Positions 1 to 64,000 of a stretch of 64,000 bases of DNA are shown in pieces. A program made the position numbers and the translations under genes. Position 1 is the stretch's first letter. Each line of letters starts with the position of its first letter. Under the pieces are notes generated by a model. That model was not told where the DNA came from. It saw only the letters and a program-made list of their open reading frames with translations, and did no database searches. The stretch is from the NCBI RefSeq assembly GCF_028713855.1, contig NZ_JAQTNN010000001.1, positions 1-64,000 on the forward strand, in the 5' to 3' direction. The stretch is from Sulfuricurvum sp. (GTDB lineage: Bacteria > Campylobacterota > Campylobacteria > Campylobacterales > Sulfurimonadaceae).

Positions 1-11
1 AGGAGGACAGC

Positions 12-269
12 ATGGCTCATAAGAAAGGTCAGGGTAGTACACAGAATAACCGCGACTCAGCGGGACGTAGACTCGGTGTCAAAAAATACGGTGGTGAATT
101 CGTAAGAGCAGGTAACATCGTTATCCGTCAACGCGGAACAAAAGTTCACCCGGGTAAAAACATGGGTATGGGTAAAGACCACACGTTGTATGCATTGGTT
201 GACGGTGTCGTTGCGTTCGAACGTAAAGACAAAAAACGCAAACAAGTTTCTATCATCCCTGCCGCTTAA
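12..269 (+). CDS. rpmA: 50S ribosomal protein L27
   Basis: Component of the large ribosomal subunit near the peptidyl-transferase centre. The 85-residue product begins [16 protein letters not shown] and carries the L27 core ([34 protein letters not shown]), the usual full length. The N-terminus is the mature bacterial form without a cleavable extension. A strong AGGAGG lies at positions 1-6, just upstream of the ATG. rplU is normally the preceding gene and presumably lies outside the window. A hairpin plus T-run follows within 20 bases, so this ends its transcription unit. Confidence 0.98.
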
Positions 270-286
270 TTTTCTCATAGACTCAC

Positions 287-308
287 ATCGGGCATTCGCC
301 CGATTTTT
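287..308 (+). terminator. Rho-independent terminator after rpmA
   Basis: A perfect 7-bp stem (ATCGGGC / GCCCGAT) with a 4-base ATTC loop is followed directly by TTTT. It lies 18 bases after the rpmA stop and separates it from obgE. Confidence 0.85.
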
Positions 309-425
309 GATACAATTTCCAAAATTATCTTTTTAATTGTGTACTTTTGTGATGAAGTATAGTGTTAAGCAAATAATAGTTGTCTCGTCACGAGGCAAAC
401 GTTCAAAACAACTTTAAGGACATCC

Positions 426-1523
426 ATGTTTAGTGATAGTGTAGAAATTACCGTCTCATCCGGAAAAGGGGGAGCAGGGTGTGTTGCTTTCCGACGGGAG
501 AAATATGTCCTTCAAGGGGGACCGAACGGCGGTGACGGCGGTCGTGGCGGTGATGTCTATTTTAGAGTGGATAACAATACCCATACATTGGCCCACTTTC
601 AAGGGAATAAAAACCTAAAAGCTGATAAAGGGCAACCCGGTTCAGGCTCAAATATGGCCGGTAAAGCGGGCAAACGTCTTGTTGTTGTTGTTCCTCCTGG
701 AACTCAGGTAGTCGACGTTGAGAGCGGTGAAGTACTCCTTGACTTACTCGAAGACGGTAAAGAAATCCTCTTTTTAGAAGGGGGACGCGGCGGTCTTGGA
801 AATGTTCACTTCAAATCCTCTACCAACCAAAAACCGATGTACGCTCAACCGGGTGAGCCTGCGGTTACTCGCGTGGTAAGACTCGATCTTAAATTGATCG
901 CGGATGTGGGACTGGTAGGATTTCCGAATGTCGGTAAATCGACGTTGATCTCTACTGTCTCTAACGCTCGTCCCGAAGTAGCCAACTATGAGTTTACGAC
1001 ACTGACTCCGAAACTCGGACAGATCAATATCGGTGAATTCGATTCCTATATTATGGCGGATATTCCAGGTATTATCGGCGGAGCATCTGAGGGCAAAGGG
1101 CTTGGGCTTAAATTCCTTCGTCATATTGAGCGAACCAAAACGCTTTTGTTTATGATCGATTTGGCATCGTACCATGAGCTTGAGTATCAATATGAAACCC
1201 TCAAGCAAGAGCTTGAAAAATTCTCACCTCTGTTGGCGGAACGAAATTTTGCGATTGCATTGACTCGTGCCGATGCGATGACTCCGGAAGAGGCGATCGA
1301 AAAAACCAATGCATTTTTAAAGCTGGTCAATCTTAATCCGGTTAAAAAAAGCCGATTTGCTTTCAGCGATGAGTATCCGGTGTATGAGCAGGAAGATTTT
1401 GACAAAGCATTTTATGATCGTAGCAAACCGGCATTTATCGCTCCGATTTCTTCGGCGATCAATCTCAATATCAAACCATTAACATACGCACTCTATCAAA
1501 TGGTCGTAACGGAGCGCAAATGA
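426..1523 (+). CDS. obgE: GTPase Obg/CgtA
   Basis: Large-subunit ribosome assembly and stress GTPase. The glycine-rich Obg fold covers about residues 1-158, followed by the G domain with P-loop GFPNVGKST (about 165-173), the switch region and DIPGI (G3). The 365-residue length fits the family without a long C-terminal extension. TTTAAGGA lies upstream of the ATG. The stop overlaps proB by 4 bases (ATGA), so the two are translationally coupled. The roughly 115 bases upstream, after the rpmA terminator, should hold the promoter; a TATAGT near 357 is a weak candidate. Confidence 0.97.
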
Positions 1524-2290
1524 AGCGAATCGTTGTCAAAGTCGGAAGTGCGGTTTTAAGCGAACAAAACCGTATCGCAAAAGATCGGATGCAAAATCTC
1601 GTCGATTTTATTGCGGAACTCAAAAAAAGCTATGAAGTTATCCTTGTCTCTTCGGGGGCGGTTGCGGCTGGCTATACAGAACTTAAACTCGATAAAAAGA
1701 TTTTGGCGAACAAACAAGCCCTTGCATCCATCGGTCAGCCGATTTTGATGAACAAATACCGTAAAATGTTTGAACAGCATAATATTCTCCCTTCCCAAGT
1801 ATTGGTCACGGCCGCCAATTTCAATACCATTGAAGAGTCCCAAAAAGCAAAAGATACCATTGAGACATTGCTTAAACACAATGTTATTCCTATCATTAAT
1901 GAAAATGATGCAACGGCTACGGAAGAGTTGATTCTCGGCGATAACGATCAACTATCAGCCTATGCAGCGTATCATTTCGGGGCTGAACTACTGGTTATCT
2001 TATCCGACATCGATGCTTATTATGACAAAGATCCCCGCAGTCATAATGATGCGAAAGTTCGTACTCGAATTGAGAATATCACTACTGAGGAACTTTCTTT
2101 GGAAGTAACTCCGAATCATAATTTTGCGACGGGGGGGATAGTGACGAAACTCAAAGCGGCCGATTTCCTCCTCAAACGAGACGGTGCTATGTTTTTGGCA
2201 AGCGGATTTGATCTGAGTGACGCTAAAAGCTTTTTAATTGCCGGAGAACATCGCGGAGGCAGCCTGTTTAAAGCTGTTGAGGTGAATTAA
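1520..2290 (+). CDS. proB: Glutamate 5-kinase without PUA domain
   Basis: Catalyses ATP-dependent phosphorylation of L-glutamate, the first step of proline synthesis. The amino-acid kinase fold is clear: KVGSAVLS at the N-terminus, [30 protein letters not shown], and the GTGG-like [12 protein letters not shown] segment. At 256 residues it ends after the kinase domain and lacks the C-terminal PUA domain of the E. coli enzyme. Short forms are known in Campylobacterota. It overlaps obgE by ATGA and fmt by one base (TAATG). proA is not adjacent. Confidence 0.96.
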
Positions 2291-3201
2291 TGACCCGTAT
2301 TATTTTTATGGGGACTCCCGATTATGCGTCTTCTATTTTGGAAGCTTTGATCACAGCCGATGATATTGAAGTTGTAAGTGTTTATACACAGCCTGATAAG
2401 CCGGTAGGCCGGAAAGCGGTATTGACTCCTCCAATCGTGAAAGTAGTGGCAGAAAAAGCAAATATCCCAGTACTTCAACCGGTTAGGCTACGTGATGAAT
2501 CAGTGGTGAATGAGGTGTTGTCAACACCCTGCGATATGATTATTGTTGCCGCCTACGGGCAGATTTTGCCTAAAGCGATTCTTGAACACGCTCCGTGTGT
2601 AAACCTCCATGCCTCAATCCTTCCACACTATCGCGGTGCGAGTCCGATTCAACAAAGTTTGTTGAACAACGATACTCAAAGCGGCGTTACAGCCATGTGG
2701 ATGGATGAAGGACTTGATACCGGTGCAATTATCAAAATCGAAATGCTCCCTATCGGTGCAGATGAAATGGTCTCCTCTTTATATGAACGTCTTACGGATA
2801 CGGCAGTGAATCTTACGCTGGATGTTATTCGCAATTGGGATCGACGCAGTGCCGTGGAACAAAAGGATGCCGACTCAACAAGTTGTACTAAGATTACCAA
2901 ATTAGACGGTTTGATCGATTTTTCGGATGCGCGCTCAATTTACAATCGCTATCGTGCATTTACGCCATGGCCGGGTATTTATCTTGATTCCGGTTTGAAA
3001 ATCAAAGAGATGCGTTTGGAAGAATCAGAAAGCTGCGGGGTGGCAGGTACAATTATACAAATCGATAAAGAGAGTATTGTGGTTCAGTGCACAAAAGGCT
3101 CTCTTCGTATTATACGGGTTCAAGCTCCTTCCAAACAAGAGACATTAGTCGTTGATTATCTCAACGGAAAACGGATAGGGTGTGGACATACATTGGTTTG
3201 A
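2290..3201 (+). CDS. fmt: Methionyl-tRNA formyltransferase
   Basis: Transfers a formyl group from 10-formyl-THF to initiator Met-tRNA. The N-terminal formyltransferase domain shows IIFMGTPDYA, the catalytic Asn-His region NLHASILPHYRGASP, and the WMDEGLDTGAI segment with the catalytic Asp. The C-terminal OB-like domain begins about residue 205 (FTPWPGIYLD). The 303-residue length is normal. Start and stop overlap proB (1 base) and birA (20 bases). Confidence 0.97.
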   Translation: MTRIIFMGTPDYASSILEALITADDIEVVSVYTQPDKPVGRKAVLTPPIVKVVAEKANIPVLQPVRLRDESVVNEVLSTPCDMIIVAAYGQILPKAILEHAPCVNLHASILPHYRGASPIQQSLLNNDTQSGVTAMWMDEGLDTGAIIKIEMLPIGADEMVSSLYERLTDTAVNLTLDVIRNWDRRSAVEQKDADSTSCTKITKLDGLIDFSDARSIYNRYRAFTPWPGIYLDSGLKIKEMRLEESESCGVAGTIIQIDKESIVVQCTKGSLRIIRVQAPSKQETLVVDYLNGKRIGCGHTLV

Positions 3202-3817
3202 GTCACTTGAATCGACTCAAAGCTATCTGGTAAATGAGCTTAAAGCGTCTACATTACATGCTCCGGTGTGTATAGGTACCTCGTCTCAAACGATGGGAAA
3301 GGGGTCACGCGGCAATAGCTGGATAGGAGAAGATGGGAACCTTTTTATCTCCGTTGCGATTGAACGTTCCATGCTCCCCTCAGATTTAAGACTTGAATCT
3401 TCGTCGATCTATCTGGCTTTTTTGATGAAAGAATGCTTAGTTTCTCTCGGCTCAAAGGTATGGCTCAAGTGGCCGAATGATTTTTATCTGGGTAATAAGA
3501 AAGTCGGTGGTGTCATTACGAATTTAGTAGGCGAAACACTCGTATGCGGGATCGGGATGAATTTAGTTTCTGCTCCCGAACATTTTGCAAAAATCGATAT
3601 GGATATAACCCCATACGATTTAACAAAAGCATATAGTGAGTTGTTTAAAAATTTACCATCGTGGAAGCAGATTTTTAGTAATTACCAGATAGAATTTGAA
3701 AACAGTAGAGATTTTTTTACGCACGACAATAATGAAAAAATTGCATTAAAACGGGCCGTTTTACTAGAAGACGGATCCTTGGAATGCGATGGCCAAAGGA
3801 TATTTAGTTTACGATGA
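3182..3817 (+). CDS. birA: Biotin--[acetyl-CoA-carboxylase] ligase
   Basis: Attaches biotin to the carboxyl-carrier protein through biotinyl-5'-AMP. The catalytic domain has the GKGSRGNSW loop (GRGRxGR-W equivalent, about 40-48), [17 protein letters not shown] with the catalytic Lys, and GIGMNL. The 211-residue protein lacks the N-terminal DNA-binding domain, so it is a class I ligase that cannot act as a bio-operon repressor. It starts with GTG inside fmt and ends in an ATGA overlap with parA. Confidence 0.94.
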
Positions 3818-4599
3818 GTGAAGTTATTGTTATCGCCAACCAAAAAGGGGGTGTGGGTAAAACCACAACTGCCGTCAACTTAGCCGCTTCCCTAGCTGTT
3901 GCTGAAAAAAAAGTATTGCTGATCGATGCCGATCCGCAGGCAAATGCAACAACCTCATTGGGGTATCATCGTAACAATTACGAGTTTAATATCTATCATG
4001 TTTTGATCGGTGCCAAAAAACTTCGTGAAATCATTTTAAAAACCTCATTACCGAAGCTTTTTTTGGCACCTTCGAATATAGGTCTTGTCGGTGTTGAAAA
4101 AGAGTATTACGATGCCGATAATGCCAAAGGGCGTGAACTGATCTTAAAACGCGCTATTGCACAGGTCAAAGATGAATACGACTATGTGATTATTGATTCA
4201 CCTCCGGCCCTTGGACCGATGACGATTAATGCCCTTTCCGCATCCAACTCGGTCATTATTCCGATCCAATGTGAATTCTTCGCCCTCGAGGGATTGGCTC
4301 AATTATTGAATACCGTGAAGCTTGTCCGCAAAACGATTAATCCGAAGTTGACGATTAAAGGATTTTTGCCGACAATGTACAGTGCGCAGAATAATCTTTC
4401 GCGTCAGGTATTTGCCGATTTACGTCAACACTTTCAAGCTAAATTATTTAAATCGGGGGGGAGCGATGATTATATTGTTATCCCTCGTAATGTAAAATTA
4501 GCGGAATCTCCAAGTTTCGGAAAACCGGCAATTTTGTATGATGTAAAATCGAGCGGCTCTATGGCGTACCAAGATTTGGCACACGCCATCATCGCCTAA
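3814..4599 (+). CDS. parA: Chromosome-partitioning ATPase ParA (Soj)
   Basis: Walker-type ATPase that works with ParB-parS in origin segregation. The deviant Walker A motif KGGVGKTT is at residues 11-18, Walker A' is [10 protein letters not shown] and Walker B is [10 protein letters not shown]. The 261-residue length and lack of an N-terminal DNA-binding extension indicate a chromosomal ParA. ATGA coupling to birA and a 9-base gap to parB place it in the same operon. No consensus 16-bp parS was seen in the window. Confidence 0.96.
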
Positions 4600-4608
4600 A
4601 GGAAAAGA

Positions 4609-5451
4609 ATGGCGAAAGCATCTGCATTGGGACGAGGTCTTGGAGCGCTTCTAAGTGAAATCGAAGAAGCATATGATAATGAGCTTCCGAAGAAAGGGGG
4701 AGTCGAAGAGATTGCTGTAAGCAAAATTCGTCCTAATCCTTATCAGCCCCGTAAGCATTTTGATTCAGAATCATTGGCTGAACTTGCTGAATCAATCAAA
4801 ACGCACGGTTTACTTCAGCCGATTGTGGTCAAAGAAGATCTTGACGGTTACATTCTCATTGCTGGCGAGCGCCGTCTTCGTGCCAGTAAATTAGCTAAGA
4901 ATAAAACCATTAAAGCAATAGTCGTTTCCGTGAGTGACGAGCAGATGCGTGAGCAGGCATTGATCGAAAACATTCAGCGTGATGAGCTGAATGTTGTTGA
5001 TTTAGCCCAAGCGTATCAAGAACTTATCGATATTCATGAACTAACCCATGAACAACTCTCTCAAACCGTTCATAAAAGCCGAACACAGATTACCAATACT
5101 TTGCGTCTTTTACAGCTGAGTGAAAAAGGGCGCAAAGCTTTGGTTGAGGGGAAAATTACCGCCGGTCATGCAAAAGTGATTATTGGGTTGGAACCGAATG
5201 AACAAACGATGATGATCGATTCGATTATCGGACAGAAGTTGAGTGTTCGTGATGTAGAGAGCATGGTTAAAAAAATCAAAGTTCCTTCAACGGCTCAACA
5301 TCATTCAAATGAAATAGAAGAATTGAATTTTTCTGCACTGAAAAAACATTTGTCTTCTCTTGGTTATAAATGTGGCACAAAAGGTTACAAAGTTACCATT
5401 GAATTTGAAGATAATGGACAAATTGAATCATTTTTAGACCTACTTTCTTAA
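4609..5451 (+). CDS. parB: Chromosome-partitioning protein ParB (Spo0J)
   Basis: CTP-dependent clamp that loads at parS. MAKASALGRGLGALLSEI is the classic N-terminal ParA-interaction peptide. The ParB/Srx CTPase region follows with RPNPYQPRKHFD and the GERRLRA motif, then the HTH domain with ENIQRDELNVVDLA and SRTQITNTLRLLQL. The short C-terminal dimerisation domain ends at residue 280. The Shine-Dalgarno is AAAGGAAAAG. It is followed by the ATP synthase operon. Confidence 0.96.
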   Translation: MAKASALGRGLGALLSEIEEAYDNELPKKGGVEEIAVSKIRPNPYQPRKHFDSESLAELAESIKTHGLLQPIVVKEDLDGYILIAGERRLRASKLAKNKTIKAIVVSVSDEQMREQALIENIQRDELNVVDLAQAYQELIDIHELTHEQLSQTVHKSRTQITNTLRLLQLSEKGRKALVEGKITAGHAKVIIGLEPNEQTMMIDSIIGQKLSVRDVESMVKKIKVPSTAQHHSNEIEELNFSALKKHLSSLGYKCGTKGYKVTIEFEDNGQIESFLDLLS

Positions 5452-5485
5452 TATCTCTTGACGTTTAACTGTCCCTTCAATTTAT

Positions 5486-5515
5486 AAGTTGTATAATCAC
5501 GCAACTTTTAGGAGG
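5486..5515 (+). promoter_or_regulatory. Probable promoter and leader of the ATP synthase operon
   Basis: In the 68-base gap after parB a TATAAT (5492-5497) sits in the loop of an inverted repeat AAGTTG (5486-5491) / CAACTT (5502-5507), followed by an ideal AGGAGG (5510-5515) four bases before the atpF' ATG. No good -35 is visible, as is common for Campylobacterota sigma-70 promoters. The hairpin might instead serve as a weak parB terminator. Confidence 0.5.
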
Positions 5516-5519
5516 TGGT

Positions 5520-5942
5520 ATGTTAGATATAAGTCCGATGCTGCTTGGCAGCACACTGATTGTCTTCCTTGTCCTTATTGCCCTACTAAACAGTTTGCTT
5601 TACAAACCTCTTTTCAGTTATATGGAAAAAAGGGATGCGGATCTTAAAAAAGATTTGGAACAAGTTGGAAACAACGATTCTGAAATTGCCGCATTTCATG
5701 CCAAAGCTGAAAAGATTATAAGTGATGCTAAACTGGAAGCAGCGGCATTAAGAGAAAAAGTTATTGCTGAGGCCAAAGCGCTGGCAAATAGCAAAATAGA
5801 GACAAAACGTGCTGAATTAGCACTTGAGTACATAACGTTCGAAGGCGAATTGTCGCAAGAGAGAACACGGTTGATTGCTGAGCTTCACAATGAAGTTCCA
5901 GCATTCCAATCTGCTGTATCAGCAAAACTAAGTAAGATATGA
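5520..5942 (+). CDS. atpF': F1Fo ATP synthase subunit b' (peripheral stalk)
   Basis: First of two tandem b-type stalk subunits. An N-terminal membrane segment (about residues 8-27, LLGSTLIVFLVLIALLNSL) is followed by LYKPLF and a long charged helix ending at residue 140. It lacks the polar periplasmic leader of the partner subunit. It joins the b subunit in a heterodimeric stator as in photosynthetic bacteria and Campylobacterota. It has an ideal AGGAGG. Confidence 0.93.
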   Translation: MLDISPMLLGSTLIVFLVLIALLNSLLYKPLFSYMEKRDADLKKDLEQVGNNDSEIAAFHAKAEKIISDAKLEAAALREKVIAEAKALANSKIETKRAELALEYITFEGELSQERTRLIAELHNEVPAFQSAVSAKLSKI

Positions 5943-5950
5943 GGTACGCA

Positions 5951-6466
5951 ATGGGTAAAATAATCGTTACAGTATTACTGCTCAGCGCATATCTATTTGG
6001 ATCAGATGCTGGTGCAGAGGCTTCTACGGACATTGTTCAACGAACGGTAAACTTCCTGATTTTTGCCGGAATTTTGTTTTATGTTTTGGCTGAACCGCTT
6101 AAAAATTATTTTAGCGGCAGAAGTTCGGGGATTGCGGATGAACTTGAAAAAGTTCAAGAGCGTCTTCGAGAATCAAAACGTCTTAAAGAGGCGGCTGAAC
6201 ACAAAGTTGAAGAAGCAGAACGGTTCGCGAGCGAATTAGCTGAATCGAGTAAAAAAGAGAACAAACTTTTATCAGACAAAATTTTGTCTCATTGTGAGCA
6301 AGAGCTTGAGATTATTGAAAAGCAAAATGCATCACTAATGGAACTCGATAAACGTAAAATGGTTCGTGAAGTTGTTGCAGATGTAATGAATGATGTGATG
6401 AACAGCAGCAGTGAAGCTCTGGGCAAAGAAGCTATGACCGAAATCTTGAAAAAGAAGGTGGCTTAA
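5951..6466 (+). CDS. atpF: F1Fo ATP synthase subunit b
   Basis: Second b-type stator subunit. A short signal-like or first hydrophobic segment (IIVTVLLLSAYLFG) and a second membrane helix (about 32-49, NFLIFAGILFYVLAEPLK) precede a long charged coiled coil. An upstream in-frame ATG at 5939 overlaps the atpF' stop, but GAGG at 5941-5944 is correctly spaced for the ATG at 5951, so I chose 5951 (171 residues). It abuts atpH. Confidence 0.92.
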   Translation: MGKIIVTVLLLSAYLFGSDAGAEASTDIVQRTVNFLIFAGILFYVLAEPLKNYFSGRSSGIADELEKVQERLRESKRLKEAAEHKVEEAERFASELAESSKKENKLLSDKILSHCEQELEIIEKQNASLMELDKRKMVREVVADVMNDVMNSSSEALGKEAMTEILKKKVA

Positions 6467-7003
6467 ATGCAGTATGAACTAATTGCAAAGCGTTATATTA
6501 AATCATTGATGAGTGTATGTGATCAAAATTCATTGGAAAACATTGCAGATTTATTTGCAAATGTTGCCAAAGCTTTTGAAAATGAAAAATTTCTCCTCAT
6601 TATGAGTAGTAATGATGTTAAAAAAGAAGCTAAGCAACAATTAATTCTGGATATGGTTGCTCCCGCAAAGAGTACAACCGTGAACAACCTCATTAAATTA
6701 TTGGCTGAAAACGGGCGTTTACCTTTAATCCCAGTTCTAGCGTCAGAGTTGAAACGCTCAATCGCAAGTTCAAAACGGATGTATAAAGGGCGTATCTACA
6801 GCAATAGCGTTGTCGATCAAGCTTCAGTTGATTTGATCGCACGTGATCTCGGTACTAAAACAAGTTCTACAATCACATTAGATTACGTTGCATCCGATTT
6901 TGATGGTATCCGTGTTGAAGTTGATGATTTGAACGTAGAGATTAATTTTTCAAAAAGCCGCCTCAATGCTCAACTCGTTGAGCACATTTTAAAAGCAATT
7001 TAA
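6467..7003 (+). CDS. atpH: F1Fo ATP synthase subunit delta
   Basis: OSCP-type connector between the stator stalk and the top of F1. The helical N-terminal domain ([15 protein letters not shown]) and C-terminal segment ([18 protein letters not shown]) match the family, and 178 residues is the usual length. The ATG directly follows the atpF stop with no gap, and atpA follows after 20 bases. Confidence 0.94.
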
Positions 7004-7023
7004 CCCTCGGGAAAGGAGAAATA

Positions 7024-8541
7024 GTGGTAGCAAAAGTACAAGCAGACGAAATCAGTTCGATCATTAAAGAACGAATTGAGAATTTCGAACTTAATGTAGA
7101 CATTAATGAAACCGGTAAAATCATCTCATACGGAGATGGCATCGCTCAAGTTTATGGCTTGAACAATGTAATGGCTGGAGAGATGGTTGAATTCGATGAC
7201 GGTTCACGCGGTTTGGTCATGAACCTTGAGGAGAGCAGCGTCGGTGTTGTTATCCTTGGTAAAGGGAAAGATCTTCGTGAAGGTATGACCGTAAAACGTC
7301 TTGGACGTCTTTTACGTGTTCCTGTCGGTAAAGCTCTTCTTGGTCGTGTTGTAAATGCTCTTGGTGAGCCGATCGACGGAAAAGGGCCAATCGAAACAAC
7401 TGAAATGCGTTTCGTAGAAGAGAAAGCTCCTGGTATTATGGCCCGTAAATCGGTGCATGAACCAATGGCAACCGGTATTAAAGCGATTGATGCTCTTGTT
7501 CCGATCGGACGTGGTCAACGTGAGTTGATCATCGGTGACCGTCAAACTGGTAAAACTACCGTTGCTTTGGATACGATCATTAACCAAAAAGGCAACGGTG
7601 TTCTTTGTGTTTATGTTGCTATCGGACAAAAAGAATCAACTGTTGCTCAAGTCGTTCGTCGTCTTGAAGAAGCTGGCGCGATGGATTATACAATTATCGT
7701 TTCTTCACCGGCTTCTGAAGCAGCAGCGCTTCAATTCCTTGCGCCGTATACCGGTGTAACAATGGGTGAATATTTCCGTGACAATGCACAACACGGTTTG
7801 ATCATTTATGATGACCTCTCTAAACATGCGGTAGCTTACCGTGAAATGTCATTGATCCTTCGCCGTCCTCCAGGCCGTGAAGCATATCCGGGTGACGTTT
7901 TCTATCTACACTCTCGTTTATTAGAGCGTGCAGCTAAATTGAACGATGAGTTGGGTGCCGGTTCTTTGACCGCTCTTCCAATCATTGAAACTCAAGCGGG
8001 TGACGTTGCGGCGTATATCCCTACCAACGTTATTTCGATCACTGACGGTCAAATTTTCTTGGAAACAGACTTGTTCAACTCAGGTATCCGTCCTGCGATC
8101 AACGTCGGTCTTTCGGTTTCACGTGTCGGTGGTGCGGCGCAAATTAAAGCAACGAAACAAGTTGCCGGAACATTGCGTCTTGACCTTGCACAATATCGTG
8201 AGCTGCAAGCGTTTGCTCAGTTTGCATCTGACCTTGACGAAGTGAGCCGTAAACAGCTCGAGCGTGGACAACGTATGGTGGAAGTGTTGAAACAACCTCC
8301 GTATTCTCCACTTTCAGCTGAGAAACAATCATTGATTATTTTCGCAGGTAACGAAGGTTTCCTCGATGATATGGCTGCTTCTAACGTTGTTAGATTCGAA
8401 TCGGATCTTTATCCGTTCGTAGAGGCATCTTATCCTCAAATTTTTGAAAATATCGCAAAAACATCTAAAATTGATGATGAAACGATGGCAATGATGAAAA
8501 AAGCACTCGAAGAGTTTAAATCTACTTTCGTTGCTGAATAA
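7024..8541 (+). CDS. atpA: F1Fo ATP synthase subunit alpha
   Basis: Non-catalytic nucleotide-binding subunit of F1. The Walker A motif GDRQTGKT is at residues 171-178, with the family signature [14 protein letters not shown] further on. The 505-residue length is normal. It uses a GTG start with GGAAAGGAG a few bases upstream. Confidence 0.98.
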
Positions 8542-8549
8542 GGATCTTT

Positions 8550-10852
<2,303 letters not shown>

Positions 10853-10879
10853 TTGCTTCTCGCCTTATAAGGAAACACA

Positions 10880-11272
10880 ATGGAAACACTCCAATTAGAA
10901 GTGCTAACGCCAAGCGGGCCGATCTTTAACGGTCTTGCTAAAAGCGTCACCCTTCCGGGTGAAGAGGGAGAATTTGGTGTTCTCCCTGAACACGTCTCTT
11001 TGACAACATTGCTCCAAGCCGGAGTGGTTGACATTCAAAAAGAGAATGGTAAAACTGAATCGATTGTTGTAAACTGGGGTGTCGTCCAAATCACTGATAA
11101 CAAAGTAGTGGTTTTGGTTGACGGTGCAGTCGCAATTCGCGGTGAAAGTGAAGGGGATATCGCTAAAGCACTTGATGAAGCGAAATCTCTAATCAACAGT
11201 GTTGCCGATTCCAGTGCTATGATCGCTTCGGTATCAGCACGTATTGAATCTGCGGCACACCATTTAGTTTAA
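10880..11272 (+). CDS. atpC: F1Fo ATP synthase subunit epsilon
   Basis: Rotor-associated regulatory subunit. The N-terminal beta sandwich (METLQLEVLTPSGPIFNGLAKSVTLPGEEGEFGVLPEHVSL) and a short C-terminal helical part are visible in 130 residues. It is the last ATP synthase gene here. atpB and atpE (Fo a and c) are absent and must lie elsewhere, as usual in Campylobacterota. tolQ follows after four bases. Confidence 0.96.
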   Translation: METLQLEVLTPSGPIFNGLAKSVTLPGEEGEFGVLPEHVSLTTLLQAGVVDIQKENGKTESIVVNWGVVQITDNKVVVLVDGAVAIRGESEGDIAKALDEAKSLINSVADSSAMIASVSARIESAAHHLV

Positions 11273-11276
11273 CTCT

Positions 11277-11843
11277 ATGCTTCAGACATTTGCCAGTTTT
11301 TATGACAAAAGTCATCCGGTAACACTTATTGTGTTGCTGGTTCTTTCCCTTTATTTTATTTCTGTTAATTGGGTATTTTTCTACCGTTTTTTTTCTCTTA
11401 ACCAATGGATCTCTTCTGAAAATCAATCTCTTGAATCACTTCTTATGGGATCACATCAAATTCCGGATTTCGCTTATTTGAGTCATTTTGCTAAATCATC
11501 TTCTCGTTTGTCAACATCTTTATTTGATATGGCAACGTATGCAGCAACCAAAGAAGCCACAAAAGGGTTAATGTTCTTATCCGTAGTCGCATCGACAACA
11601 CCGTTTATCGGATTGTTCGGTACGGTTGTCTCTATCTTGGACACGTTTGATCATATCGGTCAAGCGAGCGGTACGATGAGTGTTATTGCTTCAGGTGTAT
11701 CGGACGCACTGGTTGCTACGGCTTCGGGAATTTTTGTTGCCATTTTTGCCTATACGTATCATCAGATACTTAAACGCCGTGCGTTTGAGTTGACTGGCTT
11801 GATCCGTATGCAAGGTGATGCACTCCTGTCAAAAGAAGTATAA
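11277..11843 (+). CDS. tolQ: TolQ/ExbB-family proton-channel protein
   Basis: Inner-membrane motor subunit driving Tol-Pal. It has a first membrane helix at about residues 15-35 and the conserved helices GLMFLSVVASTTPFIGLFGTVVSILDTF and IASGVSDALVATASGIFVAIFAYTYH. It has 188 residues. Context (tolR, tolA, tolB, pal, cpoB follow) favours TolQ over ExbB. It starts four bases after atpC, so the ATP synthase and Tol genes are probably cotranscribed. Confidence 0.9.
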   Translation: MLQTFASFYDKSHPVTLIVLLVLSLYFISVNWVFFYRFFSLNQWISSENQSLESLLMGSHQIPDFAYLSHFAKSSSRLSTSLFDMATYAATKEATKGLMFLSVVASTTPFIGLFGTVVSILDTFDHIGQASGTMSVIASGVSDALVATASGIFVAIFAYTYHQILKRRAFELTGLIRMQGDALLSKEV

Positions 11844-11846
11844 AAC

Positions 11847-12236
11847 GTGTTTGATTGGGATGAAAAACCGGAACTGAACATCACACCGCTTGTGGATGTG
11901 ATGTTGGTTTTATTGGCGATATTAATGGTAATTTCTCCTAATATCGTTTATGAAGAGCTGATTCGTCTCCCAAAAGGTTCTGCGCAAAAAGAGATTACAA
12001 AAAAAGAGTCAATAGAAATTTCGATTTCAAATGATAGAAATGTCAAAGTAGGGAATGATCAGTTTAAATTTGATACATTTGCTGATGATTTTATCCGTTT
12101 GGCACCTTCTTATAAGTCAGATTCTACCGTACGTATCAGTGCAGACGGGAGATTGAATTACAGTGATGTTATGAATGTTTTAGCGGTAGTAAAAAAAGCC
12201 GGCTTTCAAAATGTTTCTCTTGTCACAGCGCAATAA
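11847..12236 (+). CDS. tolR: TolR/ExbD-family protein
   Basis: Partner of TolQ in the proton-driven motor. ELNITPLVDVMLVLLAILMVISPNI contains the membrane helix with the essential Asp of the family, followed by a periplasmic domain to residue 129. It starts with GTG three bases after the tolQ stop. Confidence 0.9.
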   Translation: MFDWDEKPELNITPLVDVMLVLLAILMVISPNIVYEELIRLPKGSAQKEITKKESIEISISNDRNVKVGNDQFKFDTFADDFIRLAPSYKSDSTVRISADGRLNYSDVMNVLAVVKKAGFQNVSLVTAQ

Positions 12237-12276
12237 TCAATTTATTTCTAAAGTTTTTACTATGAGGACTTTGTAA

Positions 12277-13029
12277 ATGGATTTGAATCAAGAACGCTAC
12301 TTTTTTATAAGCGGTTTGATCTCCCTTTCTCTTTTTGTTGCTTTTTTATTTTTAGCGGGATATAGCCTAATTGTGTCACCTAAAATTGAGCAATTTGCAA
12401 TGGTACAAAGTGATGTAATTAATGTTTCGATTGCACTCTCTGAAATCAAGGCGACGGAACAGATTGATCCTGAGCCGAAAGTTGAACCGCTAAAGGCTGA
12501 TCCCGTCCCTGATACAGCAACACAGCCAGTAGAACAACCGGAAAAAGTTCCTGAAATATCAGATCTTTTTGCGCAGGTCAAACCGCAAAAAATACCGAAG
12601 AAACCTCTCGAAGTGACAAAGCAAAATGAGCAGTTAAATGCATTGGAAAAAGAACTTTTGAAGCACAAAGAGACACCTCGATTTTCGGATAAAGTGAGTA
12701 AGGTTGAATTGGCGAAACCATCAGTAAAAATGGTTATTCAAGGGGGCTCAACCGGGCCGCTCGTTAACGAATACCATGCTAAGATTCAAGCGTTGGTTTA
12801 TGCCAATTTTCATCCTCCTGCAGGCACGGCAGGTGAGGCGGCACGGGTCCGGATGAACATTAGTGCATCGGGTAAATTAATCGGATATAAGGTAATCAGT
12901 TATTCGGGCAATGGAACATTTAACGGTGAAGTTGACTGGTTAAGTGATCGGCTTAATGCACTCCGTTTTCCGGAACACCCCGAGGGGAAAGATACCGTAT
13001 TAGAATTTATATTAACAGCTAAGGGGTAG
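12277..13029 (+). CDS. tolA: TolA/TonB-like periplasm-spanning protein
   Basis: Links the TolQR motor to the outer membrane. One N-terminal membrane helix (about residues 10-32) is followed by a Pro/Glu/Lys-rich linker (about 55-140) and a C-terminal TonB/TolA-like domain (VRMNISASGKLIGYKVISYSG). The 250 residues are shorter than E. coli TolA and lack its long Ala-Lys helix. The gene order identifies it as the TolA equivalent; the sequence alone would also allow TonB. Confidence 0.82.
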   Translation: MDLNQERYFFISGLISLSLFVAFLFLAGYSLIVSPKIEQFAMVQSDVINVSIALSEIKATEQIDPEPKVEPLKADPVPDTATQPVEQPEKVPEISDLFAQVKPQKIPKKPLEVTKQNEQLNALEKELLKHKETPRFSDKVSKVELAKPSVKMVIQGGSTGPLVNEYHAKIQALVYANFHPPAGTAGEAARVRMNISASGKLIGYKVISYSGNGTFNGEVDWLSDRLNALRFPEHPEGKDTVLEFILTAKG

Positions 13030-13032
13030 TTT

Positions 13033-14280
13033 TTGAAAATCATTAGTATTTTTTTTATGTTGGTTCAGCTTTTATGGGGAACGGATGCCACTATTGAAAT
13101 AGTTAAAGGGGTTGAGGGACTCTCTCCTTTGGCCATTGAAGACGCATCCCCCGTAAGTAATGAAATGTCTCAAAAAATTTTTCAGATGTTGGCGGCAGAT
13201 ATGAATGTTGTCTCTTTATTCACCGTCGATGAAAGTTATGCTACTGCTCCTTACGAGGCACTTACACCGGCGGCGAATCATAAAAATGCGCAGTATCTGC
13301 TCCGCTACCGTTTGGTTAATGATGGAATGGGAGGGATAAAAGCGGATATTAAATTACTCCGAAACGGCTCTGAAATGTTTATTAAGAGTTATGTCTTAAA
13401 ACAGAGTGAAATGATGGTATTTTTATCGCATACGGTTGCCTACGATATAAATTCTAAATTAGGCGGATCACCGATCGATTGGATTAAACGAAAAGTTCTT
13501 TTTATTCGTCAAAGCAGTCCAAGACATTCGGATATTATTGCCGCAGATTACACACTTTCCTACCAAAAAGTAATTCTTAAAGGGGGAATGTACGGATTCG
13601 CAAAATGGGCGAATCGCGAACAAACTGATTTATACTATACAGCTCTTTCCGATTACAGACCTACCATTTATAAAATGAATCTCCTGAACGGAAATAAGGA
13701 AAAACTCATTAGTTCCGATGGAATGGCTGTATGTTCAGATGTAAGTGAAGACGGAAGACGTCTTTTGCTAACACTGGCACCCGAAGGGCAGCCGGATATT
13801 TATCTTTACGATTTGAATAATCAAAGTAAGACAAGAATTACCGATTATTCGGGGATTGATGTAAACGGACAGTTTATGGGAGACGGATCAATTGCCTTTG
13901 TTTCCAATCGTATGGGATATCCGAATATTTTTTCGACTCGCCCTAACAGCACGGCAGTTACACCCTTGGTGTACCAGGGTAAAAATAATTCTTCATTAAG
14001 CTCATACAAAAATTTTCTTGTTTATAAAGCGCGTGAAAACAGTGCAACGTTTACGGGCAATTCGTTTAATCTTCACTTGCTATCATTAAACTCTGGAGCC
14101 GTAAAACGGTTGACTGCGAGTGGTGAGAATGATTTCCCCCGTTTCTCAGCTGATGGTGAAGCGATACTGTATATCAAGCAGGAGGGTTCACGCAGTTCAA
14201 TCGGTGTGATACGTTTTGGGGTTAATAAAAGCTTTGCATTTCCTCTTAAAATAGGAAGAATACAGTCAATCGATTGGTAG
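13033..14280 (+). CDS. tolB: Tol-Pal system protein TolB
   Basis: Periplasmic beta-propeller that shuttles between TolA and Pal. An N-terminal signal sequence, a small alpha/beta domain and repeated propeller blades are visible (GMAVCSDVSEDGRRLLLTLAPEGQPDIYLYDL; DGSIAFVSNRMGYPNIF; NDFPRFSADGEAILYI). It has 415 residues. It uses a TTG start three bases after the tolA stop, which suggests coupled and modest translation. Confidence 0.93.
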   Translation: MKIISIFFMLVQLLWGTDATIEIVKGVEGLSPLAIEDASPVSNEMSQKIFQMLAADMNVVSLFTVDESYATAPYEALTPAANHKNAQYLLRYRLVNDGMGGIKADIKLLRNGSEMFIKSYVLKQSEMMVFLSHTVAYDINSKLGGSPIDWIKRKVLFIRQSSPRHSDIIAADYTLSYQKVILKGGMYGFAKWANREQTDLYYTALSDYRPTIYKMNLLNGNKEKLISSDGMAVCSDVSEDGRRLLLTLAPEGQPDIYLYDLNNQSKTRITDYSGIDVNGQFMGDGSIAFVSNRMGYPNIFSTRPNSTAVTPLVYQGKNNSSLSSYKNFLVYKARENSATFTGNSFNLHLLSLNSGAVKRLTASGENDFPRFSADGEAILYIKQEGSRSSIGVIRFGVNKSFAFPLKIGRIQSIDW

Positions 14281-14310
14281 CGTTAATAATTTTTTCGGTA
14301 TCATAACGCT
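14279..14310 (+). repeat. Inverted repeat at the tolB-pal junction
   Basis: Perfect 7-bp arms AGCGTTA (14279-14285) and TAACGCT (14304-14310) flank an 18-base T-rich loop, overlapping the tolB stop. It may be an mRNA hairpin that sets different tolB and pal levels. There is no T-run after the stem, so I do not call it a terminator. Confidence 0.4.
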
Positions 14311-14334
14311 ATATTTATTTCCTGAGGAGATGTC

Positions 14335-14895
14335 ATGATAAAAAATGTTGCTTTTTTAAGCGCAACGGTTGCAATGTTGATTTTGAGCGGATGTAGTTCA
14401 AAAGAGCCTGCAATTGATGCAACAGCAAACGGAAACGGAACGTCAGTTGGAACAGCAAATGCCAATACAAACGGTACGACTGGAACTGATAGTGGTGCGG
14501 TAATCGCTCCGATTACGAATGCGAATGCAAACGATGCCGGTGCGGCAGGTGCAAATGGTGCTAATGGATCTGACGGTCAATTGGTAAGCATTTTATTTGA
14601 CTATGACAAATTTGATATTCGTGAAAATATGCAAGATTCTATGGCAAAAGATGCCCTTTTAGTTAAAGGCAAAACTTTCAAACTTGAAGGAAACTGTGAC
14701 GAATTCGGAAGTGATGAGTATAACTATGCTCTTGGTCTTAAACGTACTAATGCGGTTAAATCAGCATTGGTAAACAGCGGTGTTAATGCTGATTCGATCA
14801 CAATGGTAAGCTTTGGTGAAGGAAATCCGGTTTGTTTGGAAAAAACTCAAGAGTGCTGGGCAAAAAATCGTCGTGTAGACTTTAAACTTCCATAA
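14335..14895 (+). CDS. pal: Peptidoglycan-associated lipoprotein Pal
   Basis: Outer-membrane lipoprotein that binds peptidoglycan through an OmpA-like domain. The signal peptide ends in the lipobox LSGC (Cys at about residue 20). A low-complexity Asn/Thr/Gly/Ala linker follows, then the OmpA domain from about residue 82 (LFDYDKFDIRENM) with the GNCDEFGSDEYNYALGLKRT peptidoglycan-binding segment. It has 186 residues. CTGAGGAG precedes the ATG. Confidence 0.95.
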   Translation: MIKNVAFLSATVAMLILSGCSSKEPAIDATANGNGTSVGTANANTNGTTGTDSGAVIAPITNANANDAGAAGANGANGSDGQLVSILFDYDKFDIRENMQDSMAKDALLVKGKTFKLEGNCDEFGSDEYNYALGLKRTNAVKSALVNSGVNADSITMVSFGEGNPVCLEKTQECWAKNRRVDFKLP

Positions 14896-15780
14896 ATGCG
14901 CTCTTTTGTAACCCTTTCGCTTTTACTTTCAATTATCGCTTCTGCTGCCGAGCCCTCGGTATTCGGAGCAGGCGATCTGAATGCTCCCAACCCTTACGGT
15001 CTTACCCATGAAGAGAAATTGATTCTTGAAAATAAAAAAGAGCTTCAGAACGTAATCCAAAAAAATAATGCCCAAAACGCTAAGGTAGAAACGGTTACTG
15101 AACGGCTTGACGGTATGCAGGGGATTATTGAGGGATTGAGTCAAAGAAGTAATGAGAATACACTTGCACTACGAAATCTTAACGAGAAATATGCCGCAGA
15201 AAGCAATACATCGCTGAATGTAGAACAACTTGGAAAACAGGTTGCCGCCAATACTGAAAATATTGCCCAGTTTAAGACATTGCTTGAAGAACTGTCGCAT
15301 GTTGTGGATGGGATCAATGCCAATTACGTTACCAAAGAGCAGTTTAGTGCATTGATCAAACAGCTCAAGGTGAGTGTACCTGGTACTTTGGCTGTATCAG
15401 CTCCTTCTGAAAAAATGGATAGTTCCTCGATAGAGCAGCAGGCAAATAAACTTTTTACACAAAAAAAATACCTTGAAGCACAAACTTATTTTGAAAAAAT
15501 GGTTCAAAAAAAATATAAAACTTCCGAAGCATTATTTATGATCGGGGAGACTCTTTTTGAGAGACAATCCTACAAAGAGGCAATTTCATATTATAAAGAT
15601 AGTGCATCTCGTAACGACAAGGCGCTCTTTATGCCTACTCTTTTACTTCATTCGGGTATTTCAATGGAGAAAACCGGTGATAGTGCCACCGCAAAAGCGT
15701 TTTATCAGGCAACCGTATCAAAATACGGCGGAAGTGGTGCTGCTAAAGAGGCGAACGAAAGACTCTCTAAGCTCAAATAG
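14896..15780 (+). CDS. cpoB: CpoB/YbgF-like cell-division coordinator
   Basis: Periplasmic TPR protein that connects Tol-Pal with peptidoglycan synthesis at division. It has a signal peptide (about 1-17, cleaving near ASAAEPS), a coiled-coil region (about 45-150) and C-terminal TPR repeats from about 180 (LFTQKKYLEAQTYFEKMV, KEAISYYKDSA). It has 294 residues. It directly abuts pal. Confidence 0.88.
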   Translation: MRSFVTLSLLLSIIASAAEPSVFGAGDLNAPNPYGLTHEEKLILENKKELQNVIQKNNAQNAKVETVTERLDGMQGIIEGLSQRSNENTLALRNLNEKYAAESNTSLNVEQLGKQVAANTENIAQFKTLLEELSHVVDGINANYVTKEQFSALIKQLKVSVPGTLAVSAPSEKMDSSSIEQQANKLFTQKKYLEAQTYFEKMVQKKYKTSEALFMIGETLFERQSYKEAISYYKDSASRNDKALFMPTLLLHSGISMEKTGDSATAKAFYQATVSKYGGSGAAKEANERLSKLK

Positions 15781-15852
15781 CTATATGGCTATTTTCAGAA
15801 TGGTTAGAGGTAAATGTGCTAAAATCGCACAATCTAAATTTAAGGCATTAAA

Positions 15853-16374
15853 ATGGCAATTGAAAATAATCAAATCGTATCGATTGAATACGAAGTACGT
15901 GACGGCGGAAACGTTGTAGATAGTAATGTCGGTGGTCATCCGTTGACGTTTATGTTCGGAAAAGGGCAAATTATTCCTGGTCTTGAAGCAGGTATCGCGC
16001 ATATGAATATGGGTGATAAAGGTGACGTTCTCGTAAAAGCGGCGGATGCATACGGCGACTATAACGAAGAAGCGCAACAAGAACTTCCCCGTGAGCAATT
16101 TGCGGGAATCGATTTGAACGTAGGTATGACCCTTTACGGTCAAGGTGAAGACGGTGGAACGGTTCAAGTTATGGTTAAAGAAGTTCAAGAAGATACTGTC
16201 ATCATTGATTTTAATCACCCGCTCGCAGGGAAAGATTTGATGTTTAGCGTTACTATTTCTAATGTACGTGATGCATCTCCTGAAGAGGCAATGACAGGTA
16301 TTGCTGCTGAAAATAAAGTTGACGATAGCGGATGTTGTGGAAGCGGCGGTAATCACGGCTGTGGATGTCACTAA
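15853..16374 (+). CDS. slyD: FKBP-type peptidyl-prolyl isomerase SlyD
   Basis: Cytoplasmic prolyl isomerase/chaperone, involved in nickel handling in many bacteria. The FKBP domain is split by the insert-in-flap (YDYNEEAQQELPREQF region). The C-terminus carries a metal-binding tail with clustered Cys and His (DSGCCGSGGNHGCGCH), and 173 residues fits. A 72-base gap after cpoB probably holds its own promoter (TAAAAT near 15820). Confidence 0.93.
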   Translation: MAIENNQIVSIEYEVRDGGNVVDSNVGGHPLTFMFGKGQIIPGLEAGIAHMNMGDKGDVLVKAADAYGDYNEEAQQELPREQFAGIDLNVGMTLYGQGEDGGTVQVMVKEVQEDTVIIDFNHPLAGKDLMFSVTISNVRDASPEEAMTGIAAENKVDDSGCCGSGGNHGCGCH

Positions 16375-17131
16375 TTTTTTAACGGCTTCAAACGCTTCGA
16401 TCGAAGCGTTTAAAACGGCAAATTTACTCAAGGGTCTTGGCGTAAATGCTATTATTTTCGGAGAACGCGGCACGGGTAAATTAACCCTTGCCCGCTATAT
16501 CCTTCCTCATGCACCTATTATTGATGCCGGTCATTTTGATGAGCTCTTAGACGCACTTGAATCGCACAGTGATGTAATTATTCATCGTCTCGATAATGTT
16601 GCCAATCTTAAACGTCTTATTGAAACAATCCAAAAAACACGCACTCGTGTTATTGCAACCGGTGGTTTCCGTTATTCCCAAGACCAATTGGATGAGATTT
16701 TTACAATACGGCTCGCTTTACCTCCATTGAGTGAGAGAATTGAAGATGTGGAGGTTTTGATTGATGCTTTTGTCAAAGAAGCACGTCAGACACTTGGAAA
16801 ATCTGAGCCATTTGATCTAAGTGGATTTATCCCCGATCTAAGTGAAAATGCAATTTCACTGCGGCGGCAGGTTTATTTGCACTATCTTTTTGACAGCATC
16901 AACGAGAATGATTTGATGGGAATTATGGAGCATTATCTCATCGATAAACTGGGCAGCAATAATGACTATCGACAGTTTTTGCATCTGTATGAAGTGCCTC
17001 TTATCCGAGCGGGGATTAAACGGTATAAATCACAATTGCAGCTTTCAGAGCGCTTAGGGCTCAACCGAAATACGTTACGTAAAAAAATTGCGGATCATTC
17101 TGAGTATCAATTAGAAATCAAGGAGAATTAA
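16361..17131 (+). CDS. Fis-family regulator with a degenerate NtrC-like ATPase domain
   Basis: Probable DNA-binding regulator. A Walker A motif (FGERGTGK) opens an NtrC-like AAA+ fold, with RLALPPLSERIEDVEVLIDAF as in sigma-54 activators, and the C-terminus is a Fis-type helix-turn-helix (LQLSERLGLNRNTLRKKI). The GAFTGA sigma-54 contact loop is missing and the ATPase core is shortened, so activation of sigma-54 is unlikely. The frame opens at TTG 16301 inside slyD; I prefer GTG 16361 (VDVTNFLTAS...), which overlaps slyD by 14 bases, but neither start has a clear Shine-Dalgarno. It is coupled to fabD by TAATG. Confidence 0.7.
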   Translation: MDVTNFLTASNASIEAFKTANLLKGLGVNAIIFGERGTGKLTLARYILPHAPIIDAGHFDELLDALESHSDVIIHRLDNVANLKRLIETIQKTRTRVIATGGFRYSQDQLDEIFTIRLALPPLSERIEDVEVLIDAFVKEARQTLGKSEPFDLSGFIPDLSENAISLRRQVYLHYLFDSINENDLMGIMEHYLIDKLGSNNDYRQFLHLYEVPLIRAGIKRYKSQLQLSERLGLNRNTLRKKIADHSEYQLEIKEN

Positions 17132-18063
17132 TGTCAAAAAAAATCGCAATGATTTTTCCCGGTCAAGGGTCTCAAAGCATCGGGATGGGGAAATCGTTTT
17201 ATGAAAACAGTTCGCTTGCACGCGAAATGTTTGAAAAAGCCGGTGAACGGATCGGAGTTGATTTTACCAAACTTTTATTTGAAGCAAATGAACAACTGGA
17301 TCAAACTGAGTATACTCAGCCTGCTATTTTACTTGTATCGATGATTGCCTATAAATTATTTCAAGAAGCGCACCCTACAACTGCCATAATGTTTTTAGGG
17401 CACTCTTTAGGTGAATTTAGTGCTTTGTGCGCATCCGGAGCGATTGATTATGTTGATGCGGTTGAGTTAGTACATCAACGTGGAAAACTGATGTCTCAAG
17501 CGTGCGAAAGCATTAATGCCGGAATGATGGCGATTTTGGGTCTTGATGATGCGGTCGTTGAAGAACTGTGTGCGAAAGCCAATGCTGAAGGTAAGCAGGT
17601 ATGGCCGGCAAACTTTAATCAAAACGGACAATTGGTTGTTGCCGGTATCAAAGAAGACCTACAATCAATGGAAAGTGTCTTTAAAGAAGCAGGAGCGAAG
17701 CGCGCATTACTCCTTAATATGTCGATTGCCAGCCATTGTCCGCTTCTCTCATCGGCAATGGAACCGCTTGGCGTTGCGATGGAAAAAACGGTTTGTGATA
17801 GCTTTAGCGCTCCTATCGTTTCAAACGTGACAACTGAAAAATATGCGACTAAAGAGGATGCGTTAAAACTGCTCAAAATCCAGTTGATTCAACCGGTTAA
17901 ATATAAACAATCGATCGAAGCAATCGCCGGTGAGATCGATGCAATGATTGAGTTTGGCAACGGGGCTGTACTCAAAGGTCTTAATAAACGTAATGCTCCG
18001 GATGTTGAGACATTCGGAATTTCAGATATGGATTCACTCGCCAAGGTATGTGAAGCACTGTAA
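17131..18063 (+). CDS. fabD: Malonyl-CoA:ACP transacylase
   Basis: Loads malonyl units onto acyl carrier protein for fatty-acid synthesis. It shows FPGQGSQ near the N-terminus, the nucleophile motif GHSLGE with Ser92, and the catalytic His in SIASHCPLLSSA. It has 310 residues. It overlaps its neighbours by single bases on both sides (TAATG), so it sits in a tightly coupled group. Confidence 0.96.
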   Translation: MSKKIAMIFPGQGSQSIGMGKSFYENSSLAREMFEKAGERIGVDFTKLLFEANEQLDQTEYTQPAILLVSMIAYKLFQEAHPTTAIMFLGHSLGEFSALCASGAIDYVDAVELVHQRGKLMSQACESINAGMMAILGLDDAVVEELCAKANAEGKQVWPANFNQNGQLVVAGIKEDLQSMESVFKEAGAKRALLLNMSIASHCPLLSSAMEPLGVAMEKTVCDSFSAPIVSNVTTEKYATKEDALKLLKIQLIQPVKYKQSIEAIAGEIDAMIEFGNGAVLKGLNKRNAPDVETFGISDMDSLAKVCEAL

Positions 18064-18821
18064 TGAAAATTTCACTCATTCAATCTGCACCAAAGCTGAA
18101 CAGAATAAATCTAACAGAGGTGTTAGCCATCGTTGAAACGCATTCGGATGCCGATGTCGTAGTATTCCCTGAACTGGCTTTGAGCGGCTATATGCTTCAG
18201 GATAAGCTGTTTGAAGATGCGTGGAGAGTTGATGAACTGGAAGGGTTGGCACATGCCAGTCAAAAATGCGATATCGTGATTGGAGCGGCATTGTGGGATG
18301 ACGGGCGTGTGTACAACAGTGCTCTTTATTTTTCCGAAGGCAAATTGATTCACATTCACCATAAAAATCACCTTCCGACCTATGGCATGTTCGAAGAGGG
18401 GCGGTATTTTGCATCAGGTGATGAGATACGCTCCTTTAAGACTCCGCAGGGCAATGCTGTGATGGTGATTTGTGAAGATATATGGCGTGCAGAGTCTATT
18501 GCCGCGATAGCCGCATCGGAGGCTGAGATTGTTTATGTTCTTGCAGCTTCTCCGGCGCGTGATTTTGGTGAAAACGGGATTGGTATTGAAGCCCAATGGA
18601 ATGCGTTACTTACATCAACGGCCCTTTTAAGTCATAACTACGTTGTTTTTGTTAATCGCGTCGGATTTGAAGACGGTTTGGGATTCTGGGGTGGAAGCCG
18701 TGTTATCTCTCCTATTGGAGATATTGAGCAGGTACTACCGCTTTTTGATAGTGCGGCAGTATCGGTTGAACTGAATAACAGTCTCCAAAAAGTGGGACGT
18801 TATATAGCCAAAAATTTCTGA
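18063..18821 (+). CDS. Carbon-nitrogen hydrolase family protein (nitrilase superfamily)
   Basis: Predicted amidase. The full catalytic triad is visible: Glu37 (FPELALSGY), Lys101 (HHKNHLPTYG) and Cys137 (VICEDIW). The CEDIW form resembles the glutaminase domain of NAD synthetase, so a glutamine or related amide substrate is possible but unproven. It has 252 residues, cytoplasmic. It lies between fabD and the nucleosidase gene. Confidence 0.88.
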   Translation: MKISLIQSAPKLNRINLTEVLAIVETHSDADVVVFPELALSGYMLQDKLFEDAWRVDELEGLAHASQKCDIVIGAALWDDGRVYNSALYFSEGKLIHIHHKNHLPTYGMFEEGRYFASGDEIRSFKTPQGNAVMVICEDIWRAESIAAIAASEAEIVYVLAASPARDFGENGIGIEAQWNALLTSTALLSHNYVVFVNRVGFEDGLGFWGGSRVISPIGDIEQVLPLFDSAAVSVELNNSLQKVGRYIAKNF

Positions 18822-18833
18822 TCAAGGGTTACA

Positions 18834-19526
18834 ATGAAAATAGCCATTATGGGTGCAATGCGTGAAGAAATCGATCCGATTTTAGAAACAATCGGTGAAT
18901 ATACATCCGAAGAGCATGCCGGAAATATTTTTTATAAATGCAGTTATGCAGGGCATGACCTGACCATTGCGTATTCGAAAATCGGTAAAGTGTTTTCGGC
19001 AATTACCGCTTCGGTCATGATTGAGCGTTTTGGTGCACAGGCACTGCTGTTTAGTGGGGTTGCTGGAGGAATCAGCAAAGAACTCAAAATCGGTGATCTG
19101 ATTATGGCAAGCGCTTTGTGTCAACATGATGTTGATATTACTGCATTCGGGCATCCGTTCGGGTTTATTCCGGAAGGATCGGTTATGATCGAAACGGACA
19201 ATGATCTTCGCTCCCTTGCGGCAGAGATTGCGGTCGATATGGACGTTGAACTCTATGAGGGAATTATTGCCACGGGAGATCAGTTTGTCGCCAGCTCTGA
19301 GCGTAAAGAGTGGATTGAAAAAACGTTTAACGCTGATGCTTTGGAGATGGAAGGCGGTAGTGTCGCTTGCGTGTGCCACAATTTCGGCATACCGTTTTTT
19401 GTTCTTCGTTCTATCAGTGACAGTGCCGATGGAGAAGCAGGAGTTGATTTTGATACTTTTCTCCAAAGTTCGGCAAAAGTAAGCGCAAAATTTATTTTAG
19501 AGATGGTAAAACGAATTGGCGATTAA
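18834..19526 (+). CDS. mtnN: 5'-methylthioadenosine/S-adenosylhomocysteine nucleosidase (aminodeoxyfutalosine-type)
   Basis: Cleaves adenine from MTA and SAH, and in Campylobacterota also from 6-amino-6-deoxyfutalosine in menaquinone synthesis (known from Campylobacter and Helicobacter homologues). The sequence shows MKIAIMGAMREEI, FSGVAGGIS, the ATGDQFVAS segment, ALEMEGGSVACVC with catalytic Glu, and RSISDSADGEA with catalytic Asp. It has 230 residues. The 3' end overlaps the next gene by 11 bases. Confidence 0.95.
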   Translation: MKIAIMGAMREEIDPILETIGEYTSEEHAGNIFYKCSYAGHDLTIAYSKIGKVFSAITASVMIERFGAQALLFSGVAGGISKELKIGDLIMASALCQHDVDITAFGHPFGFIPEGSVMIETDNDLRSLAAEIAVDMDVELYEGIIATGDQFVASSERKEWIEKTFNADALEMEGGSVACVCHNFGIPFFVLRSISDSADGEAGVDFDTFLQSSAKVSAKFILEMVKRIGD

Positions 19527-20274
19527 ACTTAGCAAGAAGATTATGCGCCAAATTGGGCGTACCAATGGAACATTCGGGCTGATCGAAGAAGGGGATAAAA
19601 TCCTCGTTGGACTGAGCGGCGGTAAAGATTCCCTCACAATGGTCCATGCAATGATGGAACAGCAGCGGCGTGCCCCGTTTAAATTTGAAATAGTTGCTGT
19701 GACGGTGACGTACGGTATGGGTGAAGATTTATCGGCGTTAATCGCTCATTGTACAGAACATGGAATTCCTCATAAGATACATGAGACCAATACCTATGAA
19801 ATTGCAGGGGAAAAAATACGCCAAAATTCATCCTTTTGCAGTTTTTTCTCGCGAATGCGACGTGGTGCTTTGTACAGTGCTGCAGAGAAACATGGGTGTA
19901 ATAAAGTAGCATTGGGGCACCATCTTGATGATGCGGCAGAGAGCTTTTTTATGAATATGATTTATAACGGTCATTTGCGTGCCCTTGCGCCGAAATATAA
20001 AGCTGGAAATGGGTTGATCGTCATTCGTCCGTTGATTCAATTACGTGAGCGTCAGCTTGCGGCTTGTGCTTTGGATAATGAGATGCCTACCATCGGAGAT
20101 GAGGCGTGTCCGTCGATGCGGTTTGATGTCAAGATGCCTCATGCGCGTGCTTCTATGAAAACAATGCTGTTTGAGATGGAACAAAAATACCCGGATCTGT
20201 TTGTCTCAATCAACTCGGCATTCGGTCATATCAGTGATGATACTTTTTTTGACCCTTCACGGTTTAATTTATAA
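19516..20274 (+). CDS. TtcA-family PP-loop ATPase (tRNA thiolation-like) with altered cysteine motifs
   Basis: N-type ATP pyrophosphatase related to tRNA 2-thiocytidine synthetase TtcA. The PP-loop SGGKDSLTM, LGHHLDDAAESFFMNM and FSRMRRGALY are clear. In place of the first TtcA Cys pair (CxxC) it has CSFF, and in place of the second (CNLC) it has CPSM, so one cysteine of each pair is lost. It may use a different cluster ligation or substrate. It has 252 residues and uses a TTG start inside the nucleosidase gene. Confidence 0.85.
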   Translation: MAIKLSKKIMRQIGRTNGTFGLIEEGDKILVGLSGGKDSLTMVHAMMEQQRRAPFKFEIVAVTVTYGMGEDLSALIAHCTEHGIPHKIHETNTYEIAGEKIRQNSSFCSFFSRMRRGALYSAAEKHGCNKVALGHHLDDAAESFFMNMIYNGHLRALAPKYKAGNGLIVIRPLIQLRERQLAACALDNEMPTIGDEACPSMRFDVKMPHARASMKTMLFEMEQKYPDLFVSINSAFGHISDDTFFDPSRFNL

Positions 20275-21216
20275 CAAACTTACTACTTTATGGTCGGCGC
20301 GGCTGAGTGAGAGCTGTGCGATCTCTTCTTTACTGAACCATTCAAACCCTTCCTCATGCATATCATTAAGACTCAGATAAACGTCAGCTTCGAGGGTAAA
20401 ATGGCTGTAGGTCTGTGTAATGTGTCCTAAGCTTTTGATATGAGAATTCCTTAATTCTTCACACTCGTAAAATCCCCATAGTCCCGATAAAAATCGTGTC
20501 TGACGCTGTATGAGAGCGTAACGGTTTTCTCTTTGGTAGACAATAATGTTTCGGTGTCGTATCGGTTTGGTTGTTTTATTTTTAGGTGTCGGATAGAGGA
20601 GGGGAGTGGACTTTCCTTGGCATGTTGTTTCAAAGGGACAAAATGCACATAATGGTTTTTTACTCAAACAAACTGATGCTCCAACATCCATCATCGCTTG
20701 ATTAAACTCAAAGGGGTGGTCGAAATCGAAGAGGGTATAGGCATATTCCCACAGTCTTTTCTCATCACGCTCTTTTAGTACAAAATAGCGGTGCAAGATC
20801 CGTTTCACATTGGCATCCAGAATCGGTAATGGCTCTTTGTAGGCAAAAGAGGCAATCGCGTGGGCAGTGGAACGTCCGATACCCGGCAGTGCGATGAGTT
20901 CATGTGCCGTGGTTGGTAATTCTCTATTGCACAGTCGTGCAGCAGCATGTAGATTGCGAGCGCGGGTGTAGTATCCTAACCCTTCCCACATTTTTAGAAC
21001 ATCATCCACCTCGGCTTTGGCTAAATCATTAAGAGTTGGAAACCGCTCCAAAAAGGGGAAATAAAACCGCTCTAACACTGTTTTAACCTGTGTTTGCTGG
21101 AGCATAATCTCGCTGAGATAGATGTGATAGGGATTATTTGTCGTTCGCCATGGCAAATCGTGTCTGCCGTTTTTCTCGTACCAACGCAATAAAGAGTGTT
21201 GAGGGGTAAGTATCAT
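20269..21216 (-). CDS. mutY: Adenine DNA glycosylase MutY
   Basis: Removes adenine mispaired with 8-oxoguanine. The HhH-GPD domain has SEIMLQQTQVKTV (catalytic Glu), ALPGIGRSTAHAI and PILDANVKRIL (catalytic Asp). The 4Fe-4S ligands follow the expected spacing, C-x6-C-x2-C-x5-C (CLSKKPLCAFCPFETTC). A NUDIX-like 8-oxoG recognition domain ends the 315-residue protein. The ATG at 21216 (MILTPQHSL) is preferred over a GTG at 21237 because a divergent promoter occupies the region between. The 3' end overlaps the TtcA-like gene by six bases, convergently. Confidence 0.95.
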   Translation of the reverse strand: MILTPQHSLLRWYEKNGRHDLPWRTTNNPYHIYLSEIMLQQTQVKTVLERFYFPFLERFPTLNDLAKAEVDDVLKMWEGLGYYTRARNLHAAARLCNRELPTTAHELIALPGIGRSTAHAIASFAYKEPLPILDANVKRILHRYFVLKERDEKRLWEYAYTLFDFDHPFEFNQAMMDVGASVCLSKKPLCAFCPFETTCQGKSTPLLYPTPKNKTTKPIRHRNIIVYQRENRYALIQRQTRFLSGLWGFYECEELRNSHIKSLGHITQTYSHFTLEADVYLSLNDMHEEGFEWFSKEEIAQLSLSRADHKVVSLL

Positions 21217-21222
21217 GGCGAT

Positions 21223-21232
21223 ATTATATAAT
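21223..21232. promoter_or_regulatory. Overlapping divergent -10 elements of mutY and the IMPACT gene
   Basis: ATTATATAAT at 21223-21232 contains TATAAT on the plus strand (21227-21232) and on the minus strand (21228-21223). The minus-strand element ends only six bases before the mutY ATG, which would give a leaderless mRNA. The plus-strand one leaves a short leader containing AAGAAGGGG before the ATG at 21255. Confidence 0.45.
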
Positions 21233-21254
21233 TGCACTATTAAGAAGGGGTTTT

Positions 21255-21830
21255 ATGATAACGGTAAGTGCGATTAGTTCAGATACAATCGAGATCAAAG
21301 GGTCGAAATTTATCGCTCATCTCATGCCGATGTCAATGTATGCAGATGAGATGAAACGTTTGAAGGAACTTAATCCCAAAGCGGTTCATTGGGTAAGTGC
21401 ATACCGTTATCTGAATAAATTTGATCAGATCGTTGAATACAGTGGTGATGATGGTGAGCCTAAAGGGACATCGGGTAAACCAACATTATCAGTATTACAA
21501 GGGCATGAACTTATCAATGCTGCTATTATCACGGTACGTTATTTTGGCGGGACGAAGCTGGGCCCCGGCGGATTGGTACGTGCCTATGCAGAAGCGGCGA
21601 ATGCGGCGTACGCACAAGCAAAGTTCCTTCCCTATGAAAAATTATTTATCCAAAAAATCGAATGCGACTACTCGAGTGTCTCAATGGTTGAATATGAAAG
21701 CACTCAAAAAAATATCCGAATCCTCTCCAAAGAGTTCGGAGAGAAGGGGGCGATTTTTGAGATTGAGGGGACGGGGGAAAATAGTGAAGCCTTTTTTGCC
21801 GTTTTGGGACGCTCAATCCAAAAGCTCTAG
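21255..21830 (+). CDS. YigZ/IMPACT family protein
   Basis: Conserved protein of the UPF0029/IMPACT family. It has the hallmark ISSDTIEIKGSKFIAHL start, EYSGDDGEPKGTSGKP, and ITVRYFGGTKLGPGGLVRAYAEAA. It has 191 residues including a C-terminal DUF1949-like domain. Eukaryotic IMPACT inhibits Gcn2 activation; the bacterial function is not settled. AAGAAGGGG precedes the ATG. It ends exactly next to the stop of the convergent DUF3137 gene. Confidence 0.9.
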   Translation: MITVSAISSDTIEIKGSKFIAHLMPMSMYADEMKRLKELNPKAVHWVSAYRYLNKFDQIVEYSGDDGEPKGTSGKPTLSVLQGHELINAAIITVRYFGGTKLGPGGLVRAYAEAANAAYAQAKFLPYEKLFIQKIECDYSSVSMVEYESTQKNIRILSKEFGEKGAIFEIEGTGENSEAFFAVLGRSIQKL

Positions 21831-22796
21831 TTATTCTTTACTCCACAATTTCTCATTGAGTTTCAACTCTTCTATTAGTCCTATTGTATTTTGGAGGGTA
21901 TTTACATACTCCATTGCCTGTTTGTAGTCGAGTAGCGAGGTAAAGACAGCCGGTTCAAAGAGATCTTTCCCCGTCCCGATTCCTATATGGATATGGTTAT
22001 GGACGAATGAGATAAACAAGGGATGAGAAACTCGACGCTGAAAATCTAAAATCCGTTTCATCATTGAGTGGGAGAGGATATAGTGTGTTTCGATTTGGTC
22101 GCTTCCATAGACAACAAAATATTTTTCAAATTCAGGATCATCAAGGCGGATGAGATCATCACGGCTGAAATTGATCGATTGGAGCCATCCGCCGATAAGT
22201 GAGCCGAAATTCTTTTCCGCTTGGTCGGGGAGGATTACCGTTTTACTTTTGAAATTTTTATTGAATTCGGAAACTAAAAAAAGCCCCCGAAAGAGGGTAT
22301 GCCACTGAGTCCGTCCCTTCGAATCGCGGGTTTGATACTCGGCATGGACATCGGAAAATTCAAGCGGTACTCCATCGATGGAACCTTTAACATAATCGTT
22401 TCCGCTGTAGCGGTCTATGGAGTGCTGAAACAGATTGGAGCGTTCAAAAAGATATTGCGAAATCATAAAATCAGGGTTGTAAAGAAGATGGGGATCGATT
22501 GCACCGATAAGAGGTGTGATGACGCGGGCTTTAAAGTCTTTGGCGTATCCGCTGGTCATAAAACGGTAGGTGATTGAGGCAATAACGATGAATCCGATGA
22601 CGACGGCGATCATAAGAGGGTGAAGTAAACCGAAGTTTTTCCCCATCCACAATGCGGTAATACTAAATACTACAAGACCCATTCCTCCGTACCATTTGAG
22701 CTGAGAAACGATTCGTTTACGTGTTTCTTCGAGCTCATTGAGGGATGGATAGAGTTCTTTGTAATAAAAACCGGTGAGTTCTGAGGTCGATTTCAT
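21831..22796 (-). CDS. DUF3137-type membrane protein
   Basis: Two closely spaced membrane helices (about residues 34-52 and 57-75; GLVVFSITALWMG, MIAVVIGFIVIASITYRFM) are followed by a soluble domain of about 240 residues containing EFSDVHAEYQTRDSKGR and GGWLQSINFSRDDLIRLDDPEFEKYFVVYGSDQ, typical of DUF3137. Its function is unknown. It overlaps the upstream lemA by four bases (ATGA), and LemA and DUF3137 proteins are often paired. Confidence 0.8.
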   Translation of the reverse strand: MKSTSELTGFYYKELYPSLNELEETRKRIVSQLKWYGGMGLVVFSITALWMGKNFGLLHPLMIAVVIGFIVIASITYRFMTSGYAKDFKARVITPLIGAIDPHLLYNPDFMISQYLFERSNLFQHSIDRYSGNDYVKGSIDGVPLEFSDVHAEYQTRDSKGRTQWHTLFRGLFLVSEFNKNFKSKTVILPDQAEKNFGSLIGGWLQSINFSRDDLIRLDDPEFEKYFVVYGSDQIETHYILSHSMMKRILDFQRRVSHPLFISFVHNHIHIGIGTGKDLFEPAVFTSLLDYKQAMEYVNTLQNTIGLIEELKLNEKLWSKE

Positions 22797-23353
22797 CGAT
22801 TAAAAAGGGCATTAACATCTACATTTTGCCGCTCAGTAGCGGTGATTTCAAATACGGCACGACGTTGTAGATTCATCCATCCCGCTATGAGGTTGGTCGG
22901 GAACATTTCGATGGCATTGTTGAGATCGGTAACCGCTTGGTTGTAGGCACGGCGTGCGGCGGAAATTTGCTCTTCGATTTCGTTGAGGGAGCGCATCAGG
23001 TGCATGACATTTTCGTTGGCTTTTAGATCGGGATAGGCTTCCATCGCTACGGTGATCGATCCCAATGCGGCGGAGAGTTTGGCATCGAGGGCAATTTTTT
23101 GATCTTCACTGATCCCCGGTTTCATGGCTTGCGCGCGAAGTTCGGTTACTTTTTCCAATGTTGATTTTTCATGTTCCATATACTGTGAAACAGAGGCAAC
23201 AAGGTTAGGGATGAGGTCGAAGCGTTTTTTGAGTACCGCATCGACTCCGGCGAAAATATTATCGACCTGATTTTTTTTGCCGATAAGAGAGTTATACATT
23301 AAAATAGCGATTAAAACGACGACACCGAGAACGATTAGTAAAACACTCATCAT
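22793..23353 (-). CDS. lemA: LemA family protein
   Basis: Membrane-anchored coiled-coil protein of unknown precise role. One N-terminal helix (about residues 4-22), then YNSLIGKKNQVDNIFAGVDAVLKKRFDLIPNLV, the LemA signature, and a helical domain with AYPDLKANENVMHLMRSLNEIEEQISAARRAYN. The 186-residue length is typical. It is transcribed away from 23446, with DUF3137 next in the operon. Confidence 0.93.
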   Translation of the reverse strand: MMSVLLIVLGVVVLIAILMYNSLIGKKNQVDNIFAGVDAVLKKRFDLIPNLVASVSQYMEHEKSTLEKVTELRAQAMKPGISEDQKIALDAKLSAALGSITVAMEAYPDLKANENVMHLMRSLNEIEEQISAARRAYNQAVTDLNNAIEMFPTNLIAGWMNLQRRAVFEITATERQNVDVNALFNR

Positions 23354-23445
23354 ATTTCCTTTGGATGTAATCCTCTATTTTAAGGGAACTTTTCTAAAAA
23401 TAGGTTTATAGTATTTCAATTAAGTATGTTTAAAAGGAGGAAAGA

Positions 23446-23730
23446 ATGAGAGTCAATTCCTATCTTTTTCAAAGTCCCTATTCACAGCCTGTTCAAGTGG
23501 GACGTCCTGATCCGATGGCCAAAGAACAAAAGGTGGAACTTACTTCGCAAAATCCGGTGCAAGAGCTTAAATCGACCGTTCCTGAACAGGCAAAGATCAA
23601 ACCTACGCTAGATTCCGGAGTATCCATTAATATTACTGCGCTAGCGGGTAGTGAGGGGCAAAAAGCGGTGGATACCTTTAATAATGCAAATATAAAAGTT
23701 CAGGCACAAAGCACATATCAAAACAGTTAA
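23446..23730 (+). CDS. Small hydrophilic protein of unknown function
   Basis: I do not recognise a family. The 94 residues lack a signal peptide and membrane helices and are rich in Gln, Lys, Val and Ser (MRVNSYLFQSPYSQPVQVG...). A very strong AAGGAGG precedes the ATG, so it is probably well translated. It resembles short flagellar- or envelope-associated proteins only in composition. It may be cotranscribed with the next small gene 14 bases downstream. Confidence 0.6.
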   Translation: MRVNSYLFQSPYSQPVQVGRPDPMAKEQKVELTSQNPVQELKSTVPEQAKIKPTLDSGVSINITALAGSEGQKAVDTFNNANIKVQAQSTYQNS

Positions 23731-23744
23731 ATAATAGGATTTGA

Positions 23745-23945
23745 ATGAAAAAATATATTAGTGCGTTATTGTTTATATCATTAGTATTATGTGGAAGTGA
23801 ATTACCCAAAGAGGTAAAAAGTCATCAAAAGATTCAGAAACAAGTATTACAAGCGCCTCAAGCGATTAATATTAAATCCGTTAAGAAAAATGAAGAACAG
23901 ATAAAAAGAAAGTCGTATCCACGTGGGGTCATCGAAACGCATTAA
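23745..23945 (+). CDS. Small exported basic protein of unknown function
   Basis: A 66-residue protein with a clear N-terminal signal sequence (MKKYISALLFISLVLCGSE). The LVLC-GS region is lipobox-like, but the residue before Cys is Leu, so lipid attachment is uncertain. The remaining 45 residues are Lys/Gln-rich and probably periplasmic. AGGATTTGA precedes the ATG. It may form a two-gene unit with the 94-residue protein. Confidence 0.55.
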   Translation: MKKYISALLFISLVLCGSELPKEVKSHQKIQKQVLQAPQAINIKSVKKNEEQIKRKSYPRGVIETH

Positions 23946-24009
23946 GAGTTGGTGTTTGATCGTACAATAATTGCAATCTCTTTGGCACTGATAGCCAAAG
24001 GAATATGTT

Positions 24010-25005
24010 ATGAATCCTCAGAGTGCCAAACGATCTCTAGCCCATTTATGTGAACGTAAAGTTCCCGTTTTTTTGTGGGGCCCTCCTGGGATCGGTAAAT
24101 CCTCCATTGTTGCTCAAATTGCTCGTGAAGCTGGGATCGGTTTTATCGATCTGCGTCTTTCTCTTTTAGATCCTACCGACCTTCGCGGTATCCCATTTTT
24201 TAACGCTAAAAACGATACTGCCATTTGGGCACCACCGGCATTCTTACCGGATGGAAAACAAGAACGGGGAATACTGTTTCTTGATGAACTAAATACCGCT
24301 GCACCGATGGTTCAGGCTTCGGCTTATCAGCTGATTTTAGATCGCAAGATCGGTGAATATCATCTACCCGATGGATGGGCGATTGTTGCTGCCGGAAATC
24401 GTGAGAGTGACCGTGGTGTTGTTTTTCGAATGGCCGCTCCGTTGGCAAATCGGTTTGTCCATTTGGAAATGGAAGCAAACGTCGAGGATTGGAGAAACTG
24501 GGCGATTGGCTCAGGAATCGAGTCATCCATTATCGCTTATATCTCACACCGTCCCGATGCCCTGTTTGTCTTTAATTCTGAAAGCAGATCTTTTGCTACA
24601 CCGCGAACATGGCAGTATGTTCATGACATTATGGCCTCAAATCCTGAACCTGATTTAGTGATGGCGATGGTTTCAGGAGCAATCGGCGAGGAGTTAGCCG
24701 CGTCATATCTTGGATTTAGAATGGTTGCATCGCAGCTGCCTGATCTGGATGCGATACTAGATGGAACATGCTTTGATATACCGAGTGACCCTTCCGCCTT
24801 ACATATCCTCTGCACCGCACTCACAATGCGGATTAACGACTATACGGGGAGCAAAAAACTGAATAATCTCATCAGCTATTCACTAAAACTCCCCGGAGAG
24901 TTTGCGGTGATGATTATCCAAGATCTTCGTGCCCGTAAAATCGAACTCGATCATGTCGAGAGTTGGCCATTGTGGATGCGTCAATTTAATACATTGCTAC
25001 GATAA
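24010..25005 (+). CDS. MoxR-like AAA+ ATPase
   Basis: Chaperone-like ATPase of the MoxR/AAA_5 group. Walker A is WGPPGIGKSS, Walker B is ILFLDELNTA, and the sensor 1 region is IVAAGNRESDRG, followed by arginine-finger region MAAPLANRFVHLEM. It has 331 residues, cytoplasmic. It overlaps the VWA gene by one base (TAATG). MoxR-VWA pairs typically remodel or insert cofactors into partner proteins; the partner here is not evident. Confidence 0.9.
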   Translation: MNPQSAKRSLAHLCERKVPVFLWGPPGIGKSSIVAQIAREAGIGFIDLRLSLLDPTDLRGIPFFNAKNDTAIWAPPAFLPDGKQERGILFLDELNTAAPMVQASAYQLILDRKIGEYHLPDGWAIVAAGNRESDRGVVFRMAAPLANRFVHLEMEANVEDWRNWAIGSGIESSIIAYISHRPDALFVFNSESRSFATPRTWQYVHDIMASNPEPDLVMAMVSGAIGEELAASYLGFRMVASQLPDLDAILDGTCFDIPSDPSALHILCTALTMRINDYTGSKKLNNLISYSLKLPGEFAVMIIQDLRARKIELDHVESWPLWMRQFNTLLR

Positions 25006-26153
25006 TGTCACACGAACAACTGCTCCTCAAAGCAAAATCTCTTTTAACTGTCAAATATCCCTATTTCGGGATGCTCGCTTCGCGACTTAATTTTGAGCCT
25101 AGTGAGGGTGTTTCAGGATATGCCAGTAATGGAAAGCGGTTTATCTACAATGTCGCATTTTTAGAGCGTCGAAGTGTCGAGGAAGTGATGTTTATCCTCA
25201 CCAATGCCGTAATGCACCATGTCCTCTCTCATCAGCAGAGAAAACTAAATCGCAGAGGTCGGTTGTGGCAGTTAGCGACCGATTATGCTATCAATAACTT
25301 ACTCTTAAAAAGTGGTCTGCATATTCCTGTAGGGGCAAATTACAACAAAGAGTATGAGGAGATGTACGCCGAAGAGATCTATGATGCTTTGAAAAATGAT
25401 TTGAATCACGGGGAAGAGGATGCATTCGGTGAAAGTGGTGATAGTGTGCCGCAATCAGAATCTATCTCTCAAGACGCAGATGACTTGTCAGGCTTTGCCA
25501 ATATCGACGGGATAGCAGATGAGATGGATACCGCTGATGAGTCGCAGTGGCAATATGCAGCGTCGATCGCTCAGGAGGTGGCACAGCGCAAGGGGGCTAT
25601 GCCGCTAGGGTTAGAGAGACTTGGAAAAAAGGTAAAGCCTAGTGAGGTGGATTGGCGGTTTGAGCTCTATAACGCCGTTAATCGTCACATGCGTAATAAC
25701 TATGCCTTTATGCCTCCGAATAAAAAGCATATTCATCGCGGTATCGCCCTACCATCACTTACCAGCGATACCCTAAGTCTTTGTGTCGCGATCGATACCT
25801 CAGGTTCCATCGATGATCAACTTTTGGGAGCATTTATGGAGGAGTTTAAAACCATCATGCAAAATTTCCCCTCGCTCAAAATAGAGCTGATTATAGCCGA
25901 TGCCAAAGTACACGCTCATCATACGTTTCAAGGGGGAGAGCGAATGGATTTCAGGCTTAAAGGAGGAGGGGGAACGGACTATCGTCCAACCTTTGACTAC
26001 GTCGAAGCCAACTTGCCGATGACGACGATGTTGCTCTATTTTACTGATGGAGAAGGCTCATACCCGCGTATTCCGCCGAATTATGAAGTGTTATGGGCAT
26101 TATCACGAAAAGCAAAAGTTCCGTTTGGACGGGGATTAGTCATTTTCGATTAA
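25005..26153 (+). CDS. VWA-like protein with metallopeptidase-like N-domain (DUF2201 type)
   Basis: Partner of the adjacent MoxR ATPase. The N-terminal part resembles the DUF2201 putative metallopeptidase domain, but the region aligned to HExxH reads TNAVMHHVLSH, without the catalytic Glu. An acidic linker (about 135-180) precedes the C-terminal VWA-like domain with the MIDAS start DTSGS and a late LYFTDGEG. It has 382 residues. It ends the plus-strand run before the tRNA cluster. Confidence 0.85.
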   Translation: MSHEQLLLKAKSLLTVKYPYFGMLASRLNFEPSEGVSGYASNGKRFIYNVAFLERRSVEEVMFILTNAVMHHVLSHQQRKLNRRGRLWQLATDYAINNLLLKSGLHIPVGANYNKEYEEMYAEEIYDALKNDLNHGEEDAFGESGDSVPQSESISQDADDLSGFANIDGIADEMDTADESQWQYAASIAQEVAQRKGAMPLGLERLGKKVKPSEVDWRFELYNAVNRHMRNNYAFMPPNKKHIHRGIALPSLTSDTLSLCVAIDTSGSIDDQLLGAFMEEFKTIMQNFPSLKIELIIADAKVHAHHTFQGGERMDFRLKGGGGTDYRPTFDYVEANLPMTTMLLYFTDGEGSYPRIPPNYEVLWALSRKAKVPFGRGLVIFD

Positions 26154-26210
26154 GAGCATAAATTATTTAAGTGAATTTTGAATTGTTAAGAAAGAGTTAG
26201 AAGGTAAAGG

Positions 26211-26287
26211 TGGCGCAGCGGACGGGACTCGAACCCGCGACCTCCTGCGTGACAGGCAGGCATTCTAACCAACTGAACTACCGCTGC
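26211..26287 (-). tRNA. tRNA-Asp (GTC), copy 1
   Basis: Cloverleaf on the minus strand with acceptor stem GCAGCGG/CCGCTGC, anticodon loop containing GTC, T-loop GGTTCGAGTCC, discriminator G and encoded CCA. It is 77 bases including CCA. Identical in sequence to the copy at 26407-26483. Confidence 0.97.
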
Positions 26288-26299
26288 AACCTAAACGAA

Positions 26300-26375
26300 T
26301 GGTGGGAATTACAAGACTCGAACTTGTGACATCTACCTTGTAAGGGTAGCGCTCTACCAACTGAGCTAAACTCCC
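26300..26375 (-). tRNA. tRNA-Val (TAC), copy 1
   Basis: Minus-strand cloverleaf with acceptor GGGAGTT/AATTCCC, anticodon stem CTACC/GGTAG around a CTTACAA loop (anticodon TAC), discriminator A and encoded CCA. It is 76 bases and identical to the copy at 26496-26571. Confidence 0.97.
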
Positions 26376-26406
26376 GAGAGTTTTAAAAAAAAATCGAAAT
26401 AACATA

Positions 26407-26483
26407 TGGCGCAGCGGACGGGACTCGAACCCGCGACCTCCTGCGTGACAGGCAGGCATTCTAACCAACTGAACTACCGCTGC
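26407..26483 (-). tRNA. tRNA-Asp (GTC), copy 2
   Basis: Second identical tRNA-Asp gene with encoded CCA, 77 bases. With the following tRNA-Val it forms the second unit of a tandem Val-Asp duplication. The 12-base spacers inside the two units differ in sequence. Confidence 0.97.
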
Positions 26484-26495
26484 AGCCAAAAATTA

Positions 26496-26571
26496 TGGTG
26501 GGAATTACAAGACTCGAACTTGTGACATCTACCTTGTAAGGGTAGCGCTCTACCAACTGAGCTAAACTCCC
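26496..26571 (-). tRNA. tRNA-Val (TAC), copy 2
   Basis: Second identical tRNA-Val gene with encoded CCA, 76 bases, upstream of tRNA-Asp copy 2 in the direction of transcription. Confidence 0.97.
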
Positions 26572-26626
26572 AAATTAAGATGAAAATCATCTCATTTGTA
26601 AAATCAAATAACATTTTTGAAACAAG

Positions 26627-26702
26627 TGGCGACCCCTAAAGGATTTGAACCTCTGTTCCTACCATGAAGTGATAGTGTCCTTGGCCACTAGACGAAAGGG
26701 TC
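26627..26702 (-). tRNA. tRNA-Glu (TTC) with C33
   Basis: Minus-strand cloverleaf with acceptor GACCCTT/AGGGGTC (one T-G pair), T-stem AGAGG/CCTTT, discriminator G and encoded CCA; 76 bases. The anticodon arm reads CTATC-ACTTCAT-GGTAG, so the anticodon is TTC and position 33 is C instead of the near-universal U. Confidence 0.95.
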
Positions 26703-26718
26703 ACTGAAATCAACAATA

Positions 26719-26794
26719 TGGTGTCCCGTGATGGATTCGAACCATCGACCCCTTCATTAAAAGTGAAATGCTCTACCAGCTGAGCTAACGGGAC
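26719..26794 (-). tRNA. tRNA-Lys (TTT)
   Basis: Minus-strand cloverleaf with acceptor GTCCCGT/ACGGGAC, anticodon stem TTTCA/TGAAG around CTTTTAA (anticodon TTT), discriminator A and encoded CCA; 76 bases. It is the first gene of the tRNA cluster in the direction of transcription. Confidence 0.97.
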
Positions 26795-26875
26795 CTCTTC
26801 AACCATCGAAACTCGGTGATTGTGAGGGCGAAATTATAGGGGAAAGAACTCAGTTTGTCAAGGAAAAATGAACGA

Positions 26876-27967
26876 TTAACTAAAAAACAATTCTCGATCA
26901 ACATTGAGGAGCATTTTTACCGCCATGAGAACACTTTGTTCTTGGATGTAATTACGATCTCCCTCGAAATGAAATCGCTCGGTATGAACCGATGTTTTAG
27001 AGCGTGCACTGATATAAACCGTACCTACCGGCTTAGCGTCTGTTCCTCCGGTAGGCCCAGCAACACCGCTGATGGCTAAAGAAAAATCGGCATAGCTGAC
27101 GTTCATAGAACCTTCTGACATTTGGAGAACGACTTCTGCACTTACCGCTCCGTGGTCCTCGATAGAGTCATCATCGACGGCGAGCCAGTTCGCTTTTAGG
27201 GTATTGGAATAGGTGATAAGTGAACCCTCAAAAATATTGGATGCTCCGCTTTGGGAAGTAAAAAAGTGGGCTAAGGAACCTCCACTGCAGCTTTCGGCAA
27301 AGGAGAGCTTTTTATGATGGGAACTGAGCCGTTCGATGATAAATGCGGCAATATTCGTTGCACTGATTACTTTATGGTGCATAAGTCCGCGCGCGGAAGC
27401 GATGAACTGAGATAGGTTTCCGTGGCGGCGGGTATGAATACGGATTTTGAGCCACCCTTCAACGAGTTCACTAAATTCCAACTTTACATCGAAGTTCTGT
27501 GCTAACGGTTCGAGAAGGGTTTGGGCACTGAGAAGCTCTTCGTTAAAGAGGTGAATGGTTGCTTGACGTGATTCATCATCGATAAGAATCGGTGGAAGCG
27601 TTTTACCCTCTGTTGCCAAGATTACATTGATTTCAGAGCTGTTGTGACTCAGTAGATAGCTACCGTTTTCGAGGATACTGGCACGGGAGGGAATGAGCAT
27701 CTGTTCTTTTAGTATTTGGTTATCAGCAGTAACTGTACTAAGGAGTTTCCCGACAATAGTAAAGGTATTTTTGCTTGTGATAATGATGAGCTTGGATTCG
27801 CTTTTTAAAAGCCCTTCGAGGTGTAAAAAAAGTCCCTTATCCGATTCTTCGAAATAACTGATTGAATCAATGGAAGCGAGGCGGTTTTTGATACTACGGA
27901 GTATATAACGCTCGAATGCTTCATTCAAAATCAGTCGATTACCTACGAAAATAACATCACGTTTCAT
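26876..27967 (-). CDS. CinA-family protein with nicotinamide-nucleotide amidohydrolase domain
   Basis: The C-terminal half is a PncC/CinA domain (LSFAESCSGGSLAHFF, GSLITYSNTLKANWL, GAVSAEVVLQMSEG, AISGVAGPTGGTDAKPVGTVYIS) that deamidates nicotinamide mononucleotide in NAD salvage. The N-terminal half (about 190 residues) does not show the MoeA-like COG1058 motifs of classical CinA and is not recognised. I chose ATG 27967 (MKRDVIFVG) over a GTG at 28003 because of the GGGAAAA spacing; this gives 363 residues. It is divergent from ileS. Confidence 0.82.
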   Translation of the reverse strand: MKRDVIFVGNRLILNEAFERYILRSIKNRLASIDSISYFEESDKGLFLHLEGLLKSESKLIIITSKNTFTIVGKLLSTVTADNQILKEQMLIPSRASILENGSYLLSHNSSEINVILATEGKTLPPILIDDESRQATIHLFNEELLSAQTLLEPLAQNFDVKLEFSELVEGWLKIRIHTRRHGNLSQFIASARGLMHHKVISATNIAAFIIERLSSHHKKLSFAESCSGGSLAHFFTSQSGASNIFEGSLITYSNTLKANWLAVDDDSIEDHGAVSAEVVLQMSEGSMNVSYADFSLAISGVAGPTGGTDAKPVGTVYISARSKTSVHTERFHFEGDRNYIQEQSVLMAVKMLLNVDRELFFS

Positions 27968-28033
27968 GGTTTTCCCGAATATAAATTTGAGATAGTATAG
28001 CACAGTGACAGCAAAATTTAATCACCTGAGCGC

Positions 28034-28039
28034 TATAAT
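28034..28039 (+). promoter_or_regulatory. Probable -10 box of the ileS operon
   Basis: TATAAT within GAGCGCTATAATGC lies 26 bases before the ileS ATG, with AAGG in the short leader. No -35 is evident. The same GCTATAAT context occurs before the deacetylase gene, the aminotransferase gene and the GAF-domain gene. Confidence 0.5.
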
Positions 28040-28065
28040 GCACCACTTTTTATGTAAGGTAACAG

Positions 28066-30840
28066 ATGGATTATAAAGAGACCCTCCTTCTACCTCAGAC
28101 CGAATTTCCGATGCGCGGAAACTTGGTTCAAAATGAGCCAGCACGTTATGCTGCGTGGATTGCCAACGATGTTTACGGCAAGATGAAAGCTAATCGCAAA
28201 GGTGCAGAGAGCTTCACCTTGCATGATGGACCTCCATATGCCAACGGTCATACCCATATTGGTCATGCCCTCAATAAAATTCTCAAAGATATTATTGTCA
28301 AATACCACTATTTCAACGGTAAATCAGTCCGTTTTACTCCGGGTTGGGATTGTCATGGTTTGCCGATCGAACAGCAAGTTGAGAAAAAACTGGGCGGTAA
28401 ACAGAAAAAAGAGCTTCTCAGCACCGCAGAAGTGCGCCAAATGTGTCGCGATCACGCAAGTGAATTTGTCGATATTCAACGCGCGGAGTTTAAAAAACTG
28501 GGTGTTATTGCCGATTGGGACAATCCGTATCTGACAATGGATTCCAAATTCGAAGCAAATATCTACCGTACTTTGTGCTCCGTTGCCAAAAAAGGGTTAT
28601 TGATCGAGCGTTCAAAACCTGTGTACTGGAGCTGGGCTGAACGCACGGCGCTTGCCGAAGCGGAAGTTGAATACGAAGACAAAGAAGATTATTCGATCTA
28701 CGTAGCCTTTGAACTAAATGATGATGCAAAAGTGCGTGCCGGGATCGAAGGAAATGCGGCTATTGTGATCTGGACTACAACACCGTGGACACTTCCGGCG
28801 AATACAGGAATTTCACTAAACCCGGATGAAATGTATGTTCGAACCAGCGATGGGTATATCGTGGCTGAAAAACGCTATAACGCACTTATCGAAGAGGGTG
28901 TATTCAGCGGCAGTATTGTTCAAAAAATCGAAGCGAAAAAGTTTGAAAATCTTTATGCGATCAATCCTCTGAACGGCCGTGGTTCGCACTTGGTCTTGGG
29001 TGAGCATGTTTTGATGGAGAACGGTTCTGGATGTGTTCATACGGCACCTGGTCACGGGGAAGATGACTACCGTATCGGTCTTCGCTACAATCTCGAAGTG
29101 GTAATGCCGGTCGATGAGACGGGATGTTATGACAATACGATCGTTCGTGAAAAACTTCTTCCCAATGCCGAAGAATTTGTCGGAATGCATATCTTTAAAG
29201 CCAATGAGCCGATTATTGCTCTTTTGGGTGAAAGTGCGTTAAAAGTTTCAAAATTCCGTCACTCCTATCCGCACTGCTGGCGTTCTCATACCCCATTGAT
29301 CTACCGTGCAACGAAGCAATGGTTTATTAGTGTGGACGGGACTCCTGAAGGTGAAACAAAGACCCTTCGCGAGATTGCACAGGCTGAAGTGGCCAAAACA
29401 GCTTTTTACCCTGAAAGCGGACGTAACCGTTTAGGTTCAATGGTTGAAAATCGTCCCGACTGGTGTATTTCACGGCAGCGTGATTGGGGTGTACCGATCG
29501 CATTTTTTCGTATCAAAGCGACCGGTGAAGTAATTCTCGATGAGAAAGTTCTCAACTTTATCGCGATGATTTTCGAGATGCACAGTACTGATGCATGGTA
29601 CTCTATGAGTATTGAAGAACTTCTCTATCCGGGATGTTCGTATAAAGCGGATGAACTCGAAAAAGTCTCTGATATTCTCGATGTATGGTTTGACAGCGGT
29701 TCAACGTGGAATGCGGTGCTTAAATCACGCAACTACGATGCAGGAACATATCCCGCCGATTTGTATATCGAAGGGTCAGACCAGCATCGCGGATGGTTCC
29801 AATCTTCTCTTTTCTTGAGTACGGCAGTTGAGCATATCGCTCCGTACAAAGCGCTTCTTACCCACGGGTTCACCGTTGATGAGAAGGGTGAGAAGATGTC
29901 GAAATCCAAAGGGAATGTTGTCGCTCCCGAATCGGTTCTTAAAGAATACGGTTCAGAAATTTTACGTCTGTGGGTGGCAATGAGCGATTATCAGGGAGAT
30001 TTGAAAATCTCCGGTAATATCCTCAAACAAACGGCGGATCAATACCGTAAACTGCGCAATACCTTCCGTATTATGCTTGCCAATCTTGACGGACTCGAAG
30101 CGATTGTACCGTACAGTGAAATGGGTGAGATCGATAAATGGATCGTATCCAAAGCGAAAGAAGTATTTGATGAAACGCATCGTCTTTTCGGAGAATATAA
30201 CTTTGTTCAAGGTATGAGCGGTTTGAATTATTTCATCGTGAATGAACTCAGCGGAGTCTATATTGATATTACCAAAGATCGTATGTACTGTGATGCAGAG
30301 AGTTCAATGGAACGTCGCTCCACTCAAAGTGCGATGGCGATTATCGCTAAATCAATGCTTGGACTTATCGCTCCGATTTTGACCTATACCGCTGACGAGA
30401 TTTTTGAAAACGCTCCAGCGATTTTAAAAGGATCGGCAAACGATATTTTCGATGTTACCTATGTTTCTATCGAGAGTGTTGAGAGCAGTTGGGATGACGC
30501 AACGATGAAAGTTATCCGTGAAAAATTCAATGAAGTCGTGGACGGATTGAAAAAAGAGAAAGTGATCAAAAATACTCTTGAACTCGTTATCTCAACCACG
30601 TCATCGTGTGCTAAAGCGATGAAAAAAGCGGATATTGAAGAGTATTTGGTTATCTCTAAATGGTGTGCCTGTGAATTGAAAGATATTTTAGGATCGTTTG
30701 AGTATGAGGGGGATAGATTTAATATTGCCCTTGCGTCCAAAGCTAAATGCCCTCGCTGTTGGAAATATCACAGCGAAAAAGAAGAAATGGTATGTCTACG
30801 CTGTGCTTCTGTCGTTTCGAGATGGATGGTCGCGGAATGA
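28066..30840 (+). CDS. ileS: Isoleucyl-tRNA synthetase
   Basis: Class I synthetase charging tRNA-Ile, with an editing domain. The HIGH motif is in GHTHIGHALNKIL, the CP1 editing region has VIWTTTPWTLPANTGI and HTAPGHGEDDY, and the KMSKS loop is GEKMSKSKGN. A C-terminal zinc-binding motif CPRCWKY...CLRC is present. The 924-residue length is normal. Its stop overlaps the ATG of a tiny membrane protein (ATGA). Confidence 0.98.
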   Translation: MDYKETLLLPQTEFPMRGNLVQNEPARYAAWIANDVYGKMKANRKGAESFTLHDGPPYANGHTHIGHALNKILKDIIVKYHYFNGKSVRFTPGWDCHGLPIEQQVEKKLGGKQKKELLSTAEVRQMCRDHASEFVDIQRAEFKKLGVIADWDNPYLTMDSKFEANIYRTLCSVAKKGLLIERSKPVYWSWAERTALAEAEVEYEDKEDYSIYVAFELNDDAKVRAGIEGNAAIVIWTTTPWTLPANTGISLNPDEMYVRTSDGYIVAEKRYNALIEEGVFSGSIVQKIEAKKFENLYAINPLNGRGSHLVLGEHVLMENGSGCVHTAPGHGEDDYRIGLRYNLEVVMPVDETGCYDNTIVREKLLPNAEEFVGMHIFKANEPIIALLGESALKVSKFRHSYPHCWRSHTPLIYRATKQWFISVDGTPEGETKTLREIAQAEVAKTAFYPESGRNRLGSMVENRPDWCISRQRDWGVPIAFFRIKATGEVILDEKVLNFIAMIFEMHSTDAWYSMSIEELLYPGCSYKADELEKVSDILDVWFDSGSTWNAVLKSRNYDAGTYPADLYIEGSDQHRGWFQSSLFLSTAVEHIAPYKALLTHGFTVDEKGEKMSKSKGNVVAPESVLKEYGSEILRLWVAMSDYQGDLKISGNILKQTADQYRKLRNTFRIMLANLDGLEAIVPYSEMGEIDKWIVSKAKEVFDETHRLFGEYNFVQGMSGLNYFIVNELSGVYIDITKDRMYCDAESSMERRSTQSAMAIIAKSMLGLIAPILTYTADEIFENAPAILKGSANDIFDVTYVSIESVESSWDDATMKVIREKFNEVVDGLKKEKVIKNTLELVISTTSSCAKAMKKADIEEYLVISKWCACELKDILGSFEYEGDRFNIALASKAKCPRCWKYHSEKEEMVCLRCASVVSRWMVAE

Positions 30841-30958
30841 TCGATGTATCTCAACCTGTACCGATGAGCTTTGTTTTTGAAACGATCGGTGTAATTTTCG
30901 CTGTCATTGCCTTGGGTATTATGATGGTAAAACAAGCAAAACGTAGAAAGGAAAGTGT

Positions 30959-30962
<4 letters not shown>
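30837..30962 (+). CDS. Tiny single-pass membrane protein between ileS and gatA
   Basis: A 41-residue ORF ([14 protein letters not shown]...) with one membrane helix (about residues 11-31, [20 protein letters not shown]) and a basic tail (KQAKRRKES), suggesting N-out, C-in topology. It is joined by ATGA overlaps on both sides: its start to the ileS stop and its stop to the gatA start. This arrangement strongly suggests it is a real, translated gene. A longer in-frame opening inside ileS from 30747 is unlikely. No function is known to me. Confidence 0.75.
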
Positions 30963-33749
<2,787 letters not shown>

Positions 33750-33766
33750 ACTCCATTTATATGGCT

Positions 33767-33791
33767 TAATCCTACTAAAATAGTAGGATTA
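33767..33791 (+). repeat. Perfect hairpin downstream of guaB
   Basis: TAATCCTACTA / TAGTAGGATTA, 11-bp perfect arms with an AAA loop. It probably ends guaB transcription or protects the 3' end, but no T-run follows on either strand, so a standard intrinsic terminator is not proven. Confidence 0.6.
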
Positions 33792-33849
33792 CTTGGGAAA
33801 AGTGTAAAATCACGATACAATAATTTACAAAACAATGTAAAGGATGATT

Positions 33850-35115
33850 ATGCAACTTCAAACTGAAGCGCTTCACGCAGGATATGACAAAGACTCTCAA
33901 AGTACGATGGCAGTGCCCATTTATCAAACGACTGCATACGAGTTTCGTGATGTTGAACATGCGGCAAATTTATTTGCTCTTAAAGAGTTGGGAAATATTT
34001 ATACACGTCTGAATAATCCGACAACCGATGTTTTTGAAAAACGGTTTGCGCAACTTGAAGGAGGTGCTGCAGCTTTAGCCGGTGCAAGCGGTATGGCCTC
34101 TATCTTTTATGCAATTGCCAATGCGGCTGAATCGGGAGATAACATTATCTGTGCCCGTCAACTCTACGGCGGGACATTGACTCAAGCGTCGTACACGTTA
34201 AAACGTTTCGGAATTCAAGCCCGTTATTTCGATGTGCAAAATCCAATTGAGATCGAAGCACTGGTCGATGATAAAACCAAAGCGATTTTCTTTGAATCAT
34301 TAACCAACCCTAGCATCGATGTGGCTGATATTTCTGCAATTACCGCGATTGCGAAAAAACACGGCATCCTCACTATCGTTGATAACACGGTAGCGACTCC
34401 GGTCCTTTGCCGTCCATTCGAACATGGTGTCGATGTCGTAGTTCACAGTGCTAGTAAATATACGACGGGACAAGGGCTTGCTATCGGTGGGATTATGGTT
34501 GAGCGTAACGGTTTGATCGATTTGATCAAAGGAAATGCACGCTATCCGCAGTTTAATGAGCCGGATGAGAGTTATCACGGTTTAGTCTATGTAGATGTAC
34601 CGTTGCCTCTCTTTACCCTTCGTGCGCGTCTTTCGCTTTTGCGTGATTTGGGTGCAGTAGTATCCCCGTTTAACTCATGGCTTTTTATCCAAGGGATCGA
34701 AACACTCTCTCTTCGTATGCGTGAACATTCACGTAACGCTCAAGTGGTTGCAGAGTTTTTAGAGTCTCATCCGATGGTCAAAAAAGTGAACTATCCGGGG
34801 TTGAAAAGCAATAGCAATTATGCTAATGCACAGCGTTATTTTGATAACGGTATGGCAAGCGGCTTGCTTAGTTTTGAAGTGGAGAGTTTTGAAGCGGCGA
34901 AAAAAATCGTTGATGCTACAAAGCTATTTTCACTGGTTGTGAATATCGGCGATTCCAAATCAATCATTACCCATCCGGCATCGACAACTCATCAGCAATT
35001 ATCTCAAGAAGAGTTAGTGGCATGCGGTGTCCCATCAGGGCTTATTCGTCTGAGCATCGGGCTTGAAGCATCGTCCGATTTGATTGATGATTTAACTCAG
35101 GCATTGAACGCGTAA
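33850..35115 (+). CDS. metY: O-acetylhomoserine sulfhydrylase / aminocarboxypropyltransferase
   Basis: PLP enzyme that makes homocysteine (or methionine with methanethiol) from O-acetylhomoserine and sulfide. Cys/Met-metabolism PLP fold: QTEALHAGYDKD, NIYTRLNNPTTDVFEKR, the PLP Lys in HSASKYTTGQG, and SIGLEASSDLIDDL. It has 421 residues. AAGGATG supports the ATG at 33850 over one at 33844. A TACAAT near 33816 may be the promoter. metX follows. Confidence 0.95.
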   Translation: MQLQTEALHAGYDKDSQSTMAVPIYQTTAYEFRDVEHAANLFALKELGNIYTRLNNPTTDVFEKRFAQLEGGAAALAGASGMASIFYAIANAAESGDNIICARQLYGGTLTQASYTLKRFGIQARYFDVQNPIEIEALVDDKTKAIFFESLTNPSIDVADISAITAIAKKHGILTIVDNTVATPVLCRPFEHGVDVVVHSASKYTTGQGLAIGGIMVERNGLIDLIKGNARYPQFNEPDESYHGLVYVDVPLPLFTLRARLSLLRDLGAVVSPFNSWLFIQGIETLSLRMREHSRNAQVVAEFLESHPMVKKVNYPGLKSNSNYANAQRYFDNGMASGLLSFEVESFEAAKKIVDATKLFSLVVNIGDSKSIITHPASTTHQQLSQEELVACGVPSGLIRLSIGLEASSDLIDDLTQALNA

Positions 35116-35123
35116 AGGGTCTT

Positions 35124-36221
35124 ATGTTAAATCTGCAAATTCACAGTGAGCATTTTACCAACCCTCTCTATTTGGAGAGCGGGCGTATCTTGGAACCGTA
35201 TGACATCGTTTATGAGACGTACGGGGAGCTCAATGAAGCACGGGATAATGTGATTGTGATTTGCCATGCCCTCACAGGTTCTCATCATGCGGCTGGGACG
35301 TATGAAGGGGACAATAAAAGTGGTTGGTGGGATGGACTCATAGGTCAGGGAAAAGCGGTCGATACCGACAAATTTTTCGTGATCTGCACCAATGTTATAG
35401 GGAGCTGTTTCGGCTCAACCGGGCCGATGTCACCTCGTTATCCGTACAATGAACCGTACCGTTATAAATTTCCGGTTGTTACAATTTTGGATATGGTTAA
35501 AGCACAGCGGATTTTGTTTGACCGTTTGGGAATCCATCAGGTGCATGCCGTGATCGGAGGATCGATGGGAGGGATGCAAGCCCTCGCATTCGCTGTCTAT
35601 TTCCCGAATTTCGCCAAAAAGATCATCGCTATGGCGACGACTGCAGCAACGCAAGCATGGGCGATAGCATTTAATAAAGTAGCCCAAGAGGCAATCCTCA
35701 AAGATCCTGAGTTTAAAAATGGCTATTATGATCCCGAGGTGATTCATGAAAACGGTCTTTCAGGTATGGCAATAGGACGTATGGCGGGACATATCAGCTT
35801 TTTGTCCCATCAGTCAATGGAGAAAAAATTCGGACGTGAATACAAACGAACGGACGGTTTGTATGAGCTGTTCGGCAAATTTCAGGTCGAGTCGTATTTG
35901 GAATATAACGGCTATAACTTTACAAAGTGGTTTGATCCACTATCGTATCTGTATATCACCAAAGCAATCAATATCTATGATCTCTCACGGGGATTTGATT
36001 CACTCGAAGAGGCGTTGAATAAGATTAATGCCGAACTTTATTTGGTAGGGTTTGAAAAAGATATTCTTTTTCTCCCCTCAGAGATGGAAGCGATACATAC
36101 GTCTATGCGAGCATTAGGGAAAACCAACAGTGATTATCTAGAAGTTACGAGTGATTACGGTCATGACGCTTTTTTAGTGGAAATTGATAAAATAGAGAAT
36201 TACATTCGGGAGGCACTATGA
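35124..36221 (+). CDS. metX: Homoserine O-acetyltransferase
   Basis: Alpha/beta hydrolase that activates homoserine with acetyl-CoA for methionine synthesis. It has NVIVICHALTGSHHAAG, GSCFGSTGP, the nucleophile motif GGSMGG, and the late SDYGHDAFLVE with catalytic His. It has 365 residues. It supplies the substrate of the neighbouring MetY, eight bases upstream. The related succinyltransferases of this fold cannot be excluded by sight. It overlaps xseB by four bases. Confidence 0.95.
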   Translation: MLNLQIHSEHFTNPLYLESGRILEPYDIVYETYGELNEARDNVIVICHALTGSHHAAGTYEGDNKSGWWDGLIGQGKAVDTDKFFVICTNVIGSCFGSTGPMSPRYPYNEPYRYKFPVVTILDMVKAQRILFDRLGIHQVHAVIGGSMGGMQALAFAVYFPNFAKKIIAMATTAATQAWAIAFNKVAQEAILKDPEFKNGYYDPEVIHENGLSGMAIGRMAGHISFLSHQSMEKKFGREYKRTDGLYELFGKFQVESYLEYNGYNFTKWFDPLSYLYITKAINIYDLSRGFDSLEEALNKINAELYLVGFEKDILFLPSEMEAIHTSMRALGKTNSDYLEVTSDYGHDAFLVEIDKIENYIREAL

Positions 36222-36412
36222 AGAGCGAAGAAAGTTTTGAGACGAAGATTAGCAATGCTAAAGCAGTTTTAGAAAAACTGATGGATCCTGCATTACCAAT
36301 GAACGAGAGTGTCAAAGCGTATGAAGAGGGAATGAAAGAACTCCGCGCTGCGGAAACGATGCTCCAAAACGCTCAAATGCAGATCCAAATTATCAAGAAT
36401 CAGGAGCAATAA
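36218..36412 (+). CDS. xseB: Exodeoxyribonuclease VII small subunit
   Basis: A 64-residue helical protein with SFETKISNAKAVLEKLMDPALPMNESVKAYEEGMKELRAAE, matching the XseB pattern (LE.lv..le......l..s...ye.G). It assists XseA in degrading single-stranded DNA. The xseA gene is not adjacent. It is coupled by ATGA to metX and by a 1-base overlap (TAATG) to the next gene. Confidence 0.88.
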   Translation: MKSEESFETKISNAKAVLEKLMDPALPMNESVKAYEEGMKELRAAETMLQNAQMQIQIIKNQEQ

Positions 36413-37203
36413 TGCGCGTAGCCATACTCCAACTTCCTTCCATCGGCATGGGGAGCAATAAACTCGAAAATTATGCTCGTGTCGCGAGTCAAAAAGGGGT
36501 AAAACTCATTTTAATGGGTGAATATCTCTTAAACCCATTTTTTAAAGAGTTGATTCAAACCCCTGTGAGTATGATTGCTGAACAAAGTACACATCAAATA
36601 GAAACACTAAAAGCACTGGCTCTCAAATACGATCTTACCTTTGTCGCTCCTATCGTCACGGTGAAGAAAAAAGAGTGTACTAAAATGATTGCAAAAATCA
36701 ATGGACGAAGTGTTATGTATTATCCTCAGCAATTTTTGATCAACTACCCTCACTGGAATGAAGAAAAGTTTTTTAATAACCCGATAGAGGCGGTAAAGCC
36801 TCCTATGGTTTTTGCGTGTGAAGGGTTTAAATTTGCTGTTATGGGCGGTTTCGAGACCCATTTTGATCCGTTGTGGGAAGCTGTCAGTGCAAAAGCAGTC
36901 GACGTTGTATTAATCCCGAGCGCTTCAACATTTGAATCGCATAACCGATGGCGTGAGTTGATTAAAACACGGGCGTTTACCCACAATTGCTATATTTTGC
37001 GTGCCAATCGCGTTGGAGAATATTGTGATGAGAAACATGCATGGAAGTTTTACGGTGACTCAATGGTTGTCTCTCCTGATGGCGAAATAGAAGCAGATTT
37101 GGGGAATACCGAAGAACTTTTAATTATGGACTTGGATCGTAAAAGTCTTACCGAATCACGAAAAGGCTGGGGGTTTAAAGAGGCGTTACGAAAACGGAAA
37201 TAG
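36412..37203 (+). CDS. Nitrilase-superfamily protein lacking catalytic Lys and Cys
   Basis: The overall fold is that of carbon-nitrogen hydrolases, including Glu37 in LILMGEYLLNPFF and the later VVLIPSAS and RWRELIKTRAFTHNCYILRANRVG. The position of the catalytic Lys reads YYPQQFL and that of the nucleophilic Cys reads AVMGGFETHF (Gly146). It is therefore probably non-hydrolytic, with a binding or structural role. It has 263 residues and no signal peptide. Confidence 0.78.
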   Translation: MRVAILQLPSIGMGSNKLENYARVASQKGVKLILMGEYLLNPFFKELIQTPVSMIAEQSTHQIETLKALALKYDLTFVAPIVTVKKKECTKMIAKINGRSVMYYPQQFLINYPHWNEEKFFNNPIEAVKPPMVFACEGFKFAVMGGFETHFDPLWEAVSAKAVDVVLIPSASTFESHNRWRELIKTRAFTHNCYILRANRVGEYCDEKHAWKFYGDSMVVSPDGEIEADLGNTEELLIMDLDRKSLTESRKGWGFKEALRKRK

Positions 37204-37204
37204 G

Positions 37205-39193
37205 GTGAAAAAGTTAATTTTTCTCATTATTATTTTTACCGCAAGTCTTTATGCTTACCTTTTGCCAGCAAATCAGTATATGTTGGTCCCGGTTGAGAAG
37301 TCCATATCGTACATGGAGGATAAGCAGGGAAATTTAACGTACCGGCAGGTACAACATGAGTCTTTTACTCCCTATAATGAAGAACACAGTATAAACTTTG
37401 GATTTACAAAATCCGTATACTGGTTTAAAATGGATATTCAAAACTTTTCTTCCGGCGACATCTGCTGGTGGATGAAAATCGATTATCCTCTTTTAGAGCT
37501 AATTGATATCTATCTTATTGCTCCCGATGATCATTTGATCAAACACCAACGGATGGGGACGTCTCAACCTTTTGCCTCACGTGAAATTGCATCTCATCAT
37601 TTTATTTCTGAGCTTCCTCTTCATGATATTGCGAATGCAACTTTATTGATACGGGTTAAAACGCAAAGCTCGATGCAGCTGCCTCTCTTGATACTTCCCT
37701 CCAGTGGTCTCACGGAAGATATTGAGCAGAATAATTTGTTTGTGGGGATATATTACGGTATCTTTTTTATTGTTCTACTGTATAACATAGTTCTATTTGT
37801 ATATACTAGAGACCGTAATTATCTCCGATACATCCTTTTTATCGTCTCTTTTATCCTTTGGCAACTCTCATTTGACGGTCTAGGGATCAAATATATTTGG
37901 GGAGATACACGGTGGTTGATTGATCATGGATCGAGTGCATTGATTGCTTTTACCGCGTTTTGTGCCCTCTATTTTAGCCGCCATTTTTTAAATACCCCTT
38001 TGTACTCACCCAAAACAGATAAAGTGATTGTTTTTGTTATGGTGATTAGTCTGTTGATGTCAGCAGCATCTTTGATATTTCCCTATGGAGATGTTATTCC
38101 TATCAATGCTGCTCTAGCTTCGTTGATACCGATTATTTTGTTGATTGCCGGATTGGCTGTTATGCGACACGAGTACAGAGCTGCCCGTTTTTATGTTGCC
38201 GGATGGAGTTCGTTTTTAATTGCAACCATCATTTTTGCTTTTAATAAATTTGATTTGATTCCTACTTTTTACGGTGTAAACCATGCACAGCAGATCGGAT
38301 CGGCAATTGAGATGATTTTTCTTTCCCTTGCTCTTGCAGATCGGGTTTATCTTTTACAGCGCGAATACATCGGAAAGCTCAATCGGCTCAATGATATGCT
38401 TAGAGAAAAAGTTGAGATAGCCTTGAATGAAGCACGCCTTAAAGACCGTCTTTTCGTACAGCAATCCAGACTGGCGGCCATGGGGGAGATGATCGAACAA
38501 ATTGCCCATCAATGGCGTCAACCGTTGCATACTCTGGCCCTCATCAATCAAGATATGTATGTCAAGCACAAACTTGGGGTATGCGATGACCTCTGCTTTG
38601 AAAAAAGTCATGAGAGTGTTGATGAACATTTACAATATCTTTCTAAAACGATCGATGATTTCCGTAATTTTTACAAAACCGATAAATCCAAATCACTTGA
38701 AGATATTGGGGATTTGGCACTGGATGCACTGCGGCTTAGTGACGTATTTTTAAAATATGCAAAGATTAAAACGGATTTGAATATTTCATCATCGCATAAA
38801 GTAAATATTGCCAAAAATGAAATGCTTCAGGTTTTGATGAATCTGATTAAAAATGCACATGATGCGATTGTGGAACAACGGATAACGGATGGAAAAATCA
38901 ATATAAACGTTGAAGATGATGGTAGCGGTGTAAAAGTGAGTGTAGAGGATAACGCAGGAGGGATTCCTCCGAATGTAATGGAGAAAATTTTCGATATCTA
39001 TTTTACGACAAAAGATCCGGAATATGGAACCGGGTTAGGATTGCATATGTCTAAATATATTATTGAAGAGAGTTTTGGTGGTAAAATAACGGTAGAAAAT
39101 ATTCCGGGAGGAGTCCGTTTTATTATTTTTCTTTTAGGGGAAGAGGGACAGGCATTACCTATTAACGATGATATTCACAGGAGAAACGTATGA
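37205..39193 (+). CDS. Membrane sensor histidine kinase with 7TMR-DISM input module
   Basis: A signal peptide (about 1-18) is followed by a periplasmic 7TMR-DISMED2 carbohydrate-binding-like domain (to about 170) and seven membrane helices (about 175-385). A coiled coil leads into HisKA with His435 (IAHQWRQP), then HATPase_c with NLIKNAHDAI (N box), DNAGGIP (G1) and GTGLGL (G2). It has 662 residues and uses a GTG start. No response regulator gene is adjacent, so it is an orphan kinase. It overlaps the ThiF-like gene by four bases. Confidence 0.92.
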   Translation: MKKLIFLIIIFTASLYAYLLPANQYMLVPVEKSISYMEDKQGNLTYRQVQHESFTPYNEEHSINFGFTKSVYWFKMDIQNFSSGDICWWMKIDYPLLELIDIYLIAPDDHLIKHQRMGTSQPFASREIASHHFISELPLHDIANATLLIRVKTQSSMQLPLLILPSSGLTEDIEQNNLFVGIYYGIFFIVLLYNIVLFVYTRDRNYLRYILFIVSFILWQLSFDGLGIKYIWGDTRWLIDHGSSALIAFTAFCALYFSRHFLNTPLYSPKTDKVIVFVMVISLLMSAASLIFPYGDVIPINAALASLIPIILLIAGLAVMRHEYRAARFYVAGWSSFLIATIIFAFNKFDLIPTFYGVNHAQQIGSAIEMIFLSLALADRVYLLQREYIGKLNRLNDMLREKVEIALNEARLKDRLFVQQSRLAAMGEMIEQIAHQWRQPLHTLALINQDMYVKHKLGVCDDLCFEKSHESVDEHLQYLSKTIDDFRNFYKTDKSKSLEDIGDLALDALRLSDVFLKYAKIKTDLNISSSHKVNIAKNEMLQVLMNLIKNAHDAIVEQRITDGKININVEDDGSGVKVSVEDNAGGIPPNVMEKIFDIYFTTKDPEYGTGLGLHMSKYIIEESFGGKITVENIPGGVRFIIFLLGEEGQALPINDDIHRRNV

Positions 39194-39867
39194 TACATTA
39201 TTTCCACCGTCAAGTTCAATTATGGGGAGAAGAGACACAAAAGTCACTTCAGTTAAAACGAATTGCGATTATTGGTAGTGGCGGGCTTGGAAGCTCGTTA
39301 GCCTTTGCCCTGGGTGCATCTGGGATCGGAGAGATCCATATGGTGGATTTTGATGAAGTGAGTCTGCATAATATTCATCGCCAGATTGCTTTTAAAATGG
39401 GGGATGAAGGGAAATACAAGGCCGAAGTATGTGCAACATTGATTGAAGAACGCTGTCCTTATGTTAAAGCATTTGCGCACGTTTGTAATTTTGATGAATT
39501 TACCCAAAAAAATATAGAAGTAGATTTAATTATTGATGCTACCGATAACCTTCCCTCTCGCGGTGCAATTAATATGTATGCAAAAGGTAAAAATTTACCA
39601 TGGCTTTATGGATCGGTTGAAGCATTTAACGGTCAGGTGTGCTTTTTTGAGGAAGCCTCGTTTAATGAGCTTTTTAAGATTACACAGAAAACTCCTGCCG
39701 GGATTGCTGCGCCGATTGTCATGCATATTGCATCACTTCAGGCAAACTTGGCATTACGCTATTTAGCAGGGCTTAGTGTTAAAAAAGACACGTTGTATTA
39801 TCTTTTCTTTAATAATGAAGGAGAACTGGTAACGCAGAAATTCGCGTTACCTAAATGTGAAGCTTAA
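39190..39867 (+). CDS. ThiF/MoeB-family adenylyltransferase (HesA/MoeB/ThiF fold)
   Basis: E1-like enzyme expected to adenylate the C-terminus of a ubiquitin-like sulfur carrier (ThiS or MoaD). Nucleotide-binding GSGGLGSSLAFALGASGIGEIHMVDFDEV and the NIHRQIAF Arg are present. The four zinc-ligand cysteines (two CxxC pairs) found in MoeB and many ThiF are absent. It has 225 residues. Which carrier it serves cannot be told from the context, as no thiS or moaD is near. Confidence 0.85.
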   Translation: MIHYFHRQVQLWGEETQKSLQLKRIAIIGSGGLGSSLAFALGASGIGEIHMVDFDEVSLHNIHRQIAFKMGDEGKYKAEVCATLIEERCPYVKAFAHVCNFDEFTQKNIEVDLIIDATDNLPSRGAINMYAKGKNLPWLYGSVEAFNGQVCFFEEASFNELFKITQKTPAGIAAPIVMHIASLQANLALRYLAGLSVKKDTLYYLFFNNEGELVTQKFALPKCEA

Positions 39868-40322
39868 AGGGTAGAAATATATTTGGCTAATGCGTCGATT
39901 TGCACGTCATTAAGCCCTTTGGCTTGACCTTGCATAACAGCTTTCATCTCTTTGCCATATGTACCGGACTGGTACCCTTTTAGAGCATCTTTACTTTGAG
40001 TTTCTTTCCATCCTGCAATTATTTGTGACTTCCCTAATGCTGATTTCTCTGCTTTGCTTCCATGACAGGCAGCGCATTTCTGTCCAAATAATCCTCCGCC
40101 ATCAACAGAAGCTGTTTCCGTAGTGACAGAGGCCTTTACTATTGTAGGTGCTGATGTGGTTTTGGCTGGTTCTGTAACAGGAGTTGAACTTTCATTAGCT
40201 TCTAATGCTGGAACGATTGACTGGGTTGTTGTTTGAGGTACTGCAGTCGCTACTTCTGTCTGTGTAGAATCACTGCATCCAATTAAAAGAAGGGAACAAA
40301 GAATGGGAAGAAAAGTTTTCAT
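39864..40322 (-). CDS. Lipoprotein c-type cytochrome
   Basis: A periplasm-facing monohaem cytochrome c. The signal peptide ends in the lipobox LLIGC (Cys16), followed by a Thr/Ala/Pro-rich linker (about 20-72) and a class I cytochrome domain with haem motif CAACH (83-87) and a candidate axial Met in GKEMKAVMQGQ. It has 152 residues. It overlaps the convergent ThiF-like gene by four bases. The soluble domain resembles cytochrome c-553-type electron carriers. Confidence 0.9.
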   Translation of the reverse strand: MKTFLPILCSLLLIGCSDSTQTEVATAVPQTTTQSIVPALEANESSTPVTEPAKTTSAPTIVKASVTTETASVDGGGLFGQKCAACHGSKAEKSALGKSQIIAGWKETQSKDALKGYQSGTYGKEMKAVMQGQAKGLNDVQIDALAKYISTL

Positions 40323-40405
40323 AAAGAATACTCCTAAAATAATTTAGGACAGTTTACGATAAGTTAGATTGATTTTGTTTTAAGAGAGAGAAGTAAAACG
40401 GGAAA

Positions 40406-40427
40406 GTTTCGCACCGAAGTGCGAAAC
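40406..40427 (-). terminator. Terminator of the alanine-rich lipoprotein gene
   Basis: A perfect 9-bp stem (GTTTCGCAC / GTGCGAAAC) with a CGAA tetraloop, followed on the minus strand by TTTCCCGTTTT. It lies just after the stop of the minus-strand gene at 40447. Confidence 0.7.
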
Positions 40428-40446
40428 ACTCATACTAAGTAAAAAC

Positions 40447-40683
40447 TTATTTAGCAGGAGTTGCAGCAGCGTCAGCAGCAGGCGCAGCAGCGTCAACAGG
40501 CGCAGCAGCGTCAACAGGTGCAGCAGCGTCAGCAGCAGGTGCAGCAGCGTCAGCAGCAGGTGCAGCTTCTTCAGCAGGCATAGCAGCTTCAGCTACTGGT
40601 GCAGCAGCTTCTTCAGTTTTAGCAGCATCGCTGCATCCGATAAACATTGCAGCTAAAAGTAGTGCAGAAACGATTTTCATCAT
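40447..40683 (-). CDS. Alanine/proline-rich small lipoprotein
   Basis: A 78-residue predicted lipoprotein: signal peptide with lipobox FIGC (Cys17), then a low-complexity tail of AAPAADA and AAPVDA repeats ending in TPAK. The first residues resemble the start of the neighbouring cytochrome lipoprotein in layout. It is strongly acidic and Ala/Pro-rich, so it is probably an extended periplasmic spacer. AAGGAGCC lies well placed upstream. Its function is unknown. Confidence 0.75.
   Translation of the reverse strand: MMKIVSALLLAAMFIGCSDAAKTEEAAAPVAEAAMPAEEAAPAADAAAPAADAAAPVDAAAPVDAAAPAADAAATPAK
40462..40566 (-). repeat. In-frame tandem repeat encoding Ala-Pro units
   Basis: Five consecutive units of 21 or 18 bases encode AAPAADA (three times) and AAPVDA (twice). 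The units are nearly identical at DNA level (GCAGCAGCGTCAGCAGCAGG type), so copy number may vary by slippage. Confidence 0.8.
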
Positions 40684-41041
40684 GTAAGGCTCCTTAAAAA
40701 ATATGACGGAAGTATACCACTACTCCCCCCATTCTTGTCAAGTGGTTTTGAGTAAATTTACAAATATTTTTTAGAAGTCCCTAAAATAGGGGGTTCTAAA
40801 AGATTATATTTTTATCAAATTAACCAAATAAAGGGGATAATCGGTGACAATCTAAAGATAAAATCTTAGTTTTTTTGGGTTTTTGAGCTCTGTTTACCTA
40901 TGGTTGTCTTTTCAGAGGCATTTAAGGTTAAGGGAAAAGGTTGTTTTTACGATTAGAATTTACCCTTTTTGAGTAAATAAATTTTGTATTTTGAAAAATA
41001 TACTACTACTCTGAGAGTAGTAATAATTAATCTTAGAGGTT
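40684..41041. other. AT-rich intergenic region between the lipoprotein and efflux genes
   Basis: These 358 bases contain no credible ORF. They should hold the promoter of the alanine-rich lipoprotein gene and the 3' end of the efflux operon (terminator at 41004-41022). No repeat shared with other parts of the window was found. Confidence 0.6.
41004..41022 (-). terminator. Terminator of the efflux operon
   Basis: TACTACTCT / AGAGTAGTA around a short loop, then ATATTTTTC on the minus strand, 20 bases after the stop of the outer-membrane efflux gene. Confidence 0.65.
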
Positions 41042-42481
41042 TTAACGTCCGGCGGGAAGGAAATTAGGTAATGGAGGTGTTTGCTCCTGATTCCACCCTC
41101 CTCCTAACGCTTTATAGAGGGCGATAGTCGAAATGAGAGCGTTTTGTTTGGCAATGAGTAGCTGTTGAGATGCTTGCAGCCATTGTTGCTGAACCAAGAG
41201 CATATCACTATAGGCGATTGTTCCGACTTGATAGCGCAGTTTACTTTGCATAAGCGCTTTTTGTATTGCTGCTGCACGTGCTGTTTGAAATGTAATCTGC
41301 TCTTTAGCTTTAGAAGCTTGCCCGATTGCATTGTCTGTGTCGTTAAAAGCACTCACAATGGTTTTTTTGTACACGGCAAGGGTCTGGTTTCGATCTGCTT
41401 CTGCGGTTTTGATTTGTCCTGCTATTAAACCTGCTGAAAAAATAGGGATGCTAACAGAGGGTGCAATCTCCCATATTTTTGCGGGATTAGAAACGAAATT
41501 GCTTAATTCCATACTCTGAACTCCCAACATTCCTGTTAGTTTAATGCTGGGGAAGTATGCGGCTCGAGCAACACCGATTTGGGCATTCGCTGCAATCAAG
41601 TTTTGCTCTGCTGAAGCAATATCAGGCCGTTTGTTTAAAATATCAGACGGCAAGGCAGCAGGGACGTCAGGAAGAGCAATGGTTTTTAATGTTGACACCG
41701 TGACTTTCGACGGATTACGCCCTAAGAGGAGATTGAAAGTTGCTTCTTCAGCAATCTTGGTCGCTTCGAGTTGGGATAAGGTAGCTTTAGCACTTTCTAC
41801 TTCTGAAAGCGATTGGAGCAACACACTCTCAGCAATAACACCGTGTTTGTATTTAAATTCATTAAGGTTAGCAATGTCCTGAGTGACTGTAGCGTTTTCA
41901 CGTGCTAAAGCGATTTGTCCCTGAATCGATGAGAGTTTAATATAAGATGCCGCAACATTGGATACTATGGAGAGTTTGAGTGTTTGTGAAGCGTATTGTG
42001 TAGAAAGAAGTGTTGCGCGGGCCGCTTCATTAGCACGGCGTACTTTTCCAAACAAGTCAATCTCATAACTTGCTAGCGATAACGATCCGGCATAGGTCGA
42101 TGTGATCCCTTCTCGGAGCTGATAACCACCGGTAGAAGCATTATCAACCGATTTCCGATCCAATGAGCTGGACGCATTAATCTGAGGATAGAGATACGAT
42201 TTGGCCTGATCAAATTTTCCCAAAATAGCATCTACGGATGCTTGGGACGCTTGGATATCGTAGTTTGCGGAGAGTGCATTTTCTATCGATTGTGTCAAAC
42301 TTGGATCATTAAACTGTTTCCACCATTGTGTATCCATCGTGTTTGTAACGGTTTTGTTAGTATCGTTATAGCTAAATGTATCAGGAACGATAATTTCAGG
42401 CCGTGCATAATCAGGGCCGATCGCACATCCTCCCAAATAGAGGGAAGATAGAACGGCAAGGCTTAGCGTATAGTTATTCAT
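41042..42481 (-). CDS. Outer-membrane efflux channel lipoprotein (NodT/OMF family)
   Basis: TolC-like exit duct of an RND pump. A lipoprotein signal (YLGGC) is followed by ARPEIIVPDTF and two OEP repeats (WWKQFNDPSLTQSIENALSANYDIQ; RPDIASAEQNLIAANAQIGVARAAYFPSI). The ATG at 42481 (MNNYTLSL) has AGGAGC upstream and overlaps the permease stop by eight bases, giving 479 residues. It is the last gene of marR-MFP-RND-OMF. Confidence 0.93.
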   Translation of the reverse strand: MNNYTLSLAVLSSLYLGGCAIGPDYARPEIIVPDTFSYNDTNKTVTNTMDTQWWKQFNDPSLTQSIENALSANYDIQASQASVDAILGKFDQAKSYLYPQINASSSLDRKSVDNASTGGYQLREGITSTYAGSLSLASYEIDLFGKVRRANEAARATLLSTQYASQTLKLSIVSNVAASYIKLSSIQGQIALARENATVTQDIANLNEFKYKHGVIAESVLLQSLSEVESAKATLSQLEATKIAEEATFNLLLGRNPSKVTVSTLKTIALPDVPAALPSDILNKRPDIASAEQNLIAANAQIGVARAAYFPSIKLTGMLGVQSMELSNFVSNPAKIWEIAPSVSIPIFSAGLIAGQIKTAEADRNQTLAVYKKTIVSAFNDTDNAIGQASKAKEQITFQTARAAAIQKALMQSKLRYQVGTIAYSDMLLVQQQWLQASQQLLIAKQNALISTIALYKALGGGWNQEQTPPLPNFLPAGR

Positions 42482-45400
42482 GGATAGCTCCTTTGTCCGG
42501 GGCAATTTTTTCTTTGATGGTTGAAACCCAATAATACAAGAACGGGATGAAATAACGCTCGATAAAGGTTGCCGCCAGCATCCCGCCAAACATGGCTACC
42601 CCGATCGAGAAGCGTCCCGCAGCTCCGGCACCGGAACTGAAGATGAGCGGCAACATCCCTGCCAAAAAGGCAAAAGAAGTCATCATCATCGGACGGTAAC
42701 GCAAACGTGCCGCTTCCATCGCTGAATCATAAATACTCTTGCCGCTGTGTCGTTGCTCTTCGGCAAATTCGACGACCAAAATCGCATTTTTTGCCGAAAG
42801 GGCGATAAGTGTAAGCAATCCGATCTGGAAAAAGACGTTGTTATTGAGAAATGGAATCAACCATACTACCGTATATGCCCCCATAATACCATACGGTACG
42901 GCGAGCATAATCGAAATTGGCAATGTCCAGCGCTCATATAATGCCGCGAGGATAAGATAGACCATTACCAACGCAAATGCCATGATCATGAGTGCTTTGG
43001 AACCGACGAGTTTTTCTTGGAGGTATAGCCCTTCCCAGTCATAGCTTACAGTGGAGGGGAGAACACTATCCCCTTTGGCTTCCAAAATTTTGATCAGATC
43101 ACCTGAACTGTATCCCGGTGCAGGTGAACCCATAACCGTAGTACAGAGAACACCGTTAAAGTGTTCGATCGACGAGGGTGCACTCGACATTTTAGCTGTG
43201 ACAACGGAAGAGAGAGGGATCAACTGACCGCTGGAAGAGCGGACCCATGCACGTCCGATATCCTCAGGGGTTGCACGATAGGGTGAATCGGACTGCATCT
43301 GTACCCAGTAGGTTTTTCCGTTTTTATCGAACTGGTTGATATACATCGTTCCGATTGTCGCTTGGAGTGTTTGGAACACATCGCTGATGGAGAGTCCCAT
43401 CATCTTCGCTTTTTCACGATTTACTTCAATAGAGAGTGTCGGAGTGTTAATATTCATCGTCGTCATCGGATTTTTCATACTCGGCTCGGTGCGCAAATCA
43501 GCGACAAATGCGTTGGTTGCATCAGCAAGGGAGTTAAAATCATTACTGCCCGGTTGCAGGAGTCGAAGGCTGAACATATCGGATGGTCCCATACCGCGAA
43601 TCGACGGCGGAGGCATGGCGAATACTTTTGCCTCTTTGATACTACCGAGTTTTGGACCGAGCGAATTTAGGATACCAAAAACTGCCAATTCCTTTGTTGT
43701 TCTCTCTGACCACGGTTTGAGTCGGGTAAAAATAACGGCGGAGTTGGGCTCTTGGGAAAAGGTAAGGATGTTAAGCCCTGTGATAGCCGTGTATTTGTAA
43801 ATACCCTCTTGTTTCCCAAGAATCGCTTCTACTTGTTTGACAACCTCTAAGGTACGGTTGGCCGTGGCCCCTTCAGGAAGGTTGACGCTGGTGATAAAGT
43901 ATCCCTGATCTTCCATCGGCAAAAAGGCACTTGGAAGGGTTTTATGGAAAAATCCGATGAAAAAGTAGGTTGAAAGATAAATAATCAAAAAGATAAATGA
44001 TTTGCGAATCATGAAACCGGATCGGCGGACATAATTATCGGTCATATTTGCAAATTTACGGTTAAACCAGCGGAAAAAGCGAGCCGGTTCTTTCTCATGA
44101 TGTTTGAGAATCAGGGCACCGATAGAGGGAGCAAAGGTGAGTGCCATAAACCCTGAGAATACGACGGAGATCGCGATGGTTGCGGCGAATTGTTTATAAA
44201 GCTGACCCGTCATACCTCCCAAAAAGGTGGCAGGGATAAAGACGGCACACATAACGAGGACGATGGCGACAACGGGACCGGAGATTTGACCCATCGCCTT
44301 GATCGCCGCTTCACGAGGAGAGAGCTTCTCATGCTGGAGTATCCGTTCCATATTCTCAATAACGACGATGGCATCGTCGACGACAATTCCGATGGCGAGT
44401 ACCAGCCCAAAAAGGGTAAGGGTGTTTATCGAATACCCTAAGAGATACATCCCGATAAAGGCACCCGTGAGAGAGATCGGGATTGAGAGGATCGGGATCA
44501 TCGCGGCGCGGGAACTTTGTAAAAAGAGATAAATGACCAAGCTGACCAAAACGATCGATGCAAGAAGCGTAAAGACAACCTCTTCGATCGAAATTTTGAC
44601 GAAATCGGTTGTGTCGTAGGGGATGTTGTACTCAATCCCTTTAGGAAATTTTTTGGAGAGTTTTTCCATTTTGGCGGCGACGGCGGCAGAGGTATCGAGT
44701 GCATTGGCATTGGTATCGGCAAAAATTCCGATCATTGCTGCCGGTTTACCGTTGACCCGTCCGAAAAATTCGTAGTTTTGGCTCCCGAGTTCAACACGTG
44801 CAACATCTTTAAGCCGAATCATAGAACCATCGGTTTTTGAGCGAATGATGATATTCCGGAACTCTTCCGGAGTCGAAAAACGTCCTTTTGAGGTAAGCTG
44901 AAGTGTCCACATTTGCTCATCGTTCGTCGGTGCTTGACCTAAACGCCCGGGTGAGACTTGGAGATTCTGATCTTTGATCGCCGTAGCGATTTCGGAAGTA
45001 CTTATTCCCAATGATGCCATTTTGTCAGGATTGAGCCATACGCGCATCGCGTAATCACGTTGACCGAAGATTTGGCTTCTCCCCGCACCGGGGATTTTTT
45101 TAACCTCATCGAGGAGATTGGCGGAGATGTAGTTACTGATCCCTGTTGCATCATAGCTTCCATCCGGTGAGGTGATAGCCACGATCAGCAAAATATCGGA
45201 GGTTTTTTTCTGTACGGTTACCCCAAGATCACGGGTCGTTTGAGGAAGTTGCGCGATAACGGAGTTGATTCGATTTTGAACGTCAACGGCTGCCAAATCT
45301 TGATTGACTCCGATGTTGAACGTACAGGTGATCGTAGCGCTCCCCGGAAGGGCTGCCGCTTTGGAAGACATGTACATCAACCCGTCTGCTCCCGAGATTT

Positions 45401-45605
45401 GAGATTCGAGAGGCGTGAGAATGTTGTTCGCTATGGTTTGCGCATCGGCACCCGGATACTGTGCCGAGACGACAACGGTAGGAGGGGTGAGATTCGGCAA
45501 CTGTGAGATAGGGAGCGTTTTAATCGCCACAAATCCCAGCAACATGATCATCATTGCGATAACAGTTGATAAAATAGGGCGGTTGATAAAATATTTACTA
45601 AACAT
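42474..45605 (-). CDS. RND efflux permease (HAE1/AcrB family)
   Basis: Proton-driven multidrug exporter of the inner membrane. The N-terminus FINRPILSTVIAMMIMLLGFVAIKTLPISQLP, the TM4 motif GIVVDDAIVVIENMERIL with the proton-relay Asp pair, and GLLTLIALSAKNAILVVEFA are all typical. It has 1043 residues, twelve membrane helices and two large periplasmic loops. It forms a tripartite pump with the adjacent MFP and OMF. Confidence 0.96.
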   Translation of the reverse strand: MFSKYFINRPILSTVIAMMIMLLGFVAIKTLPISQLPNLTPPTVVVSAQYPGADAQTIANNILTPLESQISGADGLMYMSSKAAALPGSATITCTFNIGVNQDLAAVDVQNRINSVIAQLPQTTRDLGVTVQKKTSDILLIVAITSPDGSYDATGISNYISANLLDEVKKIPGAGRSQIFGQRDYAMRVWLNPDKMASLGISTSEIATAIKDQNLQVSPGRLGQAPTNDEQMWTLQLTSKGRFSTPEEFRNIIIRSKTDGSMIRLKDVARVELGSQNYEFFGRVNGKPAAMIGIFADTNANALDTSAAVAAKMEKLSKKFPKGIEYNIPYDTTDFVKISIEEVVFTLLASIVLVSLVIYLFLQSSRAAMIPILSIPISLTGAFIGMYLLGYSINTLTLFGLVLAIGIVVDDAIVVIENMERILQHEKLSPREAAIKAMGQISGPVVAIVLVMCAVFIPATFLGGMTGQLYKQFAATIAISVVFSGFMALTFAPSIGALILKHHEKEPARFFRWFNRKFANMTDNYVRRSGFMIRKSFIFLIIYLSTYFFIGFFHKTLPSAFLPMEDQGYFITSVNLPEGATANRTLEVVKQVEAILGKQEGIYKYTAITGLNILTFSQEPNSAVIFTRLKPWSERTTKELAVFGILNSLGPKLGSIKEAKVFAMPPPSIRGMGPSDMFSLRLLQPGSNDFNSLADATNAFVADLRTEPSMKNPMTTMNINTPTLSIEVNREKAKMMGLSISDVFQTLQATIGTMYINQFDKNGKTYWVQMQSDSPYRATPEDIGRAWVRSSSGQLIPLSSVVTAKMSSAPSSIEHFNGVLCTTVMGSPAPGYSSGDLIKILEAKGDSVLPSTVSYDWEGLYLQEKLVGSKALMIMAFALVMVYLILAALYERWTLPISIMLAVPYGIMGAYTVVWLIPFLNNNVFFQIGLLTLIALSAKNAILVVEFAEEQRHSGKSIYDSAMEAARLRYRPMMMTSFAFLAGMLPLIFSSGAGAAGRFSIGVAMFGGMLAATFIERYFIPFLYYWVSTIKEKIAPDKGAIHE

Positions 45606-45701
45606 TACTTATACCTTAATTTGAACGCTACAGGAATAAAATCCCTGTAGCTACGCTGGCCGCTATGGCACTAAAGCTTGCCTCTGACGAGTCAGAAGTT
45701 T

Positions 45702-46832
45702 TTATTTGCCGCTCGGAATGATTTCCGCTCCCGGTTTGAGTTTAGGAAGGGAGTCGGCAGCAATCTTATCACCTGCCGAAACACCGCTCTCGATCAGGAT
45801 ATTCTCACCGACCCATTCTCCTGCTATGACCGGTTTTGGGCTAACCGTATTATTGGCTTCGATGGCGTAGACAAATTTCCCTTTTTCACCCGTTAAAAGC
45901 GTTTTCTGAGGAACATATAGGGCGTTTTTCCACTCCATCCCTTTGACTTTGACTTGGACAAACTGTCCCGGGAGAAGTTTATGATCACTGTTGTCGATCA
46001 CGGCGCGATAGGTGATGTTTCCGGTGGTCGAATCAACGAACGGTGCGACAAAATTGATCTCTCCTTTGCGTGCTAGGAGTGAACCGTCACTGAGAATCAG
46101 CTCGATTTCGTATTTACCGTCTTTTGGTGCGATGAGTTTACCTGCGGCAATCGCATTTTGTCGGGCAAGTTTTTCGTTTTCGCTAAAAGTAAAGTTAACG
46201 TACATCGGATCGGTTTGGTAGAGTGTTGTAAGTAACCCGTTTGCTCCGGCGGCGACGTAAGTACCGACATCGATTTTGGATTTATCGACAAATCCGCTCA
46301 TCGGAGCTTTGATTACGGTATAACTGAGATTTAATTTTGCCTGTTCCAAGGATGCCTTCGCCGCAGATAGTGCCGCAGCAGCGTTTCGCTCGTTGGCAGT
46401 TGCGGTATCGAGTTCTTGCTGACTAGCTGCGTTAGCCTGTGCCAGCGGTTTGATTCGGTTTAAGATTGCTTTGGCATTGGTGTAGTTGGCGGATGCAAGT
46501 TCATAGGCCGCTTTGGCACTCTCAAGAGAATTTTTTAAATCCGATGGATCGATAACAAATAATGTATCTCCTTTGTTTACCGCTGAACCCTCAGTGTAGG
46601 AGCGCTTTTGGAGGTATCCGTTTACACGAGCGAAAACTTGTACGGTATTAAAGGCCTGAGTTTGCCCTGTTGCTCGCAGAACAGCCGGAAAATTACCGGC
46701 TTTTACTTCGGTAGTCGTTACGGGAACCGGACCTTCCGGCGGTTTCTCCATCCCTTTTGCTTTGGGGCGTTCGCATCCGCTCATGGCAATGATTAGAGCA
46801 CTGGATAGGGCGATAGTGGTTAGACGATTCAT
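45702..46832 (-). CDS. RND efflux periplasmic adaptor (MFP/AcrA family)
   Basis: Bridges the permease and outer-membrane channel. A lipoprotein signal with lipobox MSGC (about residue 19), the lipoyl halves (NTVQVFARVNGYLQKRSYTEGSAVNKGDTLFVID), an alpha-hairpin (about 90-160) and beta-barrel domain are seen. It has 376 residues. It overlaps marR by ATGA. A 96-base gap with two small hairpins separates it from the permease. Confidence 0.95.
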   Translation of the reverse strand: MNRLTTIALSSALIIAMSGCERPKAKGMEKPPEGPVPVTTTEVKAGNFPAVLRATGQTQAFNTVQVFARVNGYLQKRSYTEGSAVNKGDTLFVIDPSDLKNSLESAKAAYELASANYTNAKAILNRIKPLAQANAASQQELDTATANERNAAAALSAAKASLEQAKLNLSYTVIKAPMSGFVDKSKIDVGTYVAAGANGLLTTLYQTDPMYVNFTFSENEKLARQNAIAAGKLIAPKDGKYEIELILSDGSLLARKGEINFVAPFVDSTTGNITYRAVIDNSDHKLLPGQFVQVKVKGMEWKNALYVPQKTLLTGEKGKFVYAIEANNTVSPKPVIAGEWVGENILIESGVSAGDKIAADSLPKLKPGAEIIPSGK

Positions 46833-47290
46833 TCGGATTCCTTTGAGGTGTAATTAAGCATGAGACACATTTGTTTTAAGACGCGTAGAGTAATGGCAAG
46901 TTCTTCGGGATCAATCCCTCGATGGATATAGCAAGTTGCTTCAGCTAAAACAGCCATCGTTGGTTTTTCTAAAGCAATTCCTTGAGGAGTAAGGGTGACA
47001 AGATTACACCGTTTGTCCTGACAGGCTATTGCTCTTTGAATAAGGGAGCGTTTTTCCAATCCTACGATCAGACGGGTAATACTTGTTTTGTCTTTACCGA
47101 CAAAATCAGCAATATTTTGTTGGGTTGAGCTCCCTTCTTTCCATAAAAAGACCATCACTTTAAACTGTTCAATCGTCATATCGATTCCGTGTAAGGCAAG
47201 TTGACGAGTGAGAAAGTTGCGTGCGGCCATAGCGGAATGATTGGTCATACATCCCAATGATTCTTCGGTCGGGCATTCGCATCGATTCAT
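46829..47290 (-). CDS. MarR-family regulator with cysteine-rich ends
   Basis: Winged-helix repressor heading the efflux operon. DNA-binding core: STQQNIADFVGKDKTSITRLIVGLEKRSLIQRAIACQDKR, LVTLTPQGIALEK. The N-terminus has Cys4, Cys6 and Cys14 (CECPTEESLGC) and there are four more cysteines downstream, so redox or metal sensing is possible. It has 153 residues. AGGAG precedes the ATG and a MarR-type palindrome lies 15 bases upstream. Confidence 0.9.
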   Translation of the reverse strand: MNRCECPTEESLGCMTNHSAMAARNFLTRQLALHGIDMTIEQFKVMVFLWKEGSSTQQNIADFVGKDKTSITRLIVGLEKRSLIQRAIACQDKRCNLVTLTPQGIALEKPTMAVLAEATCYIHRGIDPEELAITLRVLKQMCLMLNYTSKESE

Positions 47291-47304
47291 GAAATTCTCC
47301 TAAA

Positions 47305-47322
47305 TAGTTGAATATGCAACTA
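47305..47322. promoter_or_regulatory. MarR-type operator palindrome
   Basis: TAGTTGAATATGCAACTA is an 18-bp palindrome with one mismatched pair, of the TAGTTG-N6-CAACTA type bound by MarR proteins. It lies 15 bases before the marR ATG, so the efflux operon is probably autorepressed. Confidence 0.65.
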
Positions 47323-47406
47323 ATTGATCGAATTCTATTTTATTTGGGTACTGAAAGTCAAGAGCAATATGTTAATAATGTTAATACTTAAGCTAATGAT
47401 ATGCGC

Positions 47407-47412
47407 TATAAT
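47407..47412 (+). promoter_or_regulatory. Probable -10 box of the deacetylase gene
   Basis: TATAAT within GCGCTATAATCC, 35 bases before the ATG at 47448. No -35 was seen. Confidence 0.45.
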
Positions 47413-47447
47413 CCGCCGATTTTTATATAACAAGGGTTTTAAAAAAT

Positions 47448-48242
47448 ATGTTTCGATTTATAGTAATTGTGTTTATGTTGATAGGCTCGTTGTGGAGTGC
47501 AGGATTAGAAAAAAAAGTTCCGATTTTGTGTTATCACCGTTTTGGTGCTGAGGTTGCTGATTCGATGACGATCAAAAACTCTTCGTTTTCGGAACAGATG
47601 GAGTGGCTTAGAACGCACGGGTATACGGTTGTTTCTCTCGATACGGCCATGGGCTATTTATCGGGTAAAGTGAAAACAATCCCTGCAAAATCGGTTGTTA
47701 TTACGGTAGATGACGGACATAAAAGCGTCTACAGCGATATGGCTCCAATGGTCAAAAAATACAAAATTCCTGTTACTCTCTTTATCTACCCGAGTGCGAT
47801 TTCTAACGCCAAATATGCGATGACGTGGGAACAGCTACGCGAGCTTGAGACGACGAAACTCTTCCGTGTCGAGTCACATACCTACTGGCATCCGAATTTC
47901 AAACATGAGAAGAAAAAACTCTCAAGCGAAGAGTATGCCAAATTTGTCGACAAACAGCTCGGCGGCGCGAAGAAAAAACTTGAAGAAAATATGGGACATG
48001 AGATCAAATATCTCGCATGGGTGTTTGGGATTTACGATGATGCATTACTCATCGATGCTAAGAGAGCGGGATATGCGGCGGCGTTTACAATTGATCGCAA
48101 GCATGCTGCTTCAAGCGCTAATATGATGACTGAGGGGCGTTATATGGTTATCAGCAAACACACGATCAAAGATTTCGAGAGAATGGTGGACGGGAGCGAA
48201 GATCGGATGCCCAAAGGTAAAAAAGAGGGTGCAAAGTATTAA
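47448..48242 (+). CDS. Secreted polysaccharide deacetylase
   Basis: NodB-type carbohydrate esterase. A signal peptide (about 1-18) precedes VPILCYHRFG, the metal-binding Asp region VVITVDDGHKSVY, the His-x3-His motif in ESHTYWHPNF, and a late catalytic-base region. It has 264 residues. It may deacetylate a cell-wall or surface polysaccharide in the periplasm. It starts 157 bases from marR, divergently, and could share control with the MarR site, though its -10 lies about 85 bases away. Confidence 0.88.
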   Translation: MFRFIVIVFMLIGSLWSAGLEKKVPILCYHRFGAEVADSMTIKNSSFSEQMEWLRTHGYTVVSLDTAMGYLSGKVKTIPAKSVVITVDDGHKSVYSDMAPMVKKYKIPVTLFIYPSAISNAKYAMTWEQLRELETTKLFRVESHTYWHPNFKHEKKKLSSEEYAKFVDKQLGGAKKKLEENMGHEIKYLAWVFGIYDDALLIDAKRAGYAAAFTIDRKHAASSANMMTEGRYMVISKHTIKDFERMVDGSEDRMPKGKKEGAKY

Positions 48243-48260
48243 ATTACAGACTCTTATCGC

Positions 48261-48266
48261 TATAAT
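48261..48266 (+). promoter_or_regulatory. Probable -10 box of the aminotransferase-murC-mutS2 operon
   Basis: TATAAT in CGCTATAATATAGG, 33 bases before the TTG start at 48299. Confidence 0.4.
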
Positions 48267-48298
48267 ATAGGCAACTATTCCATTATAAAGACCGTCCT

Positions 48299-49435
48299 TT
48301 GCATTTTGAACCGTACCCATTTGAAAAACTCAGCTCCCTTTTAGAGGGAATTACCCCCAATAGTGCCTATTCTCCGATCGCATTGACCATCGGTGAGCCG
48401 CAGTTCGAGACCCCTGCATTTATCCAAAAATCGATTTGTAAGCACTCCGAAGAGCTTCGCCGCTATCCGAAAACGGCGGGTGAAGCATACCTGAATGACT
48501 CGATGCGCGGTTTCGTCGAACGCCGTTTCGGGGTAAAATTGAAAGCCGATGAATTGGTCAGCTCATTCGGGACCAGAGAAGTGCTCTTTAATTTCCCTCA
48601 GTACTATTTGTTCGATAAAAAAGAGCCAGTCATGGCGTATACCAACCCGTTTTATCAGATTTACGAAGGGGCGGCGATTGCATCACGCGCAAAAGTAATT
48701 CACCTCAATTTGACGGAACAAAACGGCTTCAAACCGATCATTAATGAAGCTGAGCTCGCTGAATGCGATCTCGTGATTTTGAACTTCCCGAACAACCCTA
48801 CGGCATCGATTCTCGGCCTCGAAGAGCTGGGACAATGGGTAAAACTTGCCCTCAAACACGATTTCTGTCTCATCAACGACGAATGCTACAGTGAGATCTA
48901 TACGGCTGAAAAAGTCCCTTCGCTTCTCGAAGCTTCGGTATATGTCGGTAATACCTCATTTAAAAATGTCCTCGTCATCAATTCGATCTCCAAACGCTCT
49001 TCCGCACCGGGACTTCGCAGTGGATTTATTGCGGGGGACGCGGAGATTTTAAAAGGGTATGCACAGTATCGCACCTACGTTGGATGCGCTTCACCTCTAC
49101 CGCTTCAAGCGGCTTCGGCGATGGCATGGGCGGACGAGTATCATGTAGAACGTGCCCGCGCGGTGTATGCTGAAAACTTCAAAGCGGCGCAGGAAATTTT
49201 GGGTATTGAAACGTCCGATGCGACGTTTTATGTTTGGCTCAAAGTACCTAACGCACTCGAATTTACCCAAAGATTGTATCGTGACTATAACGTCAAGGTA
49301 TTACCGGGAGAGTTTTTGGCACGTGAAGATGCAAACGGTGAAAATCCCGGCATCGGCTATATCCGTATAGCCCTCGTCGAAGAGACGGTTCGCACTATAC
49401 AAGCACTTAATCGCCTGAAGGAGGCATTGTCATGA
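48299..49435 (+). CDS. dapC: Class I/II aminotransferase, probable succinyldiaminopimelate transaminase
   Basis: PLP enzyme of fold type I. SIALTIGEPQFETP, the NFPNNPTAS Asn motif, INDECYSEIY, and the PLP Lys in INSISKRSSAPGLRSGF are present. It has 378 residues and uses a TTG start. In Campylobacterota this protein is commonly assigned to lysine/diaminopimelate synthesis, and location before murC fits a cell-wall role; other substrates remain possible. It overlaps the next gene by four bases. Confidence 0.8.
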   Translation: MHFEPYPFEKLSSLLEGITPNSAYSPIALTIGEPQFETPAFIQKSICKHSEELRRYPKTAGEAYLNDSMRGFVERRFGVKLKADELVSSFGTREVLFNFPQYYLFDKKEPVMAYTNPFYQIYEGAAIASRAKVIHLNLTEQNGFKPIINEAELAECDLVILNFPNNPTASILGLEELGQWVKLALKHDFCLINDECYSEIYTAEKVPSLLEASVYVGNTSFKNVLVINSISKRSSAPGLRSGFIAGDAEILKGYAQYRTYVGCASPLPLQAASAMAWADEYHVERARAVYAENFKAAQEILGIETSDATFYVWLKVPNALEFTQRLYRDYNVKVLPGEFLAREDANGENPGIGYIRIALVEETVRTIQALNRLKEALS

Positions 49436-49896
49436 ACGAGTTAAAAGATAAAATTTTCCAAGCGCAAAGTGAGGGGGATATCGCCTCGTTGTACGTTCTT
49501 GAATCCCAAGTCCATGAGAGTTTTGATGAAGATACGTTAATGGCCTATTATGCCAATATTCTCGATTTGGCGTTGGAGCGTCTCACGAATGCGCTGGAAA
49601 ATCTCGAAAAACTCGATATGAATGAAGTGCAGGATTTTGCGACCCTTCGAGCCTTGTACGAATACGCGATCGAGCATTACAGTGCGGGAAGTGCGACCGA
49701 TGCAAGTGCCTTGTTCGAAGTTATCGGCGGAATCACCAATGACGAGCCTTTTACTAAAGCTATGGCAATCCATCGTGCCGCTTGCGATGCACAAATCCCG
49801 TTTGATGATTTTATCGACGAGTATGTTGATATGCTTGCAACCCAAAACGGCGGGAAATTTTATATCAGTTTTTTCAAAAAGGAGATCGGAGCATGA
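49432..49896 (+). CDS. Conserved hypothetical protein between dapC-like gene and murC
   Basis: A 154-residue acidic, helical cytoplasmic protein with no recognised domain (MNELKDKIFQAQSEGDIASLYVLES...). There is no signal or membrane segment. It is coupled by ATGA on both sides (to the aminotransferase and to murC), so its product is likely made in step with cell-wall enzymes. No cysteine-rich or catalytic motif stands out. Confidence 0.75.
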   Translation: MNELKDKIFQAQSEGDIASLYVLESQVHESFDEDTLMAYYANILDLALERLTNALENLEKLDMNEVQDFATLRALYEYAIEHYSAGSATDASALFEVIGGITNDEPFTKAMAIHRAACDAQIPFDDFIDEYVDMLATQNGGKFYISFFKKEIGA

Positions 49897-51203
49897 AAAT
49901 TTATTTCATCGGGATCGGCGGGATCGGGATTTCGGGTCTGGCAAAATACATGCGTTTTAGCGGCCACGAGGTAAGCGGATCGGATATGAAAGCAACCCAC
50001 ATTACCCAACGTCTCCTTGATCGCGGTATCACGGTCACCATCGGACATGATGCGGCTAACATCCCGCAGGAGTGCGATCTCGTTATCCACTCGGCGATTA
50101 TTCGTGACACGAATGTGGAAGTGATCGAAGCTAAAAACAGAGGGATCGTCGTTTTGCACCGTCGTGATGCACTCTTGCGTATCCTCAAAGAGAAAAAAGT
50201 TTACGCAGTATGCGGTGCGCACGGTAAAAGTACGACAACGGCGATTTTAGCCTCGATCATGAGCGGAAGTGCGATCATCGGTGCGGAGTCCAAAGATTTC
50301 GGCTCCAATGTCCGATATGACGGAAGCACCGACGTGATGCTCTTCGAAGCCGATGAAAGCGACGGAAGTTTTCTCAACTCCAACCCGTACTGTTCCATCG
50401 TCACCAACGCCGAGCCGGAGCACATGGAGTATTACCACTACAACATCGACGAGTTTCATAACGCCTACCGCCATTTCGTCGAGATGGCACCGATCCGTGT
50501 GATCAATGCGGAAGATCCGTTTATGGCGACATTGGAGTGTGAGGCGATCCGTCTCTATCCGAGTCAGGATATCTCTAACATCCGCTATACCCTCCTCGAT
50601 GATGAGCCTTACACCCGCTTTACCCTTAAAAATATGGGTGAATTCGAAGTGTGGGGATTCGGAGAACATATCGCGATGGATGCGTCGTTAGCGATTTTAG
50701 CGGCGGCTCAGACGATGAGTGTTGCGGCTATCCGTGCGAATATCCTCCATTTCAAAGGGATCAAAAAACGGTTCGACGTGATTTTCAAAGGGTCAGACCG
50801 TGTTATCATCGACGATTACGCCCACCACCCGACCGAGATCAAAGCGACAATGGAATCTCTCAAAATCTATGCAGAACTCAAAGGGTTCAAACGTATCATC
50901 GCCATTTGGCAACCGCACAAATACTCTCGTACTATCGATAACCTCGATGCGTTTGTCGCGTGTTTCGAAGGGTGTGCTGAACTCGTTATCCTCCCTGTAT
51001 GGGCGGCGAGCGAAGAGCCACGTGAGATCGATTTTGCAGGTCGTTTCGGACACTATAACCTCACGATGAGTGACAAACTTCACCGCGCAGGCGATACCAT
51101 CGAATCGATCATCGGCGATGCCGTGGTTCAAACGTACGATCACGATCTCATCGTTGGATTCGGGGCAGGGGACTTGACCTATCAGCTTCGTGGAACCAAG
51201 TGA
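49893..51203 (+). CDS. murC: UDP-N-acetylmuramate--L-alanine ligase
   Basis: Adds the first amino acid of the peptidoglycan stem peptide. The N-terminal Rossmann part has FIGIGGIGISGLAKYM, the ATP P-loop is GAHGKSTTTA, and DYAHHPTEIKATM and WQPHKYSRT mark the C-terminal domain. It has 436 residues. It overlaps the hypothetical gene by four bases and mutS2 by 14. Confidence 0.96.
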   Translation: MKIYFIGIGGIGISGLAKYMRFSGHEVSGSDMKATHITQRLLDRGITVTIGHDAANIPQECDLVIHSAIIRDTNVEVIEAKNRGIVVLHRRDALLRILKEKKVYAVCGAHGKSTTTAILASIMSGSAIIGAESKDFGSNVRYDGSTDVMLFEADESDGSFLNSNPYCSIVTNAEPEHMEYYHYNIDEFHNAYRHFVEMAPIRVINAEDPFMATLECEAIRLYPSQDISNIRYTLLDDEPYTRFTLKNMGEFEVWGFGEHIAMDASLAILAAAQTMSVAAIRANILHFKGIKKRFDVIFKGSDRVIIDDYAHHPTEIKATMESLKIYAELKGFKRIIAIWQPHKYSRTIDNLDAFVACFEGCAELVILPVWAASEEPREIDFAGRFGHYNLTMSDKLHRAGDTIESIIGDAVVQTYDHDLIVGFGAGDLTYQLRGTK

Positions 51204-53436
51204 GATTGTGCGTTCAATGAGTTCCCTTTCTTCCAACCTCGCCGAGCTTTTCGGCAAGCTTGATCTTCTCCCTCATATCACCTCATTAGAGCAGTTTTTC
51301 TCCCGTGAACAAAATATCGCTATCCCAGGAGATCAGGAACGGCACTACCGCTATATTCAAGCCCTCGATGCGTTGGAGTTCAAAGCCCCGCCCAAGAGCG
51401 TAGGATTTGAATCTATCATCAACCACCTCAAAAAGCAGGGGGTTTTACGCTTCGAAGAGATCCATGAACTCCTCAAAGTGGTTCGCTATTTTAGATTGAT
51501 GCGTAACCACGAGTTCGCAGGCCTTATCGGCGAATGGATGGAGACGATTATCATCCCCGAAGTGTTCAGTGAGATCGATGAGTATTTCGATCATGAGGGG
51601 AACTTCATCGAATCCCGTGACGAGGAACTCCATAAAATCGCACAGCGGATCAAAGCAATCAAAACGGAGATTAACGAGTCGATCAAACGGCTCTTTCACA
51701 CTCAAAAGCTCACTCCCTATCTCGTCGACACCCAAATCCACTACATCAACGATGAAGAGTGTTTGTTGGTGCGCGGCGGATTTAACCACGTCCTGAAAGG
51801 CTCAGTCGTCGGACGGACGGGGGCGGGATTTTTCTACGTCGCCCCTGATTCGGTGCTCCGTTCCAAAGAGCAGTTGCGTTATGTGTTGCAGGAGCGGGAA
51901 ACGAAGCTCTATGAATATGCCAAGCGCTTTAGTGCGAAACTCTCTAATCTTGTCCCTTTTATCGGATTTATTGACCGTGAGTTCGACCGATATGATCACT
52001 ATCAAGCGCGGGTGTTGTTTGCCCGAGCGAGGGATTTTGCGATTCTCAAACCCCAAAACAACACCGACATCGTCCTCGAAGAGTTCTCCCATCCCGCCAT
52101 CCACAAACCCAAACCGATCAGCGTCGATTTTCGCTCCAATCTCCTGATGATTACGGGGGTTAATGCTGGGGGTAAAACGATGCTCCTCAAATCGCTCCTC
52201 TCGGCGGCATTGATGGCGAAATATCTCATCCCGATGAAGATTAACCCTCACAAATCGCGCATCGGTAGTTTCAAGCGGATCGAAGCGGTCATCGACGATC
52301 CCCAAAGCGTGAGCAACGACATCTCCACCTTTGCAGGGCGGATGGTGCAGTTTAGCCATCTCTTCGAGCATAAAAGCGCCCTCGTCGGAGTCGATGAAAT
52401 CGAGCTGGGAACCGACAGCGACGAGGCGGCGGCACTCTTTGCCATTGTCCTCGATGAGCTGATCAAACGGGGTCAGAAGATCATCGTCACCACCCACCAC
52501 AAACGTCTCGCCGCACTAATGGCGGATCGAGATGATGTGGAGCTAATGGCGGCGTTGTATGACGAAGAGCGGCGACTTCCGACCTATGAGTTTTTACAAG
52601 GGGTGATCGGTAAGAGCTATGCGTTCGAGACGGCGTCACGCTACGGGATCAACCCCGCCATCATCACCCGCGCCAAATCGCTCTACGGTGAAAACCACGA
52701 AAAACTGAGCGTCCTCATCGAGAGGGGGAGTGAGTTGGAGCGTGAGCTGAAACGGAAAAACCGCGAAGTAGACGAACGACTCGAATCGCTCAAATCGCAA
52801 GAGCGCGATCTCAAAGAGGCGCGGGAGTATCTCAGAACCGAGCTGGATCACGAGAAAGCGAAACTTCGTACAGGTTATGATGAAGCAATCCGTGAAGCTA
52901 AAGAGGCGGCTAAGGGGATGGATATGGCGGCAATCCACCGTCAGCTCAACAAGGCGCAGGCGAAACTCCCTAAACCTGAACCGATCAAAATCGCCGAACC
53001 TGAACCGATCAAATACGAAATAGGGCAGAGCGTGAAATACCGCACTCAGCGGGGAACGGTCGTGAGTGTCGGAGCCAAAGATGCGATGATCGAGGTGGAG
53101 GGGATGCGTTTACGGGTCAAACTTACGGATCTTAAACCCAGTGGTAACCTCCCGAAAAAGCCCAAGGTCACCGTGACTTCACAGATCGACCAAAAAAGCG
53201 GTCTCAAACTCGATCTTCACGGTCTACGAGGGGAAGAGGCGTGCGAGCGGATGGATAAATTTCTCTCCGATGCCCTTTTGCAGGGGTTTGATGAGGTTAT
53301 TATCTATCACGGGATCGGAACGGGGAAACTCTCTTATGCCGTCAAAGAGTTTCTAAAAGCTCATCCGAGTGTGAAAAGCTTTGTCGATGCTCCTCAACAT
53401 TTGGGTGGATTTGGGGCGAAGATTGTTCGTCTTTAA
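51190..53436 (+). CDS. mutS2: Endonuclease MutS2
   Basis: MutS paralogue with ATPase and Smr nuclease domains; in Helicobacter it suppresses recombination, and elsewhere it acts on collided ribosomes. P-loop ITGVNAGGKT, VDEIELGTDSDEAAAL (Walker B/signature), a charged coiled coil (about 510-590) and a C-terminal Smr domain with LDLHGLRG and YHGIGTGKL are seen. It has 748 residues from GTG 51190; an ATG at 51217 is an equally weak alternative start. Confidence 0.93.
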   Translation: MEPSEIVRSMSSLSSNLAELFGKLDLLPHITSLEQFFSREQNIAIPGDQERHYRYIQALDALEFKAPPKSVGFESIINHLKKQGVLRFEEIHELLKVVRYFRLMRNHEFAGLIGEWMETIIIPEVFSEIDEYFDHEGNFIESRDEELHKIAQRIKAIKTEINESIKRLFHTQKLTPYLVDTQIHYINDEECLLVRGGFNHVLKGSVVGRTGAGFFYVAPDSVLRSKEQLRYVLQERETKLYEYAKRFSAKLSNLVPFIGFIDREFDRYDHYQARVLFARARDFAILKPQNNTDIVLEEFSHPAIHKPKPISVDFRSNLLMITGVNAGGKTMLLKSLLSAALMAKYLIPMKINPHKSRIGSFKRIEAVIDDPQSVSNDISTFAGRMVQFSHLFEHKSALVGVDEIELGTDSDEAAALFAIVLDELIKRGQKIIVTTHHKRLAALMADRDDVELMAALYDEERRLPTYEFLQGVIGKSYAFETASRYGINPAIITRAKSLYGENHEKLSVLIERGSELERELKRKNREVDERLESLKSQERDLKEAREYLRTELDHEKAKLRTGYDEAIREAKEAAKGMDMAAIHRQLNKAQAKLPKPEPIKIAEPEPIKYEIGQSVKYRTQRGTVVSVGAKDAMIEVEGMRLRVKLTDLKPSGNLPKKPKVTVTSQIDQKSGLKLDLHGLRGEEACERMDKFLSDALLQGFDEVIIYHGIGTGKLSYAVKEFLKAHPSVKSFVDAPQHLGGFGAKIVRL

Positions 53437-53442
53437 ATATTC

Positions 53443-53467
53443 GTTCGTCCTGAGTTAGTCGAAGGGT
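53443..53467. repeat. Widespread intergenic repeat, half element (TCCTGAG-TAGTCGAAGG)
   Basis: TTCGTCCTGAGTTAGTCGAAG, 6 bases after mutS2, matches from memory the common bacterial intergenic repeat centred on CCTGAGCTTGTCGAAGG. The reverse arm is missing, so this is a partial or decayed copy. Confidence 0.5.
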
Positions 53468-53487
53468 GCTTCGTAATCCATTTCTCC

Positions 53488-53551
53488 GTCATCCCGTGCT
53501 TGATACGGGATCTAATATACACTTTAGATGCTGAATCAAGTTCAGCATGAC
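53488..53551. repeat. Composite palindromic repeat (GTCAT...ATGAC)
   Basis: A 64-base element with outer arms GTCAT / ATGAC enclosing two hairpins: ATCCCGT-N7-ACGGGAT (53491-53511) and ATGCTGAA-TCAAG-TTCAGCAT (53528-53548). Both hairpins match from memory a repeat found between genes in many bacteria. It could fold as a cruciform or RNA double hairpin and end mutS2 transcription. Confidence 0.7.
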
Positions 53552-53574
53552 AAAATATCTTGCTAGGGATCTAT

Positions 53575-53618
53575 CTCCATTCCCTTGCAAACTTTTACAT
53601 TTCACAGTACAATCTTTA
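53575..53618 (+). repeat. Shared upstream repeat, copy 1
   Basis: Contains TTTCACAGTACAATCTTTA (53600-53618) preceded by CCCTTGCAAACTTTTACA. It is about 80 percent alike by eye to 55383-55423 and partly to 54792-54808. It lies about 95 bases before the 95-residue membrane-protein gene. Confidence 0.6.
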
Positions 53619-53711
53619 AAAATATTTCATTTTGTTTAATTTTGATAGTTAAATTTTAAATTTAGGTATATTTTTGAAAAAATAAGACAATTAAATATTA
53701 TGGAGAGTTAA

Positions 53712-53999
53712 ATGATCAAAACCCCTATATATTTATTCTATTTTTCTTTAGTTTTCGGAATATTTCCACTATTAGTTACATTAATATCAGGTGCAATTGC
53801 AAGCCTTTTTGGATGTCAACTGAATGAAGCTACATGTATTTGTGTTATATTAGGACTAAATATTGGACCATTGCTTGGTAGTATGGGTGTAGTGGGTTGG
53901 TTTTCTTTTTATACTATACCTTTAGCTTTAGGTGGAATTTTATTTTCATTTATTTGGGCTATTGCCAATAAATTTTCCAAAAAAAATGATAGAAAATAG
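53712..53999 (+). CDS. Small multi-pass membrane protein, function unknown
   Basis: A 95-residue hydrophobic protein with three likely membrane helices (about residues 5-33, 43-60 and 65-86) and a basic C-terminus (KFSKKNDRK). Two Cys (CQLNEATCIC) lie between the helices. The gene is much more AT-rich than its neighbours. TATGGAGAG precedes the ATG. No family is recognised. Confidence 0.6.
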   Translation: MIKTPIYLFYFSLVFGIFPLLVTLISGAIASLFGCQLNEATCICVILGLNIGPLLGSMGVVGWFSFYTIPLALGGILFSFIWAIANKFSKKNDRK

Positions 54000-54074
54000 G
54001 TAAAAAAGGGAGAAGCTACTTTTTAAAAGATAGATTTACCCTAAAGGGCACTTCGCCCGATCATGTCGGAAATG

Positions 54075-54117
54075 ACGGAATGTATAAACTTTCTAAAATT
54101 CCTGTATAATATTCCGT
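54075..54117 (+). promoter_or_regulatory. Promoter and operator of the toxin-antitoxin pair
   Basis: ACGGAAT (54075-54081) and ATTCCGT (54111-54117) form an inverted repeat around TATAAT (54105-54110), 22 bases before the antitoxin ATG. This fits autorepression by the antitoxin or complex. Binding is inferred. Confidence 0.5.
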
Positions 54118-54138
54118 AAGATTACACGGGAGATTACG

Positions 54139-54444
54139 ATGGTAGCCTATAAATCCAACGAAATGATGAGTTCGACCGATGTTGCGAAAAACTTCGGAGC
54201 AGTCCTCTCCAAACTCGCAAACCACGAAGTCGATAAAATCTGCGTACTGCGTAACAACAAACCCGAAGCGGTCGTCCTCAGCGCACTCGAATATGAACAA
54301 CTCCGTGATTATCGCTATTGGAACACGATGAGCGAAAAAGAGTATCTGCAAAAAGCACATGAGAGTATCGACAGTTCACGGAGCTATTCGATAGAAGAAG
54401 TTGATGCCTATCTCGAACGGATCATCGACACGTATGAACGTTAG
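54139..54444 (+). CDS. Phd/YefM-family antitoxin
   Basis: DNA-binding antitoxin of a type II module. N-terminal MSSTDVAKNFGAVLSKLANHEVDKICVLRNNKPEAVVLSALEYEQL matches the Phd/YefM fold. The C-terminal half is an acidic helix likely wrapping the toxin. It has 101 residues. The toxin gene overlaps its 3' end by 11 bases. Confidence 0.88.
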   Translation: MVAYKSNEMMSSTDVAKNFGAVLSKLANHEVDKICVLRNNKPEAVVLSALEYEQLRDYRYWNTMSEKEYLQKAHESIDSSRSYSIEEVDAYLERIIDTYER

Positions 54445-54724
54445 AATTCTCCCCTCTTTTATCGCCAAACTTCAGTTTGTTTTGGAAAAGATTGCCGAGG
54501 ATAAAAAAAGCGCGGCACATACATTTCGTCGAGAGATTTTGCGTGAGTGCTATAGCCTCAGCGATTTTCCCTACCGTTGCCGCCGCTCGATTCATTATAA
54601 CGATGACAATATACGCGATTTGGTTTTTAAAGGGTATACGATTATTTATAAAATCAAAGATGATGAGATAAAAGTGTTTGCGCTGACAAAATATGAAGAT
54701 TACAAAGATGAAATTGGCTCATAA
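54434..54724 (+). CDS. RelE/ParE-family toxin
   Basis: A 96-residue toxin of the RelE/ParE superfamily starting MNVRILPSFIAKL at 54434, 11 bases inside the antitoxin gene. An earlier in-frame ATG at 54401 is unlikely. Features: helical N-terminus (KIAEDKKSAAHTFRREIL), then RDLVFKGYTIIYKIKDDEIKVFALTKYEDY. Basic residues for RNA or gyrase targeting are present, but RelE and ParE action cannot be told apart by eye. Confidence 0.82.
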   Translation: MNVRILPSFIAKLQFVLEKIAEDKKSAAHTFRREILRECYSLSDFPYRCRRSIHYNDDNIRDLVFKGYTIIYKIKDDEIKVFALTKYEDYKDEIGS

Positions 54725-54740
54725 GCCTATATTTCCCTCG

Positions 54741-54761
54741 TTCCCACTTTCCAAGTGGGAA
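54741..54761. repeat. Palindromic repeat TTCCCACTT/AAGTGGGAA, copy 1
   Basis: A perfect 9-bp stem with a TCC loop, followed by TGCAGTTCTTTA. It resembles from memory the widespread CGTTCCCACGC...GCGTGGGAATGC repeat. It lies 17 bases after the toxin stop. Copies at 55343-55359 and, decayed, at 58944-58975. Confidence 0.7.
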
Positions 54762-54791
54762 TGCAGTTCTTTAGTATTGATAATTTTTTTC

Positions 54792-54808
54792 TTTCATAGT
54801 AAAATCTA
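54792..54808 (+). repeat. Shared upstream repeat, copy 2 (short)
   Basis: TTTCATAGTAAAATCTA, a diverged copy of the motif at 53600 and 55405, 59 bases before the secreted-protein gene. Confidence 0.45.
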
Positions 54809-54866
54809 TATTGAAATATATAATTTTATGTTATAGTAAAAAAATATTATAAAAAAAGGGGTCATC

Positions 54867-55304
54867 ATGAAACGTTTTCTCCTATCAGCGGTAATTGCCG
54901 CTGCAACTCTCACAGCTTCGGCACAAGCTGCCGATGTTGGTGTTTCGATTAGCATCGGGCAGCCCGGCTTTTATGGCCAAATTGACATCGGCGATTTCCC
55001 ACAACCAAGAGTCCTCTACGCTCAACCGATAATCGTTGAACGGGGGATAATGATGAATCGCCCGCCAGTCTATCTGCGCGTTCCGCCTGGGCACGCCAGA
55101 CATTGGAGTAAACATTGTCATGAATACCATGCCTGCGGCGAGCGGGTCTTATTTGTGCGCGATGACTGGTACGAACGCGAGTATGTTCCCCGTTATCAAG
55201 AAAGACACTATGATCGCGGGTATGACAACCGTGATCATGGAGATAGAGGCCGGGGTAATGATCATGGGGACAGAGGTCACGGCAATAAGCATGAAAGAGA
55301 CTAA
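54867..55304 (+). CDS. Small secreted protein with His/Asp/Arg-rich tail
   Basis: A 145-residue periplasmic or exported protein. Signal peptide about 1-21 (ending ASAQAAD). The middle part (VSISIGQPGFYGQIDIGDFPQP; YLRVPPGHARHWSKHC; CGERVLFVRDDWY) resembles, from memory, uncharacterised betaproteobacterial proteins. The tail (about 115-145) alternates His, Asp, Arg and Gly and could bind metal. Base composition is richer in G+C than the host. GGGG lies upstream of the ATG. Confidence 0.75.
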   Translation: MKRFLLSAVIAAATLTASAQAADVGVSISIGQPGFYGQIDIGDFPQPRVLYAQPIIVERGIMMNRPPVYLRVPPGHARHWSKHCHEYHACGERVLFVRDDWYEREYVPRYQERHYDRGYDNRDHGDRGRGNDHGDRGHGNKHERD

Positions 55305-55342
55305 AAAGTAAGGGGTAGAGACTACTTTTAGTATCTCTCGTC

Positions 55343-55359
55343 CCCACTTTCCAAGTGGG
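55343..55359. repeat. Palindromic repeat CCCACTT/AAGTGGG, copy 2
   Basis: CCCACTTTCCAAGTGGG, the same core as at 54741-54761, 38 bases after the secreted-protein stop. It may terminate that transcript. Confidence 0.7.
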
Positions 55360-55382
55360 AATCCATCCCTTTTCCCCATTCA

Positions 55383-55423
55383 CCTCCCCTTGTAAACTTT
55401 CTTATTTCACAGTAGAATCTTTA
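55383..55423 (+). repeat. Shared upstream repeat, copy 3
   Basis: Contains TTTCACAGTAGAATCTTTA (55405-55423), preceded by CCCTTGTAAACTTTCT. It matches copy 1 closely and lies 125 bases before the diguanylate cyclase gene. Confidence 0.6.
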
Positions 55424-55469
55424 CAAGTCTGTCATTGTGTTAAATATTGAGTACCAATTTCTAATATTT

Positions 55470-55486
55470 GGATATTTTGAATATCC
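55470..55486 (+). repeat. Palindrome GGATATT/AATATCC upstream of the diguanylate cyclase gene
   Basis: Perfect 7-bp arms with a TTG loop, followed by TTTT. It could be an operator for the downstream gene or a second terminator for the upstream one. Confidence 0.5.
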
Positions 55487-55547
55487 TTTTATCTATTGAG
55501 TTTTCGGTAAAAGGCATACTATAGGAATGAAGAAATGAGAATCAATA

Positions 55548-57059
55548 ATGAAAAATCCTGATATGGACGACTTGTCCGTCGATCAAGCACCATTGAATGA
55601 CACTGGAATTCCAACTTCTTCGACACGGATTCATTGGTTTAGTCATGTAATAGAATCGCCCATCCTGTTTCCGACAATTATCGTTCTTGTACTAGCCACG
55701 ATCTGGGGGACGACCCTGAGCCTGATCAAAGTCGAACAAACCACGGCCAAGCAAACCGCAGTGGCATCGAGCCATGAACTGTCCGAGACTTATGAATCAC
55801 AGGTCGTGCGCGCACTGCGCGAAATCGACCATACACTGAAAGTCGTCAAATATGCAAATGATTTCTTTAGTACACAGGACGTATTGCCGAAGTTGAAAGC
55901 TAGGGATCTATTGCCGCCGCCGTTGGTGTTCGTCGTCAGTATGGCGGACAGGAAAGGCGATGTCGTGACCAGCACCAGTCCCTCCGAAAACGCCAATGTT
56001 GCCGACCGGGATTTTTTCCGTAGCCAACTCCAGACGGATTCCATCTCGGTCGGTCGTCCGCAACTTGACCCCGATACCGGAAGGTGGAGTCTGACATTCA
56101 GTCGCAGGCTTGACTCGGTCAATGGAAAGTTTGCCGGTATTGTGATGGTCTCGGTCGACGCGGCCTATTTTGTCAGTGGCTATGAATCCTCGAAACTAGG
56201 AGCGCATGGCATGCTCGGCATTTTCGGTGAGGATGGTATATTCCTTGTCAGGCGCAGTGGGGAAACAGTCACTGCCAACGAGAAATCTAACGTCTGGGAT
56301 GGCGTGCGGCGCTACACCAATACACATAGGCTCTATGGTTTCCCACTGAGCGTGATCGTTGGATTATCCGTAGACGAACAATTGGCGTCTGCTCAGCGGA
56401 AGAAACAAGTCTATCTTTGGCGGGCGGCAGCCGGCAGTTTTATAATGATCCTGATTATCGCGGTGATGTGGCGTATGAGCCATCAGCTTGCGTTAAGCCG
56501 TCAGCGTGCCGTCGAGGAAGATATGGCTCATACAGCGCGTGTCGAATACCTTGCCTATCACGATGGTCTCACGACGTTGCCGAATCGCAGCCTATTCAGT
56601 AAGCTGTTGAGCCATTGTATTTATCAGGCGCAACGCTATAACCGGAAATTTGCGGTGCTATATTTCGACTTGGATCATTTTAAAAATGTTAACGATACCC
56701 TCGGACACGAGGCTGGTGACCAACTGTTACAAGAAGTCTCAATAAGAGTAAGGGCTTGTCTGCGTGACAGTGACACTGTCGCCCGTATGGGCGGCGACGA
56801 GTTTGTTGCCTTGCTGCCGGAACTAAGTGAGGAAAAGTACGTAGTGACTGTGGCCCAGAAAATCCTTACCGCCGTCGCTTCGCCATTCATCCTGCAAGGC
56901 CAGGAAGTCCACGTGACAGCAAGTATCGGCATCAGCATCTATCCGCAAGATGGTATGGACGAGCAAACGCTGCAAAAAAATGCCGATATAGCGATGTATC
57001 AGGTGAAGGAAGAAGGCCGGAATAACTTCCAGTTTTATTCCGAGAAACAGAACGCGTAG
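55548..57059 (+). CDS. Membrane-bound diguanylate cyclase with Cache-type sensor
   Basis: Makes c-di-GMP in response to an outside signal. A membrane helix at about residues 36-58, a periplasmic sensor of about 220 residues with Cache-like features (DVVTSTSPSENANVADRDFFRSQL; SVGRPQLDPDTGRWSLTFSRR), a second helix (about 287-308), and GGDEF at 415-419. The product-inhibition I-site RxxD is intact (Arg406-Asp409). It has 503 residues. Base and codon use is clearly richer in G+C than in the flanking genes. It converges on the binding-protein/porin pair. Confidence 0.9.
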   Translation: MKNPDMDDLSVDQAPLNDTGIPTSSTRIHWFSHVIESPILFPTIIVLVLATIWGTTLSLIKVEQTTAKQTAVASSHELSETYESQVVRALREIDHTLKVVKYANDFFSTQDVLPKLKARDLLPPPLVFVVSMADRKGDVVTSTSPSENANVADRDFFRSQLQTDSISVGRPQLDPDTGRWSLTFSRRLDSVNGKFAGIVMVSVDAAYFVSGYESSKLGAHGMLGIFGEDGIFLVRRSGETVTANEKSNVWDGVRRYTNTHRLYGFPLSVIVGLSVDEQLASAQRKKQVYLWRAAAGSFIMILIIAVMWRMSHQLALSRQRAVEEDMAHTARVEYLAYHDGLTTLPNRSLFSKLLSHCIYQAQRYNRKFAVLYFDLDHFKNVNDTLGHEAGDQLLQEVSIRVRACLRDSDTVARMGGDEFVALLPELSEEKYVVTVAQKILTAVASPFILQGQEVHVTASIGISIYPQDGMDEQTLQKNADIAMYQVKEEGRNNFQFYSEKQNA

Positions 57060-57174
57060 TTGCTTGAACGGCTCATATTGGAAGCGGTTCGACGGCAAGC
57101 AGCACTAAAAATGCCATTATCGCTATGGGCAGGGCGTTAAAACAAAGAAACTCTTGCGGGAGAGACGAATCGGA

Positions 57175-57603
57175 TTATTTGAGGATCGCCTTGACACTGT
57201 CATCCATCAACTTTTGATCGATGTAGCCGATGGCATCGGGATGTTCGACAATGAACTTTTTTACCTCTATATCATTTGATACTTCCTGCGGCGGCTGGCC
57301 CCGGCCGGTGAAAATAATCTTTGACCAGAATGCCTTTATCTGCGAGGGGGACTTGCCGGCGAATTTGAAGTAAAACTCCTCGCGGGCGGCAGAACCTTCG
57401 TTCTGATCGACCGGCACGGCTTGATGGCCATTAGGAAAGCGGTTTGCTTTGCCCAAAAATATATCCACGACTTGGTTTTTGCTCAGCGTGCTCATGGGAC
57501 TTTTGGCTGAAACCACAGCCACTATATCGGCCATAGCCTCAGCTGAGACTAAACTCAGGGAGAATGCGATGATGATAGATCCTATGCGATTCATATTAAT
57601 CAT
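57175..57603 (-). CDS. Small periplasmic substrate-binding-like protein (PBP-like)
   Basis: A 142-residue exported protein with a signal peptide (about 1-25, SLVSAEAMAD). The mature part (DIVAVVSAKSPMSTLSKNQVVDIFLGKANRFPNGHQAVPVDQNEGSAAREEFYFKFAGKS) is one lobe of a phosphate-ABC-type binding protein fold, far shorter than PstS. No ABC transporter is nearby. ATG 57603 has GAGG six bases upstream; an ATG at 57615 overlaps the porin stop. Being next to a sensor cyclase suggests a ligand-presenting role. Confidence 0.8.
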   Translation of the reverse strand: MINMNRIGSIIIAFSLSLVSAEAMADIVAVVSAKSPMSTLSKNQVVDIFLGKANRFPNGHQAVPVDQNEGSAAREEFYFKFAGKSPSQIKAFWSKIIFTGRGQPPQEVSNDIEVKKFIVEHPDAIGYIDQKLMDDSVKAILK

Positions 57604-57614
57604 AATCGGCCTCA

Positions 57615-58841
57615 TCAGAATACGAAATCAATTGAGGTGCTGAACACGTTGAAACTGCCGCCCGTCTGAAAACCCGGCTGGAGGTTGATCAATACACCAT
57701 TTGAGCCGGTGTCGATACGGGTGTGATCGTATTGCAGTTTGAGGGCGGCATTAGTCATGAAATCCCATCGCCCACCGATGGAAATAGTCTGCTGAGACGG
57801 AATGGATTCGAGGACAGCGCTCAGACCTGCGTTAAGGGCTGCAGCAGCAGGGGCAGCTAAACCAGGGTCGGAACTATTGATATGGGTCTTCACATGGGCG
57901 AAAGTGAGATAGGGCGTGAACTTGTCAATCCGGTAACCGCCGCTGGCATACCAGGCATTTCTTTGGATAGTTACAACCTTACTGTTGATAACACACCATT
58001 CACCCATCACGAACCAGTCGCCCGGATCGTATATTCCGCCGAGACTGATGACGGAAAGGTGCACTTTGCTGAGATCATATTTATCTGCGAGAGCGATTCC
58101 TTCCGCCCCGAATTGTCTGAACCCATCAAATAGCGGTTTGTAGGCATCGACGATTGCGTTGGATTGGAGATACGAAATGTGTGCGGTTGCGGCATCGTAT
58201 TCGCCTGTATAGGTTATGCCCAACACGTCCTTTGCTTTGGCGGTACCGCCGCCGGAGGGAAGGTTGACTTCGTTTTGTCCGTAAATTCCCTGCAGGGTAT
58301 TCGTAAATTCACCGATGCGCATTCGGTAACTGGTATCTATGCCATCACTGTTGCTGACAGGTAAAAGGCCATAGATTTCAACCGGTGTCCGCGCCCAAGG
58401 ATTGGCATAGCCCACCTTGCGAAAGTCGGAAACTAGAAAAACCGGTAATACGATCCTGCCAATACGCACATTGAAATCCGGCGTAACCTGATACTTGATA
58501 TTTGCCCACTCTACATGGGGCCGGTAGGTGTTGTCGTAATTCTGCTCCGCGATGACCTGCAAGACGGACGAGAGCTTTGGGCTGAGATCGACGGTGACCT
58601 GTCCCCCAATCAGGCTGTCAACATCTGCGCTCCAGTCATGGCTGTAACCGGCGCCGTTTGGCTTGAATGCGGAAGAGGTAAAATCCGCCTGATTCTCGCT
58701 GGAATGAACCACACCCAAAGTGCCGAAACCGCTGAACGAAAACATCGGCGTTTCTAGTTCGTCGGCGCTCGCACCGGCCACGTGCAACGCCGTCGCAAGC
58801 AGCGCGATGTATGTCAGTTTATTCGATATGCTTTTAATCAT
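57615..58841 (-). CDS. Outer-membrane porin-like beta-barrel protein
   Basis: A 408-residue predicted outer-membrane barrel. Signal peptide about 1-27 (ending GASAD), then alternating beta strands typical of barrels (FSFSGFGTLGVVHSSENQ, NVRIGRIVLPVFLVSDF, IGGRWDFMTNAALKLQYDHTRI) and a terminal Phe (SIDFVF), the usual barrel-assembly signal. ATG 58841 has GGGAGC upstream. It resembles betaproteobacterial porins by eye. The next gene downstream is the binding-like protein. Confidence 0.85.
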   Translation of the reverse strand: MIKSISNKLTYIALLATALHVAGASADELETPMFSFSGFGTLGVVHSSENQADFTSSAFKPNGAGYSHDWSADVDSLIGGQVTVDLSPKLSSVLQVIAEQNYDNTYRPHVEWANIKYQVTPDFNVRIGRIVLPVFLVSDFRKVGYANPWARTPVEIYGLLPVSNSDGIDTSYRMRIGEFTNTLQGIYGQNEVNLPSGGGTAKAKDVLGITYTGEYDAATAHISYLQSNAIVDAYKPLFDGFRQFGAEGIALADKYDLSKVHLSVISLGGIYDPGDWFVMGEWCVINSKVVTIQRNAWYASGGYRIDKFTPYLTFAHVKTHINSSDPGLAAPAAAALNAGLSAVLESIPSQQTISIGGRWDFMTNAALKLQYDHTRIDTGSNGVLINLQPGFQTGGSFNVFSTSIDFVF

Positions 58842-59261
58842 ATTTGCTCCCGTGAAGGTATCAGCCACCTATGGTAACTGAATCAAACTGAGTCGTTACC
58901 ACTGTTCAAACTCGACCGGCAAGAGGTTACCATTTCATTATAGCCACGCTTTCTGAGTGGTGCAGTTCTTTATACGCTTAGTGAATTATTGTACCTAAAT
59001 AATCTTCAATTCTATGCAATAGACCAATTTTATGAACGAAAAAGATTACACCCCCATGAATAACTCTCCACTTCTAAAACAGTATAAATAAGGTTTGACA
59101 GAGTCAGTCTTTATAATGTTAAAAAACTTTTATTCCAAAAACTTTTAAAAGGTTGATGTGCTATTGGATTCGAGGCAAAAATCCTTAGTCTTTGATTTAG
59201 GTTTGAAAAAGATAAAATCATAGTAGCAAAAATGGATACCTCTAAAAAGTAGGAGAATAGT
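58842..59261. other. Intergenic region at the right edge of the accessory segment
   Basis: About 420 bases without a credible gene. It holds the porin promoter region (minus strand), a decayed copy of the palindromic repeat (CCACGCTTTCTGAGTGG plus GCAGTTCTTTA, 58944-58975) and the leader of the Sel1 gene. TTGACA (59095) and TATAAT (59112) occur but are only 11 bases apart, so they do not form a standard promoter. Composition falls back to AT-rich after about 58930. Confidence 0.6.
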
Positions 59262-60212
59262 GTGTTTAAAACCCTTTTTCGACCTTTATTCAATGCCATA
59301 AACTTTAATAAAATCGAAAAACTTGCCGAATCGGGAGACTCAGATGCCCAAAATAAACTGGGGGTTATGTATCATTTAGGCTCTTATGTCCCTCAAGATT
59401 ATAAAAAAGCAGTTCTGTGGTATACCAAAGCAGCTAATCAAGCGCATGTTCAAGCACAGGCCAATTTGGGTGAAATGTATGAGTATGGCAATGGGGTTAT
59501 ACGTGATGATACAAAGGCGGTATTTTGGTACACCAAAGCTGCCGGAGCTGGAGATGTAAATGCCCAAAATGCACTGGGTTGGATGTATGAAAAAGGCAAA
59601 GGGGTAGAACAAGATTATGCCGAGGCCGTAGAGTGGTACAGTAAAGCTGCCTCTCAGGGAACGGCTGATGCTCAGTACAATCTCGGTGTAATGTATGATG
59701 CCGGTAGAGGGGTATCACAAGATTACCGTAAAGCATTGAATCTGTTCCAAAAATCTGCCGAACAAGGATACGCCCCCGGTCAAACGAGCTTAGGGATGAT
59801 GTATGCTGAAGGGCATGGTTTAGAGAAAAATATACCCATAGCTATTGAATGGTATCATAAAGCAGCAGAACAAGGATATGTGCTCGCTCAAAGGTTGTTG
59901 GGTGATTACTATGAGGCAAAGAAAAATATTGCAAGAGCAGTTCATTGGTATCTATTGGCAGCAAAACAAGGTGAATCTACCGCACAAACGAATCTTGGAT
60001 TGATGTATGGTGTCGGGCAGGACATTATGAAAAATGCGGTTATATCCTATGCGCTGTTGGAAATGGCTTCAGCAGGCGGAAACGAAACGGCGATGGATAT
60101 CCGATATGTGATTGCCAAAGAACTCAATTCCGCACAAATTGATGAAGCCCATTTACTGGCACAAGAACCTGAAGAATTGTGGAAACGGATTGAGAATACA
60201 GTCCAAAAATGA
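59262..60212 (+). CDS. Sel1-like (TPR) repeat protein
   Basis: About seven Sel1 repeats of 36 residues (AQNKLGVMYHLGSYVPQDYKKAVLWYTKAANQ; AQANLGEMYEYGNGV; AQYNLGVMYDAGRGVSQDY). It has 316 residues. There is no signal peptide or membrane helix, so it is probably cytoplasmic, unlike many exported Sel1 proteins. GTG start with AGGAG seven bases upstream. Sel1 proteins act as scaffolds; the partner is unknown. Confidence 0.88.
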   Translation: MFKTLFRPLFNAINFNKIEKLAESGDSDAQNKLGVMYHLGSYVPQDYKKAVLWYTKAANQAHVQAQANLGEMYEYGNGVIRDDTKAVFWYTKAAGAGDVNAQNALGWMYEKGKGVEQDYAEAVEWYSKAASQGTADAQYNLGVMYDAGRGVSQDYRKALNLFQKSAEQGYAPGQTSLGMMYAEGHGLEKNIPIAIEWYHKAAEQGYVLAQRLLGDYYEAKKNIARAVHWYLLAAKQGESTAQTNLGLMYGVGQDIMKNAVISYALLEMASAGGNETAMDIRYVIAKELNSAQIDEAHLLAQEPEELWKRIENTVQK

Positions 60213-60257
60213 TTCCAGTATAGATAAAATAAAAAAATATTTAGATGATGAGATTGA

Positions 60258-63392
<3,135 letters not shown>

Positions 63393-63468
63393 ATAGATTT
63401 CCCCAATATTTTTGTGCAATGGTATCGCATTTTCAGAGGTTCTCAACTGTTATTGATAGGTAAATGGC

Positions 63469-63474
63469 TATAAT
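63469..63474 (+). promoter_or_regulatory. Probable -10 box of the GAF-domain gene
   Basis: TATAAT in TGGCTATAATT, 63 bases before the ATG at 63538, the same GCTATAAT context as other promoters in the window. Confidence 0.4.
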
Positions 63475-63537
63475 TAAAATAAGATTTAAAAAAGAAGCTC
63501 CTTGTATACTTGTGAGGGATTAGGTAGAAGAGACGAT

Positions 63538-64000
63538 ATGCATGAAACAATACAACCGTTATCTTGTTCGATTGAAGATCTCGCAATAGAGGCAGAGTCG
63601 TTTCCATCTTCACAATACCTCGAAATTTTTACCCTTCAAAACCAAATATTAGAATTGATAGCATTGGGTGTAAATGATTCTGAAGTCTTGCATCGTTTGT
63701 GTGAACTTGAAGAAAAACTGGTTCCCGGAGCGGTAGCATCGATCATGATTCTGGATGAAGCTACAGGATTGATGAACGTTTTGGAAGCTCCTAGCATTCC
63801 TCAATCAGGTATCGAAATGTTAAACGGGTTGCGTCCCGGTCCAGGTGGCGGATCATGTGGGAATGTTTTGTATACCCAACAAGCCCAATTTGTCACGGAT
63901 ATCGAAAATGATGTGCGTTGGGACGAACTCAGATCGGTTGCGGAAGCTTTCGGGTTAGGTGCATGCTGGTCAATGCCGGTACGAAGCGAGGGAAATATCA
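63538..64000 (+). CDS. GAF-domain protein, cut by the window end
   Basis: The reading frame is open from ATG 63538 to the window end (154 codons seen). After about 45 residues a GAF domain follows with GAVASIMILDEATGLMNVLEAPSIP, RPGPGGGSCGNVLYTQQAQFVTDIENDVRWDELR and LGACWSMPV, the standard GAF core of signalling proteins. An output domain (kinase, GGDEF or similar) probably lies beyond the window. The ligand is unknown. Confidence 0.8.
   Translation, partial: MHETIQPLSCSIEDLAIEAESFPSSQYLEIFTLQNQILELIALGVNDSEVLHRLCELEEKLVPGAVASIMILDEATGLMNVLEAPSIPQSGIEMLNGLRPGPGGGSCGNVLYTQQAQFVTDIENDVRWDELRSVAEAFGLGACWSMPVRSEGNI

Follow-up and report, generated by a model that had tools for sequence, protein, structure and literature searches.

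Periplasmic binding proteins and transmembrane receptors

The periplasmic part of the receptor LuxQ adopts a tandem-PAS/Cache fold. In LuxP–LuxQ, as in NspS–MbaA and TorT–TorS, a relative of periplasmic binding proteins (PBPs) is encoded beside a transmembrane receptor, and the PBPs of such systems are complete two-lobe proteins that are not known to have a porin partner. PBP-controlled receptors are well documented in general (PMC9602780), and NspS–MbaA is an example (PMC8079147). A different architecture is realized in YfiBNR (TpbB, Pseudomonas aeruginosa), which unites an inner-membrane diguanylate cyclase (DGC), a small periplasmic regulator and an outer-membrane protein. YfiR, which regulates the DGC YfiN, is structurally similar to one domain, the N-terminal one, of a type I PBP with two domains (PMC4655355), and a report on E. 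coli describes YfiN as devoid of I-sites (PMC10127611). The locus investigated here has the same three kinds of component as YfiBNR and, as in the PBP-controlled receptors, a binding-protein relative next to a transmembrane receptor.

Structure of the locus

The window analysed in this study comprises 64,000 nucleotides of Sulfuricurvum sp. (contig NZ_JAQTNN010000001.1, positions 1 to 64,000). A first, sequence-only reading had recognized three genes for a DGC, a small binding protein and a porin, and all three open reading frames (ORFs) are intact:

55548–57059, plus strand: inner-membrane dCache-GGDEF diguanylate cyclase, 503 aa, the receptor/output protein (Pfam, motifs, homologues)
55623–56492, plus strand: periplasmic dCache sensor region of the DGC, anchored in the membrane and shared with other loci of the module
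56553–57026, plus strand: GGDEF catalytic domain (Pfam, residues 336–493), with the I-site RDSD at 56763–56774
57060–57174, no strand: gap of 115 bases separating the half-PBP gene from the convergent DGC gene, without a shared promoter (sequence)
57175–57603, minus strand: half-PBP, predicted secreted lobe 2 of a PstS-type PBP, 142 aa including the signal peptide (AlphaFold, structural alignment)
57615–58841, minus strand: predicted outer-membrane porin of the general-porin type, 408 aa, putatively coupled to the half-PBP gene (AlphaFold, Foldseek)

The predicted DGC matches the Pfam families GGDEF (E 9e-51) and dCache_1 (E 4e-9, under the cut-off of that family). Its motif series RDSD-TVARM-GGDEF, which was read directly, shows that, as initially proposed, both the active site and the I-site are intact; the latter is of the RxxD type and precedes the former by five residues. 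The protein thus has the active-site motif of the diguanylate cyclase class. The dCache region is bordered by two hydrophobic segments that, judged by eye, are probably membrane-spanning. The top NCBIfam match is DgcN/YfiN with 179 bits versus a cut-off of 325, and it covers the GGDEF part only.

The gene of the small protein preferably starts at position 57603 with an ATG that is preceded by the ribosome-binding sequence GAGG, which supports the proposed length of 142 residues; the longest ORF starts at 57615 and encodes 146 aa. The AlphaFold model (pLDDT 90.8) matches PstS proteins in Foldseek and VIA-align with their second lobe only. Residues 27–146 (numbering of the 146-aa ORF) superpose on residues 77–187 of the PstS structure 4q8r with a Z-score of 14.8 and an rmsd of 1.8 over 107 residues, and the counterpart of lobe 1 from the 241-residue PstS chain is absent. 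No NCBIfam match and no Pfam match above cut-off were obtained; the similarity to PF12849 (16.3 bits, cut-off 27) is restricted to profile positions 92–186 of 267. PF12849 is nevertheless the sole recurrent Pfam family across the window protein and 58 relatives, and the same scans revealed no PF13689 (DUF4154, the YfiR family). The match to PstS lobe 2 alone together with the partial PF12849 match indicates that the half-PBP corresponds to just one lobe of a binding protein of type II, and we regard this predicted fold as solid. The earlier designation as a “mini PBP” accordingly needs one correction, as the protein is a single lobe and not a small complete binding protein.

An alignment of the half-PBP family with 81 rows exhibits four invariant residues (F81, W97, G104 and Y131 in the numbering of the 146-aa ORF), and the motif (Y/F)WS(K/R)xxFTGxGxPP is nearly invariant among the proteobacterial representatives. 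The lobe-2 motif S-R-E-D-G-S-G-T-R of PstS, whose Arg and Thr contact phosphate, has changed to D-Q-x-E-G-S-x-x-R. Gln occupies the Arg position in 49 of 59 relatives and the Thr position is variable, which makes PstS-like phosphate binding doubtful. As the protein consists of lobe 2 only, the ligand binding envisaged at the outset is unlikely to proceed by the usual two-lobe clamp, and the anion motif is eroded. Public records list the small proteins either as “hypothetical” or as “phosphate ABC transporter substrate-binding protein”, and such annotation conceals a probable signalling family.

The preferred start of the porin gene is an ATG at 58841 with GGGAG upstream (408 aa), while the longest ORF begins at 58868. 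The model (pLDDT 86.1) is a barrel that resembles OmpT, Omp32, BpsOmp38 and OmpF (Foldseek E-values down to 5e-15); no Pfam match, OmpA included, was found. Approximately 16 predicted strands, an N-terminal signal peptide and a C-terminal Phe (...SIDFVF) agree with the features of general bacterial porins. The barrels in the lineage of the host are shorter (about 330 aa), and that of one order-level relative shows a weak match to Porin_O_P. The porin stop codon overlaps the start of the longer half-PBP ORF in the sequence TGATG, so that both genes are likely translationally coupled, in line with the predicted two-gene unit. The DGC gene lies convergently on the opposite strand and hence does not form one operon with the pair; the same convergent layout is found at the loci L014, L015, L016 and L019. 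An ABC transporter gene, whose absence had been pointed out, was not recognized among the subset of ORFs examined at 49–63 kb.

Conservation of the porin/half-PBP pair

A contig scan with the single half-PBP sequence gave no match, whereas an alignment-based scan did. The profile scan of species genomes yielded 450 related stretches, the best 80 of which were fetched and ranked by their similarity to the window half-PBP. Relatives are present in 31 of 60 relatives of the host and also on plasmid records. Co-occurrence in other genomes had been suggested as a test of the three-gene association. Our comparison of 123 loci, based on mechanical gene calls, showed a barrel gene immediately upstream of the half-PBP gene in 115, and the two genes usually overlap or are located within about 15 bp of each other. 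Of the 123 loci, 81 have a receptor gene (GGDEF, GGDEF-EAL, HD-GYP, histidine kinase or chemoreceptor) next to the pair; among the other genes of at least 150 aa at these loci, receptors account for 36 of 704 (about 5%).

Because the first loci had been ranked by similarity, a second, even sample was drawn from the class of the genome that contains L014, a Burkholderiales metagenome-assembled genome (MAG). Half-PBPs occur in 27 of its 94 genomes, one of which is the centre genome that was picked for having a half-PBP, with up to eight copies per genome. The 40 loci retrieved, 39 from this sample and one from the family of the host, contain an adjacent barrel gene in 34 cases and a flanking receptor gene in 20, as counted by eye. 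An even draw from the phylum of the host showed that half-PBPs are rarer there (5 of 101 genomes, including the host itself and one weak match). The porin/half-PBP pair is thus found repeatedly in two bacterial phyla, with a wide variety of receptors as neighbours. The genes of the window belong together and their linkage is far above chance; the constant core is the porin/half-PBP pair, and the receptor is the exchanged part.

Several large neighbours of pairs without a recognized receptor were considered as candidates and rejected, as they encode HSP90, malate synthase, a TonB receptor, a cytochrome, ferrochelatase and a Mur ligase. Further arrangements were observed among the relatives. At least three half-PBP genes alternate with barrel genes at L195 (G096:C41:3000-19000), in a genome with eight copies. 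At L035, L056, L061 and L064, two successive half-PBP genes, whose products could pair as two lobes of one binding unit, follow a single porin gene. On an Alteromonas plasmid (L007, 4974–9697), a half-PBP gene and a downstream “hypothetical” gene are located beside an apparently unrelated type IV CRISPR (csf) operon.

Exchange of outputs

Six output types were found beside the pair, namely GGDEF, GGDEF-EAL, HD-GYP, histidine kinase, chemoreceptor (MCP) and class III nucleotidyl cyclase. The last is a membrane protein encoded directly upstream of the pair in seven further loci of Oceanospirillaceae-type genomes (L037, L049, L026, L029, L033, L066 and L038), which possibly represent a cyclic-nucleotide version of the module. 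The half-PBP tree documents at least 30 changes of output type, a number that counts “none” as a state; the underlying alignment is short and many forks of the tree are unresolved. Genomes of the host genus harbor three-gene runs of barrel, half-PBP and either HD-GYP protein or kinase. The host itself possesses three triads, that of the window (GGDEF), one at C6:146 kb (HD-GYP, L004) and one at C1:380 kb (kinase, L124), and may therefore both synthesize and degrade c-di-GMP from sister sensors.

Receptors of the betaproteobacterial type retain one dCache family but differ at the C-terminal end, which consists of GGDEF, GGDEF-EAL or PAS-GAF-GGDEF-EAL, and they measure 503, ~780 and ~1090 aa. 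The dCache region of the window is common to the GGDEF-EAL and PAS-GAF-GGDEF-EAL proteins of other module loci, and its homologues adjoin porin/half-PBP pairs in beta- and gammaproteobacteria. In 16 genomes of this type, the best dCache match (E<1e-107) adjoins a half-PBP gene; paralogues at a greater distance (E about 1e-61 or weaker) and one close copy (G065:C23) are not located beside one. Distance matrices co-vary for PBP and sensor (r 0.92) and for PBP and porin (r 0.84), correlations that still include species relatedness. No single periplasmic sensor domain is common to the receptors of the various output types, and a single docking surface is consequently not evident. The initial proposal of a signalling system with c-di-GMP output is thus sustained with respect to the recurrent three-gene unit; c-di-GMP is not its defining element, as the receptor is exchanged.

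Origin of the window copy

The nearest relatives of half-PBP, porin and sensor alike are encoded at L014 (62–64% identity, with values of 62, 63 and 62% for the three in this order in one comparison), whose layout is convergent as in the window, and the grouping of the half-PBP with that of L014 is supported by 95% SH-aLRT. The sensor has no match among 59 relatives of the host genome. The insertion was delimited as follows:

54735–59340 (approximate), no strand: lineage-specific insertion that close relatives lack, located between the Phd/ParE pair and the Sel1/ligA genes

The flanks of this segment are ~229 (G004) and ~299 bases (G009) apart, versus about 4.6 kb in the window. The common nearest locus, the lack of the sensor in relatives of the host and the empty site make a recent import of the triad as a unit the most likely explanation, with a proteobacterium as the probable donor. 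The GC content of the cassette genes (0.48–0.52) is not distinct from that of the neighbours mutS2 and ligA (0.49–0.51) and was dropped as evidence, which leaves phylogeny and the empty site as the basis of the conclusion. Mis-binning was rejected, since the cassette resides within a contig of 402,909 bases between genes shared with genomes of the same genus.

The surrounding region (53437–59260) is a variable spot between the mutS2-like and Sel1/ligA genes, where genomes of the same genus carry different inserts. A pair of a Phd/YefM-like antitoxin and a ParE-like toxin (54139–54724) is located just outside the insertion and at the same place in G004 and G009. Positions 54867–55304 encode a secreted-looking protein of 145 aa with a low-complexity tail rich in His, Arg and Asp and without Pfam match; homologous DNA with 85% identity is present in G011 (L247).

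Proposed mechanism and alternatives

We consider it rather likely that the three genes specify a trans-envelope sensory module, in which porin and half-PBP act as a messenger system on the partner receptor. The porin would be the outer-membrane element that serves as entry point of a ligand and/or as sensor of a state, and the half-PBP a soluble periplasmic messenger that is made together with it. Docking of the half-PBP on the periplasmic dCache domain would alter the output of the receptor by activation or inhibition, and in the window the complex would tune c-di-GMP synthesis by the DGC. Due to the missing lobe 1, the half-PBP is most likely no ligand clamp on its own. It could complete a pocket together with a partner (the dCache domain, the porin or a second copy), or it could be a protein switch that is sequestered and released at the outer membrane, as YfiB handles YfiR. 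How one lobe of a flytrap signals is the structural question raised by this family. From the original interpretation the conserved three-gene unit has been retained, but the single lobe makes ligand binding by a two-lobe clamp unlikely, and the swapped receptors show that c-di-GMP is not the defining part. The chances are about even that the pair is a portable front end on six transmembrane outputs that spreads between phyla, and thus an undescribed, widespread class of trans-envelope receptors. If the model holds, it provides a testable route from conditions at the outer membrane to c-di-GMP, chemotaxis, kinase and probably cyclic-nucleotide outputs.

According to the main rival explanation, the half-PBP is a dedicated periplasmic subunit of the porin (gate, plug or assembly partner), while the receptors merely share the regulon and sense the same solute via their own Cache domains. 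Direct binding of small ligands is usual for dCache domains, the pairing with the porin (34/40, 115/123) is more constant than the receptor link (20/40, 81/123), and some loci consist of tandem porin/half-PBP units without adjacent receptor. We nonetheless judge this explanation to be unlikely, because receptors of six output types are enriched several-fold over the local background, tight barrel/half-PBP/HD-GYP runs exist in genomes of the same genus and the three genes of the window cassette moved together. In the even sample a directly adjacent receptor gene is missing from about half of the pairs, and the pair may thus have a receptor-free job.

Considerably less probable is a ligand relay like NspS/MbaA, in which an oxyanion or organic ligand enters through the porin and is bound by the small PBP alone, which in its loaded state switches on the dCache receptor. 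This scenario would be compatible with the PstS-derived fold, with the weak Porin_O_P similarity of a related barrel, with the wide distribution of receptors activated by substrate-binding proteins across output types (PMC9602780) and with the PBP-controlled c-di-GMP receptor of NspS–MbaA (PMC8079147), but it conflicts with the presence of one lobe only and the loss of the PstS anion motif. A chance neighbourhood, conceivable because the site between mutS2 and ligA is variable, is extremely improbable and refuted by the co-occurrence counts, given that the pairing is conserved and receptors are enriched across the more than 160 loci examined, and given the identical layout of L014, L015, L016 and L019.

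Comparison with known systems

No named porin/half-PBP/receptor system was found in the literature searched, in which subscription papers and preprints were thinly covered, and this agrees with the initial impression. Compared with PstS (PF12849), on whose lobe 2 it superposes, the half-PBP is devoid of lobe 1 and of the Arg and Thr of the anion motif, and it has no PstCAB transporter as a neighbour; its partial, below-cut-off PF12849 match and the loss of S-R-x-D-G-S-G-T-R place it outside the PstS proteins. The adjacent transmembrane receptor is shared with the PBP-controlled receptors, whereas a lobe 2 takes the place of the complete two-lobe PBP.

The closest working analogue is YfiBNR, where an outer-membrane protein controls the periplasmic regulator of an inner-membrane DGC. 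Both systems contain a DGC, but neither a YfiR-family regulator nor a YfiB-type lipoprotein is encoded at our locus. YfiR is a DUF4154 protein corresponding to half of a type I PBP, and its counterpart in the window is lobe 2 of a PstS-type PBP; YfiB is an OmpA-like lipoprotein and the outer-membrane partner in the window a barrel of the general-porin type. YfiN combines HAMP with a periplasmic domain of its own, in contrast to the dCache domain of the window DGC, which moreover has an I-site, unlike YfiN as reported for E. coli. The protein families differ, and the resemblance is thus one of likeness and not of kinship. If the proposed mechanism is true, half-PBPs would be a recurrent solution that arose independently, in YfiR from type I binding proteins and in the present family from those of type II.
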